From NCBI RefSeq assembly GCF_020966755.1, contig NZ_JAJKFT010000010.1, forward strand, positions 806,001 through 870,000: a stretch of DNA of 64,000 nt, written 5' to 3'. The position numbers and the translations under genes are program-made. The DNA is from Blastopirellula sediminis. GTDB taxonomy: Bacteria; Planctomycetota; Planctomycetia; Pirellulales; Pirellulaceae. This document shows positions 1 to 64,000 of the stretch, one piece after another (position 1 is the stretch's first letter; each line of letters begins with the position of its first letter). Under the pieces are notes generated by a model, which saw nothing but the letters and a program-made list of their open reading frames with translations, was not told the DNA's origin and searched no databases.

Positions 1-402
1 CGGCGCGGAAAACTACTCGACCAGCCGACCGTCTTATCGGATGGAGACCTGATCCAGTTGGGGCGAAGCGTCGTCCTCAGCTTCCAGAAACGGCATCCGC
101 TGAGCGCCAGCGCGGTCCTGCGACTGGAAAGCTCGCAGCGGACCGAACCGGCCGCCGATGCGATCGTGCTGATGGCCGAAACCTGCATCCTGGGCCCCAA
201 GGGTTGCAACCATGTGGTCTGCGGCGGTTGGAAACAGGATGTGGTATTGTACAAGCAGGGAGAGGGGCTTCATGTCCGCTCTCCTGGCGCATTTCAAGTG
301 AACGGCGCCGCGGTGAAAAACAAATCGCCGCTGGTCGCCGACTGCTCGGTCCAGGGAGAAGACTTTTCGTTTTATCTGGAACGACTGGCCGCCAGCGCGT
401 GA
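1..402 (+). CDS. C-terminal part of an FHA-domain protein (5' end outside window)
   Basis: The frame is open from the first base, and 133 residues are visible before the stop. The start of the visible part has the pattern L-S-D-G-D-x-I-x-L-G, followed by a beta-rich stretch with F-Q at its end; this is how the second half of an FHA phosphothreonine-binding domain usually looks. A second beta-rich stretch follows, with V-N-G near its end, so a second degenerate FHA-like fold is possible. The gene lies about 160 bp upstream of a Ser/Thr kinase on the same strand. That suggests a kinase-partner role (inference). The N-terminus, and so the full architecture, is not visible. Confidence 0.6.
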   Translation, partial: RRGKLLDQPTVLSDGDLIQLGRSVVLSFQKRHPLSASAVLRLESSQRTEPAADAIVLMAETCILGPKGCNHVVCGGWKQDVVLYKQGEGLHVRSPGAFQVNGAAVKNKSPLVADCSVQGEDFSFYLERLAASA

Positions 403-559
403 CCGAGAGCGCGGCGAGACGCGGGGAACGTCTCTGACGGCCGAATTGCGGGGAAACAATTCGATGCGCGATGACGCAGCGACGATAGAGCCGGAAGAGG
501 AGCAGCGGCACACAGCCGACCTCTCTCCGCAGGCCAATCATCGCCCGCGAGGGGGAACG

Positions 560-2494
560 ATGAAATTTACCTATGCCAGCGGATCGAAGCCGTTAGAGGG
601 CTTCACCATTAAACGAGGCGTCGGCGCCGGGGGCTTCGGCGAAGTCTTCTACGCGCTAACCGACTCCGGCAAGGAAGTCGCCCTCAAACATATCCAACGC
701 AACCTCGACATCGAGATGCGCGGGGTCAAGCATTGCTTGAACCTGAAGCACCCGCATCTGGTCGCGCTCTTCGACATCAAGTTTGACGACGCCGGCGAAG
801 GCTGGGTCGTCATGGAATACGTCCGGGGCGAAAACCTGAAGGAAATCCTCGATCGTCGCCCCAGCGGCCTGCCGCCGGAAGAAGCGATTCGCTGGTTCCG
901 TCCGATCGCGGCCGCCGTCGGCTATCTGCATGACCATGGCATCGTTCACCGCGACCTGAAGCCAGGCAACATCTTTAACGACGCCGGCACGATCAAAATC
1001 GGCGACTACGGCCTCTCCAAGTTCATCTCGGTCAGCCGCCGTAGCGGACAAACCGAAAGCGTCGGGACGTTCCACTACATGGCGCCCGAGATCGGCAAAG
1101 GGGTCTACGGCAAAGAGATCGACATCTACGCCCTCGGCATCATGCTTCATGAGATCCTGACCGGCCATGTTCCCTTCGAAGGGGAAAGCAGCCAGGAGAT
1201 CATCATGAAGCACCTGACCGCCGAGCCTGACCTGCGCGGCGTGCCGGAGCCGTTCCGCTCGACGATCGCCAAGGCGCTGGCGAAAGACCCGGCCAAACGA
1301 ACCGGCACCGTCGAAGAAATGCTGGCCAACCTCGGCCTCTCGAAAAACGAGACGGTCGTCGAGTCGCTGCATGACGACGTCAAGATCGAACGTCCCCGAC
1401 AATCGGCGCCGCAAGCCGAAGATCCGATCGTTCCGCCGCTCAACAGCGCCGAACCGGACGAGCCGGTCGCTCGTGCGATCTCCGGCGGGATGCGTTCGCT
1501 GAATGACTGGTGGAACAACGACAACATCAGCTTGCTGCCGAAGATCTTGGTGCTGGTTCTCTGCTCGGTCGCGCTGATCGCCAACCTTGGTTGGTTGATA
1601 CCGCTCGGTCTGTTGGCAGGGGCCGCCTACATGGTCTATCTGCTCGGCCGGACGATCTACCTTCACATGAACGACACGCCGGCGAAATCGTCGGCGACGC
1701 AATATTCGACGTACCATCCGGTGGTGATGACGCGCAAAGAGCGCGCTCAGGAAAGGCGAACGCAAAAGATCAGTCGTCGTGAGCGCGAACGGAACGCGCT
1801 CGCCGCGATCCCGCTCGACCTGCGGATGAAAAGCCTGGTCGGCTCGTTCCTGGTTAGCGCCGTTTCGGCGGCGGTGATCTCGCTGCTGGCGCTGATCTTG
1901 GGAGGAGTCTCGCTTGAAGCTGCGCCTGCGACTTGGGCGCCGCTCTTCGGCTGGTTGACCGTGATGACGATCTGCGGTTCGTGGAGCGTCCTGTTGGTCG
2001 GCAAACTTTGGGAACGGAACGAGGGGGATCCTTGGCTTCGCCGCTTCGCCATGGTCGGCGTCGGCTTGACCTTGGGCCTGATCGGCTTCGCCGCCGGCAA
2101 CGCGCTGTTGCTGGAGATGCCTGCCCCGGGACAAGGGGCGGTCACCGGTTGGCATGAAAACCTCGACCTCCGCGATTGGTTCGAGACCCTAAAACGAGGC
2201 CCGTCGCTAACCACGTTCGCGATCGTCTTCGGCGCCCAGTTCGGCTTGCTCCGCTGGTGGCGTCAGGCCGATCCGCTCCGCAAGACGCGACTTAGCCTGT
2301 GGACGCTCGCCGTTACGGTGATGACCGCCGCGCTGATCAACTACTTCACCCCGTTCATTCAGCCATGGGGCCTGATCCTGGTCGGGGCGATCTCGCTGGT
2401 CGTACAGATCTCGGCGCCGTGGTACAGCCCGCAACAGCGCGAAGCGCTCCGTCATCAACAACAAGCGCTCGCCGAAACCTCCGCTTCGGCGTAG
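560..2494 (+). CDS. Membrane-anchored Hanks-type Ser/Thr protein kinase
   Basis: 644 residues. The kinase domain fills about residues 14-275: glycine loop GAGGFGEV (22-29), Lys43 in VALK, HRDLKPGN (130-137), and APE (175-177). The metal-binding DFG is DYG (149-151), a tolerated variant, so the enzyme is probably active. About eight hydrophobic segments follow from residue ~330 to the end, so the cytosolic kinase is fused to a large polytopic membrane part. I chose the ATG at 560 because GAGGGGGA sits just upstream and the kinase homology begins 12 residues later; the frame is open back to 446, with an in-frame ATG at 464. It sits between an FHA protein and three microproteins, ahead of a sigma factor, which suggests a phosphorylation-controlled envelope pathway (inference). 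Confidence 0.93.
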   Translation: MKFTYASGSKPLEGFTIKRGVGAGGFGEVFYALTDSGKEVALKHIQRNLDIEMRGVKHCLNLKHPHLVALFDIKFDDAGEGWVVMEYVRGENLKEILDRRPSGLPPEEAIRWFRPIAAAVGYLHDHGIVHRDLKPGNIFNDAGTIKIGDYGLSKFISVSRRSGQTESVGTFHYMAPEIGKGVYGKEIDIYALGIMLHEILTGHVPFEGESSQEIIMKHLTAEPDLRGVPEPFRSTIAKALAKDPAKRTGTVEEMLANLGLSKNETVVESLHDDVKIERPRQSAPQAEDPIVPPLNSAEPDEPVARAISGGMRSLNDWWNNDNISLLPKILVLVLCSVALIANLGWLIPLGLLAGAAYMVYLLGRTIYLHMNDTPAKSSATQYSTYHPVVMTRKERAQERRTQKISRRERERNALAAIPLDLRMKSLVGSFLVSAVSAAVISLLALILGGVSLEAAPATWAPLFGWLTVMTICGSWSVLLVGKLWERNEGDPWLRRFAMVGVGLTLGLIGFAAGNALLLEMPAPGQGAVTGWHENLDLRDWFETLKRGPSLTTFAIVFGAQFGLLRWWRQADPLRKTRLSLWTLAVTVMTAALINYFTPFIQPWGLILVGAISLVVQISAPWYSPQQREALRHQQQALAETSASA

Positions 2495-2518
2495 CGACCA
2501 ACAACCGGTCCACTCATC

Positions 2519-2638
2519 ATGGCAGCAGAACCAACCTGGGCAATGAGCGTTTTATTACTCCTAGGAATCGGCGGTGCGTTGGCCATCATTGCGATCATCG
2601 CCGTGATCGTCATCGCCGCCGTGTCGCGGCGCAGCTAG
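2519..2638 (+). CDS. 39-residue single-span membrane microprotein 1
   Basis: ATG start 24 bp after the kinase stop. The product is a short polar N-terminus ending in W-A-M-S, one ~25-residue hydrophobic helix rich in Ile, Ala and Val, and a basic tail S-R-R-S. This predicts a single-span protein with its C-terminus in the cytoplasm. It has the same size and plan as the next two small genes, and the three are packed head to tail. No family is recognised. The case for it being real rests on tight spacing, membrane-like composition and the threefold repetition of the design. Confidence 0.6.
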   Translation: MAAEPTWAMSVLLLLGIGGALAIIAIIAVIVIAAVSRRS

Positions 2639-2654
2639 GAAGGTGGCCGCGGTG

Positions 2655-2777
2655 ATGGGAATTGGTTTGCAAGAGTTGATCGTCATCGGCATTGTCCTTA
2701 TTTGTCCCGCGACGATCGCACTCGGTGTGATCGCGGCCGTTATTTACTTGGTGAAAACGCCGCAGCGTCGAGATTAG
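2655..2777 (+). CDS. 40-residue single-span membrane microprotein 2
   Basis: ATG start 16 bp after the previous stop, with AGGAAGG upstream. The N-terminus M-G-I-G-L-Q-E-L-I-V-I-G matches the third microprotein (M-A-F-G-I-F-E-L-L-I-I-G) at most positions. One hydrophobic helix follows and a basic tail K-T-P-Q-R-R-D ends it. Translation probably continues from the kinase/microprotein 1 message. Function unknown; see the finding on the trio. Confidence 0.65.
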   Translation: MGIGLQELIVIGIVLICPATIALGVIAAVIYLVKTPQRRD

Positions 2778-2805
2778 TTCCACTTCTTTCTTTGGAGAAG
2801 CCACC

Positions 2806-2925
2806 GTGGCATTTGGAATCTTCGAACTTCTGATTATCGGCGGTATCGTCCTGGGGATGGCCCTGGCGGTCGTCGGCCTGGTCGTTGTCATGGCGGCGGT
2901 GTTGAGTCGTTCGCCGAAGAACTGA
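2806..2925 (+). CDS. 39-residue single-span membrane microprotein 3
   Basis: GTG start preceded by TTGGAGAAG at a good spacing. The product has the F-G-I-F-E-L-L-I-I-G start, one hydrophobic helix and the tail S-R-S-P-K-N. It is a clear relative of microprotein 2 and similar in plan to microprotein 1. A strong bulged hairpin (2939-2977) lies just downstream, before the next gene. Function unknown. Confidence 0.62.
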   Translation: MAFGIFELLIIGGIVLGMALAVVGLVVVMAAVLSRSPKN

Positions 2926-2938
2926 GTTTTTTAGCGCG

Positions 2939-2977
2939 TAGCGCCAAGATTCGCCTCTGAGCGGCGAATTGGCGCTA
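2939..2977 (+). promoter_or_regulatory. Intercistronic bulged hairpin
   Basis: The arms 2939-2955 and 2963-2977 pair over about 15 bp with a 2-nt bulge and a 7-nt loop. No T-run follows, so it does not look like a classic terminator. It may protect or process the mRNA between the microproteins and the next membrane protein (inference). Confidence 0.4.
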
Positions 2978-2996
2978 GAGACGCAGTAGTCCACCA

Positions 2997-4052
2997 ATGG
3001 GATCAATCATGTCGCCGGCAATCCAACTCGCTCAGTCCGTCGCCTGGTTGGGGCAAATGCAGCAGCCGATGCCAGGCCCCGCCGAGACTCGCATGATTCC
3101 ATTGGCCTTCCTGTTCCTGCTGGGGCTGTTGGCTTTCGGTTTTCTGGCAGGCCTGCTGGCGACCATTTTTGGCCGCTGGAAGGTTCTGGCCGCCCTCTTG
3201 CTGTGCGGCGCCTTTGGACTAGTCGGCATGGTACTGGTCGCCTACTTGGCTCTTCCGGTCCGTGTCGAGCACGCTGAGGTCACCAGCTACTACGACGCAT
3301 CGCCGCAAGTGGCGGATACGAATATCGCCTATGGACCTGCCCCAAAGGTAAGCCCGGCGCCGCCGATCGAACTTCCTCCGCCCGCTTCCGCCGGCGATTC
3401 TTCCGCCACCAACGCGACGCTTGTCAAAGCGGTTGGGGGCGCCCTGTTTGACGCCTTCGTTAAACCGGCCGTCGACTCGGCCGTCGACGCTGGCGCCTCG
3501 AAGATCATTCCGCCGGGACGTCCGGAATGGGTCGATCAAGAGCCGGAGTCGCGCGACGGGGTCGACTACGTTTCGATCTCGACCGGCCCCTACACCAGCT
3601 CGACCGAGTGCTACAAAGTTCTGAAATCGCTTACCAACGAAGCGGTGCAGGAACAAACGGCGCGCCTGCTGGGGAGCGAAACCAAGGCCGCCCGCGTGCC
3701 GCTCGACGAGCAGTTCATCGCCGACCACATTTATTTGCAAACCTACAAAGAATCGCTCGACACCACCGTTGGCCCGATGCAGCAATGGCACGCCCATCTG
3801 CAATTCAACGATCAATATCGCAGCGAGGTCGAGCGCCGCTGGATGCAAGTGCAGCAATCGACCCGTTTGACCTATGCTGGCGCTCTGTTCGCCGGCGTTC
3901 TGGCGGTGCTGAGCATTCTTTACGGGGCCCTTTCTTACAATGCGGCGACCGGCGGACGGCACCAGGCAAGGTTGCAGACGGTCGCCGGGGCGGCGATACT
4001 GGGGGTAGTCGGTGGGGCGATCCTGCTGACGCAATGGTTCCCGCCGGTTTAG
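2997..4052 (+). CDS. Four-span membrane protein of unknown function
   Basis: 351 residues. Two hydrophobic spans lie near the N-terminus (about 33-54 and 60-82) and two at the C-terminus (about 292-312 and 328-347). Between them is a soluble region of ~200 residues that begins with a Pro/Ala-rich linker (ASPQV...SPAPP). A second ATG at 3009 is equally possible; neither has a strong ribosome site. It belongs to the same run as the kinase and microproteins and precedes the sigma factor by 67 bp. No domain is recognised; the central soluble region is probably extracytoplasmic (inference from topology). Confidence 0.8.
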   Translation: MGSIMSPAIQLAQSVAWLGQMQQPMPGPAETRMIPLAFLFLLGLLAFGFLAGLLATIFGRWKVLAALLLCGAFGLVGMVLVAYLALPVRVEHAEVTSYYDASPQVADTNIAYGPAPKVSPAPPIELPPPASAGDSSATNATLVKAVGGALFDAFVKPAVDSAVDAGASKIIPPGRPEWVDQEPESRDGVDYVSISTGPYTSSTECYKVLKSLTNEAVQEQTARLLGSETKAARVPLDEQFIADHIYLQTYKESLDTTVGPMQQWHAHLQFNDQYRSEVERRWMQVQQSTRLTYAGALFAGVLAVLSILYGALSYNAATGGRHQARLQTVAGAAILGVVGGAILLTQWFPPV

Positions 4053-4119
4053 TCGGCGCAGCGAACGTCCCCAAGGGCGGCTGCGGCGGCGCACACGGCC
4101 GCTCCTCTTACCGTCCAAA

Positions 4120-4776
4120 ATGCCGCCTATGTCTGAGGTTTCTGAAACCGACGTTCTGCTGATCGATCGGATTCGCACCGGCGACGCTGACGCGTGGACC
4201 GATTTAATCGGCCGCTACGAAGGTCGCTTACTCGCCTTCGCCGAAAGTCGTTTGCGTCGTCGTGCGCCTAGCGAAGACGTCGTGCAAGAGACGTTCATCG
4301 GCTTCCTGAACAGCTTGCCCAACTACGACGGGAAACGCTCGCTGGAGAGCTACCTCTTCGCGATCTGCGCTTACAAGCTGACCGACCACCTGCGCCGCGA
4401 AGGTCGCCGTCCGACGTTGCCGATTCATTCGAGCGGAGAAGGTTCGAGCGACAACTGGGAGCTCCCTGGTCCGCAGCGCGCCGCGTCGAGCATCGTCCGT
4501 AGCGGCGAACGTCGCGACCTGGAAGAAGCGGCCCTGGTCGAAGCGATCCAAGGCCAAATCGAACATTGGCGCAGTCGCGGCGACTGGGTGAAGATCCAGT
4601 GCCTGGAGTTGCTGCTGGTCCGCGGCTACGCCAACAAAGACGTGGCCGATCTCCTCGGCCTGACCGAACAGAACGTCGCCAACTACAAATTCGACTTCCT
4701 GGCGAAGCTGCGCGCGGCGGTGCGTAAACAAGGCCTCAACGAGGAGATCTTCCCAGAACTTTACGCATCCAACTAA
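4120..4776 (+). CDS. ECF-like RNA polymerase sigma factor
   Basis: 218 residues. Region 2 spans about residues 12-85: D-A-W-T-D-L-I-G-R-Y-E, then E-D-V-V-Q-E-T-F-I-G-F, then Y-L-F-A-I-C-A-Y-K-L-T-D-H-L-R-R. A polar linker of ~60 residues follows, then region 4 as a helix-turn-helix (Y-A-N-K-D-V-A-D-L-L-G-L-T-E-Q-N-V-A-N-Y) near the C-terminus. An alternative ATG lies at 4129. The neighbours are a membrane kinase upstream and a putative zinc-type anti-sigma protein downstream (5626), so activity is probably controlled by signals at the membrane (inference). Confidence 0.9.
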   Translation: MPPMSEVSETDVLLIDRIRTGDADAWTDLIGRYEGRLLAFAESRLRRRAPSEDVVQETFIGFLNSLPNYDGKRSLESYLFAICAYKLTDHLRREGRRPTLPIHSSGEGSSDNWELPGPQRAASSIVRSGERRDLEEAALVEAIQGQIEHWRSRGDWVKIQCLELLLVRGYANKDVADLLGLTEQNVANYKFDFLAKLRAAVRKQGLNEEIFPELYASN

Positions 4777-4884
4777 GATCCGCTCACTTACCGCGAATAG
4801 TCACCCATGCGGTAGTCGTTGCCCGGCAAACGCAACGTCGCCGCTTCTCATCATCGCACCTAATCAAGATCCCCGGGGGAAATC

Positions 4885-5592
4885 ATGAGCACTGCTGACG
4901 TCGCCAACCGTTACACCTTGCGCGAATTTGTCGAACAAACCCGCCAACGAGATCGCGGACAGGGAATCTTCGAAATGGAGAGCCCGCGTCTGCTGGAAGT
5001 CAATCTGAACGGGATGATCTGGACCAAGATGGGCTCGATGGTCTCCTACTTGGGGAATATCAAGTTCGAGCGGGAAGGGGTCTTTGAAAAAGGGCTTGGC
5101 GGCTTCTTGAAGAAAGCGGTCACCGGCGAAGGCGCCCGGCTCACCAAAGCGACAGGGCGGGGGAAGCTCTATCTGGCCGACTACGGCAAGAAGGTGCAGA
5201 TTCTCAAACTCGAAAACGAAGCGATCGTCGTCAACGGGAACGACATCCTCGCCTTCGAGCCGACCGTCGACTGGGACATCAAAATGATGAAGCGGGTCTC
5301 GTCGATGCTCGCCGGCGGCCTGTTCCAGGTTCACCTGCGCGGCACCGGCATGGTCGCGGTCACCACCCACTACGAACCGCTGACGTTGGTCGTTACGCCT
5401 GATTGCCCGGTCTACACCGACCCGAACGCGACGGTCGCGTGGAGCGGCAGTCTAGAACCGAGTTTGCGGACCGACGTCTCGCTCAAAACCTTCTTCGGTC
5501 GCGGCAGCGGCGAGTCGTTCCAGATGGAATTCCGCGGGAACGGCTTCGTCGTCATTCAACCGTTTGAAGAGGTCTACCACGTCGAAGGGTAG
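4885..5592 (+). CDS. AIM24 / TIGR00266-type beta-prism protein
   Basis: 235 residues with a GGGGGA ribosome site 5 bp upstream. The sequence shows the AIM24 family pattern: an early strand ending L-N-G-M-I-W-T-K-M-G-S-M-V-S-Y, a central Gly/Lys-rich part, and G-R-G-K-L-Y-L-A-D-Y-G, L-A-F-E-P-T-V-D-W-D and F-R-G-N-G-F-V-V-I-Q-P. The bacterial function of the family is not settled. Here it sits between a sigma factor and a probable anti-sigma protein, which points to the signalling cluster (inference). It is cytosolic, with no signal peptide. Confidence 0.85.
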   Translation: MSTADVANRYTLREFVEQTRQRDRGQGIFEMESPRLLEVNLNGMIWTKMGSMVSYLGNIKFEREGVFEKGLGGFLKKAVTGEGARLTKATGRGKLYLADYGKKVQILKLENEAIVVNGNDILAFEPTVDWDIKMMKRVSSMLAGGLFQVHLRGTGMVAVTTHYEPLTLVVTPDCPVYTDPNATVAWSGSLEPSLRTDVSLKTFFGRGSGESFQMEFRGNGFVVIQPFEEVYHVEG

Positions 5593-5625
5593 CCTTCACG
5601 CGCTATTCAGGAGAAACTGTCGTTC

Positions 5626-6033
5626 ATGACGCGACCTATCAGCAAAACCGATCTCGAAGCCTATCTCGACGAGGCGCTCCCCGCCGAGCGAATGGCCGAA
5701 ATCGAAGAGACGCTGCGCAAGCAGCCGGAACTCGCCGAACAGCTTTCGCAAATCAACGGACGTCGAGACGCCGGCGTCCACACGATCGGCGAGATCTGGC
5801 GGCGGCATCGGCTGACTTGCCCCAGTCGCGAAACGCTCGGCAGCTATCTCCTGCAAGTCCTCGACGATGAAGAAGCGGCCTATATCCAGTTTCATCTCGA
5901 CACGGTCGGCTGTCGCGTCTGCCAGGCCAACCTGCAAGACCTCGCGTCGCAGCAGGACGCCAAGTCGGAAGACGCCGCGCCGCGCCGGCAGAAATACTTT
6001 CAGTCGTCGGTGGGACGACTGAAGAAAGAGTAG
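5626..6033 (+). CDS. Putative zinc-binding anti-sigma / zf-HC2-like protein
   Basis: 135 residues, with CAGGAGAAA upstream. The N-terminal ~45 residues form an acidic helix pattern (D-L-E-A-Y-L-D-E-A-L-P-A-E-R-M-A-E-I-E) like the start of planctomycete anti-sigma proteins. Near residue 92 is H-L-D-T-V-G-C-R-V-C-Q, an H-x6-C-x2-C arrangement typical of zinc anti-sigma domains, with a further Cys at L-T-C-P-S. There is no membrane span, so any sigma binding would be in the cytosol. It ends the 560-6033 run. Role inferred from motif and position only. Confidence 0.65.
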   Translation: MTRPISKTDLEAYLDEALPAERMAEIEETLRKQPELAEQLSQINGRRDAGVHTIGEIWRRHRLTCPSRETLGSYLLQVLDDEEAAYIQFHLDTVGCRVCQANLQDLASQQDAKSEDAAPRRQKYFQSSVGRLKKE

Positions 6034-6040
6034 GCGCATA

Positions 6041-6073
6041 AAAAAACCGCCGGCATGGCTGGACGCCGGCGGT
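6041..6073 (-). terminator. Rho-independent terminator of the lipoprotein gene
   Basis: ACCGCCGGC (6046-6054) pairs with GCCGGCGGT (6065-6073). On the minus strand the stem is followed by a run of T, so it ends the leftward 6104-6544 transcript. It also lies just after the rightward cluster and may serve both. Confidence 0.85.
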
Positions 6074-6103
6074 CGCGACTATTGGCGGATCGTCGCAGAT
6101 TCT

Positions 6104-6544
6104 TTATAGCTGAAAGTCGGCGGTCGTCGTTCCGTCGGCCGTCACTTCGATCTCCATACTGCCGTCAATCGCTTTGGCCGGCAATTGAAGCGGCGGCTTC
6201 TGGGCGGCGGCCGGATCATCTTCCGAACGCTCTTCCATGCGGACGCGGATCACGACTTTGTGTTTGCCGATCAGCGCGCCGTCGCGCGGCTCGTCGTCGG
6301 TGGTTCGCAGCGTATATTTTCCGGCGGCGTCGGTGACTCCCATCGAACCTTTGCCCGCCTCCAGCTTGCCGGTCTGCGGCATGAAGCTGACGACCAGGTT
6401 CGCCTGCGGTTTTCCTCCGACGGTGACCGTTCCCGAAACGGGAGCGGTCGGTGCGCCTCGCGCGCCGCAGCCGACCAGCGCCGGCGTGCAAGTCGCCAGC
6501 GCTAACAGCAGCAGGGCGCCGTGGTGAATTCGTGATTGTTTCAT
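6104..6544 (-). CDS. Secreted lipoprotein with carboxypeptidase-regulatory-like beta-sandwich
   Basis: 146 residues from the ATG at 6544. A hydrophobic signal is followed by the lipobox L-V-G-C and a G-A-R-G start of the mature protein. The mature part, P-V-S-G-T-V-T-V-G-G-K-P...V-T-D-A-A-G-K-Y-T-L, is the typical start of the carboxypeptidase-regulatory / transthyretin-like fold. Small lipoproteins of this kind are commonly found next to DUF1559 genes in planctomycetes, as here (98 bp downstream of one). Probably attached to the cell envelope; function unknown. Confidence 0.85.
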   Translation of the reverse strand: MKQSRIHHGALLLLALATCTPALVGCGARGAPTAPVSGTVTVGGKPQANLVVSFMPQTGKLEAGKGSMGVTDAAGKYTLRTTDDEPRDGALIGKHKVVIRVRMEERSEDDPAAAQKPPLQLPAKAIDGSMEIEVTADGTTTADFQL

Positions 6545-6642
6545 ATTTGGTTCGCTCTTGATCGTAGCGAGGTGCGGATTCGGTTCTCGCCCTCCGCACG
6601 CCGATCCCTTCGGCATGCGGACCAGGCGACCAGGATAATGAC

Positions 6643-7575
6643 TTACAGCTGCGAAACTTCGCCTCCCCCCATCGTCGCCAGACCGGCGAAGATCGTCAGA
6701 TCAACCGTTTCCGGCACGAACGAGACCGAGCCGTCGGCTCGCGAGAAGTTGAAGCCCCCGGGATGATGCGAAGCCCACGCACGACGGCAAACGCCGATGT
6801 TGCTGGCGACCGCCGCACAGTCGTTATACTGATTCCCAATGATATACGGCTCGTTGATCACCATGCCGATGTTGTAGCCCCAGTACGAGTTGCCCCAGAA
6901 GGCGCCGCGGGCCGGTTGATCCTTCGGCTGATGGTATTCGCCGACCATCAGGGTGTTGGAAGTGCCGTCGGTAATTGAGGCCATCTTCTCAAAGCCGAGC
7001 GTCTGACTGTGCCCCGTTCCGACCGTGTGAAAAACCCCTTTCCACGAACCGTTGAGACCGCTGATCTCGGCCAGGTGATCCCAGTTCTTCGCCCCGTTGT
7101 TGCTGTAGCCTCCCATCGCTTTGTACGAGATGGCGTGCAAGTCGTAGCTGTAGCCGGACGCCGGTCGGATGATCGGCGAAGTCATCGCATCGCTCGGGCA
7201 GATGAACTCATCGACGCGCGTTCGCGCTACCGTCGCATTGGCCGACGTGTTGCAATGGGTCGTGTGGTCATATTGGTTGTACAAGTTCTGCTGCTCGATG
7301 AACGGCAAGATCCCAATGCACCAGTTCCCATAGAAGGTGTCGTTGATTTGCACGTGCCCTGACGGGAAGACCAGATAGGTGTCGTGATAATTGTGCACCG
7401 CCAACGCCATTTGCTTCAGGTTGTTGGTGCATTGCATCCGCCGGGCCGCTTCGCGGGCTTGTTGTACGGCGGGAAGCAACAGCGCGATCAAGACGCCGAT
7501 GATGGCGATCACCACCAGCAATTCGACCAGCGTAAAGCCGGCCCTTCTGCGCAGCGAATTCAACGGAAATCGCAT
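6643..7575 (-). CDS. DUF1559 protein with type IV pseudopilin N-terminus
   Basis: 310 residues from the ATG at 7575, with AAGGA upstream. The prepilin motif R-R-A-G-F-T-L-V-E-L-L-V-V-I-A-I-I-G is cleaved after Gly in this family, leaving an N-terminal hydrophobic helix. Then come P-A-V-Q-Q-A-R-E-A-A-R-R and the C-terminal H-x9-D-G signature (H-P-G-G-F-N-F-S-R-A-D-G). All are diagnostic of the planctomycete DUF1559 family, which is greatly expanded in this phylum. It probably lies at the cell surface or periplasm; function unknown. The frame is open further upstream to 7749 but without pseudopilin homology. Confidence 0.93.
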   Translation of the reverse strand: MRFPLNSLRRRAGFTLVELLVVIAIIGVLIALLLPAVQQAREAARRMQCTNNLKQMALAVHNYHDTYLVFPSGHVQINDTFYGNWCIGILPFIEQQNLYNQYDHTTHCNTSANATVARTRVDEFICPSDAMTSPIIRPASGYSYDLHAISYKAMGGYSNNGAKNWDHLAEISGLNGSWKGVFHTVGTGHSQTLGFEKMASITDGTSNTLMVGEYHQPKDQPARGAFWGNSYWGYNIGMVINEPYIIGNQYNDCAAVASNIGVCRRAWASHHPGGFNFSRADGSVSFVPETVDLTIFAGLATMGGGEVSQL

Positions 7576-8007
7576 GACGAGGTTTCCTTGTCGAGAAGAC
7601 GATAAGTAAAGATAAGAACGGAAATCGATAAGTTGACGCGTCGCATCATTGAATGGGACGGCCAGAAAAGTTCCGATCGATTGGCGCTGATTCAGATCGA
7701 GCGTTTGCGCCTTGGGCATCCTGCCGCATGCAGAAAAGTCAGCCGCCAATCCATCGCATCCACTGCGACTACAAATAGAAAATTTAGAGAATTAAACTGC
7801 AAAAATCGTCGCAATTCGGGTTTGCTCGCTGCGGAGATCCTTACTCCGTTAAATCATCGCCCGCGAAATTAGTGGACGGATGGCTCACCAACGGGACTCC
7901 ACCGACGCTCTGCGCGAACAAACTTTCGCCCAATTCGCCAATAGCTTACGGGCACAAACTCCATGCTCGTTGCATAGTTTTGTACGCGTAACGTTCGGAT
8001 ATTGAAC
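7576..8007. other. 432-bp intergenic region
   Basis: This separates the DUF1559 gene from the ABC permease, both leftward. It holds the DUF1559 promoter, which I cannot place. Short open frames on both strands lack ribosome sites and recognisable sequence. The stretch 7770-7830 is clearly more AT-rich than its surroundings. No repeat or RNA gene was seen. Confidence 0.5.
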
Positions 8008-8982
8008 TTAAACCGGCGCCGGCAAATCTCGTCGACAGAAGATCCAATGACCGAGTGCGAAGGTCGCAGCGCCTCCCAGCAAGAGTCCGCTGACAAGCGA
8101 CAGTCCGCCGAGCGCCAACTCTCCCTTGTTGTTCTCAAAGTAGAAGGTCCAGACTTCGGTCGGATAGCGGACGCCGTACGAGGTCAACACTTCCGGCTCG
8201 TAGAGCGTGAAGATCGTGAGGTACTTCAGCCAGTGGGCCGTGTCGACCGCCAGCGAAACGACGCGGACGATCATCTGCACGATCAGAAACCCGGTCACGA
8301 TCCCGATCGTCCGCCAGCGATAGCGATCCCACGAACTCATCCAGGTCGTCAGCCCCGCAAAGAAGACGCCGAGGCAACCAAGATTGATCGCCGACGGAAT
8401 GAACAAGCTGGTGTCGACGAAGTCGGCCAATGGAACGCGAACCGGCGCCTCTTTCACTTCGGTGAACGGGACCTCGATCTTCATGTTCAAAACCGGCAGC
8501 TTGATCGCGACCGGCGGCTTCTCTTGTTTGACCTTCGTCGTATGCACGCCGGTATGCGTCCCCAGCCACGCGGCGGTCGCGATCACCGCGCAGCCGACGA
8601 CCGTCACCAGGCTTTTGGAAAAGAGGAGCTGAAAGCGGCTGATCGGTTGCGCCAGCATCATCTCCATGGTTCCCCGGCCCAGCGGTCCGCTGACCGAATC
8701 GCTGCCGCGAGCGATCGCCCAGGTCACCATCAACAAGACGACCAGCGGCTCGTTGAACGTCACGCCGACTCGTCCTGGATAGGTGAAGAGCTGCGCGACG
8801 TCGACCGCCGAGTAACGTTCGACCTCGGGGCGGAGGATCTCCACGATGTTTTGAAAGCGGCTCATTTCGACCCGGCCGACAATCCAGGCCCGGATCATGC
8901 AAAAGCCGAAGATCGTCACTACCGAACCGAGCAACAACCAACGCGCCTCGCGAAACGATCGCACCAACAGCGCCGTGTTCAT
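8008..8982 (-). CDS. ABC-2 type transporter permease
   Basis: 324 residues with about six hydrophobic spans: near residues 16-36, 83-100, 130-148, 185-205, 220-245 and 290-315. R-G-T-M-E-M-M-L-A-Q-P-I-S-R is the conserved cytoplasmic stretch of ABC-2 permeases (G-T-x-E-x-L-L-x-x-P-x-S-R). Its start codon overlaps the stop of the upstream ATPase gene by 4 bp, so the two are translationally coupled and form one exporter. The substrate cannot be told. Confidence 0.88.
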   Translation of the reverse strand: MNTALLVRSFREARWLLLGSVVTIFGFCMIRAWIVGRVEMSRFQNIVEILRPEVERYSAVDVAQLFTYPGRVGVTFNEPLVVLLMVTWAIARGSDSVSGPLGRGTMEMMLAQPISRFQLLFSKSLVTVVGCAVIATAAWLGTHTGVHTTKVKQEKPPVAIKLPVLNMKIEVPFTEVKEAPVRVPLADFVDTSLFIPSAINLGCLGVFFAGLTTWMSSWDRYRWRTIGIVTGFLIVQMIVRVVSLAVDTAHWLKYLTIFTLYEPEVLTSYGVRYPTEVWTFYFENNKGELALGGLSLVSGLLLGGAATFALGHWIFCRRDLPAPV

Positions 8983-9869
8983 GCTGAAACCGCCTCTGGC
9001 TGCTCGAAGTGATACCGGTTGTAAATCGCTCGCAAGCCAAGCTGCGAAATCTGAATTTGCGACGTCGGCAGATTGGCGATCCAGGCCAGTGCCGGCTGCA
9101 AGTCGCCGTCGGTCTCAATCTGGAACGTCTCCGCCGTCTGCCGCACGTCGACGACGAGCGAAGTCAGTTCGTGAGGAACTTGCGGTAGCGGCTCTTTCAA
9201 CACGCCGCGAATCACATGTCGCCGCCGCATCGCATGCAAATCTTGATCATGGACGATGCGCCCTTGTCGCATGATCACCGCTCGCTGACAGATGTCTTCG
9301 ATCTCCGACAACACGTGCGAACAGATGATGACCGTTTTGCCCCGTTGATGGGCGTCGCCGATCATTTGCACCACTTCGTGCCGGACGTTCGGATCGAGAC
9401 TGGTCGTCGGCTCGTCGAAGATTAGCAGCGGCGCGTCGATCGACAGAGCGATCGCCAGCCCCAACTTTTGCCGCATCCCGGTCGACATGAACGCGACGCG
9501 GCGACGGAGATCCAGATCCAACCGCTGGGCCGTCTCTTCGGACCGCGTGCGACTCCCATGCGGGTGGACGTCGGCGAAGAACCGCAGGACCTCGCGCCCC
9601 TTCATTTCGCCAAACAGGCGGACGTCCCCCGGAAGGTAGGAAAGTCGGCGATGGACGTCCAAACTGCGTCCGTGACAATCCATTCCATCGATGGACGCAC
9701 TACCGGAAGTGGGGCGTAAAAATCCGAGGATCAGGCGAAACATCGTCGTTTTTCCGGCGCCGTTGGGCCCGAGCACGCCGCAGCACTGCCCGGTCGGGAC
9801 GTGCAGAGTCACCCCGTCCAGCGCCAGGAAATCGCCGTATCTTTTGGTAAGTCGGTTGGTTTCGAGCAT
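8979..9869 (-). CDS. ABC transporter ATP-binding protein
   Basis: 296 residues from the ATG at 9869, with GGAAG upstream; a longer start at 9896 lacks a ribosome site. The Walker A is G-P-N-G-A-G-K-T-T (34-42), and the Walker B is L-L-I-F-D-E-P-T. In place of the usual LSGGQ the signature is L-S/M-S-T-G-M-R-Q-K-L, a common form in ABC-2 exporters. The H-loop His is in I-I-C-S-H-V-L. The last ~80 residues form a C-terminal extension usual in this class. It works with the permease at 8008. Confidence 0.93.
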   Translation of the reverse strand: MLETNRLTKRYGDFLALDGVTLHVPTGQCCGVLGPNGAGKTTMFRLILGFLRPTSGSASIDGMDCHGRSLDVHRRLSYLPGDVRLFGEMKGREVLRFFADVHPHGSRTRSEETAQRLDLDLRRRVAFMSTGMRQKLGLAIALSIDAPLLIFDEPTTSLDPNVRHEVVQMIGDAHQRGKTVIICSHVLSEIEDICQRAVIMRQGRIVHDQDLHAMRRRHVIRGVLKEPLPQVPHELTSLVVDVRQTAETFQIETDGDLQPALAWIANLPTSQIQISQLGLRAIYNRYHFEQPEAVSA

Positions 9870-10038
9870 AAGCTTCTTACTTCCGAGGACCGCCATCGGT
9901 TTTGGAAATTAACCGATTCTTCGGAGCGGCGTGCACGCAGCGCCGGGAGAAACTAGAATATCAGAGAAGTCGGGCGCCAGCGCCACGGCTTACCCTATTC
10001 AACATCTCGCCCCACCCTCCTAACAGCTGAGATTCACC

Positions 10039-10776
10039 ATGCTGCGTATCTGGATGATTGGCTTGCTAGCCTCCTTCGCTCTCGTTACCGTTTCGCGCGC
10101 CGAAGACGCCGTGAAAGAACCGACGGCCGTGACCTCGGAATCGCGCAACGACCAGAAGTGGTGGAAAGATCGCCACGAACAAAAGCTGGCCGCCGCCAAA
10201 GCCGCCGACAAGATTGACCTGCTGATGATCGGCGACTCGATCACCCACGGCTGGGAAGGGAAGGGGAAGGAAGTTTTTGAAGAGTTCTACGGCAAGCGCA
10301 ACGCCCACAACATCGGCTACGGCGGCGACCGCACCGAACATGTGCTGTGGCGTTTTGAACATGGCGAACTCGACAACATGCATCCGAAGCTCGCGATCCT
10401 GATGATCGGCACCAACAACACCGGTCATCGCAAAGACCCGTCGGAAAACACCGCCGCCGGCATCAAGAAGATCGTCGCCAAGCTGCGTGAGAAGCTGCCG
10501 GAAACGAAGGTCCTGGTCCTGGCCATCTTCCCCCGCAGCGCCAACAAGACTGACGAGATGCGTAAAATCAACGACGGCACTAATGAGATCATCAAAGATC
10601 TGGCCGACGACAAGATGGTCTTCTTCTTGAACATCAACGACAAGTTCCTGACCGAAGACGGTACGCTGGCCAAAGAAGTGATGCCCGACCTGCTGCACCC
10701 GCACGAAAAAGGCTATCGCATCTGGGCCGAAGCGGTCGAACCGACCGTCGCCAAACTGATGGGCGAACAGCAGTAA
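10039..10776 (+). CDS. Secreted GDSL/SGNH hydrolase
   Basis: 245 residues with a signal peptide ending near S-R-A-E. Block I is G-D-S-I-T-H-G (nucleophile Ser), block II Gly is in [10 protein letters not shown], block III is G-T-N-N, and block V is [10 protein letters not shown] (catalytic Asp and His). This resembles the platelet-activating-factor acetylhydrolase-type SGNH branch common in planctomycetes. The likely reaction is ester hydrolysis outside the cytoplasm, perhaps of polysaccharide acetyl groups (inference). A co-oriented methyltransferase starts 10 bp downstream. Confidence 0.92.
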
Positions 10777-10786
10777 GGACCGCTCG

Positions 10787-11518
10787 ATGCCCATGTATCG
10801 TTCTCTAGTTTTGTACGCGACCATCCTGCTTGGGATGGTCGCCGCCGCGAACGCCGTCGCCCAAGAGAAGGCCCCGGCCGTAGAGCAAAGCGTCAAACCT
10901 GGCGTCAACGCCAACTTTCTGGATGAGTCGCTCGACGTTAACGCGTGGATTGAGCGGTTCGAAGTCGAAAGCCGCGAGGTTTACCATGCCCGCGAAGAAG
11001 TGTTAAAAGCGGCCGGCATCAAACCAGGCATGCGGATCGCCGACGTCGGCGCCGGCTCCGGTTTTTACACCCGTCTGTTCGCCCGCGCCGTCGGTCCGAC
11101 CGGTTGGGTCTACGCCGTCGACATCTCTCCGAAGTTCCTGCAGCACGTCAGCAGCAGCAACGCGGAGTTGGGCCTGAACAACATTACCTGCGTTCTCGGC
11201 GGCGAGCGTTCGATTCAGCTTCCGGCCGACTCGGTCGACCTCGTCTTCATCTGCGATACCTACCATCACTTTGAGTATCCGCAGTCGACCCTCGCTTCGA
11301 TCCATCAAGCGCTTCGCTCGGACGGGACGCTGGTGGTGATCGATTTTGAGCGGATTCCTGGCGAGTCGCGAGACTGGACGCTCGATCACGTCCGCGCCGG
11401 CAAGGAGACCTTCCGCCAAGAGATCGAGCAAGCCGGCTTCACGCTGGCGGAAGAGCCGAAGATCGAGTCGTTCAAGGAAAACTACTTCCTGCGGTTCCGG
11501 AAAAAGTCGGCCGAATGA
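10787..11518 (+). CDS. Exported class I SAM-dependent methyltransferase-like protein
   Basis: 243 residues. The N-terminus (S-L-V-L-Y-A-T-I-L-L-G-M-V-A-A-A-N-A-V-A) is a clear signal peptide. The rest is a class I methyltransferase: motif I is A-D-V-G-A-G-S-G-F-Y-T, the acidic residue after strand 2 is in A-V-D-I-S, and motif IV is V-D-L-V-F-I-C-D-T-Y-H-H. A SAM enzyme with an export signal is odd, because SAM is cytosolic, although such fusions recur in planctomycetes. Its stop overlaps the start of the APC permease (ATGA), so the two are co-translated. Confidence 0.88.
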   Translation: MPMYRSLVLYATILLGMVAAANAVAQEKAPAVEQSVKPGVNANFLDESLDVNAWIERFEVESREVYHAREEVLKAAGIKPGMRIADVGAGSGFYTRLFARAVGPTGWVYAVDISPKFLQHVSSSNAELGLNNITCVLGGERSIQLPADSVDLVFICDTYHHFEYPQSTLASIHQALRSDGTLVVIDFERIPGESRDWTLDHVRAGKETFRQEIEQAGFTLAEEPKIESFKENYFLRFRKKSAE

Positions 11519-12822
11519 GCGATCGCCGGGCGTTCGGCCTCTGGACTCTGACGTTTCTGGTGGTCGCCAACATGATTGGCGCCGGCGTCTTCACGACGTC
11601 GGGCTTTACGCTCGCCAGCGTCGGATCTCCCGGCTGGGTCGTTGCGGCGTGGATCGTCGGCGGCTTTATCGCGATCATGGGAGCGATCAGCTACGGACAG
11701 CTGAGTCGCGTCATGCCGGAATCGGGCGGCGAGTATCTCTTCCTCTCGCAAGCGCTCCATCCCGCCGCCGGTTTTGTCGGCGGGTGGATTTCGCTGATCG
11801 CCGGCTTCACCGGCGCGATCGCCTACGCGGCGATCACGCTCGAGAAGTACGTCACCCACAGCATTCCCCTTCCGCTGCTCGACGGCTCGATTGCGATCGT
11901 CACCGTCGGCGTCTGCGGTTTGTTGCATGGCTTGGGGGCGCGACTTGGCGCCGGTCTGCAGAACGTAGTGGTGCTGCTTAAACTGGCGCTGCTCGGTCTC
12001 TTCCTGTTCCTGGCCCTCACATCGGACATCGACTGGCAAGGAGCGCCCCTTCCGGCAGCCGAACCGCTGACCGGCTGGGGTTTAGCGCTGGCGCTGGGCA
12101 ACTCGCTGGTCTGGATCGCGCTTAGCTATCTGGGCTTCAACGCCGCCGTGTATGTCGCCAGCGAAGCGAAGAGCGCCGGCGACGTGCCGAAGTCGCTGCT
12201 GATCGGCACGCTGATCGTCACGCTCCTCTACGTCCTGTTGAACGCCGTCTTCGTCTACGCTCCAGAGCCGTCGGCGATCGTCGGCAAGCCGGAAGTCGCC
12301 GCGATCGCGGCCGAAGCGATCGGCGGCGAACCGTTGTCGCAACTGGTCAGCGCTACGATCGTGATCGCCCTCTTCACCTCCGTGATGAGCATGATCATGG
12401 CCGCGCCCCGGGTGTATGCGAAAATGGCGGACGATGGGTTTTTGCATCATTCGTTCCGCGCCCAAGAGTCGGCCCCGCAAACGGCGATCGCGCTGCAAAG
12501 CGTCCTGGCGATTGGAATGATTTTGTTTTATTCGCGGCTCGAGTCGCTGCTCGGCTATTTGGGGCTGACCCTCTCGCTCTGCGCCGCGTTGACCGTGTTC
12601 TGCGCGCTGCTGCCGTCGGTTCGCCCCGGGCCGCTGGTTAGTCTCCACAGCCTTCCCCCGGTACTATATTTGATCGGCACCCTCGTTTCGGCGGTGCTGA
12701 TGTCGATCAATCAGCCGTGGGCTTTACTGCCGGTGGCGATCACGTTTGGGGTCGGTGGCGCCGCCTATTGGGCGATTCGCAGCCGAACCGAACCAGCGAT
12801 CGAGGGTCCTCCGTCACCATGA
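11515..12822 (+). CDS. APC-superfamily amino acid permease
   Basis: 435 residues, about twelve hydrophobic spans. The first span carries V-V-A-N-M-I-G-A-G-V-F-T-T-S-G, the unwound-helix motif (G-x-G-I/V-F) that binds the substrate amino group in APC transporters. I-M-G-A-I-S-Y-G-Q-L-S-R and P-E-S-G-G-E-Y are also family patterns. The start overlaps the methyltransferase stop. Substrate unknown; an amino acid or polyamine is likely. Confidence 0.9.
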   Translation: MSDRRAFGLWTLTFLVVANMIGAGVFTTSGFTLASVGSPGWVVAAWIVGGFIAIMGAISYGQLSRVMPESGGEYLFLSQALHPAAGFVGGWISLIAGFTGAIAYAAITLEKYVTHSIPLPLLDGSIAIVTVGVCGLLHGLGARLGAGLQNVVVLLKLALLGLFLFLALTSDIDWQGAPLPAAEPLTGWGLALALGNSLVWIALSYLGFNAAVYVASEAKSAGDVPKSLLIGTLIVTLLYVLLNAVFVYAPEPSAIVGKPEVAAIAAEAIGGEPLSQLVSATIVIALFTSVMSMIMAAPRVYAKMADDGFLHHSFRAQESAPQTAIALQSVLAIGMILFYSRLESLLGYLGLTLSLCAALTVFCALLPSVRPGPLVSLHSLPPVLYLIGTLVSAVLMSINQPWALLPVAITFGVGGAAYWAIRSRTEPAIEGPPSP

Positions 12823-12932
12823 CGCCTCCTTTGGGGGGAATAACAACGGTCATCAACCTTGCCTCTGGCTCGACTCAGCGGTTATTCTGAGTGAGTAAAT
12901 CTTTGCAGCTAATCCAATTGCGGAGGGCTCCT

Positions 12933-14861
12933 ATGGGCGGCCGCCTGGTACTTGTACTTCTGCTTGCGCTTTTCTCGACCTTCGTGTCGCGGCCCGTTTC
13001 GTTGGCTGCGGCCAATGAAGACCCGTCGCGCGATCGGATCGATCAGCTGATCCAACAGTTAGGGCATAAGAATTTCGCGATTCGCGAACGGGCCCAAAAC
13101 GAACTGTCGGCGATCGGCGTCGCCGCGTTTGACCAGGTCTACGAAGCGATGAACCATCGCGATCTCGAGATCGCTCGCCGTGCGCAGTACCTCGCTCGCA
13201 GCTTGAACGTCAACTGGGCCCGCGAAGATTACAGCCCGGAAGTCCGCGCCTTCCTGACCCGCTACAGCAAACAGAACGAAGACCAGCGGAGCAGCCTGAT
13301 CGGTCAACTGGGCGAGCTCACTTCGATGGATGCGATCTCGGCTCTGTCGCGGATCAGCCGTTTGGAAATCTCGGAGCGTCTCTCGAAAGAAGCGGCCCTC
13401 GTCATCGCGTTGAATCAAGGGATTGGGCTCTCTCCTGATTCGATCCAGCAACTGAAGGAAACGATCAACGAAGAGATCGGCAACAGCGAGCGAACCGGTC
13501 CGGTCTGGTTGCGACTGTACGAGAAGAGCCTCGACGATCCGGCGCCGGCTATCGATGCGCGCCAAACGCTGATCGAACAAGAGCTGCAAACGTTCGCCGG
13601 TCGTCCCGAACGGACGACGCGGCATATCGTGCAGGACCTGTTGCGCTGGCAAGTCGAACAGCAGCGCAAACTGGGTCGCGATGACGACTCGCTCGAAACG
13701 ATGCGGCAAGTGATTCGCATCAGCCAACCCTCCAGCTCGGAATTGATCGACATCACCACATGGCTCCTCAATCAGCGCGGTCCGCAGATTGTGGAAGAGC
13801 TGGCCGCTCACTACGCCGATCCAGAGCAAAAAGAAAAAGAGGGAGTCGTGACCGGGCAATTCGTCGATGACGCAAACCTCCTCTACCTATTGGCCGAAGC
13901 GAAACTGGTCCAAAGCAAAATCGACGAAGCGACCGCCGTCGCCGATCAGGCGCATCACATGAACGACGCCCTGGTCGACAACGTCTTTCTGACAGCAGCC
14001 GCGCTCCACAATCGGGGGCTGATCCGCTGGGCCGAGCGCGAATATCGCCGCGTGATCGAGAAAGAAGGCGCCCTCAGCCCGCGCTATAGCGCCTGGCCGA
14101 CGCGTCAGCTGGGCGAAATGCTTTCGGATCGCAAACGCTACGCCGACGCCGCCGCAATCTACAAGCCGCTGATCGATATCTACGATGCCGAAACGAAACG
14201 AGGCAAGACCTCGGACGAAGCGGAAGGAGATCGTTCGCGCTACCACTACTTCCTGGCTCGCGCCGCCGAACAGAAGGGCGACGTCGAGTTGGCCAAAACG
14301 GAACTGATCAAAGCGAACGAACGGGACCCGTTTGAAGTCGACGTGCTGATCATGATGCACCGGATTTCCAAGGATTCGAAATGGCTCGAATCGACTCGCC
14401 CGAAAATCGAAGACGCGCGGGCCGAGTTCAAGAAGACGGTCGAAGACTTCCAGAAGCATTGGGACTTCTTCAAGCGGAACGGCCGCGGCGTCGAATTTCT
14501 CGGCAGCGACCTTCGCACCTACACGCGTGAGCTGAACCAATACGCCTGGCTGGTCGGCAACACTTACGGCGATCTCGATCACGCGATCGAAGCGAGCCTG
14601 TTGTCGCTGGAACTCGCCCCCGGCGAAGGCGCCTATCTCGACACCTTGGCTCACTGCTACTACGCGAACAAGGACTACGCCAAAGCGGTCGAATGCCAGA
14701 CCGAAGCGGTGGAGCAGATGCCCCACTACACGGAAATCCGCGAGAAGTACAACAAGTTCGCCGACGCCTACGAAAAGAACGTCGGCCCGCTCGTCCGCTG
14801 GCAGCCGCCGGTCGATCCCGAATCGTTCTTCCCGGACGAAAAAGAGAAGGGCGACAAGTGA
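12933..14861 (+). CDS. Secreted TPR/HEAT-repeat protein
   Basis: 642 residues from the ATG at 12933, which has GGAGGG just upstream; an upstream GTG at 12891 is less likely. A signal peptide (V-L-V-L-L-L-A-L-F-S) is followed by HEAT-like helical pairs (residues ~35-90, I-R-E-R-A-Q-N-E-L-S-A-I-G pattern) and then many TPR-like helices, clearest at the end: P-G-E-G-A-Y-L-D-T-L-A-H-C-Y-Y-A-N-K-D-Y-A-K-A. A scaffold in the periplasm is likely. The 3' end overlaps the DUF2752 gene by 4 bp. Confidence 0.88.
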   Translation: MGGRLVLVLLLALFSTFVSRPVSLAAANEDPSRDRIDQLIQQLGHKNFAIRERAQNELSAIGVAAFDQVYEAMNHRDLEIARRAQYLARSLNVNWAREDYSPEVRAFLTRYSKQNEDQRSSLIGQLGELTSMDAISALSRISRLEISERLSKEAALVIALNQGIGLSPDSIQQLKETINEEIGNSERTGPVWLRLYEKSLDDPAPAIDARQTLIEQELQTFAGRPERTTRHIVQDLLRWQVEQQRKLGRDDDSLETMRQVIRISQPSSSELIDITTWLLNQRGPQIVEELAAHYADPEQKEKEGVVTGQFVDDANLLYLLAEAKLVQSKIDEATAVADQAHHMNDALVDNVFLTAAALHNRGLIRWAEREYRRVIEKEGALSPRYSAWPTRQLGEMLSDRKRYADAAAIYKPLIDIYDAETKRGKTSDEAEGDRSRYHYFLARAAEQKGDVELAKTELIKANERDPFEVDVLIMMHRISKDSKWLESTRPKIEDARAEFKKTVEDFQKHWDFFKRNGRGVEFLGSDLRTYTRELNQYAWLVGNTYGDLDHAIEASLLSLELAPGEGAYLDTLAHCYYANKDYAKAVECQTEAVEQMPHYTEIREKYNKFADAYEKNVGPLVRWQPPVDPESFFPDEKEKGDK

Positions 14862-15337
14862 GCGATTCCGTAGAAGCGATCGACGCGATTCCGCTGGAGC
14901 AGTATGAACTCGTCGAGTCTCCCGAGCGTGCGTCCCTCACCTTTCACTGGGTGATGCTCGCGATGTCGTCGGCAGTGTTGATCGCTTCGTTCGCACTCAA
15001 CTTTCAAGCCGGCGAAACGGTCTATCTACCCTTCAGCGAGTTCGCCGTTCCGCCCAGCTGCGGCATGAAGCTCTTCTGGGGCGTCGATTGCCCCGGCTGC
15101 GGCCTGACCCGCAGCTTTATTCTCCTCGCCCATGGCGACTTGGCAGGCTCACTCGCCTACAACCCCTCCGGCATCCTGCTGTTTGCGGTGGTTCTGTTCC
15201 AAGTGCCGTATCGCATCGGCCAGCTCTGGCGAATTCGTCAGGGGCTTCCCACCTGGAACCTGGGGACTGCGTCCGCAGTTGGCTTCTCGGCAATCTTCGC
15301 CGTGATGCTGATTCAGTGGGTTGTGAAGCTGCTCTAG
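14858..15337 (+). CDS. DUF2752 membrane protein
   Basis: 159 residues. GTG start overlapping the TPR stop (GTGA), so it is translationally coupled. The signature C-G-M-K-L-F-W-G-V-D-C-P-G-C-G-L-T-R-S matches the DUF2752 family (C-P-G-C-G-x-T-R). Three membrane spans lie at about 28-48, 95-112 and 135-155. Function unknown. The three conserved Cys lie at the membrane boundary and could bind a metal (inference). Confidence 0.9.
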   Translation: MSDSVEAIDAIPLEQYELVESPERASLTFHWVMLAMSSAVLIASFALNFQAGETVYLPFSEFAVPPSCGMKLFWGVDCPGCGLTRSFILLAHGDLAGSLAYNPSGILLFAVVLFQVPYRIGQLWRIRQGLPTWNLGTASAVGFSAIFAVMLIQWVVKLL

Positions 15338-15349
15338 TCGTCGCCTCGT

Positions 15350-15411
15350 GTAGGTCAGGCCTTGGCCTGACGAACTGTCACGCGATTGCGTCAGGCCAAG
15401 GCCTGACCTAC
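15350..15411. repeat. Perfect 23-nt inverted repeat (GTAGG-CAGGCC palindrome family)
   Basis: Arms 15350-15372 and 15389-15411 are exact reverse complements around a 16-nt loop. Each arm is itself nearly palindromic (GGTCAGGCC/TTGGCCTGA). It fills the 81-bp gap between two convergent stop codons (15337 and 15419) and could end transcription both ways. A related element lies in frame inside the gene at 41821 (42993-43062). Confidence 0.9.
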
Positions 15412-15418
15412 GACTGAC

Positions 15419-16237
15419 CTAGATCCCCAGATACTCTTCCAGCGTCTCGCGGATCATCGCCACGTCCGCTTCATTGCCGGTCCAGATGCGGTAGTTGAGT
15501 GCATGGACTTGGGCGGCGATCGTCAGGCCGTCGTGCAGCGTCGCTTCGGTCGACAGAACCGCGTCTCCCAGCGCGTTGCTCGGCGTAATCGCCAGGTCGA
15601 CGATCGTCATCTCTTTGGTGATCGTCGCCGGATCGAAGAGGAGCGTCTCCTCGGCGTCGCCGGTCTGGATCACGATGTCGACGTCGGACAGCGGCAACGG
15701 CTTTTCGGCCAGTTCGTACGCCGTTTCAACCGAGAAGTCTTCGTGCAGTCGATGTGCGAGCGATTGTCCCGGCTCGTCGGCCGCGGCCAAGATCGTCATC
15801 TTCTGCGGCGACATCGCCGCCAATTGCGCGGCGATCGCACGTCCGCGGCTACCGGCCCCGGCAATGACGATCCGCTTCTCCGTCACGTCCCCCAAGGTCT
15901 TGGCGACGGCCGCCGCTTCGGTATTCTCGCCGAAGAGTTTCCCTTCGCGAATCGAGACGCAATTGACGATTCCGCCGATTTCGACCACCGGCGTCTTCTC
16001 ATCCAAAAGCGCGACCGCTTCTTTCAAGAACGGAGTCCCAACAGAGACTCCCAGAAAGCCGAGCGCTCGCGTTCCGCGGAGCGCCTCAGCGAAGTCGCCC
16101 AGCTCCACCTCCAGCGTCAGACATCGCCAGTCGCAGCCGGCGGCCTCAAAGCACTTTTCCATGACATACTGCGTCGGGTTTCCCGCGGCGGGATATCCGA
16201 GCGAGCAGACGATCTCTTGGAGCGTTTCGTGCGTCAT
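15419..16237 (-). CDS. Shikimate dehydrogenase-like protein with altered active-site motifs
   Basis: 272 residues from the ATG at 16237. The frame is open to 16459 but the extra part overlaps the divergent gene and lacks homology; no good ribosome site was seen for any start. The fold is AroE-like: L-G-Y-P-A-A-G-N-P near the start, G-F-L-G-V-S-V-G-T-P, G-E-N-T-E, and the NADP loop G-A-G-S-R-G-R-A. Key sites differ. The shikimate-binding S-x-S is N-P-T-Q, the V-T-x-P-x-K lysine motif reads V-G-T-P-F-L-K, and the catalytic Asp of N-T-D is Glu. It may act on another substrate or be a pseudo-enzyme. Confidence 0.75.
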   Translation of the reverse strand: MTHETLQEIVCSLGYPAAGNPTQYVMEKCFEAAGCDWRCLTLEVELGDFAEALRGTRALGFLGVSVGTPFLKEAVALLDEKTPVVEIGGIVNCVSIREGKLFGENTEAAAVAKTLGDVTEKRIVIAGAGSRGRAIAAQLAAMSPQKMTILAAADEPGQSLAHRLHEDFSVETAYELAEKPLPLSDVDIVIQTGDAEETLLFDPATITKEMTIVDLAITPSNALGDAVLSTEATLHDGLTIAAQVHALNYRIWTGNEADVAMIRETLEEYLGI

Positions 16238-16358
16238 GGCGTCGAGGAGGGAAAAATCGTTACGGCCGATACATTCTGAAGCGTAATCGGCCGCCTTGCA
16301 ACGACCCCGGCGACCGTAGCGCTTCCCTTCGCCCGCAGCCGCAATCATGCTGAAAGGC

Positions 16359-17141
16359 ATGACTCCCCTCCGTTTGCTACGTTTGCTCTTCCTCGCGGCC
16401 ACTCTGGCGGTCGATGCGGCCTTTTTCGCCGCGGCCGAAAAATTTGGCGCACGCAGCATGCCCGGAGTCCTGCTGCTCGGCGAAATCCTCGCCCAATGCG
16501 GGGCGGCGGCGATCTACCTGGGGCTTTCCCCCAGACGGCAACTGACCTTTCGCCTGCTCGCTTGCTCTGGGGCGACGGTCATGGCGGCCATGCTGATGGC
16601 CCGGCTCACGCCGCTCGCCTGGCAAATCTGGCTCGCATCCCTCTCGGCGATGGTCACGATGATCGCCGTGCCGATTTTGGCGAGTCGCCTCCTGACCGCT
16701 TCACGACGGCAGTTTTCCCTGGCCGAAATCTTGGGTCTGACGACGCTGATCGCCGTGTTCTGCGCCGCGTTTCGCTCGCTCCCGCTTCAGATCGAATATG
16801 CGGGCCTGCTGCTCGGCTGCCTGACCGCTTTGGCGACAATCACCTGGCTGGCCGCCTGGTTGATTGCGACCGAAAGAAATGGCCCGCTGTCGCAAGCCGT
16901 GTTGATCATCACGGCGTTTGGGCTGGGACAACTGATGGGAGCGATCGACGCGTCACCTGCAGCTGGCTTTTTTGCGTCGACCATTTTCACCGCGATGGCG
17001 GTCTACTTTTTGATTTGGATGTTGGTCGAAAAACATGGCTCGCGAACTAGAGAGGCGGAGCCGCCGGTCGAGGAAGTCGACGCGGACGCCGAGCCAGTAT
17101 TGCTGCCGCTAGCAAGAGACGCGGCGCCTTCTATTCGCTGA
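16359..17141 (+). CDS. Seven- to eight-span membrane protein, unknown
   Basis: 260 residues from the ATG at 16359, with GAAAGG at a good distance. Hydrophobic helices are spread over residues ~5-225, and an acidic tail (E-E-V-D-A-D-A-E-P-V) ends it. The central stretch S-R-R-Q-F-S-L-A-E-I-L-G-L-T-T-L-I-A-V resembles a membrane segment widespread in planctomycete hypothetical proteins. No named family is recognised. It diverges from the AroE-like gene and converges on the next small gene, overlapping it by 11 bp. Confidence 0.75.
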   Translation: MTPLRLLRLLFLAATLAVDAAFFAAAEKFGARSMPGVLLLGEILAQCGAAAIYLGLSPRRQLTFRLLACSGATVMAAMLMARLTPLAWQIWLASLSAMVTMIAVPILASRLLTASRRQFSLAEILGLTTLIAVFCAAFRSLPLQIEYAGLLLGCLTALATITWLAAWLIATERNGPLSQAVLIITAFGLGQLMGAIDASPAAGFFASTIFTAMAVYFLIWMLVEKHGSRTREAEPPVEEVDADAEPVLLPLARDAAPSIR

Positions 17142-17361
17142 TCTGCAGGAAGCGCAGGATCGCCGCCATCGGCGTGCTGGCGCCCCAGCTGCAACAAGCG
17201 ACCGAGTGATTTTGATTTTGCCCGGCCGGCGGAGAAAGCCCGTCGAGCGGCGCTCCGAGCATCGCCGCAATCGCCAACAGCCCGGATCCTTCGATCAGCA
17301 GCATGTTGGCGAAGCCTCGCAACGTGGACGCCGATTTACGCGTTCGACCCGATCGCTGCAT
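17131..17361 (-). CDS. Small membrane-associated protein, 76 aa
   Basis: The ATG at 17361 has GGAGGAA 10 nt upstream, a strong ribosome site that argues for a real gene. A basic N-terminus (R-S-G-R-T-R-K-S) precedes a hydrophobic stretch (M-L-L-I-E-G-S-G-L-L-A-I-A-A-M-L-G). The C-terminal half contains C-C-S-W-G-A. No family is recognised. It may be a small inner-membrane or secreted protein. Overlaps the 3' end of the convergent membrane gene by 11 bp. Confidence 0.6.
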   Translation of the reverse strand: MQRSGRTRKSASTLRGFANMLLIEGSGLLAIAAMLGAPLDGLSPPAGQNQNHSVACCSWGASTPMAAILRFLQISE

Positions 17362-17443
17362 AACGCCTATTCCTCCGTAAACATGGTTTCCGCGGCGCTC
17401 CTTGCTGCCGCGGCCTTTCTACGGAGGCTTGTTCGGTTGGGTT

Positions 17444-17612
17444 CTAAACAGTCTGTTGATTTTCTGCTTCGATAGCGAGTTGCTGAGACAGGACCGAGTG
17501 CAAGGCGTGAATCCGCAGGCATATCCAATAGATATGTCGAGGAATTCACAACGCCGCAATCGGTTCTGTCTCAGCAACGTAGCCGATCCGAGGAAATCGA
17601 CAGGCTGTTAAG
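17444..17612. mobile_element. MITE-like long imperfect hairpin, ~169 bp
   Basis: The left half (from CTAAACAGTCTGTTGATTTT) and the reverse complement of the right half (from CTTAACAGCCTGTCGATTTC) align over ~80 nt at roughly 70% identity, including an exact 13-nt block GTTGCTGAGACAG. The centre is AT-rich (17521-17535). Terminal inverted repeats plus no coding capacity fit a non-autonomous transposon remnant. Its right end supplies the TAA stop codon of the gene at 17608. No transposase is nearby, and target-site duplications cannot be fixed with certainty. Confidence 0.75.
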
Positions 17613-17829
17613 CCGTTTCGTAAAGAACGACCAAAATGACGTCGGAGGGGGGAAATCGGAGCGGGCCCGACGAATTGCCCGGCGGATCGCCCAACGGCGC
17701 CGTCTGCGGAGCGATATTGCCGAAAATCTGCAACACCCGCACGCCGCTTTCCCGCAGCCACGCGTTCACTTCCGCTTCGGTTTGCGAGACTTCGTTTTCG
17801 ACCGACATGAAAATCTTGATTTGTTGCAT
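17608..17829 (-). CDS. Small conserved-looking cytosolic protein, 73 aa
   Basis: ATG at 17829 with AGGA upstream. It begins M-Q-Q-I-K-I-F-M-S-V-E-N-E and continues E-A-E-V-N-A-W-L-R-E-S-G-V-R-V-L-Q-I-F-G-N-I-A-P-Q, ending with a strand D-V-I-L-V-V-L-Y-E. The strand-helix-strand-strand pattern looks like a compact alpha/beta fold. I do not recognise a named family. The last codons and the TAA come from the adjoining MITE end, so the natural C-terminus may have been changed by that insertion. Confidence 0.65.
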   Translation of the reverse strand: MQQIKIFMSVENEVSQTEAEVNAWLRESGVRVLQIFGNIAPQTAPLGDPPGNSSGPLRFPPSDVILVVLYETA

Positions 17830-17967
17830 CGGGGCGATTCCTGGTAGAGAAGCTCGGCGTCTCATCAAAGCATCGCCCGGCGGCGATGGATTCCTTCGTG
17901 TTGCCTATCCGTTACACTAAAGCGTGACGCTCCTCCTCGCAATCCTTTCGCCAACTCCTCTGACCAA

Positions 17968-18690
17968 ATGTCGATCGAACCGACGCGCCCCCAACGAGAA
18001 TCGCTCCTCTCGCATTTCGCCGTCATGATCTGCGCGCTGGTCGTGATGTGCGGCGTGCTGGCGGCGATCGGCTGGGGAATCTCGCTGGCGATGACTCCCG
18101 CGCCGGTCGAAGCGGAGCGAACTGACCAGAATGAAACGGTCGCCAGGTTTCGCGAGATCGGACTCGAGATCGGCCGTAACGGCGAAGACCAGATCCAAGT
18201 CGTCGCCACGCGATACCCGCTGCTATTGACCGACCAGGAGTTGGCGATCGTCGACGGGCTTCCTCACCTTGAAGTCCTCGATCTCCGTGGGGCGCCGATT
18301 ACCGATCAAGCGCTCGTCCACACCGAAAACCTGCCGAACCTTCGCGAACTCTATCTCGGCGGCAGCATCATCACCGACGTCGAACAAACCCTCTTTCGCA
18401 CCACCATCACCGACGCGGCGATTCCGCACATCACGAAGCTGAAAACCTTGCGCGTCCTCAGTCTCGCCAGAACCGGAATCACCGACGCCGGCATCGCGCC
18501 GCTTTCGGAGTTGCCGAATCTAGAATCTCTCTACCTGGTCGACGTCCAAGTAACCGACGACGCCATCGAAGACCTGGCGAAATTGAAGTCGCTCAAACAT
18601 CTCTATCTGCACGAAACGCCGATCACCGCCGAAGGAGTGAAGCGTCTACAAGAGCTTTTGCCAGGCACCGACGTGCAGCACACGCACTAG
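17968..18690 (+). CDS. Membrane-anchored leucine-rich-repeat protein
   Basis: 240 residues. One membrane span (~18-42) is followed by LRRs of the L-x-x-L-x-L-x-x-T-x-I-T-D type. Units begin at L-P-H-L-E-V-L-D-L-R-G-A-P-I-T-D, L-P-N-L-R-E-L-Y-L-G-G, L-K-T-L-R-V-L-S-L-A-R-T-G-I-T-D, L-P-N-L-E-S-L-Y-L-V-D and L-K-S-L-K-H-L-Y-L-H. The repeats lie outside the cytoplasm if the span is a signal anchor. Such small LRR proteins are abundant in planctomycetes; a protein-binding role is likely, partner unknown. Confidence 0.88.
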   Translation: MSIEPTRPQRESLLSHFAVMICALVVMCGVLAAIGWGISLAMTPAPVEAERTDQNETVARFREIGLEIGRNGEDQIQVVATRYPLLLTDQELAIVDGLPHLEVLDLRGAPITDQALVHTENLPNLRELYLGGSIITDVEQTLFRTTITDAAIPHITKLKTLRVLSLARTGITDAGIAPLSELPNLESLYLVDVQVTDDAIEDLAKLKSLKHLYLHETPITAEGVKRLQELLPGTDVQHTH

Positions 18691-18700
18691 TAGAGCCCAA

Positions 18701-18866
18701 CACTAGCCCGTAGCGCAAGCGAGGGAATGTGGATGGAAATCCCTAATGACTAAACCCTAATGTCTAATGCCAAGAATCTGTTTCTCTTGTTCATTAGACA
18801 TTAGGGCTTAGTCATTAGTCATTCAGTTGCGCACGCATTCCCTCGCTTGCGCTGCGGGCTAGTATT
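18701..18866. repeat. Nested inverted repeat: CTAGCCC-type pair around a 7-nt-periodic inner pair
   Basis: The outer arms 18703-18729 and 18836-18862 match with one mismatch over 27 nt (CTAGCCCGTAGCGCAAGCG...). The inner arms 18744-18769 and 18792-18817 match with one mismatch over 26 nt and have a 7-nt grammar (TAATGAC, TAAACCC, TAATGTC). The element fills the space between two convergent genes and touches the stop codon at 18865. Confidence 0.9.
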
Positions 18867-19212
18867 AGCGCCACGCGAACAACTTCACCCGATTCCCATC
18901 CGGGTCGGTCAGCTTCAGTTCGCGAAACCCTTCCCGGTTTTCCTGGGCGACCAGCGGGACGCTTTTGCTGTTGAGGGATTCGCGCCAGACGTCGAAGTCA
19001 TCCACCTCAATTGCCAGGCTGACGATCGCTTGCCCCTGGATCGCGTCATCGCGAGAGAGCAGGGCGATGCGATATCCGTCGCCCACGAGCAGAGCGTATC
19101 CCTCTTCCTGCTGCCGAATGCCGACTTTGAGCTGCAGTACGTTTTTGTACCACTCGAGCATCGTCTCGAATTCCGCGGTTCGAATTTCGACGGCGAAGAG
19201 CTCCGCTTTCAT
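18865..19212 (-). CDS. VOC (glyoxalase/bleomycin-resistance fold) protein
   Basis: 115 residues. The pattern F-E-T-M-L-E-W-Y-K-N-V-L-Q-L-K-V-G, then V-S-L-A-I-E-V-D-D-F-D, then F-R-E-L-K-L-T-D-P-D-G-N-R-V-K-L-F-A-W is typical of VOC domains. The first metal position is not a His (A-V-E-I-R), so a standard glyoxalase I site is not evident. It overlaps the upstream peroxiredoxin-like gene by 4 bp (ATGA) and is co-translated with it. Substrate unknown; a link to redox or electrophile stress is possible from context. Confidence 0.85.
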   Translation of the reverse strand: MKAELFAVEIRTAEFETMLEWYKNVLQLKVGIRQQEEGYALLVGDGYRIALLSRDDAIQGQAIVSLAIEVDDFDVWRESLNSKSVPLVAQENREGFRELKLTDPDGNRVKLFAWR

Positions 19213-19769
19213 GACGCCGCCGTTTGTGAGTCGAGCGCCGCCAAAACCTCCGACAGCTGGGGAAAATCGGCCGAGTGTCGCGGAGTATGGACGAGCCGGA
19301 TCACCCCTGTTTCGTCAACGACGAACGTCCCTTGCAGTTGCACCAGGTCATCCCCCGGCGTACCAATCCCGCTCCGCAGCACGGCGCTCAGCCCCGGTAG
19401 CCAAACCCGCGGTCCGGCGATCTCCGAGAAGCCTCCCCGCGGAACGCGAAACGCCTGATAGGCCGAGCGATGCGGATCAACCAGCACGTCAAACGGCAGC
19501 TGCATGCTTTCTTTCAGCTGTTGCGCTCGTTCGTGCGGCCCCATCGTGATGAAGACGACGTCGCCCCGATGTTTGGCGATCTCGGCGTAATCGAGCTTCA
19601 GCTGTTGCGCTCGATCGCGGCAAAAAGGACAGCCGAGATGCCGCGCGAATTGAATCAACAGGGGCTGGTCGCGCCAACGATCGGCCAACTGGACCGGCTC
19701 TCCCTGACATGTTTGCACCGTCACATGCGGCGCCGCGTCTCCAATCTCCAAGCTGTTTCTCGCCGACAT
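19209..19769 (-). CDS. AhpC/TSA-family thioredoxin-like (peroxiredoxin-like) protein
   Basis: 186 residues from the ATG at 19769. I-G-D-A-A-P-H-V-T-V is the usual AhpC/TSA start. L-L-I-Q-F-A-R-H-L-G-C-P-F-C-R gives a C-x-x-C redox motif, as in the peroxiredoxin-like 2 group, rather than the single Cys of classic peroxiredoxins. Later, G-T-F-V-V-D-E-T-G-V-I-R-L-V-H is the conserved beta-hairpin. Predicted to be a cytosolic thiol oxidoreductase. Followed with overlap by the VOC gene. Confidence 0.88.
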   Translation of the reverse strand: MSARNSLEIGDAAPHVTVQTCQGEPVQLADRWRDQPLLIQFARHLGCPFCRDRAQQLKLDYAEIAKHRGDVVFITMGPHERAQQLKESMQLPFDVLVDPHRSAYQAFRVPRGGFSEIAGPRVWLPGLSAVLRSGIGTPGDDLVQLQGTFVVDETGVIRLVHTPRHSADFPQLSEVLAALDSQTAAS

Positions 19770-19791
19770 CGATTCAGTCTTTCCGTTCGCT

Positions 19792-20283
19792 TTACTTTTT
19801 CGCCGCCGGCTTCGCTGGTTTGGCCGGCTTGTTGGCCTGCTCGGCCGCTTGTTGTTCAAACAGCTGGTACTCGCGCTTCATGTAGTCCCCGAGCTTCACC
19901 CGGTCGACGCCGTACCAGGTTTGATTCGGCGTATTGGCGTCCAGCTTCAGCCGCTCGTCGTACAGCTTCGCCATTTCCGTCAGCAACTCTTTCTTCAGGG
20001 CCGGATCTTCGGCCGAGGCCAACTCGGCTTGCAGCTGCATCGCTTTCGCATTGAGGTAAAGCCCGCGCGGTACCTGGTTCTCTTTGGCCCGCTGCTCCAT
20101 GTAATCGCTAAAGAGCCGGAGCGAGTCGAGCTGCTGCCGCGCCAGGAAGTGCATGTAGTCGGACAAACCGTTCGGCAGCGCATGCGGGCCCGGCAAGACG
20201 CGCACCTCTTGCGCGAAGGCGCCGCCGCCAATCAACAGCGACAACATGACCGTCAGTCCCAGAATCGAAATGCCGCGCCGCAT
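19792..20283 (-). CDS. Secreted alpha-helical protein, unknown
   Basis: 163 residues from the ATG at 20283, which has AAGGAG upstream. The signal peptide (I-L-G-L-T-V-M-L-S-L-L-I-G-G-G-A-F-A) ends A-F-A-Q. The mature part is helical and rich in Gln, Glu and Lys, and it ends in a Lys-Pro-Ala repeat (K-P-A-K-P-A-K-P-A-A-K-K), which could bind a polyanion. The gene ends 23 bp before the peroxiredoxin-like start and is probably in the same operon. No family recognised. Confidence 0.75.
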   Translation of the reverse strand: MRRGISILGLTVMLSLLIGGGAFAQEVRVLPGPHALPNGLSDYMHFLARQQLDSLRLFSDYMEQRAKENQVPRGLYLNAKAMQLQAELASAEDPALKKELLTEMAKLYDERLKLDANTPNQTWYGVDRVKLGDYMKREYQLFEQQAAEQANKPAKPAKPAAKK

Positions 20284-20657
20284 CACATCACTCCTTCGCT
20301 TTTCCCACGAAACTCCCTCTAACGGCATTGTATCGGCTGAAAGAGTCGCGGCGCGGAAAGAAGAGGAGCCCGCGGTACAATAAATTCCGCCTCTCACTAC
20401 GAACCGGATTAAAGGAGCTTCCCCTCCCCAGGCGAAAAGGAACAAGCGGGCCTCCTTTCCTGAGCCCGGCTCGGCCATGGTCGACCCGGGGGCAAAATTC
20501 GCCAAAAACTCGTCTCGGCAAATAGAATAGAGAAGCCGGCCTCCACCTATCGGGCGGCTCGCCTCGCAAGCTAACTAGTTATGCAATAATGACTTGCGAG
20601 CCTTTCGGCCTCCCGCAACCCTCTTTTTGAGTACTATCGCCCGTTTCGGCCGCTTCT
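20284..20657. other. 374-bp divergent intergenic region
   Basis: It lies between the leftward secreted protein and the rightward sigma factor, so promoters for both should be here. No convincing gene was seen. A short inverted repeat (CTCGCAAG ... CTTGCGAG, about 20563-20602) lies ~60 bp upstream of the sigma gene and could be an operator; this is weak. Confidence 0.45.
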
Positions 20658-21212
20658 ATGAGCGAACAGCCAACCGATTTGACGAACGCCGCGTCTCAGG
20701 CGACCCGCCTGATTCAGACCCACCAAACAGGGGTCTGGCGGTATTTGCGTTCGCTAGGCTGCGACGATCACGAGGCGGAAGACCTGACGCAGGAAACGTT
20801 TCTTCGAGTCCTGCAGAAACCGTTTGACGACTTTGATCGAACCGCCACCGCCGCTTACCTGCGACGGGTCGCCCACAACCTGCTGATCGATCTGAGGCGC
20901 CGTCAGAAGCGTCTGATCGTGACCGACGAAGTCGAAAAGATCGACGCGTTCTGGCAGCAAGTGACTGCGACTGATCAAGGGGAAGAGGTTCTCGCCGTCT
21001 TGCAGGAATGTTTGGCGTCGTTAACCGCCCGGGCCCAAACGGCGCTGCGAATGCGATTTGAAAGTCGCAAGTCGCGGCAAGAGATCGCAGACGCACTCGG
21101 CGTCGGCGAGCATGGAGCGAAAAACCTGATGCAACGCGCGAAGACGCAACTACGCGAATGCATCGAACGAAAATTGCGTCTTGAAGACCACGTGTCGACT
21201 CGTAAGTCATGA
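20658..21212 (+). CDS. ECF RNA polymerase sigma factor
   Basis: 184 residues. Region 2: W-R-Y-L-R-S-L-G-C-D-D-H-E-A-E-D-L-T-Q-E-T-F followed by Y-L-R-R-V-A-H-N-L-L-I-D. Region 4: L-T-A-R-A-Q-T-A-L-R-M-R-F-E, then S-R-Q-E-I-A-D-A-L-G-V-G-E-H-G. It overlaps the next gene by 4 bp. That gene begins with a short acidic segment and a membrane span, so the sigma factor is likely held by its own downstream partner (inference). Confidence 0.92.
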   Translation: MSEQPTDLTNAASQATRLIQTHQTGVWRYLRSLGCDDHEAEDLTQETFLRVLQKPFDDFDRTATAAYLRRVAHNLLIDLRRRQKRLIVTDEVEKIDAFWQQVTATDQGEEVLAVLQECLASLTARAQTALRMRFESRKSRQEIADALGVGEHGAKNLMQRAKTQLRECIERKLRLEDHVSTRKS

Positions 21213-23365
21213 CCGATCGCGACGATCCACTGATCGACTCTCTGCTCGACGAGCTTTTCCAACAGAAAAGCCCGCCCGATCTGACCGCGCGCATCCTGGC
21301 CAAACTTCCGTCGCAGAACGGCGCCTCGCATCCGGCCCCCATTTCGGCCCCGATCTATGACGCCGCGCTGCAAGCGACGGCGCCGGTTGCGGAAGCGGAC
21401 GTCACCGAGTCGGGCGTCACTCGCAGCGAACTCGCCCGCCGCCGCACCGTCTGGGCTCGTCGTCGCCAGTTGGCCGCTTCCGTCGGGATGTCGATCACGC
21501 TGTTGGCGCTCGTCGCCTTCGGCGCCTGGGTGATTCGTAGCAATCAGCTGGAACAAGAACGTCTGGCCAACGAACAAAAAGCCAACCCCGCGGCGACCGT
21601 CGAACCGGTCAAAGTCGCGACCAACGACAAGCCGCTCGAACCGATCGAGCCGGCTCCTCCCAAGACGCAAGTCGCTGACAACAGCCCGGCGCCGGCCGTC
21701 GCGCCGTCGATGCCGAAGATCGATGCGCCGCCGCAAGTCGCCGCCAACAACAATCCGCAGCCGAACAAGTCGCCCCGTCCGCAGATCATCGCCGAGCCGA
21801 TTCCGTCGCTCGCCAAGACCGACGCCCAGGTCGTGACCGAAATCAATGACGCGCTCGCCGCCGGCTGGAAAGAGTCAGGCGTGAAGCCGACCGATGAAGC
21901 GACGCCGGAAGAATGGTGCCGCCGCGTTTATCTCCGTCTGCTCGGCCGAATTCCGACCGTCGACGAGATCAAACATTTCGCGTCGCAGCGTGGTCGCGAT
22001 CGCAACGAGAAGCTGGTCGACGAAATCCTGTATGGCGAAGCGCATCGCGCTGAACTGTCGCAGTACTGGGGCTCGCGTCTGGCCAACACCTTGATCGGTC
22101 GCGCCGTTGGCATGAACGACGACAGCGATGTCGATCGCACCGCGTTTGAAAAGTATTTGGGCGAAAGCCTCGTCTCTGGGAAGTCGTACGATTCGCTTAC
22201 TCGCGAACTGCTCACCGCTTCCGGCAGCAACAAACCAGGCTCCGCCGACTACAACCCGGCGGTCAACTTCCTCGGCGCGCTGCTCGACCAAGACGCGACC
22301 CTCGCCACCGCGAAGACGTGCCAGGTCTTCCTCGGCCGTCAGGCGCAATGCTCGCAATGTCACAATCATCCGTGGGATGCGTTTGATCAGCGACAATACT
22401 GGCAGCTGAACGCCTTCTTCCGTCAATCGCATTCGGTGAAGGGGAAGGATAGCCTGCAAGTCGTCGACAAGGACTATGCACCTCCGGGCGACAAGCCGGA
22501 TCAAGGCTTCGTTTACTTCGAGCGCAACAACGGCGTCGTCGACGTCGCCTATCCGCAGTTCCCCGGCGAGCAACCGATTCCGCCGAGCGGACGCGTTAGC
22601 GAAGTCAATCGCCGCGACTACCTGGCCGAGTACGTCACCCACAGCGACATGTTCGCCGAAGCGACCGTCAATCGCATGTGGCAGCACTTCTTCGGCGTCG
22701 GCTTCACGCCGCTGGTCGACGACATGGGAACGCACAACCCGCCGTCGCATCCGGAACTGCTGAAGGAACTCTCAGGCGACTTCGCCGCGAGCGGTTTCGA
22801 CTTGAAGCGGCTGATGCGGTGGATGGCGCTGACCGACGCTTTCCAGCTTTCGAGCCAAACTTCCAACGACCAAATCGCCGATCAACCGTATGCCGGCAAA
22901 CCCCTGTTCGCGCACTACTACACGCGACAGATGGAAGCCGAGCAACTTTATCAATCGCTGGAGATGGTCGCTCAGTCGCGCCGTACGCCGGCGCTGATCG
23001 CCGATCCGGCCGCTCGTCATCAATGGCTCGGGCAATTCGCTCGCGAGATGGGCGACGACGAAGGTTCGGTCGAACACGCCCTCGACGGCTCCTACGCGCA
23101 GTCGCTCGAAATGATGAACGGCCGCTTGATGGAAAACGCGACGCGGCTTGATAGCGGCGTGCTGAAGAGCGTCATCAACAGCAACATGTCGCCCAGCGAA
23201 AAAATCGATCACCTCTTTTTAGCGGCGCTCGCGCGCAAGCCGAACGCCCGCGAACGAAAGTCGATCAGTCAGATTTTGACTGCTCGTAAAGATGAAATGC
23301 CTGCCGCGTTGCAAGACGTCTGGTGGGCGCTGTTAAACAGTAACGAGTTTTTGCTCGATCACTAA
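21209..23365 (+). CDS. Membrane-anchored DUF1549/DUF1553 protein with possible anti-sigma N-terminus
   Basis: 718 residues. Residues 1-60 are soluble and acidic (D-P-L-I-D-S-L-L-D-E-L-F), like planctomycete anti-sigma segments. A span lies at ~83-105, then a Pro/Ala-rich linker to ~210. The DUF1549 part contains C381-S-Q-C384-H385, a C-x-x-C-H that may bind heme c outside the cytoplasm. DUF1553 (V-N-R-M-W-Q-H-F-F-G-V-G, then L-L-K-E-L-S-G-D-F) fills the rest. It is co-translated with the sigma gene and followed by DUF1501, the usual planctomycete partner. Confidence 0.9.
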   Translation: MTDRDDPLIDSLLDELFQQKSPPDLTARILAKLPSQNGASHPAPISAPIYDAALQATAPVAEADVTESGVTRSELARRRTVWARRRQLAASVGMSITLLALVAFGAWVIRSNQLEQERLANEQKANPAATVEPVKVATNDKPLEPIEPAPPKTQVADNSPAPAVAPSMPKIDAPPQVAANNNPQPNKSPRPQIIAEPIPSLAKTDAQVVTEINDALAAGWKESGVKPTDEATPEEWCRRVYLRLLGRIPTVDEIKHFASQRGRDRNEKLVDEILYGEAHRAELSQYWGSRLANTLIGRAVGMNDDSDVDRTAFEKYLGESLVSGKSYDSLTRELLTASGSNKPGSADYNPAVNFLGALLDQDATLATAKTCQVFLGRQAQCSQCHNHPWDAFDQRQYWQLNAFFRQSHSVKGKDSLQVVDKDYAPPGDKPDQGFVYFERNNGVVDVAYPQFPGEQPIPPSGRVSEVNRRDYLAEYVTHSDMFAEATVNRMWQHFFGVGFTPLVDDMGTHNPPSHPELLKELSGDFAASGFDLKRLMRWMALTDAFQLSSQTSNDQIADQPYAGKPLFAHYYTRQMEAEQLYQSLEMVAQSRRTPALIADPAARHQWLGQFAREMGDDEGSVEHALDGSYAQSLEMMNGRLMENATRLDSGVLKSVINSNMSPSEKIDHLFLAALARKPNARERKSISQILTARKDEMPAALQDVWWALLNSNEFLLDH

Positions 23366-23412
23366 ACGAACACCGGCAAGGCTTATCACCCTTTTTGAGA
23401 CGGAGAGAGAAC

Positions 23413-24678
23413 ATGTCCATTCCCACCGGGATGTCGCGACGTCACTTTATGAAGCATATGGCGGGCGCCTCGGCCATGGTCGCTCCGGCGATGATGATGG
23501 GTCAGTCGATCCGCGCTCATGCCGCTGATCTGACCAGCCGCGGCAAGAGCTGCATCATGCTCTGGATGGGTGGCGGTCCGAGCACCATGGACATCTGGGA
23601 CCTCAAGCCGGGCCAAACGACCGGCGGTCCGTTCAAGCCGATCTCGACCTCCGGCGACCTGCAGATCTGCGAACACATGCCGAAGACCGCCAAGGTCATG
23701 AAGCACTTGTCGGTCGTTCGCTCGATGAGCACCCGCGAAGCGGACCACAACCGCGGTCGCTACTACATGCACACCGGCTACGTGCCGAACCCGAACATCG
23801 AACACCCGGGCTACGGTTCGGTCATCGCGCACGAACTGTTTGACCAACGTCCCTACCTCGAAATCCCGCCGTTCGTCTCGGTTGGCGGCGGTAGCGTTGG
23901 ACCGGGCTTCTTGGGCATGACCTGGGCCCCGTTCACCGTCAGCAGCAACGGCCAGGTTCGCAACCTGAAGATGCAAGGCATGAGCGACGAAACGCTCGGC
24001 AAGCGTCTCGAGATGCTGAAGCTCGTCGAAAACGGCTTCATCAGCCAACGCCGCGGTCCGGCCGCCGAAGATCACGCCAAGATCTTGAACAAGACGGTCA
24101 ACCTGATGACCAGCGAACAGATGAAGGCCTTCCGCGTCAGCGAAGAGCCGGAAGCGATGAAAGAGCTGTACGGCACCAACGGCTTCGGCCAAGGCTGCTT
24201 GCTCGCTCGTCGTCTGGTCGAAGCGGGCGTCCCCTTCATCGAAGTCGACCTCGGCGGTTGGGACAACCATGCCAACATCTTCAACACCCTTTCCGACACC
24301 AAGCTGCCGGTCATGGATCAGGCGATGTCGGCCCTGGTCACCGACCTCGAACAACGCGGTTTGCTCAAAGACACCACCATCGTCTGGATGGGCGAATTCA
24401 GCCGCACCCCGCGGATCAACGGCAACACCGGCCGTGACCACTGGGCCCGCAGCTGGAGCACCGTCGTCGGCGGCGGCGGCATCAACGGCGGCATCGCCGT
24501 TGGGAAGACCAGCGAAGATGGTACCCGCGTCGAAACCGAACCTTACTCGGCCGAAGACTTGATGGCGACCGTTTGCCGAGCGATGGGCATTTCGCTCGAA
24601 ACGACCTTCACCAGCAAGAACGGCCGGCCGATGAAAATCGCCAACGGCGGTAAGGTGATCAAGGAATTGGTCGCCTAG
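23413..24678 (+). CDS. DUF1501 protein with Tat signal
   Basis: 421 residues from the ATG at 23413, with GGAGAG upstream. The N-terminus S-R-R-H-F-M-K-H-M-A-G-A is a twin-arginine signal, so the protein is exported folded. The body matches DUF1501, a relative of the sulfatase/alkaline phosphatase fold: M-L-W-M-G-G-G-P-S-T-M-D-I-W-D-L-K-P near the start, then D-L-G-G-W-D-N-H, W-M-G-E-F-S-R-T-P and G-R-D-H-W. It pairs with the DUF1549/1553 protein 47 bp upstream. Substrate unknown; polysaccharide sulfate or phosphate is a common guess. Confidence 0.93.
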   Translation: MSIPTGMSRRHFMKHMAGASAMVAPAMMMGQSIRAHAADLTSRGKSCIMLWMGGGPSTMDIWDLKPGQTTGGPFKPISTSGDLQICEHMPKTAKVMKHLSVVRSMSTREADHNRGRYYMHTGYVPNPNIEHPGYGSVIAHELFDQRPYLEIPPFVSVGGGSVGPGFLGMTWAPFTVSSNGQVRNLKMQGMSDETLGKRLEMLKLVENGFISQRRGPAAEDHAKILNKTVNLMTSEQMKAFRVSEEPEAMKELYGTNGFGQGCLLARRLVEAGVPFIEVDLGGWDNHANIFNTLSDTKLPVMDQAMSALVTDLEQRGLLKDTTIVWMGEFSRTPRINGNTGRDHWARSWSTVVGGGGINGGIAVGKTSEDGTRVETEPYSAEDLMATVCRAMGISLETTFTSKNGRPMKIANGGKVIKELVA

Positions 24679-24694
24679 TAACGAAGCATTGGCT

Positions 24695-24727
24695 GCATGC
24701 ACATTCCGCGTCGCGGAATGTGCATGC
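24695..24727. repeat. Perfect 33-nt palindrome after DUF1501
   Basis: The 16-nt arms 24695-24710 and 24712-24727 are exact reverse complements around a single base, starting GCATGCACATTCCGCG. It lies 17 bp after the DUF1501 stop. No T-run follows; a conventional terminator lies further on at 24838. It may be a 3'-end stabiliser or a protein-binding site. Confidence 0.85.
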
Positions 24728-24837
24728 TCGCCCGGCCGATCGTTTCCCGTGGGAAATCTTCGGCTGAAAGCGCCCAAGGACGGATGGCGCTGCACCACGC
24801 CCCACGGGCCCAGCAATCTTTTTACACTTCTTTCGTC

Positions 24838-24870
24838 AGCCGGAGTCTTCGGAAAGACTCCGGCTTTTTT
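24838..24870 (+). terminator. Rho-independent terminator
   Basis: AGCCGGAGTCTT pairs with AAGACTCCGGCT around a short loop, followed by a run of T. It ends the rightward sigma/DUF1549/DUF1501 transcript. Confidence 0.9.
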
Positions 24871-24971
24871 TCTGGCTGCAGCCGACGCCTTGCCGATTGG
24901 GTACCATATTTTCTGTACCGAGCGCAGCAGGGCGCCGCCATCTTCCCAATTTGGCCAGATAGACCTCGCTC

Positions 24972-26489
24972 ATGAATTCGATCGAAATGCTTCCCGCCGA
25001 CGAATACAACGCGGCGCTGGTGAATCATGTCCATCCGCCCGATTGGAGCAACCCAATCCCCAGCGGAAAGTACAACTTGATCGCGATCGGCGGCGGTTCG
25101 GCCGGCATCATTGCGGCGCTCGGCGCCGCCGGCTTGGGAGGAACCTCGGCCCTGATCGAACGGGGACTGCTCGGCGGCGACTGTTTGAACTTCGGCTGCG
25201 TACCGAGCAAAAGCCTGATTCGCTCCGCCCGCGCAGCGCACGCGTTTCAAACCGCTCCGTCGTACGGCGTGAATCCGGTCTGCGATCCGCGGGTTGAATT
25301 CGAGCGCGTGATGGAGCGAATGCGGCATGCCCGCGCCGATATCTCGCGCCATGATGCGGCGCAGCGGTTCTCCGACATGGGGGTCGACGTCTACCTGGGA
25401 GCGGCCAAGTTTACCGCACCTGACGCCGTTCAAGTCGCCGGGCAAACGCTCAAGTTCGCCCGCTGCGTGATCGCCACCGGAGGTCGCCCGCAAGTTCCGC
25501 CGATTCCTGGCCTGGAAGAATCCGGCTATCTGACCAACGAAACGATCTTTTCGCTCACCAAGTTGCCGGCCCGTCTGGCGGTGCTCGGTTTGGGTCCGAT
25601 TGGCGCCGAGATGGCCCAGACCTTTCGCCGCTTTGGGAGCGAAGTCCACGCGATCGAAAAGGAATCGCGTCCTTTGTCGCGCGAAGAGCCGGCCGCCAGC
25701 GACGTGATTCGGCAACAACTGCTGCGCGAAGGAGTTCACCTTTACTTTCATCACCTGGTGACGCGGGTCGAAAAGAACGGCGACTCGATCCGGGTGACGA
25801 TCGATGCGGCCGGCGATACGCAAGTGATCGAAGTCGACGCCATCCTGGTGGCGCTTGGCAGACGGCCGAACGTCGAGGGGCTGAGCCTCGATAAGGCGGG
25901 GGTCGAGTTCAACAAGAAAGGAGTGATCGTTAACGATCGCCTGCAGACGACCAATCCGCGCATCTTCGCCGCTGGAGACATCGCCGGCAGTTATCAGTTC
26001 ACGCACGCCGCCGATGCGATGGCGCGGGCCTGTCTGCGCAATTCGCTCTTCTACGGCAACGAGCGGCTCTCGAACATGATCATGCCGCGCACGACTTATA
26101 CCGATCCGGAAGTCGCCCATGTCGGTTTGACGCCGGCGCAAGCGCAGGAACAAGGCTTGCAGATCGATAGCTATCGCGAAGAGATGAGGAACGTCGACCG
26201 TGCGGTGGTCGACGGAGAAACGGCCGGCTACGCCGTCATTCATACGCGGCGGGGATCCGGCACAGTGGTAGGAGCTACGATCGTTGCGCCGCATGCCGGC
26301 GAAATGATCGGCGAGGTCGCCCTCTTGATGACCAGCGGCCGGAAGTTGGATACGCTTTCCAGCGTGATCCATTGCTACCCGACGCAGGTCGAAGTTCTTA
26401 AACGAATCGCCGATCAATATCGCCGCACGAAGCTCTCTCCTCTAGTGAAAGCCTTGTTCCAAAAATGGTTGGCTTGGCATCGTCGTTAA
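24972..26489 (+). CDS. FAD-dependent pyridine nucleotide-disulfide oxidoreductase (mercuric-reductase-like)
   Basis: 505 residues. FAD site I-A-I-G-G-G-S-A-G (~38-46). Redox pair in C-L-N-F-G-C-V-P-S-K. The NAD(P) region is L-A-V-L-G-L-G-P-I-G-A-E-M-A, and the second FAD motif is I-F-A-A-G-D-I-A-G. The dimer-interface end has H-C-Y-P-T-Q, with the His that pairs with a Glu in this family. The C-terminal vicinal Cys pair and the N-terminal metal-binding domain of true MerA are absent. It is therefore better called a generic disulfide reductase, perhaps lipoamide- or quinone-linked. Confidence 0.9.
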   Translation: MNSIEMLPADEYNAALVNHVHPPDWSNPIPSGKYNLIAIGGGSAGIIAALGAAGLGGTSALIERGLLGGDCLNFGCVPSKSLIRSARAAHAFQTAPSYGVNPVCDPRVEFERVMERMRHARADISRHDAAQRFSDMGVDVYLGAAKFTAPDAVQVAGQTLKFARCVIATGGRPQVPPIPGLEESGYLTNETIFSLTKLPARLAVLGLGPIGAEMAQTFRRFGSEVHAIEKESRPLSREEPAASDVIRQQLLREGVHLYFHHLVTRVEKNGDSIRVTIDAAGDTQVIEVDAILVALGRRPNVEGLSLDKAGVEFNKKGVIVNDRLQTTNPRIFAAGDIAGSYQFTHAADAMARACLRNSLFYGNERLSNMIMPRTTYTDPEVAHVGLTPAQAQEQGLQIDSYREEMRNVDRAVVDGETAGYAVIHTRRGSGTVVGATIVAPHAGEMIGEVALLMTSGRKLDTLSSVIHCYPTQVEVLKRIADQYRRTKLSPLVKALFQKWLAWHRR

Positions 26490-26495
26490 CAACGG

Positions 26496-26930
26496 CTAAT
26501 CGCCGACGCCGATGTCGACGTCGAACGCACGTTGCACGAGCGAGTTCTCATGATGCTCGTGATGCAGGTAGCGTTCGGCGAACTTCCGGAAGCGACCTCG
26601 CAGGTCGGCGCTGTATGGCGCCTCCTGATAGTCCGCCTCGCGGCGACATTCTCTTACTTCCAACAAAAATAAAGGGTGTTCGCCTGACAATCTTGCGGCC
26701 TCATCCGCCAAGTGAGGTGCGCGACGGAGCACGTCGCTCATGTAACCGCCATGTTCTTCGGCTAAAAAATGCTCGTACAGACGATCGTAAAGTTCGTCCA
26801 ACATGCCGGTCAACGAAACCCGCTCCATTCGTCCATTGTCGTCCGCGGAAAGGACGTAATGGATTTCGCGAAGCAAGTGATGCTCCATTACTAACGCATG
26901 AAAATCTAAGCGAACTGCTTGCTCTGTCAT
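26496..26930 (-). CDS. Hemerythrin-like (HHE) protein
   Basis: 144 residues. Four helices carry the expected metal ligands: L-V-M-E-H-H (helix 1), H-F-L-A-E-E-H (helix 2), E-H-P-L-F (helix 3) and Y-L-H-H-E-H-H-E-N (helix 4). The protein is likely a cytosolic di-iron, O2- or NO-responsive protein. It converges on the disulfide reductase, with 6 bp between the stops. Confidence 0.82.
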   Translation of the reverse strand: MTEQAVRLDFHALVMEHHLLREIHYVLSADDNGRMERVSLTGMLDELYDRLYEHFLAEEHGGYMSDVLRRAPHLADEAARLSGEHPLFLLEVRECRREADYQEAPYSADLRGRFRKFAERYLHHEHHENSLVQRAFDVDIGVGD

Positions 26931-27243
26931 CGTCCATCCTCCAGCCCAGGAAAAGGATTCAAGTGAGCGGCCATGGGTCGCACTAAGGCGACGTCGACGA
27001 CAGTGATCAAAGGCAGGGCGTGCCCAATATTATAAGCGTATGCGCGGAGAGATATTACCTGATATTTCTCGAAGAAAATGCAAAATAGACGCCGCTAACC
27101 TGCTTAGATTTCGGCCGCTAAATTCGCAGTGCGCAAACGGTTCGTCTACAATAAACGAACCCGTTTTCGATCGTCGTCGGCGACGTTTTTTTGAACCGCT
27201 TCGCCGCAGTTCGCACCACTATCGCTCCTAGGAATTTAATTCG
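26931..27243. other. 313-bp divergent intergenic region
   Basis: It lies between the leftward hemerythrin-like gene and the rightward DUF4261-like gene. The middle (27030-27080) is AT-rich and probably contains promoter elements, which I cannot define. A 63-residue open frame at 27040-27231 has no support. Confidence 0.4.
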
Positions 27244-28080
27244 GTGGAAGCCGCCAAAGCATACGTCGTTCGCCTCCTCTATCGCTCGCGTCCAACGCTT
27301 CGTAAGTCAGCGATTCTTGCGAAGCTGGAGAATTATGCGCCCGATTTTACGCCACTAGACGGGGACCGTGATGAGGGGCTGCTAGCTTTCGTCCGGAGCG
27401 AGCCCCTTTTCGAAAAAGCGCAGTGGATCGCGACCCCGGCCCCGTTTGATGAAGCGACTTGCGACGAAGCGTGGACCGAAGGCTTGGAGCAATCGTGGAA
27501 CTGGCCCGAAGCGCGCGACGTCGCCGCCGAGTGCAAATTTGAAATCCAAGTCGCCGACGTCCGCGCCCTTGATCTGCCAGCGGCGCGTCGCCTGCGGATG
27601 ATCCAACAGGTCGTTGCCGCGATCCTCCATTCGGCGCCCTGCGACGCGATCTACTGGACCGCTTCCCGATCCTTCGTTTCCCCCGCCGAGTTTCTGGCCG
27701 CGGTCGATTCGCTCGAAGAGCACCCATGGCTCGCCCCCGGCGCGATCCATATCCGCCAGTTCCGCGTGGTTGAGTACGAAGATGGCGCCGACGCCAACCT
27801 CCAAGACGCGCTGCTCGACAGCGTCGGGCTCAACACGCTTGGCTTGCCGGACGTGCAGTGTCACTTTCGCGGCATCGACGCCCAGTTGATCGTGCCGCTC
27901 CTCTACCGCGCCGCGTGCACCCTGTTTGAAACCGGCAGGGTCGCCGCCGGAGATGCAGTCGCCGGAATTCGCCCCGGGCAATTTTGGCGCCATCGGGGGG
28001 AGAAATCGCTCGCACCGCCGCTCAGAACCGTCGTTGACATTGCTCCTTCCGGGGGGCACAAAGCGGGCGTCAGGGACTGA
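27244..28080 (+). CDS. DUF4261-like protein
   Basis: 278 residues with a GTG start; AGGAA lies upstream. The middle and end show the pattern of DUF4261 proteins: I-L-H-S-A-P-C-D-A-I-Y-W-T-A-S (residues ~130-144), then G-L-P-D-V-Q-C-H-F-R-G-I-D, then the C-terminal L-F-E-T-G-R-V-A-A-G-D-A-V-A-G. It is predicted to be cytosolic. The function of the family is unknown. It stands alone between a hemerythrin-like gene and an AraC regulator. Confidence 0.75.
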   Translation: MEAAKAYVVRLLYRSRPTLRKSAILAKLENYAPDFTPLDGDRDEGLLAFVRSEPLFEKAQWIATPAPFDEATCDEAWTEGLEQSWNWPEARDVAAECKFEIQVADVRALDLPAARRLRMIQQVVAAILHSAPCDAIYWTASRSFVSPAEFLAAVDSLEEHPWLAPGAIHIRQFRVVEYEDGADANLQDALLDSVGLNTLGLPDVQCHFRGIDAQLIVPLLYRAACTLFETGRVAAGDAVAGIRPGQFWRHRGEKSLAPPLRTVVDIAPSGGHKAGVRD

Positions 28081-28211
28081 TTTGAGGTGATATTGGGCGA
28101 ATTCACGCGCTATTTCCCGAAAAATCCAAGATCTCGTGTGCATACGTGCCCAGTATGGCTATCTTAAAAAGAGAGCCCCAGAAATCGCAAACCCACGCGT
28201 AGACAGCTGTC

Positions 28212-29099
28212 GTGACGATTGCATTTGAAAAACTCGTTCCGCCGCCTGGACATTCATTTCGCTGCTTTGAGCGCTCGGCGCTTGAGACTCCGGCGAAGTG
28301 GCACCGGCACCCAGAATTGGAAATCACCTTCGTTCCTTATGGGACGGGCACGCGGCTAGTCGGCGACCATGTCGCTCGCTACAGCCCTGGCGATCTCGTC
28401 TTCTCTGGCGAGAACCTGCCGCACACGTGGCTTTCTGACGACTTCGTCGGCAAGAAGTTCGACCGGCACATCGCCTACGTCATTCAGTTCAGCATCGACT
28501 TCCTCGGCGCCACGTTTTTCGACGCGCCGGAACTGACCGACGTCCGGATGATGCTGCACAAAGCTCGCCGCGGCCTCCTCTTTGGCGCCGAAACGACGCA
28601 CAAGGTTGGCGAGATCATGAAGCGGATGCCCGAGCAACAAGGGCTGCCGCAGCTGATCTCGCTCTTGGAATGCCTGAACCTGCTCGCCGAAGAAGGGGGC
28701 GAAGTCCTGGCCAGCGAAGGCTACACGCCGGGCTTCGACAACGCTTCGGACTGGCGCATCGACAAGGCCTGCAATTACATCAACGAACATCTGGAAGATC
28801 CCGAGCTGTCGCACGCTGCGATCTGCAAAGAAGTCGACATGAACCCGTCGTCGTTCAGCCGGATGTTCAAGCGAGCCACCGGCCGCACCGTGACGCAATA
28901 CGTCAGCGAACTGCGGATCGGCATCGCTTGCCGCCTGCTGATGGAAACCGGCGACAGCATCCTGGACGTCAGCCTGAAGTCAGGCTTCGACAACCTGTCG
29001 AGCTTCAACCGCAGCTTCCGCAAGATCAAGCAGATGACGCCGCGGGAATATCGCTCGACCTTCCTCGAAGCGAACAAGACGACGGCCGTTCCGGTTTAG
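28212..29099 (+). CDS. AraC-family transcriptional regulator
   Basis: 295 residues, GTG start. The N-terminal cupin has H-R-H-P-E-L-E-I-T-F-V and Y-S-P-G-D-L-V-F, the sensor barrel of AraC regulators. The C-terminal double helix-turn-helix starts at I-D-K-A-C-N-Y-I-N-E-H-L and ends F-D-N-L-S-S-F-N-R-S-F-R-K-I-K-Q-M-T-P-R-E-Y-R, the AraC signature. It probably senses a sugar or related small molecule (family knowledge). No clear target gene adjoins; the sugar set at 35678-41194 is the nearest candidate. Confidence 0.92.
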   Translation: MTIAFEKLVPPPGHSFRCFERSALETPAKWHRHPELEITFVPYGTGTRLVGDHVARYSPGDLVFSGENLPHTWLSDDFVGKKFDRHIAYVIQFSIDFLGATFFDAPELTDVRMMLHKARRGLLFGAETTHKVGEIMKRMPEQQGLPQLISLLECLNLLAEEGGEVLASEGYTPGFDNASDWRIDKACNYINEHLEDPELSHAAICKEVDMNPSSFSRMFKRATGRTVTQYVSELRIGIACRLLMETGDSILDVSLKSGFDNLSSFNRSFRKIKQMTPREYRSTFLEANKTTAVPV

Positions 29100-29132
29100 T
29101 TCGACGTTGCCGTATCAAGCGGCGCGCCAGCG

Positions 29133-29273
29133 CAACACTAGCCCGCAGCGCAAGCGAGGGAATTTGCGCGGCGCAATTGTCAGAGCTTCCCTACGCGTGG
29201 AGCCGAAAACATAGGCCCAGCTCTTCGCCAGATTCCGACCGCATTCCCTCGCTTGCGCTGCGGGCTAGTGTTG
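29133..29273. repeat. CTAGCCC-type inverted pair, 31-nt perfect arms
   Basis: Arms 29133-29163 and 29243-29273 are exact reverse complements, starting CAACACTAGCCCGCAGCG. The 79-bp core between them has no internal repeat. It lies between the convergent AraC and DUF1598 genes. Confidence 0.92.
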
Positions 29274-29349
29274 GGCAATTGCGAATCGCCAACTACGTCC
29301 GGTCTGCACAACGGACCCTACAAGAAGCAAGCCGACGAGCCAATAAAAA

Positions 29350-29374
29350 AAGCCGATCCAACTTGGATCGGCTT
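29350..29374 (-). terminator. Rho-independent terminator of the DUF1598 gene
   Basis: AAGCCGATCCAA (29350-29361) pairs with TTGGATCGGCTT (29363-29374). The minus-strand side runs into a T-rich tract, so it ends the leftward transcript; the plus side is also T-rich. Confidence 0.88.
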
Positions 29375-29403
29375 TCTTTGTTTCTTGCTTAAGCGGGGAA
29401 CGC

Positions 29404-30786
29404 TTAGTCCCACCACCATTGGCCCGGGGCGAGTTCCGGAACTTTGATTTCGGCACGTTCCTTCTCGAGGGCGCCATTTTCGTCTTCGATCATCTGTTCC
29501 GGCAACAGGGCGTACTTCGGTTTGATCGAGACGCCGCCGCCGATCGGCGTGACCAGGCGATTCCCCTTCCAGACCGCGTTGACGGCGGTTTCGACCTGGT
29601 TCGGAGCGTTGTAGACTTCGACCGGGTAGCGGCTTTCGTCGTTGAAGACGCCGAGGTTCCAGTGGGCCTGACCGTACAGGTCGTACTCTTGGATGTAAGC
29701 GGCCGCGATCAGCATGTCGATCTGGTTACGCATCTGAGCGTAGACCGGCGAACGCTTGGCCAGTTCGGGATACGCCTTGGTGAAAGCCATGGTGAACATC
29801 CGGCTGGCCGGATCTTCGCCGCCCGACTGCACGCGACCGCCGTCGCGGGTCACCATTTCGTTTTCGCCAATCAGCTTCACGCCTTCGCCGACCAGTTCCA
29901 TCGCCAGGCCGTCTTCGCTCAGCTTCACGCATTCGTAGTTCGGGGTAAAGAACCAACGCTGCAGAGCGTTCTTCGAACCGCCGCGCGACTTTTCGGTGTA
30001 GCTCGGAATCCGAACCGGAGGACGTTCCAGGCCGATGCCGATCAACTTCATGCGATAGTCCGCTTCGACCAGCGTCTTGGCGAAGTTGGTCTTCGGCGAG
30101 ATGCCGGTGACGGTCACGTCTTGCTTGCCGAGGGCTTGCTGCATTCCCGGAACGAGCGTCGCCACGTTGATCTTGGCCAGGTCGGTCCCGACGCTGCGGA
30201 GATACTCTTGGTAGTTCTTCAAACCTTCCTTGGTCGGGTCAATCGAGACGCCGACGAAGTTCACTCCCTTGGTGCCAGGAGCGTAAGCACGCAAAGCGAC
30301 GATCATATCGTCGAGCGATAGAATCGCTTTCCCGCTCGTCGTACCGACGGCGCGACCAGTAAGATCGCTGACGAATCCTTCCGCCGGACCGGCGATCACA
30401 ATGTCGCCCGATTCGGGATAGAAGAAGACGTACTTCAACTGGGTCAAGCCGGCGAGATTCTTCATCTCTTCCGGAATGGTGTTGTTTTCTTCGGTCGCCT
30501 TGGCGAGCGCCGCTTCCAAGCGATTGAGCGAGATCATGCGAAGTTCGCTCGGCTTGGTCAGTTCCGGCGCCAAGGTCGCCTTGGCGGCTTGCACGCGCTG
30601 ACGCATCAGTTGGCCGGTCGGATCCGAAGCCTGCTGCATCCGCAACACGCCCTGCGCGTCGACGTAAACGCCTGACTGCTGGAAGTTGTTATTGTTGTTG
30701 GTTTGAGCCGCGGCCGGCGCGACCAACAATCCGACTGCGAACGTCGCTAGCAGCAAGTGAAACAGCCGGGTCGAGCGGGATTCCAT
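29404..30786 (-). CDS. Secreted DUF1598 protein
   Basis: 460 residues from the ATG at 30786, with AAGGA upstream. The signal peptide ends A-A-A-Q, followed by an Asn-rich start (T-N-N-N-N-N). The body matches the planctomycete DUF1598 family: Y-F/F-Y-P-E-S-G-D-I-V-I-A-G-P-A-E-G, a Gly-rich stretch G-G-G-V-S-I-K-P, and W-F-F-T-P-N-Y-E-C-V near the middle. Probably periplasmic or in the cell wall; function unknown. It has its own terminator and no operon partners. Confidence 0.9.
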   Translation of the reverse strand: MESRSTRLFHLLLATFAVGLLVAPAAAQTNNNNNFQQSGVYVDAQGVLRMQQASDPTGQLMRQRVQAAKATLAPELTKPSELRMISLNRLEAALAKATEENNTIPEEMKNLAGLTQLKYVFFYPESGDIVIAGPAEGFVSDLTGRAVGTTSGKAILSLDDMIVALRAYAPGTKGVNFVGVSIDPTKEGLKNYQEYLRSVGTDLAKINVATLVPGMQQALGKQDVTVTGISPKTNFAKTLVEADYRMKLIGIGLERPPVRIPSYTEKSRGGSKNALQRWFFTPNYECVKLSEDGLAMELVGEGVKLIGENEMVTRDGGRVQSGGEDPASRMFTMAFTKAYPELAKRSPVYAQMRNQIDMLIAAAYIQEYDLYGQAHWNLGVFNDESRYPVEVYNAPNQVETAVNAVWKGNRLVTPIGGGVSIKPKYALLPEQMIEDENGALEKERAEIKVPELAPGQWWWD

Positions 30787-31054
30787 GTCTGATCCTTGGT
30801 CCAAATACGCAGCAAGAAAGGGTAGGCGCGAAATGCTCGCCGCTGATTCCAGCAGCGAAAGATGAGCGGGCAATAGCCGTTACAGTTAACCTAGGGCAAA
30901 TTGCCGTAAGTAAGCTGTCCCTTTGATCTTAATTTGGGAAAATAGGGAAGGCAAGCAATCGGTAAAAAAGGCTCCGGCCGTGCCGATTTTTCGACATCGG
31001 CGGCCACAACCCTGCCTTCATTGCGCGCAAGCTATTTACAGATATAGACTTGCG

Positions 31055-34000
31055 CTAATTCTTGCTCGCCCGCCGTGCGTTTGGCGGGGCGGTGATCAGT
31101 TTGAAGTTCCCCTCTCCTAGCAACTGATCGACCCGATCTCGCATCTCCAGCGAGACGTCGACCCGGCGGGAAGTTCGCAACAGAGCCGCATGACCATCGG
31201 TCAGCTGCAGAACGAGCTGTAGATCGCAATCGCCCGGATAGGCCCGGAGAATCTCGTTCAAACTCGGCAGAATCTCGGCGCCATGGTGCGCTTCGTCGAT
31301 CCGAATCCGGACCCCTTTGGTATAGCGGGCATGGGCGTCTTCGATCGGCACCAGGTTGTTGACGATCATATTCGCCTCGTCGTCACCCCCTCGTTTGTCG
31401 ACTCGTCCTTCGACGATGAAGACCGCTTCCGTTTTTACCAGATCTCCGAAATTTGCGTATTGCTCCGGCCACATGATGCAGCGGATCGCGCCGTTGACGT
31501 CTTCCAGGTCGAAGTTGGCGTACTTCGTGTTGTTGCTTCCTGGACGAGCTCGCTTGGTATGGGCCAGCTTGATCGAGGAGATCATCCCCCCCATCACGAC
31601 ATCCTGCTTGTCCTTCATCTGCGGAATGTCAGTCGACGTGTGCGAGCAATAGATCGCGAACGACTTTTCGTACTCGGCCAGCGGGTGACTGGTGAGGAAG
31701 AAGCCGAGCACTTCCTTCTCGTAGAGCAGCTTCTCGCGTTCGTTCCACTCTTCCACTTCGGGCAGCTTCACCGCTTTGGGCGCCGAGCCGTTGGCTTCTT
31801 CCATGGCGGCGAACAAGTTCTTCTGCCCCGCTTTGCGATCGGCAAGCGCTGCGGCGCCGGCCGTGATCGCTTTTTCGAGCGCTGCGACCATCTGGGCGCG
31901 GACCGGATGAAGCGTGTCGAAGGCGCCAGCCTTGATCAACGTTTCGATCGCCGCACGGTTGCACTGCGACGTATCGACTCGTTCGCAGAAATCGAAGATG
32001 TCGGTGAACGGACCATCCTTGCGCCGCGCGGCGACAATCGATTCGGCCGCGCCGCCGCCGCAACCCTTGATCGCACTAAGCGCAAACGGAATTTTGCCGT
32101 CGACCACCGAGAACTCAACGTCCGACGTATTCACGTTCGGCGCGAGGACCTCGATCTGCATCCGGTCGGCGTCTTCCATATGCTCGACAAGCGAGTCTTT
32201 CGTCTTGAAGTTACGCCCGGAGATGTCGCCCGAAAGGAGGGCCGCCATGAACTCCTTGGGATAGTGGGTCTTCAAGTACGCGGTCTGATAGGCGACCAGC
32301 GCGTAGGCGGTCGAGTGGCTTTTGTTAAAGCCATAACCGGCGAACTTGACGATCATCTCCCAAAATTCTTCCGCTTCTTTCTGGGTCAGACCTTTCTCCG
32401 TCGCACCGATCATGAACTGTTCGCGGTTCTGCTGGATCAGCGACTCTTTCTTCTTGCTGATCGCCTTAATGCAGGTGTACGCTTTGGCGAGCGGAATGTC
32501 CCCCAAGCGATTCAGAATCCGCATGACCTGTTCCTGGTAAACCATCACGCCGTTGGTTTCAGCCAGGATCTCTTCGAGCACTTCGTGCTTGTATTCGGCC
32601 GCTTTGCGACCGTTTTTCACTTCGATGTACTCGTCGACCATGCCCCCTTCGAGCGGACCAGGTCGATAGAGCGCATTGGTCGCGATGATGTCGAGGAAGC
32701 TGTCGGGACGCATCCGCCGTAAGAGGTCGCGAATACCGCCGCTTTCGAGCTGGAACACCCCCTTCGTTTCGCCGCGTCGCAGCAATGCGAATGTCTCTTC
32801 GTCGTCGAGCGGCATCTTGTGGATGTCGAACGGCTTCCCTTCACGCTGTTCGATCAGATCGATCGCGTTGCGCAGAATCGTCAAGTTGCGCAAGCCCAGG
32901 AAGTCCATCTTCAGCAGACCGGCCGCTTCGACGTCGTTCATCGACCACTGCGTGATCAAGTCTTCCTTGCCGGTCACGCGGCAAAGAGGGACATATTCGG
33001 TCAGCGGCTGGTCGGCGATCACCACCGCCGCCGCGTGCGTACCGACGTTCCGCGCCAAGCCTTCGATCTTCATCGCCAGCGTCAGCACTTCGCGGGCTTC
33101 GCTGTCATGCTCGTAGGCGTTCTTCAGCTCTTCGCTCGCTTCGATCGCCGCCTTCAGCTTGATGCCGAGCGTTTCCGGCACCATGCCGGTAATCGCATTG
33201 ACGCGATCAAGCGGCAAGCCGAGCGCGCGGCCGACGTCTTTGATCGCCGCGCGAGCCGCGAGCGTACCGAACGTACCGATCTGCGCGACGTTGTCTTCGC
33301 CGTACTTGTCTTTCACGTAGCGAATGACGAGCCCGCGCCGCTCTTTGTCAAAGTCGATATCGATATCGGGGGCTTCCAAGCGGTTTTCGTCGAGGAACCG
33401 CTCGAACAGCAAGTCGTACTTGATCGGGCAAACGTGGCTCATGTAGAGCGCATAACAGACGATTGCGCCGACGCCGCTACCGCGCGCGGTGGCCGGAATG
33501 TTTTGCTTCCGGGCTTCGACCACAAAGTCCCACACGATCAGGAAGTAGTTCGGGAAGCCAAGTCGGCTGATCACCCCCAACTCGCGGTCGAGTCGCGTCA
33601 TGACGACGTCCGATAATTCGCCGCCGGGACACATCTCTTCGTTCCCTTCGTACCGCTCTTTGAGCCCTTGGATGCAGAGCTCGCGCAGGTATTCGTCGGC
33701 CGTCTTCTCCGGCGGCAGAGCGAAGGTGGGGAAGTAGCGTTTGCCCAACTCCAGGTCGATGTCGACCGTGTCGGCGATTTCCTGACTGCGCGAGACGGCA
33801 TGCTCCAGCCCCGCGAAGTCGGCGTACATCTGATCTTGCGAACGGAGGAAAAACTGATCGTTCTCCATTCGCATCCGGTTGGTGTCAGTCCGGAACTTGC
33901 CGGTGTTGATGCAGAGCATCACGTCTTGCGCTTCGGCGTCTTCCTGATCGACATAGTGGGTGTCGCTGGTCGCAACCAACGGCACGCCGATCTTGTTGGC

Positions 34001-34600
34001 GATGTCGACGGCGCCTTCCAGTTGCATCCGCTGAATGTCGAGACCGTTGTTCATGATCTCGATGAAGTAGCGATCGCCGAAGACCTTCTCGAACCAACCC
34101 GAGATGTTGGCGCCTTCCTTCATCAAGTCTTCGGTCGACGTGCCGCGGAGGATTGCCTTCGAAAATTCACTGCTGACGCAACCGCTGAGGCAGATGATCC
34201 CCTCGCTATGCTTCTGCAGCAGCTCTTTGTCGATCCGCGGCTTGAAGTAAAAGCCTTCCAGGTAAGCGGCCGAGGCCAGCTTCACCAGGTTGCGAAAGCC
34301 AGTCCGGTTTTGCGCAAGCAGGGTCAGGTGATAGTTCGAGTCGCGCTGGCTTCCCGATTTTTCGAACCGGCTGCCCGGCGCGATGTACGCCTCGTAGCCG
34401 ATGATCGGGTTGATTTCGTTCGATTTGCACTCGCGATAGAACTGCAGCGCGCCGTGCAGGTTACCGTGGTCGGTAATCGCCAGAGCGTTCATGCCGTGGC
34501 TCTTCGCCCGAGCGACCAATCGCGGAATCGACCCGGCTCCATCGAGCAGGCTGTAGTGCGAATGGCAATGCAGGTGGACGAAGCGGCGATCGCTCATCAT
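31055..34600 (-). CDS. dnaE: DNA polymerase III alpha subunit
   Basis: 1181 residues, the normal length for DnaE. The N-terminal PHP domain has H-L-H-C-H-S-H-Y-S and I-T-D-H-G. The catalytic palm has P-D-I-D-I-D-F-D (two of the three acidic residues) after A-R-G-S-G-V-G-A. The fingers, tandem HhH and a C-terminal OB fold (V-V-M-G-G-M-I-S-S-I-K) follow. It is the replicative polymerase, acting with the clamp and clamp loader. A second ATG lies one codon in (34597). The gene stands alone, and no nearby dnaQ or imuB-type gene suggests the error-prone variant. Confidence 0.97.
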   Translation of the reverse strand: MMSDRRFVHLHCHSHYSLLDGAGSIPRLVARAKSHGMNALAITDHGNLHGALQFYRECKSNEINPIIGYEAYIAPGSRFEKSGSQRDSNYHLTLLAQNRTGFRNLVKLASAAYLEGFYFKPRIDKELLQKHSEGIICLSGCVSSEFSKAILRGTSTEDLMKEGANISGWFEKVFGDRYFIEIMNNGLDIQRMQLEGAVDIANKIGVPLVATSDTHYVDQEDAEAQDVMLCINTGKFRTDTNRMRMENDQFFLRSQDQMYADFAGLEHAVSRSQEIADTVDIDLELGKRYFPTFALPPEKTADEYLRELCIQGLKERYEGNEEMCPGGELSDVVMTRLDRELGVISRLGFPNYFLIVWDFVVEARKQNIPATARGSGVGAIVCYALYMSHVCPIKYDLLFERFLDENRLEAPDIDIDFDKERRGLVIRYVKDKYGEDNVAQIGTFGTLAARAAIKDVGRALGLPLDRVNAITGMVPETLGIKLKAAIEASEELKNAYEHDSEAREVLTLAMKIEGLARNVGTHAAAVVIADQPLTEYVPLCRVTGKEDLITQWSMNDVEAAGLLKMDFLGLRNLTILRNAIDLIEQREGKPFDIHKMPLDDEETFALLRRGETKGVFQLESGGIRDLLRRMRPDSFLDIIATNALYRPGPLEGGMVDEYIEVKNGRKAAEYKHEVLEEILAETNGVMVYQEQVMRILNRLGDIPLAKAYTCIKAISKKKESLIQQNREQFMIGATEKGLTQKEAEEFWEMIVKFAGYGFNKSHSTAYALVAYQTAYLKTHYPKEFMAALLSGDISGRNFKTKDSLVEHMEDADRMQIEVLAPNVNTSDVEFSVVDGKIPFALSAIKGCGGGAAESIVAARRKDGPFTDIFDFCERVDTSQCNRAAIETLIKAGAFDTLHPVRAQMVAALEKAITAGAAALADRKAGQKNLFAAMEEANGSAPKAVKLPEVEEWNEREKLLYEKEVLGFFLTSHPLAEYEKSFAIYCSHTSTDIPQMKDKQDVVMGGMISSIKLAHTKRARPGSNNTKYANFDLEDVNGAIRCIMWPEQYANFGDLVKTEAVFIVEGRVDKRGGDDEANMIVNNLVPIEDAHARYTKGVRIRIDEAHHGAEILPSLNEILRAYPGDCDLQLVLQLTDGHAALLRTSRRVDVSLEMRDRVDQLLGEGNFKLITAPPNARRASKN

Positions 34601-34818
34601 TCCCTCCCAGGCGAAAAGAGCAGGCGTTCCTTCAGTGCGGCGAAAGCGTCGCCGCGGTAGACAGCTTTGATTCTAACCTGACGGCCGCAGGTTGATAACC
34701 ATCAAGACTTTTTTGCGGGACTTCCCCAAACAATTTTTGCCGCACAGCTTGCCCAGCCGGCATCTTGGGTTCCAATAGAGATCTCTCCCGTTTTGCACAT
34801 CCCTCGGAGTTCCCACCG

Positions 34819-35673
34819 GTGTCTCGATTTCTCTCGCTCGCCTGTTTGGCGTCGCTGCTGCTATTCCCCTCGTTTGTCCTGTCGGCGGAAACCAACGACG
34901 CTATCCGCGTGATGTCGTTCAACATCCGCTACGGCTCGGCCCAGGATGGCGAAAACCACTGGGACATCCGCAAGCCGCTGGTGGTCGAAACGATCCAGCG
35001 CTACAACCCCGACCTGCTGGGGACGCAAGAATGCCTACCGTTTCAGGAAGCCTACCTGCGTGAGCAACTGCCCGAATACGACTGCTATGCGGTCAGTCGC
35101 GAAGGGGAGGGGACCGCAGGTGAAAAGTGTGCAGTCTTCTTTCGCAAGTCGCGGTTTGAGTTGCTTGAAAAGGGGAGCGTCGCGCTGAGCGAAACGCCCG
35201 AGAAAATCGGCTCGGTCAGCTGGGACTCGTCGCTGCCGCGGATCGCGTCGTGGGTGAAGCTTCGCGACAAGGAGTCCGGTAAGACGTTTACCTTCTGGAA
35301 TACCCACTTCGATCACCGCGGCCCGAAGTCGCGCGAAGAAGCGGCCAAGTTGCTGGTCGCCCAAATGAAAGCCGCCCCCGATAGCGGCCCGGTCGTTTTG
35401 ACCGGCGACTTCAACACCGACGCCGGCTCGGCCCCCCATAAAACGTTGGTTGCCTATTTGACTGACGCGTGGGACGCCGCGAAGTGGGAAGGCTCGACCT
35501 GGACCTTCAACGGCTGGAAAGATCAAACGAGCGGAGCCCGGATCGACTGGATCCTCCACTCCGCCGGCTTCACCGCGGCCGATACGACGATCGACCGCTG
35601 GAAAAGCGACAGTGGCCACTACCCGTCGGATCACTGCCCCGTGACGACGACGCTGACCTTTACGAAGAAATAG
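34819..35673 (+). CDS. Secreted endonuclease/exonuclease/phosphatase-fold protein
   Basis: 284 residues from the GTG at 34819, preceded by CGGAG; no ATG is well placed. The signal peptide (L-A-C-L-A-S-L-L-L-F-P) precedes I-R-V-M-S-F-N-I-R-Y-G, L-L-G-T-Q-E-C, N-T-H-F-D-H-R-G, V-V-L-T-G-D-F-N-T-D and S-D-H-C-P-V. These are the Mg-binding and catalytic motifs of the EEP superfamily. An exported phosphodiesterase or nuclease is likely. Converges on the DUF4432 gene with 4 bp between the stops. Confidence 0.9.
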   Translation: MSRFLSLACLASLLLFPSFVLSAETNDAIRVMSFNIRYGSAQDGENHWDIRKPLVVETIQRYNPDLLGTQECLPFQEAYLREQLPEYDCYAVSREGEGTAGEKCAVFFRKSRFELLEKGSVALSETPEKIGSVSWDSSLPRIASWVKLRDKESGKTFTFWNTHFDHRGPKSREEAAKLLVAQMKAAPDSGPVVLTGDFNTDAGSAPHKTLVAYLTDAWDAAKWEGSTWTFNGWKDQTSGARIDWILHSAGFTAADTTIDRWKSDSGHYPSDHCPVTTTLTFTKK

Positions 35674-35677
35674 CGGC

Positions 35678-36841
35678 CTACGAGCACCACAACGGATGCG
35701 GCGCATCCAACAGATGCGCCGGCTCCTTCGCCAGCGACCGAATCGATTGCTCCATCTCGGCGACCGCTTCAGCATTCGCATGGTAGGCGAGTTGAATCTC
35801 GAAATTCACTTCGCCGCCGGGGGGCAGCTTCACCACGCGATTCTGCTTCCCTTCAAACGACCGCGGATTCGGGAAATTGGTCGCCGGCTCGAGTCCCGTG
35901 ACATAGCCGTCCGCTTCCGCCGCCGTGTTTTTCCAGATGGTAAAGCAAGGAAGCTGCCGCGCGTCGTAGGCGACCGAGATCCCGCGATCGCCGGCGCCGT
36001 TCTTCAGCATCGTCGGCGTCCAGCCATCTTCCCCGTGCGCGTTTTCGCAGAAGTAGACCATTTCCTCGAAGCCGACCTGCGGCCCGCGGTAGCGATCCCA
36101 GTTGCCGATCTCGCCCGCCGAGTGATCGTTCCGCGGGACAACCTTCTTGGCCGGTACAACCACCGTCGCTCCCTCGGACAAAACCGGGTCGCCCAGGTTG
36201 ATGTGATACAGCATCTGCGCTTCGGCCGGCTTGGCCGAAAGATTGGTGATCGTATCCTTAAGGCGGAACCCTCGTTCGCCGCGGGCAATGCGGTACTCGA
36301 CCGTCAGCTTCAAGTTGCAGAAGAACAAGCGGGTCTCGTAGACTTCGCCGCGAACGATCACTTCCCCATCTTCGGTGATCTCGGCGGTTACCTTCTGCGC
36401 CGGCTTGTTGGCGATGCGGCCATGCAGCGGATAAAGAAGGCGATGCGTCTGCGGATCAAACTCCGGCGCGCCGTTGCTTTCCAAACCGCAGCGGACCAGC
36501 AGTTCATCAAACCCTTCCAGCCAACCGATGCCGCTTGGTTCCGAGATCGGCACAAACGCCGGATGAACTGGTCCCGGCGTCGGCGAGCTCCAACCGATCC
36601 GCTGGCCATCGTAATGCGCATCCCAGACGCCCATGCCGCGCGTCGGCAAGATGCGCATCCGGAATCCGCCGCTCGTCACTTCAACGACGTCGACCCCTTG
36701 GGACATGCCGCCAAGCAACGTCCACTTCCGAATCGAAACGTCGCCAAACGGCTCACGAGCGAGCGTGGCGACTTCGCCGTCGAGCGTATCCAAAGCAAGG
36801 TTGTTTTCGGCGTCGAGTAACGTCCAAACCATGCTCGTCAT
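35678..36841 (-). CDS. DUF4432 (aldose-1-epimerase-like) protein
   Basis: 387 residues. The galactose-mutarotase-like beta-sandwich pattern is visible: I-L-P-T-R-G-M-G-V-W near residue 66, G-F-D-E-L-L-V-R-C-G-L-E-S-N-G-A-P, then Y-P-L-H-G-R-I-A-N, with H-I-N-L-G-D-P in the middle and G-L-E-P-A-T-N-F-P-N towards the end. The family is linked to sugar binding or epimerisation. Divergent from the cupin isomerase-like gene; the shared intergenic region may co-regulate both. Confidence 0.88.
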   Translation of the reverse strand: MTSMVWTLLDAENNLALDTLDGEVATLAREPFGDVSIRKWTLLGGMSQGVDVVEVTSGGFRMRILPTRGMGVWDAHYDGQRIGWSSPTPGPVHPAFVPISEPSGIGWLEGFDELLVRCGLESNGAPEFDPQTHRLLYPLHGRIANKPAQKVTAEITEDGEVIVRGEVYETRLFFCNLKLTVEYRIARGERGFRLKDTITNLSAKPAEAQMLYHINLGDPVLSEGATVVVPAKKVVPRNDHSAGEIGNWDRYRGPQVGFEEMVYFCENAHGEDGWTPTMLKNGAGDRGISVAYDARQLPCFTIWKNTAAEADGYVTGLEPATNFPNPRSFEGKQNRVVKLPPGGEVNFEIQLAYHANAEAVAEMEQSIRSLAKEPAHLLDAPHPLWCS

Positions 36842-37143
36842 CGCGGACCCCCAAACTGATTAGTGTGATCAAGACATTTTTTTGGCGCTTTACGACATCG
36901 CGATCACGATATCGCACTAAAGATAACCATTCCAGCACTGACCCGGCGTTAAGGGAAGCCCGTTTACTTGCGACTGCAAAAAAACCTGCTAAAACAGGCG
37001 TTTCGCGCGTCGCCGCCGATGCGTCCCCAGGGGCGCTGGACATGCCGCGCGACGCCGTCATTGGCAATGGAAATTTGTCCGCCCCTGACGTCAGGAAATC
37101 GCCGCACGAGGCGCTCCATCTTACACCGAGAATCAAGAACGCG
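36842..37143. other. 302-bp divergent regulatory region
   Basis: It lies between the DUF4432 gene and the cupin/isomerase/oxidoreductase run. TTAGTG at 36860 and CACTAA at 36915 form a spaced inverted repeat, and a T-run and an AT-rich stretch lie between. That is compatible with an operator-promoter, but the evidence is thin. No gene is supported, although the frame of the downstream gene stays open through it. Confidence 0.35.
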
Positions 37144-38391
37144 ATGATCGAAAACGTGGTCAAAGGGGACAGCGTCGCCGCCATTCTGGATCGTGCTTTA
37201 GACGCTGGCGAAGGTCTGCTGCGTCTCTCGCCGAACTGGGTGCCCCGTAGTTTCTTGCATCCCGGCAAGCGCATCAAGCTCCATCCGGACGACTGGTACG
37301 CCTACGGCACCAATCGCGGCGGGATCGACGAACGTTGGTTCGCCTGCACCACCGACGCCGCGAACGAAGGTCGCGTCTGGTACGAAGGTCAAAGCTTCGC
37401 GCTGTTCGAAGGCCAGCACTTCCTGCTGAAAGAGGCCGTCGCCGAACTGGGCGATCGCTTGATCGGCAAAGAGATGTACGCCAAGTACAATCGCTGGCCC
37501 ATTTACTCGAAGTTCTTCGACAACATGGGCCCGATCCCGCACCACTTCCATCAAAGCCACAAAGACGCCGCGCTGGTCGGTCAGGAAGGGAAGCCTGAAA
37601 GCTACTACTTCCCGCCGCAGCTGAACAACGTCGACAACAACTTCGCCTACACCTTCATGGGTCTCTCCCCAGACACCACCAAGGCCCAGCTGCGAAAGTG
37701 CCTGGAAGATTGGAACAAGGGTGACAACGGCATTCTTTACTTGTCGCAAGCTCATCGCCTGAAGCGCGGCACTGGCTGGTTGATTCCGACCGGCGTGCTC
37801 CACGCTCCAGGTTCGCTCTGCACCTACGAACCGCAATGGGGGAGCGACGTCTTCGGCATGTGGCAGTCGATCGTCGAAGGACGCGAAGTTCCCTGGTCTC
37901 TCTTGGTCAAAGACATGCCGCCAGAGAAGCACCACGATCTCGACTACATCATCAGTCAACTCGACTGGGAAAAGAACGTCGATCCGAACTTCAAAGCGAA
38001 CAACTACCTGGAACCGATCGTCGACGAGTCGTGCAGCGGCAAGGGTTATACCGATCGCTGGATCGTCTACGGCACGGTCGATGGCGAACAGCTCTTCAGC
38101 TCGAAAGAACTGACCATCGAGCCCGGCGCCAAGTGCACGCTCAAGGACCCCGGCGCTAGCGGCTGGATCACGGTCCAAGGGAGCGGCCGCATGGGCAAGC
38201 TGAAATTGCAGACCCCGGCGATGATTCGCTTTGGCGCCGAGACCGAAGACGAAGTCTTCATCTCGCACGAAGCGGCCGCCGCAGGCGTCGAAATCGAAAA
38301 CACCGGCAGCGAACCGCTGGTTGGGCTCCGTTACTTTGGTCCGAACGTCCACGCCAACTTGCCGGCGATGGGCGACTTTCGTAAGACCTAA
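37144..38391 (+). CDS. Cupin protein resembling class I mannose-6-phosphate isomerase
   Basis: 415 residues from the ATG at 37144; the frame is open upstream but without homology. The His/Glu-rich stretch G-P-I-P-H-H-F-H-Q-S-H-K-D-A (~residue 133) provides cupin metal ligands, and W-L-I-P-T-G-V-L-H-A-P-G carries the second His as in phosphomannose isomerases. The C-terminal ~110 residues form a second beta-domain (L-T-I-E-P-G-A-K-C-T-L). It probably isomerises a sugar or sugar phosphate; substrate unknown. First gene of the 37144-41194 run. Confidence 0.78.
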   Translation: MIENVVKGDSVAAILDRALDAGEGLLRLSPNWVPRSFLHPGKRIKLHPDDWYAYGTNRGGIDERWFACTTDAANEGRVWYEGQSFALFEGQHFLLKEAVAELGDRLIGKEMYAKYNRWPIYSKFFDNMGPIPHHFHQSHKDAALVGQEGKPESYYFPPQLNNVDNNFAYTFMGLSPDTTKAQLRKCLEDWNKGDNGILYLSQAHRLKRGTGWLIPTGVLHAPGSLCTYEPQWGSDVFGMWQSIVEGREVPWSLLVKDMPPEKHHDLDYIISQLDWEKNVDPNFKANNYLEPIVDESCSGKGYTDRWIVYGTVDGEQLFSSKELTIEPGAKCTLKDPGASGWITVQGSGRMGKLKLQTPAMIRFGAETEDEVFISHEAAAAGVEIENTGSEPLVGLRYFGPNVHANLPAMGDFRKT

Positions 38392-38409
38392 TGCCGCCTG
38401 CTTATAACC

Positions 38410-38440
38410 AGCCCCGGAGCGTTCACCCCGGGGCTTTTTT
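38410..38440 (+). terminator. Rho-independent terminator
   Basis: AGCCCCGG (38410-38417) pairs with CCGGGGCT (38428-38435), followed by T5. It may attenuate rather than fully end the sugar-gene transcript, since the next co-oriented gene starts only 67 bp later. Confidence 0.88.
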
Positions 38441-38506
38441 GTCGATCAGAAGCAACGCCACCCACCTCGTCACCCAATCTTTACTCCACCGTAAAGGGAC
38501 CCAAAT

Positions 38507-39541
38507 ATGAGCGACTCCTCTCACACGATGCCCAAGCTGCACAACGCGATGTGGCCCGGCCTGGTTGGCAAAGAAGAGGGCACCGATCACCCGCCGATCA
38601 GCCTGGATCACATGCTCGAACTGACCGCCGCCGCCGAAGTGAACGGCCAGAAGTTCGAGGGGATCGACTGCTTCCTCTTTCACCCCCACACCGATCCCGA
38701 TGCGTCGGAAGACGAACTGAAGGCGCTGGCCGACAAGGTCGCTTCGTACGGTTTGAAGATCGGTTCGCTCGTCGCTCCCGTTTGGCCCGGCACCGTCGGC
38801 GCTTCGGCGATGGGCAGCGCGGAAGATACCGAGAAGTTCAAGCTGGCGATTGAAAAAGCGTGCCGCATCGCCAAGATCTTCAACGATCACGGCGTCCGCG
38901 AATATGGCGTGATTCGGATCGACTCGGCCACCGGGACCGAAAGCTGGTTTGACGATCCGGTCGGCGGGACCGCCAAGATCGCCGCCACCTTCCAAGAAGC
39001 CGGCAAGATCGCCGCCGGTTATGGCGAACGCTTGGCCGCCGAAGGAGAAATCTGCTGGGCCGGCATGCACTCGTGGCGTGACGTGTTGAACCTGCTCGAA
39101 GCGGTCGACATGCCGCAGACCGTCGGGTTCCAAGCCGACCTCGCCCACACCTATCTCTACCTGATGGGCTACAACGCACCGGAACACGCCCTCTTGAAAG
39201 ATGGCTACAGCGACGAAGAGTTCTGGGCCGCTTACAAGACGATGACCGACGCGCTGCGCCCCTGGACGATCGACTTCCACGTCGCCCAGAACGACGGCAC
39301 CGTCCACGGCACCGGCGCCCACGACAAGACCGGCCGTCACTGCCCGGCCGACGATCCGAACGGCAAGCTCGACATCACCAAGTGCTCCGGCTACTGGCTC
39401 GAAGGCGCCAAAGACCGCGGCATCAAACACATCTGCTGGGACGGCTGCATGTTCCCCAACGAAATGCTGGAACAAAGCACGACCTGGAATACGATCCTGG
39501 ATGCGATGGTCAAAGTCCGCGGCGCGCACGGCTGGGCGTAA
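38507..39541 (+). CDS. Sugar phosphate isomerase/epimerase (xylose-isomerase-like TIM barrel)
   Basis: 344 residues with AAAGGGA upstream. The barrel metal site is suggested by E-D-T-E-K-F-K (~residue 105), [19 protein letters not shown] (~210), and [11 protein letters not shown]. These fit AP-endonuclease-2/xylose-isomerase-like barrels that isomerise or epimerise ketoses and inosose. It sits before a Gfo/Idh oxidoreductase, as in inositol- and glycoside-type catabolic sets. The stop codon TAA abuts the four-helix-bundle element. Confidence 0.85.
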
Positions 39542-39590
39542 ATGACGAATGTCGAAACCAGAATGTCGAATGAATGACGAAGCACGAAAG
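39541..39590. repeat. Left 7-nt-periodic repeat of the four-helix-bundle element
   Basis: The sequence parses as heptamers AATGACG, AATGTCG, AAACCAG, AATGTCG, (AATG), AATGACG, AAGCACG. It begins on the last base of the isomerase stop codon and contains the start codon of the four-helix-bundle gene. A rearranged inverted copy lies at 39954-40015. Confidence 0.85.
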
Positions 39591-39957
39591 CCCGACTGAA
39601 GACGATTCCTCCTCCAAGCGAGTATTCGACTTGGAGGAGAGGACGGCACGCTTCGGCGAAGCGGTAATCAAATACGCTCGGTCTATCCCAGAGAACTCCG
39701 TCACTCGTCCTCTCATTCAACAGGCGGTTCGATCGGCCACCAGCATTGGCGCCAATTATTGCGAAGCGGATGACTCCGGTTCGAAGAAAGAGTTCAAATA
39801 CCGTATCAGCATTTGCAAACGAGAGTCGCGTGAAACGAAGCATTGGCTGCGAATGCTTGCAACGGCGATTCCCGAACGAAAAGACGAATGTCGTGAGTTG
39901 TGGCAAGAAGCGAAGGAACTAAACCTGGTGTTCGGAAAGATATTTCGCAATTGCTAG
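39574..39957 (+). CDS. Four-helix-bundle protein (23S rRNA intervening-sequence type, TIGR02436-like)
   Basis: 127 residues. The core F-D-L-E-E-R-T-A-R-F-G-E-A-V, Q-Q-A-V-R-S-A-T-S-I-G-A-N-Y-C-E-A, and K-R-E-S-R-E-T-K-H-W-L-R-M-L is the family signature. These proteins are encoded in intervening sequences of 23S rRNA genes and also stand alone; their function is unclear, and basic pentameric bundles that bind nucleic acid have been described. The start ATG and first codons (M-T-K-H-E-S) come from the flanking heptamer repeat, and the stop TAG lies in the CTAG that opens the right repeat. It splits an otherwise coherent sugar operon. Confidence 0.88.
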   Translation: MTKHESPTEDDSSSKRVFDLEERTARFGEAVIKYARSIPENSVTRPLIQQAVRSATSIGANYCEADDSGSKKEFKYRISICKRESRETKHWLRMLATAIPERKDECRELWQEAKELNLVFGKIFRNC

Positions 39958-40015
39958 TATCTGGTTCGTGCTTCTGGTTTCTTTCGTCATTCGTCCTTCG
40001 ACATTCGTCATTCAC
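39954..40015. repeat. Right 7-nt-periodic repeat, inverted relative to the left copy
   Basis: On the minus strand it reads AATGACG, AATGTCG, AAGGACG, AATGACG, AAAG, AAACCAG, AAGCACG, AACCAG. These are the same words as at 39541 in a partly different order. A third copy is at 43991-44030. Confidence 0.85.
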
Positions 40016-40054
40016 TCCCAAACGATCACAACCCTTCAGAAAGGTCCCTAATAC

Positions 40055-41194
40055 ATGTCGAAGAAGCCCCTCAACATCGGTCTCGTTGGTTACGGGTTCA
40101 TGGGTCGAACTCACACCAATGGCTATAAGCGCGTCGCCGATTTTTTCCCCGAGCTTGGCATCACCCCAGTCCTGAAAGCGGTCTGTGGACGTAGCGAAGA
40201 AAAGACCAAAGCGTTTGCGGAGCAGTGGGGATACGAGTCTTACGAAACCGATTGGGAAAAGCTGATTGCTCGCGACGATATCGATGCGATCGATATCTGC
40301 ACGCCGAACGATACGCACGCTCCGATCTCGATCGCCGCCGCCAAGGCGGGCAAGATGATCCTTTGCGAAAAGCCGATCTCGCGCACCACGGCGGAAGGGG
40401 AAGAGATGGTCGCCGCCGTTGAACAGGCCGGCGTCCCCAACACCGTTTGGTACAACTATCGTCGTCTGCCGGCGGTCACCTTGGCCAAGCAGATCATCGA
40501 CAGCGGTAAGCTCGGCAAGATCTATCACTATCGCGCCAACTTCCTGCAAGACTGGACGATCAGCGCCGATCTGCCGCAGGGCGGCGCCGCTTTGTGGCGT
40601 TTGGATGCGGCCGCGGCCGGCTCCGGCGTGACCGGCGACTTGCTCGCCCACTGCATCGACACCGCGATCTGGCTCAACGGCGGCATCACCGACGTCAGCG
40701 CGATGACCGAGACCTTCATCAAAGAGCGGATGCACCAGCTCACCGGTAAGGTCGAAAAGGTCGGCATCGACGACGCGTGTGCGTTCATGTGCCACTTCGC
40801 CAACGGTTCGCTCGGCTTGTTCGAGTCGACTCGTTACGCTCGCGGTCACAAGGCGCTCTACACGTTTGAAATCAACGGCGCCGACGCTTCGCTCCGCTGG
40901 GACCTGCACGACCTGAACCGCTTGGAGATGTACGATCACTCCGACGAAGGTCCGCAGCGCGGCTGGAAGTCGATTCACGTCACCGACGGCGAACATCCCT
41001 ACATGAGCCACTGGTGGGTGCCGGGCCTGATCATCGGTTACGAACATAGCTTCGTCCACCAGGTCGCCGACTTCCTGAAGGCGCTCGAAGAAGGCAAACC
41101 GTGCGAACCGACCTTCAAGTCGGCGCTCGAAACCGCCAAGGTCTGCGACGCCGTCCTCGAAAGCGGCAAGACCCGCCAGTGGAAGAACGTCTAG
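40055..41194 (+). CDS. Gfo/Idh/MocA-family oxidoreductase
   Basis: 379 residues, with AGAAAGG upstream. NAD(P)-binding [10 protein letters not shown] (9-18). The conserved C-E-K-P-I-S provides the catalytic Lys near residue 107. [10 protein letters not shown] (~195) carries the H and D of the active site. G-x-x-A-x-L-R-W-D in the C-terminal sheet completes the family pattern. It oxidises a sugar, inositol or sugar acid with NAD(P); the exact substrate is open. Last gene of the sugar run; a terminator lies at 41224. Confidence 0.92.
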
Positions 41195-41223
41195 TTCGCC
41201 CCACGACCAAACAGCAACCCCAG

Positions 41224-41252
41224 AAAAGGCTCGCCCCCGGCGAGCCTTTTTT
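41224..41252 (+). terminator. Rho-independent terminator of the sugar operon
   Basis: AAAAGGCTCGCC pairs with GGCGAGCCTTTT, followed by more T. Directly downstream of the oxidoreductase. Confidence 0.9.
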
Positions 41253-41271
41253 CCTGCGCGAGTCACTCTTA

Positions 41272-41498
41272 CTAGCCCGCAGCGCAAGCAAGGGAATGCG
41301 GCCGGAAGAAGAAATAGAACACGGAAGCCACGGACAAGTCACGGTAAGAACACGGCAAGAATAGTAGCCCACAGCGCGCCCAATTGTAGCCCGAAGCGCA
41401 AGCGAGGGAAATGCGTCCGCAAAGAACAGCGGAAAGCGGAGAACCGAAAGCGGCCAAGAAGCAAAACACTAACCCGAGGCGCAAGCCGAGGGAATGCG
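41272..41498. repeat. Left composite repeat block (modules A and B) of the AAA-ATPase island
   Basis: Module A, 41272-41415, opens CTAGCCCGCAGCGCAAGC, contains CCGGAAGAAG and AACACGGAAGCCACGG, and closes with GCGAGGGAAATGCG. Module B, ~41421-41498, contains AGCGGAAAGCGGAGAACCG and CACTAACCCGAGGCGCAAG. Inverted copies lie at 43826-43979 (A) and 44038-44110 (B). Four CTAGCCC/CACTAACCC-type units are included. Confidence 0.88.
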
Positions 41499-41820
41499 TC
41501 CGCAAGTCCTCGTAGGTTGGGTGCAGCGCAGCGAAACCCAACAATCCGCGTGCAAGCCCAAGGTGGGTTGCACAAGCGAACAGCGTTTAACAAGCCAAAC
41601 GCCCCCTCCGCGTTTGCTCCACCCACCCTACCCGGACCATAAATCTCGCTTGCAAAACATACTGGCGCTTTGTATACTACACCCCTCAAGATGCGGGCGT
41701 CTGATCAACCGCCCAGCATCCCTTTTTCTTCACGCCTCGTGATCGGACCGAGGCCTCTTTTTTCCAAAGCGCGAAGACGTCGCCGGGATGGCCGTGCGCG
41801 CTTGTTTGAGGAAAACGCCA
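41499..41820. other. Non-coding stretch with a GTTGGGT/ACCCAAC hairpin
   Basis: GTTGGGT (41516-41522) pairs with ACCCAAC (41536-41542). This resembles a hairpin repeat found in many bacterial genomes. Another GGTGGGTTGC/CCACCCACC pair follows (to ~41635). The last ~150 bp lead into the ATPase gene and probably hold its promoter. No gene seen. Confidence 0.6.
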
Positions 41821-43563
41821 ATGCGAAAGGCCCGAATCCGGCGCCTCGGCGCCCTGCTGCGCGCGAAGCAAAAGAAGAACAGCAAACAGGCCGACAACAC
41901 AACGGCCCACGAAGAGCTCGTCGAAGCCCAATGGCTCGCCTGCATGATGATGTACCCGGAACGACTCAGCGAAGATGCGCTCCCGCTGCAAGTCTTTCGC
42001 GTCCCGTGTCATCGGGACATCTACTCGGCCCTCCTCGGGCTGCACCTCACTGGCGACGAAGATCGAGACGACCAGCAGTTGCTCGCCGACCTCCTCACCT
42101 ACGGCTACGACAAGCTGACCGCGTCGGCATTGATTCAAGCGGTGATGCATTCCGGCGGCGACATGAACAACATTGCCGACTACGCGGCGGCCTTACGAAA
42201 ACGACTGACGCCGGCGCCGGAGCAAGTTGAATTGCCGCCGGACGGCGAAATCGTCCGACTCGAACTGGGCGGCGGCAGTTCGTTTCGCACGCTGACGACG
42301 GAGGAACTATTCGCCGAACAACAGCCGCGCGAGTGGCTACTTGCCAACTTCCTCGCGCGCCACGAAGCGGCAGTGCTCGTCGGTCCGAGCAAAACCTTGA
42401 AGAGTTCGCTCGCCGTCGATCTATGTGCAGCGCTCGCGAGCGGTGGAAAGTTTCTTGGCCACTTCGCCGCCGAAAAGCCGCTACGAGTCGGCTTCGCGTG
42501 CAGTAGCCATCAACAGCAGACGTTGACTGATCTCGCAGCGCGTTGGGGCGAAGCTCGGCAAGCGGCGCCAAGTCGAAACAATCTGATGTGGTTACTGACC
42601 ACCGACGATCCAGCCGAACCGGAGTGCCTGGGGAAACTCCGCGACTGGATCACGAAGCACGAGTTGGAAGTGGTGGTGATCGATGCGATTCGGTTAAGTT
42701 CGACCGGCAAACGAAAGCAAGCCGAAGCGCTGCAGACGCTCGCGCAGTGTTGTCTCGACAACGGCGCGACGCCGATTCTCTGCGTCCAAACGCGAAAAGA
42801 AATGAAACCGGGCAAACTCGACGCTGCGATCCTCGCCGGCAGTCTCGACTTCGCCCAGCAGTGGCTGTTGGTGAATCGCCGCCAGAGTTATGCGCCAGGC
42901 AGCGGTGAGCATCGCCTCTGGCTAACGCTCGGCGGCTACGCCGGGCAAGGGGGCGAATGGGGCGTCGATGTCGACGAAGGGAGATTGACCGACGTAGGGC
43001 AGGCCGTGCCTGCCGAAATGGAAACACTCGCAAGCAGAGCGGCAGGCACGGCCTGCCCTACGACTACGACCGGGCGACGTTGGCAAACGATCGTGCACGA
43101 AGCGGATGCGCTGCAAGACGAAGCCGAACGCTGGAAAGACGCCGCGCTCGATCAACGGATGCGGTCGCGAATTCGCCTGGCGATGACCGACCTCGGCGAG
43201 GCGCACGCGACGAAGTTGCGAGTCCGCGAAAACTGCGGCATGAACGGCACGAAGTTCGCCCGGGCGTGGGATCGGATGGTCGCGGCGGGGGAGATCCAAA
43301 AGATCATCAACGAGAAACAGTTCTACTATCCGCGGTATCGATTGACCGCGCCGCTAATTGAAGAAAAAAAGGACGCGGTCGAGTCCCGTCCGACGAACGA
43401 AAAAAATCGCGTCAGCGGTCCAGTCGATCCGCAATCCTCAACCGACGCTCTTCAAAATGCCCCAACGGGGCAACCTAATCTAGCCCAGGGGAAGTCGCCT
43501 TTGGCGACGCAGCCCTGGGTCGGTACGTGCACGAATGACATAAGCCCCATCGGGGCGATCTAA
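41821..43563 (+). CDS. AAA (RepA/AAA_25-like) ATPase with DnaB-N-like domain
   Basis: 580 residues from the ATG at 41821, which has GAGGAAAA upstream. Residues ~30-125 resemble the DnaB helicase N-terminal domain (V-E-A-Q-W-L-A-C-M-M-M-Y-P-E, H-R-D-I-Y-S-A). The ATPase follows: L-V-G-P-S-K-T-L-K-S-S-L (Walker A, 188-195) and V-V-V-I-D-A-I (Walker B, ~285). A C-terminal part has R-V-R-E-N-C-G-M-N-G-T-K-F-A-R-A-W-D, winged-helix-like. Such proteins act in plasmid or phage replication. Residues ~391-414 are encoded by an inserted palindrome and the last ~33 by another repeat. Looks accessory. Confidence 0.82.
   Translation: MRKARIRRLGALLRAKQKKNSKQADNTTAHEELVEAQWLACMMMYPERLSEDALPLQVFRVPCHRDIYSALLGLHLTGDEDRDDQQLLADLLTYGYDKLTASALIQAVMHSGGDMNNIADYAAALRKRLTPAPEQVELPPDGEIVRLELGGGSSFRTLTTEELFAEQQPREWLLANFLARHEAAVLVGPSKTLKSSLAVDLCAALASGGKFLGHFAAEKPLRVGFACSSHQQQTLTDLAARWGEARQAAPSRNNLMWLLTTDDPAEPECLGKLRDWITKHELEVVVIDAIRLSSTGKRKQAEALQTLAQCCLDNGATPILCVQTRKEMKPGKLDAAILAGSLDFAQQWLLVNRRQSYAPGSGEHRLWLTLGGYAGQGGEWGVDVDEGRLTDVGQAVPAEMETLASRAAGTACPTTTTGRRWQTIVHEADALQDEAERWKDAALDQRMRSRIRLAMTDLGEAHATKLRVRENCGMNGTKFARAWDRMVAAGEIQKIINEKQFYYPRYRLTAPLIEEKKDAVESRPTNEKNRVSGPVDPQSSTDALQNAPTGQPNLAQGKSPLATQPWVGTCTNDISPIGAI
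42993..43062. repeat. In-frame GTAGG-CAGGCC palindrome inside the ATPase gene
   Basis: Arms 42993-43014 and 43041-43062 are exact 22-nt reverse complements (CGTAGGGCAGGCCGTGCCTG...) with a 26-nt loop. It resembles the 15350 element in the first 12 nt. It adds ~24 residues to the protein (D-V-G-Q-A-V-P-A ... A-A-G-T-A-C-P-T) without a frameshift or stop. Confidence 0.9.
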
Positions 43564-43749
43564 ATGGGATCGATCAAGTTGCGTCGTCCCTGCGAAAAAA
43601 ATTGGCGTGGCGGTCCAGTCGGTTGGTTTTGACCGAACGCCGGCGCCCGGTTAGCGCGCCCCGTTGGGGCTTCGGAAAAAATGGAAGATCGTGACCCAGG
43701 GCTGCGTCGCCGTTGGCGACTGACCCTGGGCTAGGTTAGTTCGCCCCGT
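43465..43749. repeat. Large inverted repeat overlapping the 3' end of the ATPase gene
   Basis: The 56-nt arms 43465-43520 and 43694-43749 match at about 80% (ACGGGGC..A, CTAGCCCAGGG, GACGCAGCCCTGGGT). Both arms end in GGGGC-type mini-palindromes (GCCCCAACGGGGC; GCCCCGTCGGGGC). The left arm is coding and gives the last residues P-T-G-Q-P-N-L-A-Q-G-K-S-P-L-A-T-Q-P-W-V; the right arm is non-coding. A third GCCCC-GGGGC unit lies at 43542. Confidence 0.88.
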
Positions 43750-43825
43750 CGGGGCGGATGGAAGAGTGTGCGCTGTTTGGCAATTTGGAATTGTTGCGCT
43801 GCGATCTGCGTCGCTTGCTTGCAAA

Positions 43826-44110
43826 CGCATTTCCCTCGCTTGCGCTTCGGGCTATTATTGGGCGCGCATGCGCTGCGGGCTTTCTCTTACCGTGTTCTCC
43901 GTGCTCTTCGCCGTGGCTTCCGTGTTCTATTCTTCTCTTCTTCGGCCGGCCGCATTCCCTTGCTTGCGCGGCGGGCTAGTGAAGGGAGATTCGCACGTTC
44001 GTCATTCGAGCTTCGACATTCGTCATTTGCTTGCGTGCGCATTCCCTCGGCTCGCGCCTCGGGTTAGTGCATTCCGCTTTCGGCTCTCCGCTTTCCGCTT
44101 TTTCTGCTAG
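43826..44110. repeat. Right composite repeat block (inverted modules A and B, with a heptamer repeat between)
   Basis: Inverted module A at 43826-43979 and inverted module B at 44038-44110, with a 7-nt-periodic repeat (43991-44030; minus strand AATGACG, AATGTCG, AAGCTCG, AATGACG) between them. Relative to the left block the module order is permuted, so this is not one simple inverted duplication. The block ends exactly at the TAG stop (44107) of the next gene. Confidence 0.88.
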
Positions 44111-44754
44111 TGCCGGACCTTCGTGTCGATCAATTCGACGGCTCGGGCGAAGCGGTATTCTTTCCAGAGGCCGCGGCGGAAGACTTCGGCGTTTTGCTGG
44201 GCGCGTTCGAATAGCTCTTCCATATCGAACGGCCGATCGGCGCAGTTGGGGCGATAGATCGTCAGCCCTTGAAAAACCAGGTCGATGTTTTGCGACGTGC
44301 GGCCCCAGCCGGTACGCTCGGCTGGCTTCAGACCTTCCCACATGCTTTCTCGATCGATCAGATAGTCGGCCCGCTCGTCGAGATAAACGGCCGGGAACTT
44401 TCCTTCCTCTTGGCAGAGAGCGAGTCGGATGCGGAACTTTTTGTCGAGGAGTTGATTGACGGCCTGTTGTTTGAGCTCTTCCTGCATTTTCACCCACGCG
44501 GCGTCTTGGGCGACGGGCCATTCATGGAACGGCGCGACCGAAGCCAGGCGTACGTGCGTTTGCTTGTCGCCGAAGCGGATGGTGATGTCGTCGAGATCCT
44601 CGACGCGGGTCACTTTGATTTCGCGTTCGGTTTGCACGCCGAAGATCTCGCGCAGCGTGACCTCTTTCGGTTTCGACGACTGAGCGAAGGTGGGATTCGA
44701 AATAGAAATAGCGCTAGCAATGGCGAACGACGTCGCCCATACGAGACGATGCAT
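44107..44754 (-). CDS. Secreted protein, possibly nuclease-fold (SNase-like)
   Basis: 215 residues with a signal peptide (S-F-A-I-A-S-A-I-S-I-S-N-P-T-F-A). An OB-like strand pattern I-T-I-R-F-G-D-K-Q-T-H-V-R-L-A-S-V, then A-V-Y-L-D and the end A-E-V-F-R-R-G-L-W-K-E resembles the layout of staphylococcal-nuclease-like domains, but the catalytic Arg/Glu set is not clear to me. It is therefore a tentative assignment. Its 3' end adjoins the repeat island. Confidence 0.6.
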   Translation of the reverse strand: MHRLVWATSFAIASAISISNPTFAQSSKPKEVTLREIFGVQTEREIKVTRVEDLDDITIRFGDKQTHVRLASVAPFHEWPVAQDAAWVKMQEELKQQAVNQLLDKKFRIRLALCQEEGKFPAVYLDERADYLIDRESMWEGLKPAERTGWGRTSQNIDLVFQGLTIYRPNCADRPFDMEELFERAQQNAEVFRRGLWKEYRFARAVELIDTKVRH

Positions 44755-44857
44755 GATGAGTCTTTACTGGAGAGGAGCGCGAAAAGGAGCGTGGCGCCAT
44801 GCTGGCCGGCGCGATGGAATCGACAGAAGAGAGAGTGGAGGAAAAGTCAGGTCGTCA

Positions 44858-46429
44858 TTATGTGCGCGAGACGACGAGGTTATCAACTACCGCTGCGCCG
44901 ATCGAATCGCCAAAAACGTTGACGGTGGTGCGCAAGCGATCAAGGAACCAGTCGATCGCCAGAATGATTCCCACCCCTTCGGTTGGGAGTCCGACCGCTT
45001 GCAGCACGATGACCATGGTAAAGAGCCCCGCTTCCGGGACGCCGGCGGCCCCTACTGCAGCGAGCGATGCGGTCAGAAAGATAACGAGCAACTCCCCAAT
45101 TCCTAGCGGAATTCCGAGGCTTTGCGCGATGAAGATCACGGCGACCGCTTCGTAAAGCGCAGTGCCGTCCATGTTGATCGTCGCCCCCAGCGGCAACACG
45201 AAGCCGGCCGCTTTCGGCGACACGTCATTGTTTTCTTCGACGCATTCGATGGTGATCGGCAGCGTCGCCGAACTGCTCGCGGTGCTGACCGCCGTAAGCA
45301 GTGCGCGCGCCATCCCCATCGTGTACTTAATCGGGTTCTTCTTGCCGTAGTACCAGACGATCAACATCAGGACCAGCGCATGCAACAGCAAACCGATCGA
45401 GACCGCCGCCACGTACCAACCGATACGCTGCATCTGATCGCCGAACCCGGCGGCGCCTCCATGCTTGGCGATATTGCCGGCCACAAGGCCAAAGATGCCG
45501 ACCGGCGCAATCGCCATCACCATGTGCACCATCTTCATTACCGCTTCGTTTGCGGCGCGGAAGAAGCGAATGACGATTTCTCCTTCTTCGCCGATGGTGG
45601 TCAGCGCCGAACCGAAGACGATGGCGAAGACGATCAGCGCGAGGACGTTGGTCGAGGTGGCGGCCTGGAAGATGTTGGCCGGAAACATGCCGCTGCCAGG
45701 ATCGCCCGGCTTGCCGCGGACCACTTCCAGCAGCTTTTCGATCGGCGTTCCTTTTTCCTTCGCCGAGACCGACTCGCTTTGGTAGGCGAACGTATCGTCC
45801 GACTTGGTCCCCGGCTGAATCACCAACACCAGGATCAAGCCGATCAGCACGGCGATCGAAGTGGTGATGAAGTAATAGGTGATCGCATAAACGCCGACGC
45901 GTCCGACTTTGCGAATGTCCCCCAGCGAGGTAATCCCGGTGATCATGCTGGTGATGACCAGCGGAATGACCAGCAGTTTCAAGATCTGCAAGAAGACGTC
46001 GCCGCAGAATTCAACCAGCATCCAGACCGTTTCGGCGAAGTAGAGCTGACCGGCCGCGCGCTGCTTTTCGGTATCGGCGGCGATCGTTTCCATCTCTTTG
46101 AGGCGATCGCCGACTTTAACCGCCTGGGCGGCCAGGCGATCCGCTTCCTTTTGATGCTTCGCCTTGGCCTGCGGATCGTCGGTGGCGGCGGCCGCATCCG
46201 CTTCGCGCTGCGAGAACTGCTGCTTTTGCGCCAAGGTTTTTTGCAGAGTTTCAACCGCTTTGGTCGGACCGTGCGCGGCCCGCCACATCGTTTCGCCGTA
46301 GAAGAGCCCCAGCAAAGCGCCGGCAAAGATGCCGACCAGGATCAAAATGAGGCCGGTGAAGCTTCCGCCTGAGGAAGAGTGGGACGGCTGCGGTTCTTCT
46401 GCGGTCATCGAATCCCCCGTGTTTACCAT
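44858..46429 (-). CDS. Dicarboxylate/amino acid:cation symporter with an inserted coiled coil
   Basis: 523 residues, longer than the usual ~420. GAAGGAA precedes the ATG at 46429. The family core is clear: S-S-S-A-T-L-P-I-T (first re-entrant loop), G-A-T-I-N-M-D-G-T-A-L-Y-E, and the second re-entrant loop with A-A-V-G-A-A-G-V-P-E-A-G. Between span 1 and span 2 (residues ~57-130) lies an extra Ala/Gln/Lys-rich helical stretch (L-A-Q-K-Q-Q-F-S-Q-R-E-A-D-A-A) predicted to be outside the cytoplasm. Likely Na+- or H+-driven uptake of C4-dicarboxylates or glutamate. Confidence 0.93.
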   Translation of the reverse strand: MVNTGDSMTAEEPQPSHSSSGGSFTGLILILVGIFAGALLGLFYGETMWRAAHGPTKAVETLQKTLAQKQQFSQREADAAAATDDPQAKAKHQKEADRLAAQAVKVGDRLKEMETIAADTEKQRAAGQLYFAETVWMLVEFCGDVFLQILKLLVIPLVITSMITGITSLGDIRKVGRVGVYAITYYFITTSIAVLIGLILVLVIQPGTKSDDTFAYQSESVSAKEKGTPIEKLLEVVRGKPGDPGSGMFPANIFQAATSTNVLALIVFAIVFGSALTTIGEEGEIVIRFFRAANEAVMKMVHMVMAIAPVGIFGLVAGNIAKHGGAAGFGDQMQRIGWYVAAVSIGLLLHALVLMLIVWYYGKKNPIKYTMGMARALLTAVSTASSSATLPITIECVEENNDVSPKAAGFVLPLGATINMDGTALYEAVAVIFIAQSLGIPLGIGELLVIFLTASLAAVGAAGVPEAGLFTMVIVLQAVGLPTEGVGIILAIDWFLDRLRTTVNVFGDSIGAAVVDNLVVSRT

Positions 46430-46636
46430 ATTGTTCCTTCTTCGCCGCTGGTTAAAGATAGCGAAGAAGCTTGAGCGAAACTACTCAGCTTCCGGGGCGA
46501 CAGCTTGTAGCGATGGAATCAATTAGTCGAATATCGTACTTCGCGCAACGTGGCGAAAAAACTACGCAACGCAAAATTCGTGTGCTAATTTTTCATCGAA
46601 TGACGTCGCATTCTTGATACCGGGATAATTCAGACC

Positions 46637-46861
46637 ATGAACCTACGTAAGTTGCACCTTCCGTTTTTTGTCCTGCTGACCGTCGCTTTCTGCCTGACCA
46701 CCGTCGGCGAAACCAACGCGGCCTGGTTTGACGTGGTCGTCACGACCGAAGCGCAGCGCGAAGTGATTCGCGCGCAGCCGCTGCTGCAACGCCCGAATCG
46801 TCCTGGCCATGTCTATGGCAACACGGTTCGTCGCGTCCATCACTTCCGTCACGGACGCTAA
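46637..46861 (+). CDS. Small secreted protein, 74 aa
   Basis: The signal peptide (F-F-V-L-L-T-V-A-F-C-L-T-T-V-G-E-T-N-A-A) leads to a ~45-residue basic mature part with Arg/His at the end (R-V-H-H-F-R-H-G-R). The ribosome site is weak (GGGA). A hairpin follows directly (46881). No family recognised. It could be a small periplasmic nucleic-acid- or polymer-binding peptide (inference). Confidence 0.55.
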   Translation: MNLRKLHLPFFVLLTVAFCLTTVGETNAAWFDVVVTTEAQREVIRAQPLLQRPNRPGHVYGNTVRRVHHFRHGR

Positions 46862-46880
46862 GCGGATTACCCAAAAAAGA

Positions 46881-46908
46881 AAGGATGACCTGATCGCAGG
46901 TCATCCTT
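46881..46908. terminator. Bidirectional terminator
   Basis: AAGGATGACCTG (46881-46892) pairs with CAGGTCATCCTT (46897-46908). A T-rich tract lies on each outgoing side, so it can serve both the small secreted gene and the leftward kinase. Confidence 0.88.
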
Positions 46909-46939
46909 CTCTTGTTTCTTGGGCTGAATCGAGTTTCCG

Positions 46940-48463
46940 TTAGGAAGTTTCGACTTCCTCTTCGGCCGGCTCTTTCAGCAGTTCGCGAACCAGCGTCCGC
47001 AGTTGCCGCACCTTGATCGGCATCAGCATCACGGCGCGATGTTCGCCCAGCTTGGCGTCGTTCTTCCAAGCGGCTTGGCGCTCTTTGAGGAGCAGGATCG
47101 CCGGAATGTTGACGGTGTGCGGGTCGGTGGCGAACTTGTTGAACGCTTCCAGAGCGACCGAACCGAGATCGACGGTGCTGAACAAGCACAAGTCGGCGGC
47201 GCGGGTCCCTTCTTCCGCGAAGCGAGCCATCGCTCGTTCCGGATTGCTGATCACCAACACGCGGTAGCCATACGCCTTCAAGCGATCGCGGAGCACGTCC
47301 TGCATTTCCAGGTTTTGCTCGACGACCATGATGGTCTTGTTCATCCCTTCCATGAACTTGGCGACCGGACCGCCGCCACCTTCCGCTTCGAGCTTGGCGC
47401 GGATTTCGCCGGCAGCGCCGTCATCGCCCAGTTCCAAGCGACGCGCGGCCAGTTTCAAGTCGTTCAGCATCGCAGCGGCCGACTGGTAACGCTTGTCGGG
47501 GTTCAGTTCCATCGCTTTCATCGCGACGGCCGCAACCGAGCGCGGCAAGTCAGGCGCGACGCGGGCGATCGGCTCGTACCCGGTATAGCGAATCGGAGCG
47601 AGACGTTTCTGGCGATCGCGCGTTTCGTACAGCGGGGCGACGCCGGTGAGCATTTGGTAGTAGATCGCGCCGGCGAAGTAGATATCGCTGCGATGGTCGT
47701 CGCGCGGGGCGTTGGTCGCCATTTCGAGACCGGCGTAGTCGACGGTTCGCGGGTTGGCGGCGGCGCCGTCGTCTTGAACTTGTTCGGCGAAAGCGGCGAG
47801 ACCAAAGTCGACGAGCTTCGCGCGACCGCGGCTCGAGATGAGCACGTTCGACAGCTTCAAGTCGCGATGGGTCAAGCCGCGCTCTGCGGCGTAGGCCAGA
47901 CCGCTGCAGATGTCGATCATCAACTTGGTCGCGTCGGCCGGACTGAACTTGCCCCGGATGCGGAGCAGGTCGCGGAGGTTTTGACCTTCGATGAATTCAA
48001 TGATCAGAAAGTAGTTCGTACCTTGTTGATACAAATTGCTTTCGGAGTGGACTTCGTAGATCGGGCAGATGTTGGGGTGCCGCAGCGCTTTGCCAAGTTC
48101 CCCTTCCTGCATGAACTGACCCGAACGTTTGGGATCTTCGCAAAAGCGTCGACGTAACACTTTGGCGGCGACCACCTTGCCGGTGTCCTTGTGTACAGTT
48201 CGGTAGACCCGGGCGAAGGTCCCGGTTCCGATCATGTAGAGCACCTTGTAGTTGCCGTAGAAATAGCCGTTCTTCAGCCCTTTCAAGAGACGCTCGACCT
48301 GGTAGTTGGTCAGGATCTCTCGGCGCAGCAAGACGTTCTGAAATTCTCCCAAGGAGACTTCGCGTGTACCTAGTTGGCCCCAGATCGCCTCCAATTGAGC
48401 AGGTTCGATCAGACCGTAATCGAGGACACGCTGCGCAAATTCTTCCGCAGACAGGTCAGCCAT
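46940..48463 (-). CDS. Ser/Thr protein kinase with a C-terminal pseudo-receiver domain
   Basis: 507 residues. An N-terminal ~65-residue helical segment precedes the kinase: glycine loop G-T-G-T-F-A-R-V (79-86), Lys101, H-R-D-L-K-L-S-N, D-F-G, and A-G-L-E in place of A-P-E. A Gly-rich linker leads to a receiver-like domain (~380-505: T-I-M-V-V-E-Q-N, I-P-A-I-L-L-L-K, V-M-L-M-P-I-K). The acidic pair that binds Mg is E-Q, and no Asp is clear at the phosphorylation site (L-C-L-F-S-T-V-D), so it is likely not phosphorylated in the normal way. No membrane span; cytosolic. Transcribed alone. Confidence 0.9.
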   Translation of the reverse strand: MADLSAEEFAQRVLDYGLIEPAQLEAIWGQLGTREVSLGEFQNVLLRREILTNYQVERLLKGLKNGYFYGNYKVLYMIGTGTFARVYRTVHKDTGKVVAAKVLRRRFCEDPKRSGQFMQEGELGKALRHPNICPIYEVHSESNLYQQGTNYFLIIEFIEGQNLRDLLRIRGKFSPADATKLMIDICSGLAYAAERGLTHRDLKLSNVLISSRGRAKLVDFGLAAFAEQVQDDGAAANPRTVDYAGLEMATNAPRDDHRSDIYFAGAIYYQMLTGVAPLYETRDRQKRLAPIRYTGYEPIARVAPDLPRSVAAVAMKAMELNPDKRYQSAAAMLNDLKLAARRLELGDDGAAGEIRAKLEAEGGGGPVAKFMEGMNKTIMVVEQNLEMQDVLRDRLKAYGYRVLVISNPERAMARFAEEGTRAADLCLFSTVDLGSVALEAFNKFATDPHTVNIPAILLLKERQAAWKNDAKLGEHRAVMLMPIKVRQLRTLVRELLKEPAEEEVETS

Positions 48464-48662
48464 AGCGCATTAAGGCGCAAAATACGCGCCTTTACCCTCT
48501 TCTCGCGTGACAAGTAAAAAATCGAATGAAAAGTGCCTGTTCCTACTCGCACAATTTACTGGAGCGAAGGAGGCGAAGCAAACGTCTGTTCCGAGTTCGT
48601 CGCTTCGAGGCAGGCTGGCTCCCTTAATGTTACCACGTTCACAGAAAGTTCCGAGACAAAAA

Positions 48663-48683
48663 AACTCGGCGCGAGGCCGAGTT
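48663..48683 (-). terminator. Rho-independent terminator
   Basis: AACTCGGC (48663-48670) pairs with GCCGAGTT (48676-48683). On the minus strand the stem runs into seven T, ending the leftward small gene at 48712. Confidence 0.85.
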
Positions 48684-48711
48684 CCCATAAATCAAAGTAC
48701 ACCGATTGGTG

Positions 48712-49002
48712 TTAATCTTCGTTCGATCCCGATTTGTAATGATCTCGTTCACGGCGGGTCGCTTCGAGGTCGAACATCAGGTACTTCATGTCGAGCCGCA
48801 ACTGGCTCAAAGCTTCCTGAACCAGGGTGTAAATCCGGCGGCGGCGACGGCTATTGTCGATCACCTTGTTCATGATCGGTTCCAACTTCATCCGGACGTC
48901 GCCGGGCATCTGAGCAATCGCGATCGCCAGTTCGACCAGGTCTTTCGGCAATTCGTCTTGGGCGGCTTCGTCTTGACGCTGGGTTTTGGGCGCTTGGCTC
49001 AT
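48712..49002 (-). CDS. Small helical cytosolic protein, 96 aa
   Basis: ATG at 49002 with a purine-rich AAGAAAGAG upstream. After a polar start (Q-A-P-K-T-Q-R-Q-D-E) it is all helix: L-V-E-L-A-I-A-I-A-Q-M-P-G-D-V-R-M-K-L, a basic knot N-S-R-R-R-R-R-I, then a coiled-coil-like tail L-R-L-D-M-K-Y-L-M-F-D-L-E-A-T-R-R-E-R. It has its own terminator. No family recognised. The basic patch suggests nucleic-acid contact (inference). Confidence 0.75.
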   Translation of the reverse strand: MSQAPKTQRQDEAAQDELPKDLVELAIAIAQMPGDVRMKLEPIMNKVIDNSRRRRRIYTLVQEALSQLRLDMKYLMFDLEATRRERDHYKSGSNED

Positions 49003-49300
49003 GGTGGTTCTCTTTCTTCCGGTTCTAGCGGCGACAGGCGACGGTGGGTTTCGCCAGGGATTATAAGCACCCACCGTGCCGAGAATGCCGCGAGAACGCC
49101 ACATGTCGCCGCAAACCAAATAACCACAAGCACTTACAAAAATCCGCTTTTTGCGGCACGCAGGCAACACGTTGCCAAAACACCACACGATTGATCTGGC
49201 GATATCGCCTAAATCCAGGTACAAGCCCACCTTATGCGCGACAACATCGATTTCGCGCGACGTTGCGGTTTCGCCACACTTTTTACATCTCTGATGTTGT

Positions 49301-51979
49301 ATGCGTTATTCGTTGTTGCTTGGAATCACCGTCTGCGTCGTAACGGCCTTCTCGGCCGCTGCGCAGGCGTCGTACCAAGAGGACTTCGAGGGAGCGCAAA
49401 CCAGTTTCCAACTGCTCGATCTCGACATCAACTTCCGGGTCACTCGTCACGAGCGAACGCAAGATGTCGTCCGCAGCGGCCGAGGCGCCGAGACGATCGC
49501 CTTTGAAGGAACCTCCGGCACCAAGCTGATGTTCGGCGCGGCGGTTCCGCATAGTACGGTCATCTCCGACCTGAAGCCGAGCCTCTGGGTCAAAGGAGAA
49601 CGCCCCGGCGCCCAGATCGTCGTCCGGATCGTCTTCCCCCGCTTCACCGATGCCAACGGGATCCCGGCGACAATGCTCCTCGGCGGTTCCACCTATCAAC
49701 AAGCGGGCCGTTGGCAACAGTTGACGATGGGAGACCTGAAAGCGGACGTCGAGCGCCGTACCGCCGCACTCCGCGCGCAATATGGCCCCGAGTTCGATCC
49801 GCGGGAAGCGTACGTCGACATCGTCGGCCTTAACTTGTACGCCGGGCCGGGGCTCACCGAGTATTGGTTTGACGACCTGGAACTGACCGGCCAATTGACG
49901 CCGCAAGGAGAAAAGTCGACGGTCAGCGTCAGTCTTCGCTCAGGCTCACCGCGCATGGAAGAGATTGGCACGCCGCCGGTTTCGGTCGTCTCTCGCGACG
50001 GCAACTTGCTGCTGGTCGACAATCAGCCGCTCGCGCATCGCGTGATCGACTATCACGGCGAACCGTTGCCCCTGTTGCGGCAGTTGGGCTTCAACGCGAT
50101 TCGCATCAACCGGAAACCGGACGAAGCGTTGCTGTACGACCTGCAGCGGAACGGGATGACCTTCATCGCTCCACCGCCGCCGCAGGGTACGCTTGACGGC
50201 GCTTACCAGCGCCTACTCGCCTGGCAGATTCCGACATCGGAACGTGCCGAAGACTTTCCTGATTTCGCGCTAACCGCCGACGACGTTCGCCGCGCCGATC
50301 AAGGCGCCAATCGCCCGATTCTGGCCGCTCCGACCAACTCTCTCTACGAACACAGCCGCTTCGCCGACATCATCCTGCACAATGTGCCGATGATCGGCGG
50401 ATCGTCAGCGCCGGCGGAACTCTCCGGCGAAATCGAAAAACGTTCCCTCTTCTGTTCGCAGACGACGGCCCACTGGAGCGTGATTGAAACCGACTATCCC
50501 GACGAAACGCGGCGTCAGCTCCAGGCCCTTTCGTCGCTGCCGCAAATCTCGGCCGCGATCGAAGCCGATCAGATGCAGCAACAGCTCTTTTTGGCGGCGA
50601 GCGGCGGAGCTCGCGGCTTCATCTACACGAGTCGCTCCTCCTTGGCCGACGAACGCCCCGTCAACGAATATCGCCGCGCGGCGCTGGAACTGGCCAATCG
50701 TCGGCTGGCATTGGTCGAACCATGGATCGCTGCGGCCGATCAATTGACGTCGATTCCGACTGTTAATCCAACCATCCAGGCGACGCTCCTTTCGACCCCG
50801 ACCGCCAAATTGCTGATCGTCGTTCGCTCGGTCCCCGGCGATCAATTCACCGTCGCCCCTCCTTACGCCAGCGCACTTGAGATTCAGGTCCCAGGCATAC
50901 CGACCGACAGCGAACCGTATCTGCTGCACAGTTCCGGCCTCCAGCAGATGCAGCATTCGCGCCGCTCCGGCGGGATGCGTCTGGTGCTGCATGATCAATC
51001 GCGTGTGGCGTTGATCGTGCTGACGCAGGACCCGATCGTGCTCCGCGACATGCGACGCCGCATCGAAGAGAACGGCCGCCGCATTACCGAACTGCAATAC
51101 GAAATCGCTCAGCAGACGCTTGAACTGGCTCGCGACGTGACGGCGCAATTGCGAGGCGGAGACCAGGTCGCCAACACCCAGATCGCCTCCGCATGGGGAG
51201 ACCTTCGTGAAGCGCAACGCGGGCTGGAAGTCGGCAGCATCGCGTTGGCCGAAAAGAAAGTCAACGCGGCGATGAACTCGCTAGAGCAAGTGCAACGTCT
51301 TCAATGGGAACGGACGATCGCCCAGTACTATTCGCCGCTCACCAATCCGCTGACGATCTCGTACGACCTGCTGCCGCTCGCGCTGCAGTTGCAATCGCGT
51401 CTGGCGATCATGGAACCTTCGGCCAATCGCCTGGCTGGGGGCGACATGGAAGATCTGACCTTCCTGCTGGCGACCGGCTGGCGACAGACCGAGCATCCCA
51501 GTCCCGGCGTCAAACTGCTGTGCGAACTGACCAGCACCGACGTGAAGGATGGAAACTACGCGCTCCACCTGGGGGTCTTCCCCGAGAACGAACTGACGCC
51601 GGTCTTGGCCGGCGCGGCGCCGCTGAAAATTGACTCCGGCGTCGTCGACGTCCAGCCGGGACAATTGCTGCTGATCCGCGGCTGGGTGAAGGTCCGCTCG
51701 AAAACGACGCCGGGGAAGAACGCGCTATTGATCTACGATTCGCTTGGCGGCAAACGGCTCGGACTCCATTTGCCGGCGATCGACCAATGGCAGGAATTCT
51801 CGCTGATTCGCGCCGCCGATCAGCCTGGCACGATGCGGCTCACCTTCGAGATGACCGGTTTCGCCGAAGCGACGCTCGACGACGTCACGGTCGAATTGTA
51901 CGAACAACGCCGCCGCCAATCCCGTCCCACTCCGCAAATCGACAACGAGGCGTACATCGACGACGCCTGGCTGCGATAG
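49301..51979 (+). CDS. Large secreted protein with possible glycoside-hydrolase-like barrel
   Basis: 892 residues with a signal peptide (L-G-I-T-V-C-V-V-T-A-F-S-A-A-A-Q-A). Residues ~25-200 look like a carbohydrate-binding jelly roll (E-Y-W-F-D-D-L-E-L-T-G at its end). Then S-R-D-G-N-L-L-L-V-D-N-Q-P and L-R-Q-L-G-F-N-A-I-R-I-N resemble the start of a glycoside-hydrolase barrel, but I cannot point to catalytic acids. The C-terminus is another jelly-roll-like part (~690-880, E-A-T-L-D-D-V-T-V-E-L-Y). Large proteins of this type recur in Pirellulaceae. First gene of a rightward run. Confidence 0.8.
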   Translation: MRYSLLLGITVCVVTAFSAAAQASYQEDFEGAQTSFQLLDLDINFRVTRHERTQDVVRSGRGAETIAFEGTSGTKLMFGAAVPHSTVISDLKPSLWVKGERPGAQIVVRIVFPRFTDANGIPATMLLGGSTYQQAGRWQQLTMGDLKADVERRTAALRAQYGPEFDPREAYVDIVGLNLYAGPGLTEYWFDDLELTGQLTPQGEKSTVSVSLRSGSPRMEEIGTPPVSVVSRDGNLLLVDNQPLAHRVIDYHGEPLPLLRQLGFNAIRINRKPDEALLYDLQRNGMTFIAPPPPQGTLDGAYQRLLAWQIPTSERAEDFPDFALTADDVRRADQGANRPILAAPTNSLYEHSRFADIILHNVPMIGGSSAPAELSGEIEKRSLFCSQTTAHWSVIETDYPDETRRQLQALSSLPQISAAIEADQMQQQLFLAASGGARGFIYTSRSSLADERPVNEYRRAALELANRRLALVEPWIAAADQLTSIPTVNPTIQATLLSTPTAKLLIVVRSVPGDQFTVAPPYASALEIQVPGIPTDSEPYLLHSSGLQQMQHSRRSGGMRLVLHDQSRVALIVLTQDPIVLRDMRRRIEENGRRITELQYEIAQQTLELARDVTAQLRGGDQVANTQIASAWGDLREAQRGLEVGSIALAEKKVNAAMNSLEQVQRLQWERTIAQYYSPLTNPLTISYDLLPLALQLQSRLAIMEPSANRLAGGDMEDLTFLLATGWRQTEHPSPGVKLLCELTSTDVKDGNYALHLGVFPENELTPVLAGAAPLKIDSGVVDVQPGQLLLIRGWVKVRSKTTPGKNALLIYDSLGGKRLGLHLPAIDQWQEFSLIRAADQPGTMRLTFEMTGFAEATLDDVTVELYEQRRRQSRPTPQIDNEAYIDDAWLR

Positions 51980-52069
51980 CGGCGATGGTTTGCAGTCGGC
52001 GCAGGGGAAGCTACGATACGTTTACTTCGGCTCCCATCCTTTCCCGCCACTTGCTCGTCCTGTCGCCCG

Positions 52070-52702
52070 ATGCCGGTCTTATTTCTGCAAGTTGAACCCG
52101 AGACGACCGCTTCGTGGTTCGACTACGTGCCGTCGCCGGTTCTGTTGGGAGTCTTGGCCGGAATCGCGGTGTTGGCGTATGCCGCGCTCCGTTGGCTCCG
52201 TCCGAAACCGGCGCCTCCGCCCGACCGAAGCTCCACCCGGATCGATATCGAACGGGGCGTGACGCAAGGACCGCGGACCCTGATCGGGCCGCGCGTCGAA
52301 GTCTATCACGTGCCGGTCCGGATCATCGCCATCGTGATCGCGCCGGCCGGTCGCAATCGTCCGATCCCGGACGAAGACCAGCTGCGCAAGATCATGGAAG
52401 CGTTCGCTCCCGGGATGATGCAGATCGTCCGCTCGCACCGCCCGGACTTTTTCCGCTGGCCCGGTCAACTGAGCGTCAGCGGTTTCGCTCAAAGCTTCTT
52501 CGTCGAAGCGGCCCTCCCCGGCGAAAAAGGGGCAGGGACTCCGTGGTGCGCGGTCGCCGGACGTTTCGACTCCGGCGGTCAGCAATACTTGATCGGGCTG
52601 GTTTGCTGCGCCGACGAAGAGAACTCCCTCAGCCACATTCAAGTCGATCGCTCACAGCAGTGGCTCGACATCTTCCGCATTCGCGAAGCGGGGACGAAGT
52701 AA
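52070..52702 (+). CDS. Single-span membrane protein, unknown
   Basis: 210 residues. One span near residues 22-42 (V-L-L-G-V-L-A-G-I-A-V-L-A-Y-A-A-L), then a Pro-rich basic linker and a ~150-residue cytosolic domain with V-R-I-I-A-I-V-I-A-P-A-G-R and E-A-A-L-P-G-E-K-G. No family recognised. It ends 4 bp before the glycerate kinase start and is probably co-transcribed with it. Confidence 0.75.
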   Translation: MPVLFLQVEPETTASWFDYVPSPVLLGVLAGIAVLAYAALRWLRPKPAPPPDRSSTRIDIERGVTQGPRTLIGPRVEVYHVPVRIIAIVIAPAGRNRPIPDEDQLRKIMEAFAPGMMQIVRSHRPDFFRWPGQLSVSGFAQSFFVEAALPGEKGAGTPWCAVAGRFDSGGQQYLIGLVCCADEENSLSHIQVDRSQQWLDIFRIREAGTK

Positions 52703-52706
52703 TCCG

Positions 52707-54086
52707 ATGAAGCGCACCGCAGCGCAACTGCAAGAAGATCTGCTCGCCATTTGGCGAGCCGGCGTCGACGCCGTCGATAGCGAACGTCTCTTGCGCGAGA
52801 ACGTCGAACTGGTCGGCAACTTTCTCCGCCTGGCCGATATCGAACTCGATCTTGCCGAAATCGATCGAATCTACGTCGTCGGCGCCGGGAAAGCCGGAGC
52901 CGGCATGGCGGCCGGTCTCGAAGCGGCGCTTGGCGCCGACCTGATGCAGGCCAAGCAAGTGCGCGGTTTGCTCAGCGTTCCGGAAGATTGCGTTCGCCGC
53001 TTATCTCGCATCGAGCTCCGCGGCGGTCGTCCGGCCGGAGTCAACGCGCCGACTGAAGCCGGCGTCCAAATCGCCAGTGAGATCCTCGACGGCGTCGGTC
53101 GACTGAACGAACGAGACCTTTGCATCGCCCTGATCTCCGGCGGCGGTTCGGCGCTGTTGCCGGCCCCGATCGCCGGCGTCACGCTGGCCGACAAACAAGC
53201 GATCACCAAATACCTGAGCGGCGCCGGCGCCGACATCGTCCATCTGAATACAGTCCGCAAACAACTGAGCCGCATCAAAGGGAACGGTCTGGCGGTTGCG
53301 TGTCGCGCGGGCTATCTCGTCTCGATGATCATCTCGGACGTGCTTGGCGATCCGCTCGACGTGATCGCCTCCGGGCCGACCGTTCCCGATTCGTCCAGTG
53401 CCGCCGATGCGCTGCAAATCTTGCGAGACTTTGGCGCCGCTGGCTTGCCGCAGTTCGCCGCGATCGTTTCCGTGCTGCAGCAGAAACAGAAGTCGGCGCC
53501 GCAGCCGACTTGTGACGTTTACAACTTCGTCATCGGCAACAACGCGGTCGCGGTCGACGCGGCAGGGATCGAAGCGGAACGCCGCGGCTATTCGCACGCG
53601 ATGACCTCGGCCCGGCAAAGCGAAGGTCAGGCCGAAGCGGTCGGGCGCCATCTAGCCGAGATGACGCTCCGGATGCGCGACTCGAAAGGGCCCGACTGTC
53701 TAATCACCGGCGGCGAACCGGTCGTACAGCTCGCCGACGAAGCGGAGCGGGGGATGGGGGGTCGGAATCAACAGCTGACGCTCGCCGCTTACAAGCGACT
53801 TTGCGAACTCTCTCCAACCGATCCGATGCAAGGAATGGCGATCCTGAGCGGCGGAACCGACGGCGAAGATGGCCCGACCGATGCGGCCGGAGCCTGGATC
53901 GACGCCGCGGGCTCAACGCAGGCGCAAGAATTACAGCTTTCCGCCGAAGACTACTTGCGGCGTAACGACGCGTATCACTTTTTTCAGCCGCTCGATCGAC
54001 TTCTGAAGACCGGTCCGACGCATACCAACGTCTGCGACCTGCGCGTCGCAGTGGTCGACCGGATCGAAACCGCTTCTCGCAAGTGA
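52707..54086 (+). CDS. Glycerate 2-kinase (MOFRL/DUF4147 family)
   Basis: 459 residues, normal for the class. The N-terminal DUF4147 domain has Y-V-V-G-A-G-K-A-G-A-G-M-A and I-S-G-G-G-S-A-L-L-P-A-P. The C-terminal MOFRL domain has I-T-G-G-E-P-V-V, G-M-G-G-R-N-Q-Q-L-T-L and S-G-G-T-D-G-E-D-G-P-T-D-A-A-G. It phosphorylates D-glycerate to 2-phosphoglycerate, feeding glycolysis. It lies in a tight run (4- and 6-bp gaps) with two membrane proteins. Confidence 0.94.
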   Translation: MKRTAAQLQEDLLAIWRAGVDAVDSERLLRENVELVGNFLRLADIELDLAEIDRIYVVGAGKAGAGMAAGLEAALGADLMQAKQVRGLLSVPEDCVRRLSRIELRGGRPAGVNAPTEAGVQIASEILDGVGRLNERDLCIALISGGGSALLPAPIAGVTLADKQAITKYLSGAGADIVHLNTVRKQLSRIKGNGLAVACRAGYLVSMIISDVLGDPLDVIASGPTVPDSSSAADALQILRDFGAAGLPQFAAIVSVLQQKQKSAPQPTCDVYNFVIGNNAVAVDAAGIEAERRGYSHAMTSARQSEGQAEAVGRHLAEMTLRMRDSKGPDCLITGGEPVVQLADEAERGMGGRNQQLTLAAYKRLCELSPTDPMQGMAILSGGTDGEDGPTDAAGAWIDAAGSTQAQELQLSAEDYLRRNDAYHFFQPLDRLLKTGPTHTNVCDLRVAVVDRIETASRK

Positions 54087-54092
54087 AGTCCT

Positions 54093-54650
54093 ATGTCGGA
54101 ATCGCTGAAAATCATCTTGATGTGCATCGCGGCGGCGATTCTGTATGGCGTTTGCCATGACATGATCACCACGCGGATTTGTCTGGAATACTTCACCGTT
54201 TTCCATGCGCCGGTTTGGGGCGGCGCGACCGATCCGACCGTCTTGGCGCTCACCTGGGGAGCGAAAGCGACGTGGTGGGTTGGCCTGATTCTATCGATCC
54301 CAGCCGTGCTGTTGGCGCGAGCCGGCGCTCCGCCGAAACTGGCGGCCCGCGATCTGGTTCGCCCGATCGGCTACTTGCTGCTGACGATGGCGATTGGTTC
54401 GCTGGTCGCGGGATTGGTCGCTTGGCGACTCGCCGAAGGGGGCGTGATTTGGCCGGCGCCTGATTTCGCCCGCTTGATGAAGCGGGAAGCGCACGTCGGA
54501 TTTCTGATCGACGCGTGGGCCCATTCAGCCGCGTACGCTTTCGGCTTCTTTGGCGGCATCGCCGTATGCATCTGGATTTGGATGCAGCGCCGCATTTTAC
54601 GCGGGCGAGAAGCGCTCGCCGCACGAGAAGAAGAAAGTGCGAGCGACTAA
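54093..54650 (+). CDS. Four-span membrane protein, unknown
   Basis: 185 residues with spans near 5-22, 60-80, 92-112 and 148-167. The first loop holds C-H-D-M-I-T-T-R-I-C-L-E-Y-F-T-V-F-H-A-P, and the third H-S-A-A-Y-A-F-G-F. The pattern of His and Cys near the membrane surface could bind metal, but this is a guess. No named family is recognised. It overlaps the convergent ketosynthase gene by 4 bp. Confidence 0.8.
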   Translation: MSESLKIILMCIAAAILYGVCHDMITTRICLEYFTVFHAPVWGGATDPTVLALTWGAKATWWVGLILSIPAVLLARAGAPPKLAARDLVRPIGYLLLTMAIGSLVAGLVAWRLAEGGVIWPAPDFARLMKREAHVGFLIDAWAHSAAYAFGFFGGIAVCIWIWMQRRILRGREALAAREEESASD

Positions 54651-55912
54651 GCTCGCTTCAAGGCGACCGCGGTCACTTGACCGGTTCGGTTTTGCGTCAG
54701 GCTCAACACCGCCTTCATCGAAGCGGACAACGGCTGGCCATGGACGACGTTGACCGGGCAGGTCGGATCAGGCGTTTCGTAGTTCAAGGTCTGCGGAATC
54801 AGCGACTCTTGCAGCATCATCGTCGCGGTCACCAGATCGATCGCACCGCACCCGGCGCCGATGTGCCCGGTCATGCTCTTGGGAGCGGTCACCGGAACGT
54901 CGCCGAGCGTTTCGGCGATCGCCGCCGCTTCGAGCGCGTCGTCGTCTCGCATGCTAACCCCATGCGCGATCACGGCGCCAACATCCTTGGCTGACAACTT
55001 GGCTTCTTCAAGCGCCGCTGCAATACTGCTGGCGACGGCGCCGGAGGTGAACGGTTGATTCTTTTCAGTCCGAGCGAAACGGCAAGCGTCGCCGCCGACG
55101 ACCGCCAGGATCTGGGCGCCGCGGGCTTCGGCCGTCGCTCGGCTTTCCAGCACCATCGCAGCGGCGCCTTCGCCATGGACCGAACCGTCTCGATCTTTGT
55201 CGAACGGTCGGCAGGCTTTGCTCGGATCGACGTCTTTGTGCGAGAGGAGTTCCGGACCGCGGAACATCAGGGCGTTAATCGCGACCCGCGAACCGGTTCC
55301 GCCGACGATCATCGTGTCGACATGTCCGCGGCGAATCTGCGACGCCCCTTCCGAAAAGGCGACGTGCGACGAAATCGAGTCGCTACAGATCGTATTGTTG
55401 TGGCCGCGGCCGTCAAAATAGATCCCGACATGACAGGCCGGCATGTTCGGCAAGTACTTGAGCATCCAGAGGGGGTTAATCTCAGAGGTAAACGCATCCC
55501 CCCAGTTCTCAAACAGGAACTCGCCATCTTTCAAGCATTTGGCGTAGGCCGAGATCATGTCGTCGTAGTTCGAGAAGAACATCTCGCTGCCGTAGACGAC
55601 TCCCAGCCGATCGGGATCGACGCTTCCCGGCTCGAGACCCGCTTGCTCCATCGCCATGGCGGCGGCCGAGAACCCGGTCTGGATCTCGCGACACATCACC
55701 TTCAGGCTTTTCCGCGGCTTAACGTAGATCTTGGGGTCAAAATCGCGGATCTCTCCCCCAAAGTTTGCGGGGAAACCTGGCGCAGCGAACTGCTCCAAGG
55801 GGGCGATGCCGCACTTTCCCTCGAGCAGCGCGTTCCAGAAAACCGGAACGCCGATGCCGGTCGGGGCGACGACGCCTAGTCCGGTGATCACAACTTCGAC
55901 AGGTTCTGCCAT
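54647..55912 (-). CDS. Beta-ketoacyl-ACP synthase (FabF-like, divergent)
   Basis: 421 residues. The thiolase fold has the C-H-H triad: Cys176 (N-T-I-C-S-D-S; usually T-A-C-S-S), His317 (A-H-G-V-S-M; usually H-G-T) and His350 (T-G-H-I-G-A-G-C-G-A). Length and the start V-V-I-T-G-L-G-V-V-A-P-T-G are standard for KAS II, so it probably condenses acyl chains with malonyl-ACP, but the altered motifs suggest an unusual primer. It is divergent from a fatty-acid desaturase 343 bp away, so a joint role in lipid tailoring is plausible. Confidence 0.9.
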   Translation of the reverse strand: MAEPVEVVITGLGVVAPTGIGVPVFWNALLEGKCGIAPLEQFAAPGFPANFGGEIRDFDPKIYVKPRKSLKVMCREIQTGFSAAAMAMEQAGLEPGSVDPDRLGVVYGSEMFFSNYDDMISAYAKCLKDGEFLFENWGDAFTSEINPLWMLKYLPNMPACHVGIYFDGRGHNNTICSDSISSHVAFSEGASQIRRGHVDTMIVGGTGSRVAINALMFRGPELLSHKDVDPSKACRPFDKDRDGSVHGEGAAAMVLESRATAEARGAQILAVVGGDACRFARTEKNQPFTSGAVASSIAAALEEAKLSAKDVGAVIAHGVSMRDDDALEAAAIAETLGDVPVTAPKSMTGHIGAGCGAIDLVTATMMLQESLIPQTLNYETPDPTCPVNVVHGQPLSASMKAVLSLTQNRTGQVTAVALKRA

Positions 55913-56255
55913 GAGGGGTCCGAAAAGCCCGTTGGGAAAAATTAGCGGTAACGGTAGTTAATTCGGGTCAACCGCGCGAAAAATGCCGCCCGATGGCGAA
56001 TCTACTGATTGTCGCCGTTGTAGTAAATGCGCAAAGGCCCGCTTCCTTGCTTATCTACCCGAACTTCCACTATTCTAGTCACTCTGGATAAAATAAAACG
56101 ACTTTACCGATCACGGAAACTTTGGTATCCCGACTGGTGTCATCTGCCGTTAATTATGGATAGTTTTCGCCGAACCACTCAACCCGATGTAGGATGGTTT
56201 CTACGGAGGGCTTGGATTTCTCGCATTTGATCGCTGCGAAAAAGGTAAGCATCCA
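55913..56255. other. 343-bp divergent intergenic region
   Basis: It lies between the ketosynthase (left) and desaturase (right) genes. An AT-rich part (56078-56112, ATAAAATAAAACG) probably includes a promoter; no -35/-10 pair was certain. AAAAAGG precedes the desaturase start. No gene or strong repeat seen. Confidence 0.45.
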
Positions 56256-57386
56256 ATGAGTCTCGCCGATACGCGTTCATCGATTTCGCAAAAACGCCCC
56301 GCCGCTCGTCCCGAGGTTTCGCTGGCCAACGCCCGGCGAATTGTACACGACCTGCTGAAGCCCAACCCGGTCATCTATTGGACCGACATGCTGGTTTCGT
56401 TCACGATCGCGGCGACCGCTTTTCACTTCGTAAGGGTCTGCCCCCCCTTCTCGCTGGCGCAGATCGGCCTCTTCATGCTCAGCTGCCTCATGTTCTATCG
56501 CCTGGCGATGTTCATTCATGAAATGGTGCACATGCGGGCAGGGTCGTTCACTTACTTTCGCATCGTCTGGAACATCTTGATCGGTATTCCGTTCCTGATG
56601 CCTTCATTCGTTTATTACACCCATCTCGATCACCATCGCCGCAAGCATTACGGCACCGACAAAGATGGGGAATATCTGGCGCTCGGACAAAATGGGCGCT
56701 GGCAGATGATCGGTTTCGTGTTGAGCAGCGTCGTCGTTCCGATCATCGTCGTCTTTCGCTGCCTGGTGCTGACGCCGCTAACCTGGTTCAGTCCCAAGCT
56801 GCGCAAATTCGTTTATACGCACGCGTCGTCCATGGTGATGGACCCGACCTACATTCGCCCCCTGCCGACCGAACAAGCGCTCCGCATCATGCGTCTGCAA
56901 GAGACCGCTTGCTTCCTCTGGTGCCTGGGGTTTGCGATCGGCGTGCTGACCTTCGGTAAGTTTCCCTTTCCCGTCCTGCTGCAAGCTTACTTGACCAGCG
57001 TGACGGTTCTGACGCTCAATGCGATCCGCACCTTAGGGGCGCATCGGTTCGACAACGACGAAGGGGAGATGACCTTCCTCGAACAATTGCTCGATTCGAT
57101 CAACTATCCATACCGTCCTTGGATCACCGAACTGTGGGGCCCGACGGGAACGCGCTATCACGCGCTGCATCATCTCTTCCCCTCGCTGCCGTACCACAAC
57201 ATGCCGGAAGCGCATCGCCGCTTGATGGAGCAACTACCGGAAGATGCGCCGTATCGGCAAACGAATCGCGTCACGCTGATTTCGGGGATCATCGACCTGT
57301 GGCGCCGGTCCAAAGAGGTCGAACGTCGTCACGCCGCCGAGCGCCGCGCCGCTCGCCAGGCAAAGGTCGATTCGACCGTCGGCTAA
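56256..57386 (+). CDS. Membrane fatty acid desaturase
   Basis: 376 residues with about four to five spans. The three histidine boxes are present: H-E-M-V-H (88-92), H-L-D-H-H-R-R-K-H (123-131) and H-A-L-H-H near residue 305. They bind the di-iron centre that inserts a double bond into acyl chains. A further G-A-H-R-F-D lies before the third box. It diverges from the ketosynthase. The last 153 bp are overlapped by the convergent response-regulator gene. Confidence 0.92.
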   Translation: MSLADTRSSISQKRPAARPEVSLANARRIVHDLLKPNPVIYWTDMLVSFTIAATAFHFVRVCPPFSLAQIGLFMLSCLMFYRLAMFIHEMVHMRAGSFTYFRIVWNILIGIPFLMPSFVYYTHLDHHRRKHYGTDKDGEYLALGQNGRWQMIGFVLSSVVVPIIVVFRCLVLTPLTWFSPKLRKFVYTHASSMVMDPTYIRPLPTEQALRIMRLQETACFLWCLGFAIGVLTFGKFPFPVLLQAYLTSVTVLTLNAIRTLGAHRFDNDEGEMTFLEQLLDSINYPYRPWITELWGPTGTRYHALHHLFPSLPYHNMPEAHRRLMEQLPEDAPYRQTNRVTLISGIIDLWRRSKEVERRHAAERRAARQAKVDSTVG

Positions 57387-58286
57387 CGGCGAAACCGACT
57401 TTAACACGTACGCCGGCGAGTTTTTGACCAGGGTGACTTCGTTCCCCGACTCGTTGAAGATCACTTCGTCGACGAACGTATGGATCAACACCAGGCCGCG
57501 CTTATCGGCCTGGATAAGACGCGATGGATCAAGCTGCACGTCGGGCAATTGCCCCAGATCGAAGCCGTTCCCTTCGTCTCGAATCATGAACCGCGCCTGG
57601 TCAGGCGCCAGATTCGCACGGACGTGAACGCGGCGCTGGTTATACGGCGCTTCTTCACGACGAACGGCGGCCGCTTCGTCGGGATGATCCAAATGACTCG
57701 ACGAGATCTCGAGATTGCCGTGGTAGATCGCGTTGCGGATCGCTTCGGCGATCGCTTTGCCAAGCCGAATCGAGCCATGCTGATCGACGATCCCGAACTC
57801 GATTGTCGACTGCTGCAGCTTGGTGACGAGCGGACCGACCAGACTGACGTCGTTCTCGATTTCGTACCGCAGCTCTTCGTACTGAAGGCAATGCGATAAC
57901 CGCTTTTGCGGTCGCTCTCGATCAGAGATCTGCAGTACGCTTTCGACCGAGTGGGCTAACTCTTTGGCGAGCGTATCTTTCGGGACGTAATCGGCGGCGC
58001 CTTGCAGCAGCGCTTGCAGCGCGATGTCTTCGCTCCCATGCCCCGTGATCAGAATCGCCGGCACCGTCGGGTAGTGCTCACGCAGTTTCGCCACCAGTTG
58101 CATGCCGTCCATCTCGGGCATCTGCAAATCGGTGATCACCGCCAGCGGCAACTTCGCTTCGATCTGCTCTAACGCGTCGAGTCCATTGGATGCGTATTCG
58201 ACTTGGTAATGGGTTTGGCTTTCCAACAAGCCGCCGACCAACTTGCGATCGACCGCCGCATCGTCCACGACGAGCAGATGGCTCAT
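57234..58286 (-). CDS. Response regulator with HATPase_c-type effector domain
   Basis: 350 residues. The receiver has D8-D9, phospho-acceptor Asp53 (V-I-T-D-L-Q-M-P), Thr81 and Lys103, all intact. Residues ~130-300 resemble an anti-sigma-type ATPase: A-I-A-E-A-I-R-N-A-I-Y-H-G-N, D-E-G-N-G-F-D and G-L-V-L-I-H-T-F-V-D-E-V. This fits a phospho-switched regulator of the RsbW/HATPase type. The last ~50 residues run antisense through the desaturase gene and look like read-through. The likely partner would be a sigma or anti-sigma-antagonist (inference). Confidence 0.88.
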   Translation of the reverse strand: MSHLLVVDDAAVDRKLVGGLLESQTHYQVEYASNGLDALEQIEAKLPLAVITDLQMPEMDGMQLVAKLREHYPTVPAILITGHGSEDIALQALLQGAADYVPKDTLAKELAHSVESVLQISDRERPQKRLSHCLQYEELRYEIENDVSLVGPLVTKLQQSTIEFGIVDQHGSIRLGKAIAEAIRNAIYHGNLEISSSHLDHPDEAAAVRREEAPYNQRRVHVRANLAPDQARFMIRDEGNGFDLGQLPDVQLDPSRLIQADKRGLVLIHTFVDEVIFNESGNEVTLVKNSPAYVLKSVSPLADGRIDLCLASGAALGGVTTFDLFGPAPQVDDPRNQRDAIRLPIRRIFR

Positions 58287-58399
58287 AGCAACAATCTCTG
58301 CATGTAATCAAAGTTCGATGAAGAACCCCGATTATGGAGATACGATCGTCATTACGGCCAGCAGTCGCGACAAATCTTCACGAGACGTTCACGGGAACG

Positions 58400-59323
58400 T
58401 TACTTTTTGGCGGTCGCCCGTTTCTTGGCGGTCCGCTTTTTCGGTTTGACGTCGTCGACGTGTCGGCCATTGGCGGTGCTGGGGGCGCTCATGGACGGTT
58501 CCGGCGAACCAGTCAGCGGATCCCCCGACTTGACCTCTTCGATCCGCGACTGAGCGGCCGCCGCATACTCCTGCGACATCTCGAATCCCAAGTAGCGACG
58601 TCCCAATTTCTTGGCCACGACCAACGTCGATCCACTGCCGGCGAACGGGTCGAGGACCGTTTCCCCTTCGCTGCTGGAGACCTTGATGATCCGGCCAAGC
58701 AGCTGTTCCGGCATCTGGCAGCCATGGAACCCGGCTCGTTCTTTGAACGTCCCCGCCACCCGCGGAAAGTGCCAGGTATCCTCTTCGGACTGGAAGCTCT
58801 CTGGAATGTCTTGGGGCCGCAGGACCCAGGTATCATCCGGAACGCGCCCCTTCGGATTGGCGCGACGATCGCCGTAAACGAGCATCCGCGCCGACGGGAC
58901 CCGAATCGACATGTCGTTAAAGGTGAACTTCTCCGGATCGCGGACGAAGTAGAAGAGGTGGGTATGGCTACGGGTGAACTTCGCTTTGCAGTGCATCCCG
59001 AAGGTGTAATACCAGACGACCCAGTTGCGGCAATGAAGTCCCAGATCGCGCGTCGCGAGCACCTTCAGCTCGGCGGCGAAGTCGTCGCCGATCGCCAGCC
59101 AGAAGCTGCCGTCCTCTTTCAGGACGCGCACCACCTGCTCCATCCAGCCGCGGCTCCACTCCAGATACTCGTCGGCCGAGCGACGATCGTCGTAGACGTC
59201 GTACTTATAGCCGATGTTGAACGGCGGATCGGCGAAGACCAAATCGACCGAGCCGTCAGGCAGCTTCTTCATCCCCTGAATGCAGTCTTCGTTCTTCAGC
59301 TTATCGAGCGCGACCTTCGGCAA
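58400..59323 (-). CDS. Orphan DNA methyltransferase (beta-class, N6-adenine or N4-cytosine)
   Basis: 307 residues. Catalytic motif IV is D-P-P-F-N-I-G near residue 32, and motif I is F-A-G-S-G-S-T-L-V near residue 230, so IV precedes I as in beta-class enzymes such as CcrM. Between them are [11 protein letters not shown] and a probable recognition region. The end is an Ala/Lys/Thr tail ([14 protein letters not shown]), which may bind DNA. No restriction enzyme adjoins, so a regulatory or epigenetic role is likely. Confidence 0.9.
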
Positions 59324-59460
59324 GGGATGGCCCTCCTGGCGATGAATTCAATTGGCGATTTGGTATGCAATATGATAACCGGCGCGGCGTTTCGCGCCAG
59401 CCTTTGTCTCGGCAGTTTCGCGATTTGCCGGGCGGTTTTGCAGCCAATTGTCGCCATTAA

Positions 59461-59552
59461 TAGCCCGAAGCGCAAGCGAGGGAAATGCGCTGGGCAATTC
59501 CCATCCGTTTCGAGGCGGCCGTCCGCAATTCCCTCGCTCGCGCTTCGGGCTA
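59461..59552. repeat. TAGCCCGAAG-type inverted pair
   Basis: Arms 59461-59484 and 59529-59552 match with one mismatch over 24 nt. A third shorter GGGCTA unit follows at 59563, against the bioD stop. This pair lies between two co-oriented leftward genes. Confidence 0.88.
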
Positions 59553-59565
59553 CGAAAGAAGTGGG

Positions 59566-60264
59566 CTACGCGCCTCTGGCGAGCGCCAGCCAATCGATCT
59601 GCCCCGGCAGTTCCGACGCCGCGTACGGCACGTGCGCGAGCATCGGCGGGACGCAGCGCTGCTGCAGCTGGTCGAAGTTGCTGGCGCGGCTGATATCGTC
59701 CGGCTGCGGCGCGATGTCGTTGAGAATCACGCCGGCGATCTCCAAACCGTTGCGAAAGACCGACGCTGTGATCAGCGTCTGGAGCGTTTCGTTGATCACC
59801 CCCAAACGATTGGCCGCGACGACAATCAGCGGATAGCCGAAATCATTGGCGAGGTCGGCGACGTACTCTTCGTCCGCCATCGGAGACATCAGCCCCCCGG
59901 CGCCTTCGACCAGCAGCAAATCGCACCGATCGATCCAAACCTCGGCGCCGCGGCGGAGGAGTTCCGTATCGAGCTCTTTCCTCTCGGCTCGCGCCGCCAA
60001 ATGGGGCGCAAGGGGAGCGGCGAACTTCTGCGGGCAAACTTCGTCGAGGGTTCCGGGCCGACCAGCTGCTTCCCACAGCTGGACCGCATCTTCGGCAACC
60101 AAGCCCCCCTCTTCGAGACGGCAACCGCTCGCGGCCGGTTTGTAGACGCCCAAGCGGATTCCGGCGGCGGCGATCTGACGCGCAATCAGCGACGCGACGT
60201 ACGTCTTGCCGACCTCGGTGTTGTTGCCCGTAATGAAAAGCCCTAGCGGCGGTTTGCGGATCAT
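59566..60264 (-). CDS. bioD: ATP-dependent dethiobiotin synthetase
   Basis: 232 residues. I-T-G-N-N-T-E-V-G-K-T-Y (11-22) is the BioD Walker A with its diagnostic T-x-V-G-K-T. Y-K-P-A-A-S-G (41-47) holds the Lys for substrate, and V-E-G-A-G-G-L-M-S-P-M (~119) the P-loop partner. It makes dethiobiotin from DAPA, CO2 and ATP, the penultimate step of biotin synthesis. No other bio genes adjoin, so the pathway is scattered. Confidence 0.95.
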   Translation of the reverse strand: MIRKPPLGLFITGNNTEVGKTYVASLIARQIAAAGIRLGVYKPAASGCRLEEGGLVAEDAVQLWEAAGRPGTLDEVCPQKFAAPLAPHLAARAERKELDTELLRRGAEVWIDRCDLLLVEGAGGLMSPMADEEYVADLANDFGYPLIVVAANRLGVINETLQTLITASVFRNGLEIAGVILNDIAPQPDDISRASNFDQLQQRCVPPMLAHVPYAASELPGQIDWLALARGA

Positions 60265-60345
60265 GAAATTAAGCCTAACAAGCCGAGCGGCGCTCGGCGA
60301 CGCCCCCTGATCGAAACCGCCGCCGGCGGTCTATAATCTCTGGCT

Positions 60346-61131
60346 ATGACGGGCAAACGAAAACCTCGATGGCAGCTTCCCAGCGGCGTAACCCGCGGCA
60401 CGATGGACTACGTCGAGTCGCCGGCGATCGCGGACGACTACGACGAGTATTTCGCCTTCAGCGAACTCTTCCAGTTTGACGAAGCGGTCGTCGCCGAGTC
60501 GATTCCGCCGACCGGACTGGTCGCCGATCTGGGGTGCGGCACCGGCCGAGCGCTCGTTCCGCTGGTCCGTCGCGGCAATCGGGGCCTGGCGGTTGATCTA
60601 TCGGCCGAGATGCTCCGCGTCGTCGCCGAGAAGGCGAAGCTCGACGATCTCGACATTACGTGCGTTCAGGCCAACCTGGTCGATCTCAGCGCGATCGAAA
60701 CCAACTCGGTCGATCATGCGATCTGCCTCTTCAGCACGATGGGGATGATTCACGGCGCCGAGAATCGCGCCCAGTTTCTGGCCCATGTGAAGCGGATCCT
60801 CAAGCCCGGCGGCAAGTTCGTGGTCCACGTCCACAACTTCTGGTTCAACCTGTTCGAGCCAAGCGGCTTCAGCTGGGTCGCGCTCCACCTGTTTCGGTCG
60901 CATGTGCTGAAGTGGCATGAGCGCGGCGACAAGTACTACGACTACCGCAACATCCCGAACTTCTTTTTACACGTCTTCAGCCGGGGCGAACTGCTGAAAG
61001 CGCTCCGCTCGGCCGATCTCGAGATTGATCGCGTCATTCCGCTGGCGATGAACCGTCAGAATCGGCTGCGAGCCAGTTGGCTACTCGGCGGCTATCGCGC
61101 AAGCGGCTGGATCGTGGTCTGCTCGGCCTAA
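60346..61131 (+). CDS. Class I SAM-dependent methyltransferase
   Basis: 261 residues. Motif I is V-A-D-L-G-C-G-T-G-R-A (~60-70), the acid after strand 2 is in A-V-D-L-S-A-E, and L-K-P-G-G-K-F-V-V-H is the post-motif. There is no signal peptide, so it is cytosolic. The C-terminal part (H-N-F-W-F-N-L-F-E, F-F-L-H-V-F-S) is aromatic-rich and may bind the substrate, which is unknown. Divergent from bioD with 81 bp between. Confidence 0.88.
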   Translation: MTGKRKPRWQLPSGVTRGTMDYVESPAIADDYDEYFAFSELFQFDEAVVAESIPPTGLVADLGCGTGRALVPLVRRGNRGLAVDLSAEMLRVVAEKAKLDDLDITCVQANLVDLSAIETNSVDHAICLFSTMGMIHGAENRAQFLAHVKRILKPGGKFVVHVHNFWFNLFEPSGFSWVALHLFRSHVLKWHERGDKYYDYRNIPNFFLHVFSRGELLKALRSADLEIDRVIPLAMNRQNRLRASWLLGGYRASGWIVVCSA

Positions 61132-61215
61132 AGGGTTAGCCGCGAAAGCTCAAACGGCAAAACGCTCGCCGCAAACGCGCCGGCCGCGGATTGACGCTTC
61201 TTGCCGACTTCGTCG

Positions 61216-61241
61216 GCCCAGATAGCGGGAGCTATCTGGGC
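61216..61241. terminator. Hairpin between convergent genes, likely bidirectional terminator
   Basis: GCCCAGATAGC (61216-61226) pairs with GCTATCTGGGC (61231-61241). There is no strong T-run, but it lies in the gap between convergent stop codons. Confidence 0.6.
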
Positions 61242-61255
61242 TAACCGGTTGGTTT

Positions 61256-62359
61256 CTACTTATAGACGGCGACTGGTTTGCCGAGCACGTCAAGCTTCGG
61301 CGTGATGCCGAGACCTGGTTCCTTCGACGCCGCCATGCGTCCGCTGACGCGCTGCGGCGCTCCTTCGGCGATACTCTTGGTGACGTAGCTGTTAAAGTCG
61401 GTCGACGAGAAGAGGAACTCGGTCGGCGTGCTATGAGCGAGATGCGCGATCGCGGCGGTGACGATATCGCCCCCCCAGGTATCTTCGATCGTCATCCCGA
61501 TTCCCAAGGACGCACACATGTCGCGGGCCTGGCGCGCCTTCGTCAGACCGCCGAGCTTGCTGATCTTCAGATTGACGACGTCAGCCGCGCGATCGCTCGC
61601 ACATTCGACAATCCGATCGATGCTGTCGATCACTTCGTCCAGGATGAAGGGGAGGGTGGTCCGTTCGCGAATCACGCGACAATCTTCGTACGAAGGGCAG
61701 GGCTGCTCGATGTAGACGTCGACGTCGCGAACGGCGTTCACCACGCGGAGCGCCTCGTGCTTGAGCCACCCGGTGTTGGCGTCGGCGACCAGCTTGTCCC
61801 CTGGCTGCAACATCTCGGCCGCTTCGCGGATCCGCTCGATATCTTCGTTCGGATTGCCGCCGACCTTCAATTGGAAGCGACGATACCCTTCGCCTCGATA
61901 CATCGCGACGTTCTCGGCCATCTCGGCCGGCGGTCGCTGCGAGATCGCGCGGTAGAGCGTCACGTCTTCGCCGTAGCGTCCCCCGAGCAGCGTGCAGACC
62001 GGCAAGCCGGCCACTTGCCCCAGAATGTCCCAGCAGGCGACGTCAATCGGCGATTTGACGTACGGATGCCCCTTGAGCAGGTAATCCATCTTCCGGTTCA
62101 GCTTCGCCAGTTCCGTCGGATCGTCGCCAATCAGTTGCGGCGCAAGTTCGGCGATGCCAGTTCGGACCCCAGCGGCGTAGGCAGGCAAATAAACCGGCCC
62201 AAGCGGGCAAGCCTCGCCGTGGCCAATGATCCCTTCATCGGTCTCGACTCGCACGACCGTGCTGTCAAAGACGGAGACGCTTTTTCCTTCGCTCCACGCG
62301 TAGTTCCCCTCGCGTAGCGGCAAATCAACCTGGTAAACGGATATCGACGTGATCTTCAT
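61256..62359 (-). CDS. Mandelate racemase/muconate lactonizing enzyme (enolase superfamily)
   Basis: 367 residues. Acid-base Lys165 (F-Q-L-K-V-G), metal ligands Asp193 (D-A-N-T-G-W), Glu219 (I-E-Q-P-C) and Asp241-Glu242, and the opposite Lys265/Lys268 (L-K-I-S-K-L-G-G) are all in place, so it should be active. The L-K-V-G form and the I-E-D-T-W-G-G-D-I stretch are similar to hydroxyproline dehydratase or epimerase members, but the substrate cannot be assigned. Stands alone. Confidence 0.9.
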
Positions 62360-62544
62360 GACGGGGCTCGATAGGAGGTGGCGGAGCAGGAAGGGAAGAC
62401 GCTTCGATTATAGCGTACGGACTCAGCATTTGTACACAATAAACGCGCCGGCTAGGTGAACCAGAAGGAAACCAGCCTTGTCGAAACAGCAGTACAATAC
62501 CGGCAACGCGGCCTACCCTAATCCTAGCACGTGAGCGTAGAAAA

Positions 62545-63309
62545 ATGAGCGAAGCGGACGACATCGCTTTGGTCGCCAAATGGCTGGCCGCGTCAAAATC
62601 GACCGTTCTGTTTACCGGCGCCGGCATCAGCACCGAGAGCGGCATTCCCGACTTTCGCTCCCCCGGCGGCGTTTGGACCCGCTATCGCACGATCTATTTT
62701 GACGAGTTCTGCCGTTCTCCGTCCGCACGCCGCGAGTACTGGGAACAGAAGGCGGAAGCCCATACCGAATTCGCCGCCGCCGCTCCCAACGCTGGACACC
62801 AAGTTTTGGCCGAGTGGGAATCGCGCGGAGTCGCTCGCGGGGTCATCACGCAGAACATCGACGGCTTGCACCAAATCGCCGGCAATCAAAACGTGCTGGA
62901 ATTGCACGGCACCGCCCGGGCGGCGACCTGTCTCGACTGTTCGGCCCGCTTTGATATCGAGCCGCTGATCGCCGAGTTTCGACAGACCGGCCAGGTTCCC
63001 TTGTGCCCCAAGTGCGTCAAAGGACGTTTGAAGCATGCGACCGTTTCGTTCGGTCAGATGCTGCCGACCGACGTCTTGGAGAGGGCGTACGATTGGTGCG
63101 GCGAGGCGGAGCTGATTTTGGCGATCGGTTCTTCGCTGGTCGTCACGCCAGCCGCCGACTTGCCGGTCTACGTGAAACGAAACGGCGGCCGCATCGTCAT
63201 CTTGAACCGCGACGAAACGGGCCTCGACTCGATCGCCGACGTCAAACTGACCGGCGGCATTGGCGCCACGCTGTCGGCGATTGACGTGGCCCTTTCCGGC
63301 GGCGCTTAG
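62545..63309 (+). CDS. NAD-dependent protein deacylase (sirtuin)
   Basis: 254 residues. G-A-G-I-S-T-E-S-G-I-P-D-F-R-S (~27-41), T-Q-N-I-D-G-L-H with the catalytic His in L-H-G-T, and a zinc knuckle C-L-D-C ... C-P-K-C. The NAD exit motif is G-S-S-L-V-V-T-P-A. It removes acyl groups from lysines using NAD+; the Ala-Arg residues that mark class III desuccinylases cannot be fixed here. Overlaps the convergent DUF5362-like gene by 4 bp. Confidence 0.94.
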   Translation: MSEADDIALVAKWLAASKSTVLFTGAGISTESGIPDFRSPGGVWTRYRTIYFDEFCRSPSARREYWEQKAEAHTEFAAAAPNAGHQVLAEWESRGVARGVITQNIDGLHQIAGNQNVLELHGTARAATCLDCSARFDIEPLIAEFRQTGQVPLCPKCVKGRLKHATVSFGQMLPTDVLERAYDWCGEAELILAIGSSLVVTPAADLPVYVKRNGGRIVILNRDETGLDSIADVKLTGGIGATLSAIDVALSGGA

Positions 63310-63713
63310 AAGAACGCGTTGAAGCCGATCGCGAAGACGATTAGTGCAACATAGAAGGCGAATATCGCCATGATAATCGCTTGAAAGATGGCGGCGACCT
63401 TAATCGAAGTCGCCAGTTTTTGAATCGACATTTGCAGCAAACGACTATCCTGCAAACGGTGCGCTTCGGAGATCAGCGACGCATGTTGCCACAGGAGCAC
63501 TCCCGCCCAGATCGGCAGCCAACCGACGATAATTCCGGAAATCGAAATGATGAGCAAGATCCCCACCAGGATCATCGCAACCGCGAAGATCTTCGACCAG
63601 ACGCCGATCTTTACTAGCGGCTGCAAGATGCCGAGCGAACCCAGCGATTCGACGCCGGTCGTCGAGAGGGAAGAATCGGCTTCGGCAGGAGAGGCGAAAG
63701 GATTGTCCGACAT
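63306..63713 (-). CDS. Small three-span membrane protein (DUF5362-like)
   Basis: 135 residues from the ATG at 63713; an upstream GTG at 63722 is possible. It starts S-D-N-P-F-A-S-P, then a polar stretch, then a hydrophobic pair (I-F-A-V-A-M-I-L-V-G-I-L-L-I-I-S, I-I-V-G-W-L-P-I-W-A-G-V-L) and a final span (I-F-Q-A-I-I-M-A-I-F-A-F-Y-V-A-L). The N-P-F-x-S-P start and spans fit DUF5362-type proteins; function unknown. Confidence 0.72.
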   Translation of the reverse strand: MSDNPFASPAEADSSLSTTGVESLGSLGILQPLVKIGVWSKIFAVAMILVGILLIISISGIIVGWLPIWAGVLLWQHASLISEAHRLQDSRLLQMSIQKLATSIKVAAIFQAIIMAIFAFYVALIVFAIGFNAFF

Positions 63714-63806
63714 GCGGTCCACTTTCTACGAAAGAGCGAGTTAGTCGCCGCTGTCGGCGACTAACTATCGTGACCCAATCGCAACGTGACCGCAATCGTT
63801 CGCGAA

Positions 63807-64000
63807 CTAAGCCGCTGCGCCGGTACGGTCAAACGCGCGATGCAGATTGCCAAAGTAGTATTCGATCGCGTCGGGATGCTTCACCACTTCGTCGGGGCGT
63901 CCTTCGCACAAGATCTTGCCGCGATGGACGACGTAGCAGCGGTCGATAATCTCGAGCGTCTTTTCGGCCTGGTGGTCGGTGATCAAAATCGAGATCCCCC
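63807..64000 (-). CDS. lptB: C-terminal end of an LptB-type ABC ATPase (5' end outside window)
   Basis: 64 residues before the TAG at 63807 are visible. G-I-S-I-L-I-T-D-H-Q-A-E-K-T-L matches the H-loop of LptB (G-V-L-I-T-D-H-x-x-x-E-T-L), followed by I-I-D-R-C-Y-V-V-H-R-G-K-I-L-C-E-G and the end A-I-E-Y-Y-F-G. It would power lipopolysaccharide export with LptFG. The assignment rests on the C-terminal piece only. Confidence 0.78.
   Translation of the reverse strand, partial: GISILITDHQAEKTLEIIDRCYVVHRGKILCEGRPDEVVKHPDAIEYYFGNLHRAFDRTGAAA

Follow-up and report, generated by a model that had tools for sequence, protein, structure and literature searches.

A four-helix-bundle gene between inverted 7-nt repeats in an operon of Blastopirellula sediminis, a candidate minimal mobile cassette

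The question raised by this locus is how a single gene for a four-helix-bundle (4HB) protein, enclosed by inverted repeats, came to lie between two genes of a sugar operon. Within the window (the whole stretch of 64,000 nt that was analyzed) the upstream operon gene encodes a xylose-isomerase-like TIM barrel of the AP_endonuc_2 family (38507–39541, plus strand; PF01261, 37.2 bits) and the downstream operon gene encodes a Gfo/Idh/MocA oxidoreductase (40055–41194, plus strand) that is levoglucosan dehydrogenase-like (329 bits, below the model cut-off of 650). The cassette between them has a size of about 470 nt and consists of a left arm of 7-nt-periodic repeats (AATGACGAATGTCGAA ACCAG AATGTCGAATGAATGACGAA..., 39541–39588, plus strand), a single 4HB gene encoding 127 amino acids (39574–39957, plus strand), and a right arm (39965–40013, minus strand) that is an inverted copy of the left arm and terminates in TTCGACATTCGTCATTC. 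The first-pass annotation had described a gene flanked by such repeats that begin at the isomerase stop, supply the start codon, and adjoin the stop of the inserted gene, and each of these details was borne out: the left-arm core begins on the final base of the isomerase stop codon (TAA, 39539–39541), the ATG at 39574 (the start choice is a prediction) falls within the left arm, and the 4HB stop codon (TAG, 39955–39957) is followed by the right arm after 7 nt. The longest inverted pair (39533–39588 and 39965–40020) spans 56 nt with 79% complementarity, its repetitive core being 39541–39588 and 39965–40013. The arm score around the gene was 52 compared with 21 for the best of six shuffles, and in the fold of the transcript 39530–40030 arm pairs with arm (z = −5.3, equaled by none of 100 shuffles). 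An isolated right-arm copy with repeats of this type is located at 43998–44027 (minus strand), and no left-arm partner was found beside it.

The 4HB protein belongs to the S23p family (PF05635, 47.5 bits with a cut-off of 33.8; TIGR02436, 66.6 bits with a cut-off of 24). These were its sole matches, and no recombinase, transposase or Y1/HUH domain was found in it. The predicted structure consists of four helices (pLDDT 92), and a Foldseek search with this model identified 2RLD (E = 3.2e-5) and 2GSC (E = 1.4e-3) as the best and next-best matches. An Rfam search over 39400–44200 gave no match on the cassette, a PADLOC search of the cassette returned no anti-phage defence family at E ≤ 1, and two of 50,697 phage records gave weak matches. 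The explanation preferred here, with a probability of roughly 0.55, is that gene and arms together form a minimal mobile element, in which the 4HB protein recognises the arms around its own gene and assists in copying hairpins enclosed by such arms to sites beside stop codons. The distribution of the cassette supports its mobility; recognition of its own arms by the protein is what we infer.

Inverted arms (score of at least 30) were present at 61 out of 89 scorable 4HB genes of a family set of 90 loci, made up of the highest-scoring matches from 119 genomes (L001 and 29 other supplied loci, then the next 60 places by list order); the 28 genes below the threshold count against the preferred explanation. 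Arms were also present at 26 of 29 4HB loci in the set that includes the window gene, at 72 of 79 close homologues spread over many phyla, and at 22 of 24 plasmid-borne copies (12 of the 24 records of one list and 12 of the 38 of another, from the upper part of each). The order set covers the window gene along with its genus, and three of its proteins recur unchanged in the genome-contig set. Among control genes, no arms were found at 30 Gfo/Idh genes or 87 small ORFs, and chunk-shuffled controls reached a maximum score of 30. Swapping of partners gave 1 of 60 in the mixed family set and 17 of 57 in the close-homologue sets, which were picked by similarity to the window protein and in which common words are therefore expected. 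The suggestion that the same repeats flank other genes of the family held for the architecture, which many of them share, but not throughout for the heptad words, which differ in many of them (the second 4HB gene of the same genome, L001, has TCAGCGG-like arms). Arm identity at a lag of 7 nt was 0.66, 0.64, 0.56 and 0.76 in four arm sets, and 0.12–0.36 at other lags up to 13. Genes of the GxxExxY family (TIGR04256) resemble the cassette as one-gene units between inverted periodic arms (21 of 30 loci) but encode a different protein family, and their arms have a period peak at lag 9 (0.48). Two further genes remained under the threshold, one GxxExxY gene of the window's genome (L356, score 29) and the second 4HB gene of genome G018 (L361, score 18). 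Arm pairs 407–422 nt apart in genome G107 were considered as further cassettes and rejected, as no 4HB gene was found inside them.

A census of 92 loci yielded 80 junctions between isomerase and Gfo/Idh genes, three loci without an isomerase (one of them a second stretch of genome G058) and nine without an anchor. A search with the window protein, which would miss 4HB genes too distant from it, detected a 4HB gene at 8 of the 80 junctions and none at the other 72, and in two genera other than the window's (g23 and g68) the junction occurs both with and without the gene. Of the proposal of a mobile cassette that inserts at stop codons, the insertion itself is upheld. The gap at junctions without a 4HB gene measured 42–262 nt in all but five cases; these junctions take in other inserts (an extra ORF at L068 and a broken GxxExxY gene at L071) and, at L078, a short hairpin. 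Visual inspection of a few cases revealed no target-site duplication, a mark of transposons and MITEs that depend on a DDE transposase.

In the wider family the position behind stop codons shows up as a trend, which is as far as that part of the proposal held. In the cross-phylum set the upstream ORF was co-directional at 55 loci and not at 5, with the left arm at most 16 nt from the stop codon in 38 of the 55 (ORFs were called mechanically with a tolerance of 12 nt, and 12 of the 72 loci had no upstream ORF). The orientation bias was weaker in the family set (27 vs. 10), and it could reflect selection after insertion, which speaks against the preferred explanation.

The repeat word is also found apart from the gene. 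The two-word pattern AATGWCGAATGWCGAA has 69 exact copies in the genome (35 + 34), and the reversed control has none. From 100 of 107 places, 22 converging pairs that form gene-less hairpins were identified, not counting the cassette itself; 20 of the 22 are spaced by 53–56 nt, and divergent pairs are absent. These dispersed palindromes have the same ends as the cassette, a likeness to the REP/BIME/REPIN sequences with their RAYT genes, in which a related gene lies inside the same palindrome as dispersed copies and gene-less copies outnumber gene copies; unlike a RAYT, the cassette gene encodes a four-helix bundle and not a Y1/HUH transposase. Nineteen of the hairpins were aligned. Covariation in the solo stems was found at 1 of 25 pairs, which says little because the copies are nearly identical and the stems nearly invariant. 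Where a homologue of at least 50% identity exists, 6 of 8 genomes had 10 or more word copies, a threshold picked after the counts were seen, as against 2 of the 111 genomes that lack such a homologue (p = 2e-7; p = 9e-5 when counted by genus); at least one copy was present in 6 of 8 compared with 17 of 111 (p = 6e-4). Several genomes depart from what a mobile cassette would lead one to expect: G024 and G082 lack the pattern despite a close homologue, G080 and G056 contain at least 10 copies without a close homologue, the close homologues in G058 carry AATGACC/AATGACT words in place of the exact pattern, and copies of a second word in G034, G082 and G010 are confined to a 4HB gene, with no multiplication of solo hairpins.

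Protein identity was correlated with the sharing of arm 5-mers (r = 0.28, 0.53 and 0.43, reached in none of 999 permutations each), as it was for pairs of a planctomycete and a cyanobacterium (r = 0.27, none of 1999 permutations) and for pairs of close homologues from different phyla (r = 0.34, none of 999 permutations). At the level of sequence, these comparisons show that the repeat word varies from one 4HB subfamily to another and, where proteins are related, goes along with the protein, a correlation that common descent could produce without binding because arms and gene are linked. Two observations weigh against the preferred explanation: up to roughly 55% identity the correlation stays level (common 5-mers 0.07–0.08) and climbs only above, and 12 of 22 cyanobacterial loci have no 5-mer in common with the arms of the closest planctomycete protein. 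Arm similarity was 0.64 within a cassette and 0.44–0.52 between cassettes with 80–95% protein identity, the within-cassette figure being inflated because arm boundaries were set by local alignment for the strongest inverted match; a comparison of left-left with left-right arms is free of this inflation.

Under the preferred explanation, the 4HB protein, with its S23p fold and likeness to Avd, would bind its own heptads in hairpin form, and the bound protein would enable the copying of hairpins with the gene (cassette) or without it (solo) beside stop codons. Catalysis would come from the host or from trans-acting enzymes, perhaps via an intermediate of RNA or single-stranded nucleic acid. An element that inserts after a stop codon and brings a start codon in its arm would be expressed by read-through of the operon at little cost to the host.

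It is doubtful that the 4HB gene is instead a passenger captured between two arms, where MITE- or REP-like palindromes are moved by an unlinked transposase, for example of the HUH type of IS200/IS605. Such an origin agrees with the abundance of gene-less palindromic copies and with a second palindrome (AGCCCG...GGGAATGCG) between whose two halves, as judged by eye, 17 of 20 solo hairpins lie, so that there has been activity of other hairpin elements. The left arm of the cassette of G107 contains an IS200/IS605 transposase gene (NF033573, 144 bits), but this gene splits the arm and appears to have inserted afterwards, and a passenger would not be expected to have a period that tracks the gene family (7 nt for 4HB, 9 nt for GxxExxY) and a word that tracks the 4HB subfamily. 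Also unlikely is a retroelement in which an Avd-like 4HB oligomer binds the folded transcript, a reverse transcriptase acting in trans uses this transcript as template, and the cDNA enters behind the stops of transcribed genes, which amounts to a narrower form of the preferred explanation. Avd, an accessory protein of diversity-generating retroelements (DGRs), in which it lies next to a reverse transcriptase with template and variable repeats, shares the four-helix-bundle fold and its structure 4DWL was matched after the S23p proteins; the co-directional bias, the sites behind stop codons, and the 23S rRNA intervening sequences (IVSs) with an S23p protein, which are folded-RNA insertions (PMC4990558, in the excerpts available), point the same way. 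This contrasts with the weakness of the 4DWL match (TMq 0.59, E = 0.098), with the domain search, in which neither of the two neighbours of the cassette is a reverse transcriptase, and with the cyanobacterial cassettes L312, L313, L340 and L345, which are oriented opposite to both neighbours.

An immobile host locus, with a domesticated accessory 4HB gene and arms that act as intercistronic hairpins stabilising or terminating the operon mRNA, is improbable. It would account for the strong transcript fold and for the 4HB gene at the junction in all four genomes of the same genus that were seen, one of them different and broken. Seven close homologues occupy this junction in five genera, and a single origin was neither shown nor rejected by their tree (AU p = 0.46); the same-site homologues could thus descend from one old insertion, which is a point against the mobile-cassette explanation as well. 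The 72 junctions where no 4HB gene was detected and the polymorphism in two genera speak against a stable locus, as do two 4HB/arm types at the junction within the window's genus (L062 with AATGACG, L064 with GCGGAAA) and close homologues in other families and phyla, mostly away from this junction. Least probable is a 23S rRNA IVS, an insertion of the kind that RNase III excises, strayed into the operon. IVSs with an S23p ORF are described from Leptospira, Coxiella and Brucella, where they are suspected to be selfish or mobile, and like the cassette they have one ORF of this protein family between terminal inverted repeats, a strong hairpin and a size of about 430–470 nt (428 nt in Coxiella; excerpts of PMC4990558). 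The cassette, by contrast, follows a stop codon in an operon of protein-coding genes, outside rRNA, and by location it is not a 23S IVS; its arms consist of tandem repeats of 7 nt, there are dispersed copies without the gene, and words vary by subfamily. A search for 23S rRNA (RF02541) in the same assembly, where a check for an IVS with the same ends had been suggested, gave no match (166 candidates, 12 scored).

If the mobile-cassette explanation is true, a mobile element without a recognisable recombinase, in which the repeat period follows the protein family, would represent a new mechanism. A wider proposal, put forward tentatively and at somewhat less than even odds, is an unrecognised cross-phylum class of one-gene elements in which the family sets the arm period (7 nt for S23p/Avd-like, 9 nt for GxxExxY proteins), the subfamily sets the word, and the protein recognises the repeats of its own element and disperses arm-bounded hairpins in trans behind stops. 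The STRR, TAACTGA and GGGAATC repeats would be gene-less offspring of such elements, and 4HB genes in cas operons would be passengers of the element and not CRISPR or DGR components. PF05635 genes in CRISPR-neighbourhood data sets have been interpreted as pointing to DGR-based immunity (PMC10053308, in the excerpts available), for which the cassette offers another explanation, and S23p genes in 23S rRNA are suggested to be one special address of the wider element. According to the available excerpts of the literature, the heptamers of cyanobacteria (STRR), Beggiatoaceae (TAACTGA) and Xanthomonas (GGGAATC) are tandem 7-nt words that are dispersed and largely intergenic, and the STRR and GGGAATC repeats form hairpins or converging pairs. 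The cassette word shares the tandem 7-nt structure (identity at lag 7) and the dispersal; unlike the repeats as described in these excerpts, where the 4HB family is not named as a partner, the words here form the arms of 4HB genes. The 4HB gene is thereby a candidate partner for heptamers whose origin these excerpts leave open, a link that is testable.

Words of cyanobacterial STRRs are CCCCA(A/G)T, TTGGTCA and CAACAGT. The AATGACC arms of homologues are the reverse complement of TTGGTCA, and AATCCCC words were found at a Planktothrix locus (L315); the word of the window's own cassette is none of the three. The 4HB proteins of Calothrix (L345) and Pseudanabaena (L350) show 62–71% identity to a planctomycete protein (L033), and TTAGCTG words are common to all three.

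The gene for a 127-aa four-helix-bundle (4HB) protein (39574-39957, forward strand) lies between an isomerase gene (38507-39541) and its Gfo/Idh partner (40055-41194) and matches TIGR02436/PF05635; Pfam and NCBIfam return only the S23p family for it. The first-pass annotation had described a cassette bounded by inverted 7-nt repeats that starts at the isomerase stop codon, and this structure proved to be real. The left-arm core (39541-39588) begins at the final base of the isomerase stop codon, the predicted ATG of the 4HB gene falls inside that arm, and its stop lies 7 nt from the right arm (39965-40013). Both arms repeat the word AATGACG/AATGTCG, and arm-on-arm folding of the cassette transcript gave z -5.3. 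The model of the protein (pLDDT 92) is closest to the S23p structures 2RLD and 2GSC, followed by the diversity-generating retroelement accessory protein Avd (4DWL, E 0.098), which PF05635 is reported to resemble (PMC10053308). Residues Q50, N61, and E87 are invariant in 48 aligned members, and a basic stretch at about residues 70-93 is common to close homologues by eye.

The proposed insertion is supported by comparing the same junction in relatives. A total of 92 loci yielded 80 measurable isomerase-Gfo/Idh junctions, and a 4HB gene was detected with the window protein as query in eight: those of all four genomes seen of the window's genus and of G082, G058 (a 2.9 kb gap with two 4HB genes), G101, and G024. 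No such gene was detected at the junction in G023 and G108 (genus of G082) or G068 (genus of G101), so that both states occur within two genera. Cassettes also vary inside the window's genus: one (L063) has an IS200/IS605 gene within its left arm, and another junction (L064) holds a different, broken 4HB gene (30% identity, two stops) flanked by GCGGAAA heptads. Elsewhere, the same junction carries a broken GxxExxY gene (TIGR04256) with inverted arms in L071 and CACAGAG arms without a gene in L067. The tree of close homologues fits one or several origins (AU p 0.46). Mobility of the cassette is supported by its distribution.

The first-pass annotation also asked whether other family members have the same repeats; inverted arms were found around many of them, built on differing words. 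With an arm score defined as the inverted similarity of the 260 nt on each side of a gene (threshold at least 30), arms were present at 61 of the 89 4HB genes in the family set. Among close homologues the figures were 26 of 29 for the order, a set to which the window gene belongs, and 72 of 79 for those from Planctomycetota, Verrucomicrobiota, Patescibacteria, and others. Copies on plasmids, 23 of them cyanobacterial and one from Gemmatimonadota, had arms in 22 of 24 cases; the signal of one match (L317) comes mostly from another palindrome. None of 30 control Gfo/Idh genes or 87 small ORFs of other kinds reached the threshold. Flanks swapped between loci did so in 1/60 (family), 3/60 (GxxExxY), and 17/57 (close homologues) cases, the last because close homologues have words in common. 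Inverted heptad arms are carried by most family members examined, with words that vary between subfamilies. Several 4HB genes lie close together in G087 (C1:2409445-2432303), G013 (C12), G066 (C63), G077 (C2), and G037 (C5), possibly through tandem growth of cassettes.

Arm identity at lag 7 was 0.66, 0.64, 0.56, and 0.76 in four 4HB sets, and at most 0.36 at other lags up to 13; lag 8 was best for 11 of 61 family arms. The GxxExxY genes, 21 of 30 of which have arms (L092-L121), show a 9-nt period (identity 0.48, lag 9 best for 14/21) and represent a second one-gene cassette family with mostly 9-nt-periodic arms. Two such genes occur in the window's own genome, L355 with 9-nt arms and L356 with a score of 29, just under the threshold.

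Words of 4HB arms include AATGACG, AGCTGTT, GCGAGTA, CAGTTTT, and TCAGGTA, and several close homologues in Patescibacteria have AATTTCT in place of AATGACG (by eye). Shared arm 5-mers correlate with protein identity (r 0.28 in the family, 0.53 with close homologues added, 0.43 across phyla; 0/999 permutations each), also for close-homologue pairs across phyla (r 0.34, 0/999) and planctomycete-cyanobacterium pairs (r 0.27, 0/1999). In the family set, sharing is flat at 0.07-0.08 below 55% protein identity and rises to 0.17 and then 0.34 above it. Twelve of 22 cyanobacterial loci share no 5-mer with the locus of the closest planctomycete protein; a clear match is seen for L345 and L350, in both cases to L033. 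Recognition of the arms by the 4HB protein is what we infer, and linkage by itself could also produce the correlation. Left arms match the right arms of other cassettes as closely as their left arms, a pattern that homogenisation of the two arms inside each cassette would produce.

The exact two-word pattern AATGWCGAATGWCGAA occurs 69 times in the own genome (reversed control, 0), and 107 places match with at most one mismatch. Among the 100 of these used for pairing, 22 pairs converge within 120 nt, 20 of them with a spacing of 53-56 nt, and none diverge; the converging pairs are gene-less hairpins. Twenty were fetched and 19 aligned (L435, with a longer centre, was left out), with a mean column identity of 85%. 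The left arm is GAAACCAGAATGACGAA, matching the start of the cassette left arm, in 6/19 and contains GCTCG in 11/19, the CTGGT/CTGAT counterpart then lying in the right arm; the unpaired ACCAG/GCTCG loop within the stem is therefore found in either orientation. On visual inspection, 17 of the 20 fetched hairpins (L422-L441) sit within a second palindrome, AGCCCG...GGGAATGCG, with both of its halves present, and L427, L438, and L440 have one half only. The second 4HB gene of this genome (L001) has arms built on a different word.

Homologues with 50% identity or more were found in 8 of 119 genomes, and at least 10 pattern copies in 6/8 genomes with such a homologue versus 2/111 without (p 2e-7, by genus p 9e-5), a threshold picked once counts were known; for at least one copy the numbers are 6/8 versus 17/111 (p 6e-4). 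Counter-cases are G024 and G082 (gene present, no pattern copies), G080 and G056 (copies without a close homologue), and G058, whose homologues have AATGACC/AATGACT in their own arms. A second word, CAGTNTTCAGTNTTCAGT, occurs in 22/119 genomes and is richest in G067 (60) and G025 (40); both contain 4HB genes, and the arm of one in G025 (L192) is similar to it. Its copies in G034, G082, and G010 are confined to a 4HB gene. Three similar composite elements of about 500 nt in G107 (L152, L153, and L154) combine nested palindromes with AATGACG arms; no 4HB gene was found inside them.

In a cross-phylum set of 72 loci, 60 had an identifiable upstream ORF, co-directional in 55; the left arm lies within 16 nt of the upstream stop in 38 of these 55 (median 7), and the median distance from the right arm to a co-directional start is about 22 nt. 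Co-directional upstream ORFs also outnumber opposite ones in the family (27 vs 10), the order (20 vs 2), and GxxExxY genes (13 vs 5). Selection following insertion could contribute to this bias. On cyanobacterial plasmids, 4HB genes with adjoining periodic repeats lie amid cas genes (L312, L313, L319, L344, L350, and L351), on the opposite strand in L312 and L313 and with scores under the threshold in L319 (26) and L351 (29). A legend names the 23S rRNA intervening-sequence protein among the domains of CRISPR-linked proteins (PMC10910872). Insertion, and not function, may underlie the link between PF05635 and CRISPR.

Related structures have been described. In Coxiella, a 428-nt 23S rRNA intervening sequence carries an S23p ORF, and its terminal inverted repeats pair into a 28-bp stem (PMC4990558). 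Xcc has 186 GGGAATC-type arrays, with converging pairs in 70 cases (PMC4692102), TAACTGA repeats have spread among distant groups, a spread for which "no mechanism is evident" (PMC4679880), and cyanobacterial STRRs, usually 7 bp, are hairpin-capable and of function not known (PMC2670836). In the text available of these papers, the terms S23 and four-helix are absent from PMC4692102, and four helix and 23S rRNA from PMC4679880. No link between heptad repeats and 4HB genes appeared in the titles and abstract openings of the matches listed, a scope outside which preprints and most subscription papers fall. The papers searched did not show heptad arms at most examined members of the family, words varying by subfamily, or the gene-less hairpins that go with this cassette.

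Downstream of the cassette, 41271-44108 contains nested inverted repeats of several kinds around an AAA_25 gene (41788-43563) that had no match in the syntenic stretches of three same-genus genomes and G114. The repeats comprise AGCCCG..GGGAATGCG palindromes, 9-nt CACGGA arms, GCGGAAA heptads, and a lone AATGACG-type right arm (43998-44027). The 9-nt arms (41313-41338 and 43906-43931, AATAGAACACGGA...) resemble those of L355, as if left behind by that element. Two hairpins, 43695-43756 (+) and 43458-43519 (-), resemble Rfam Acido-Lenti-1 (32.8 and 24.1 bits, under the gathering score of 37) and occupy the two halves of the inverted pair 43445-43521/43693-43769.
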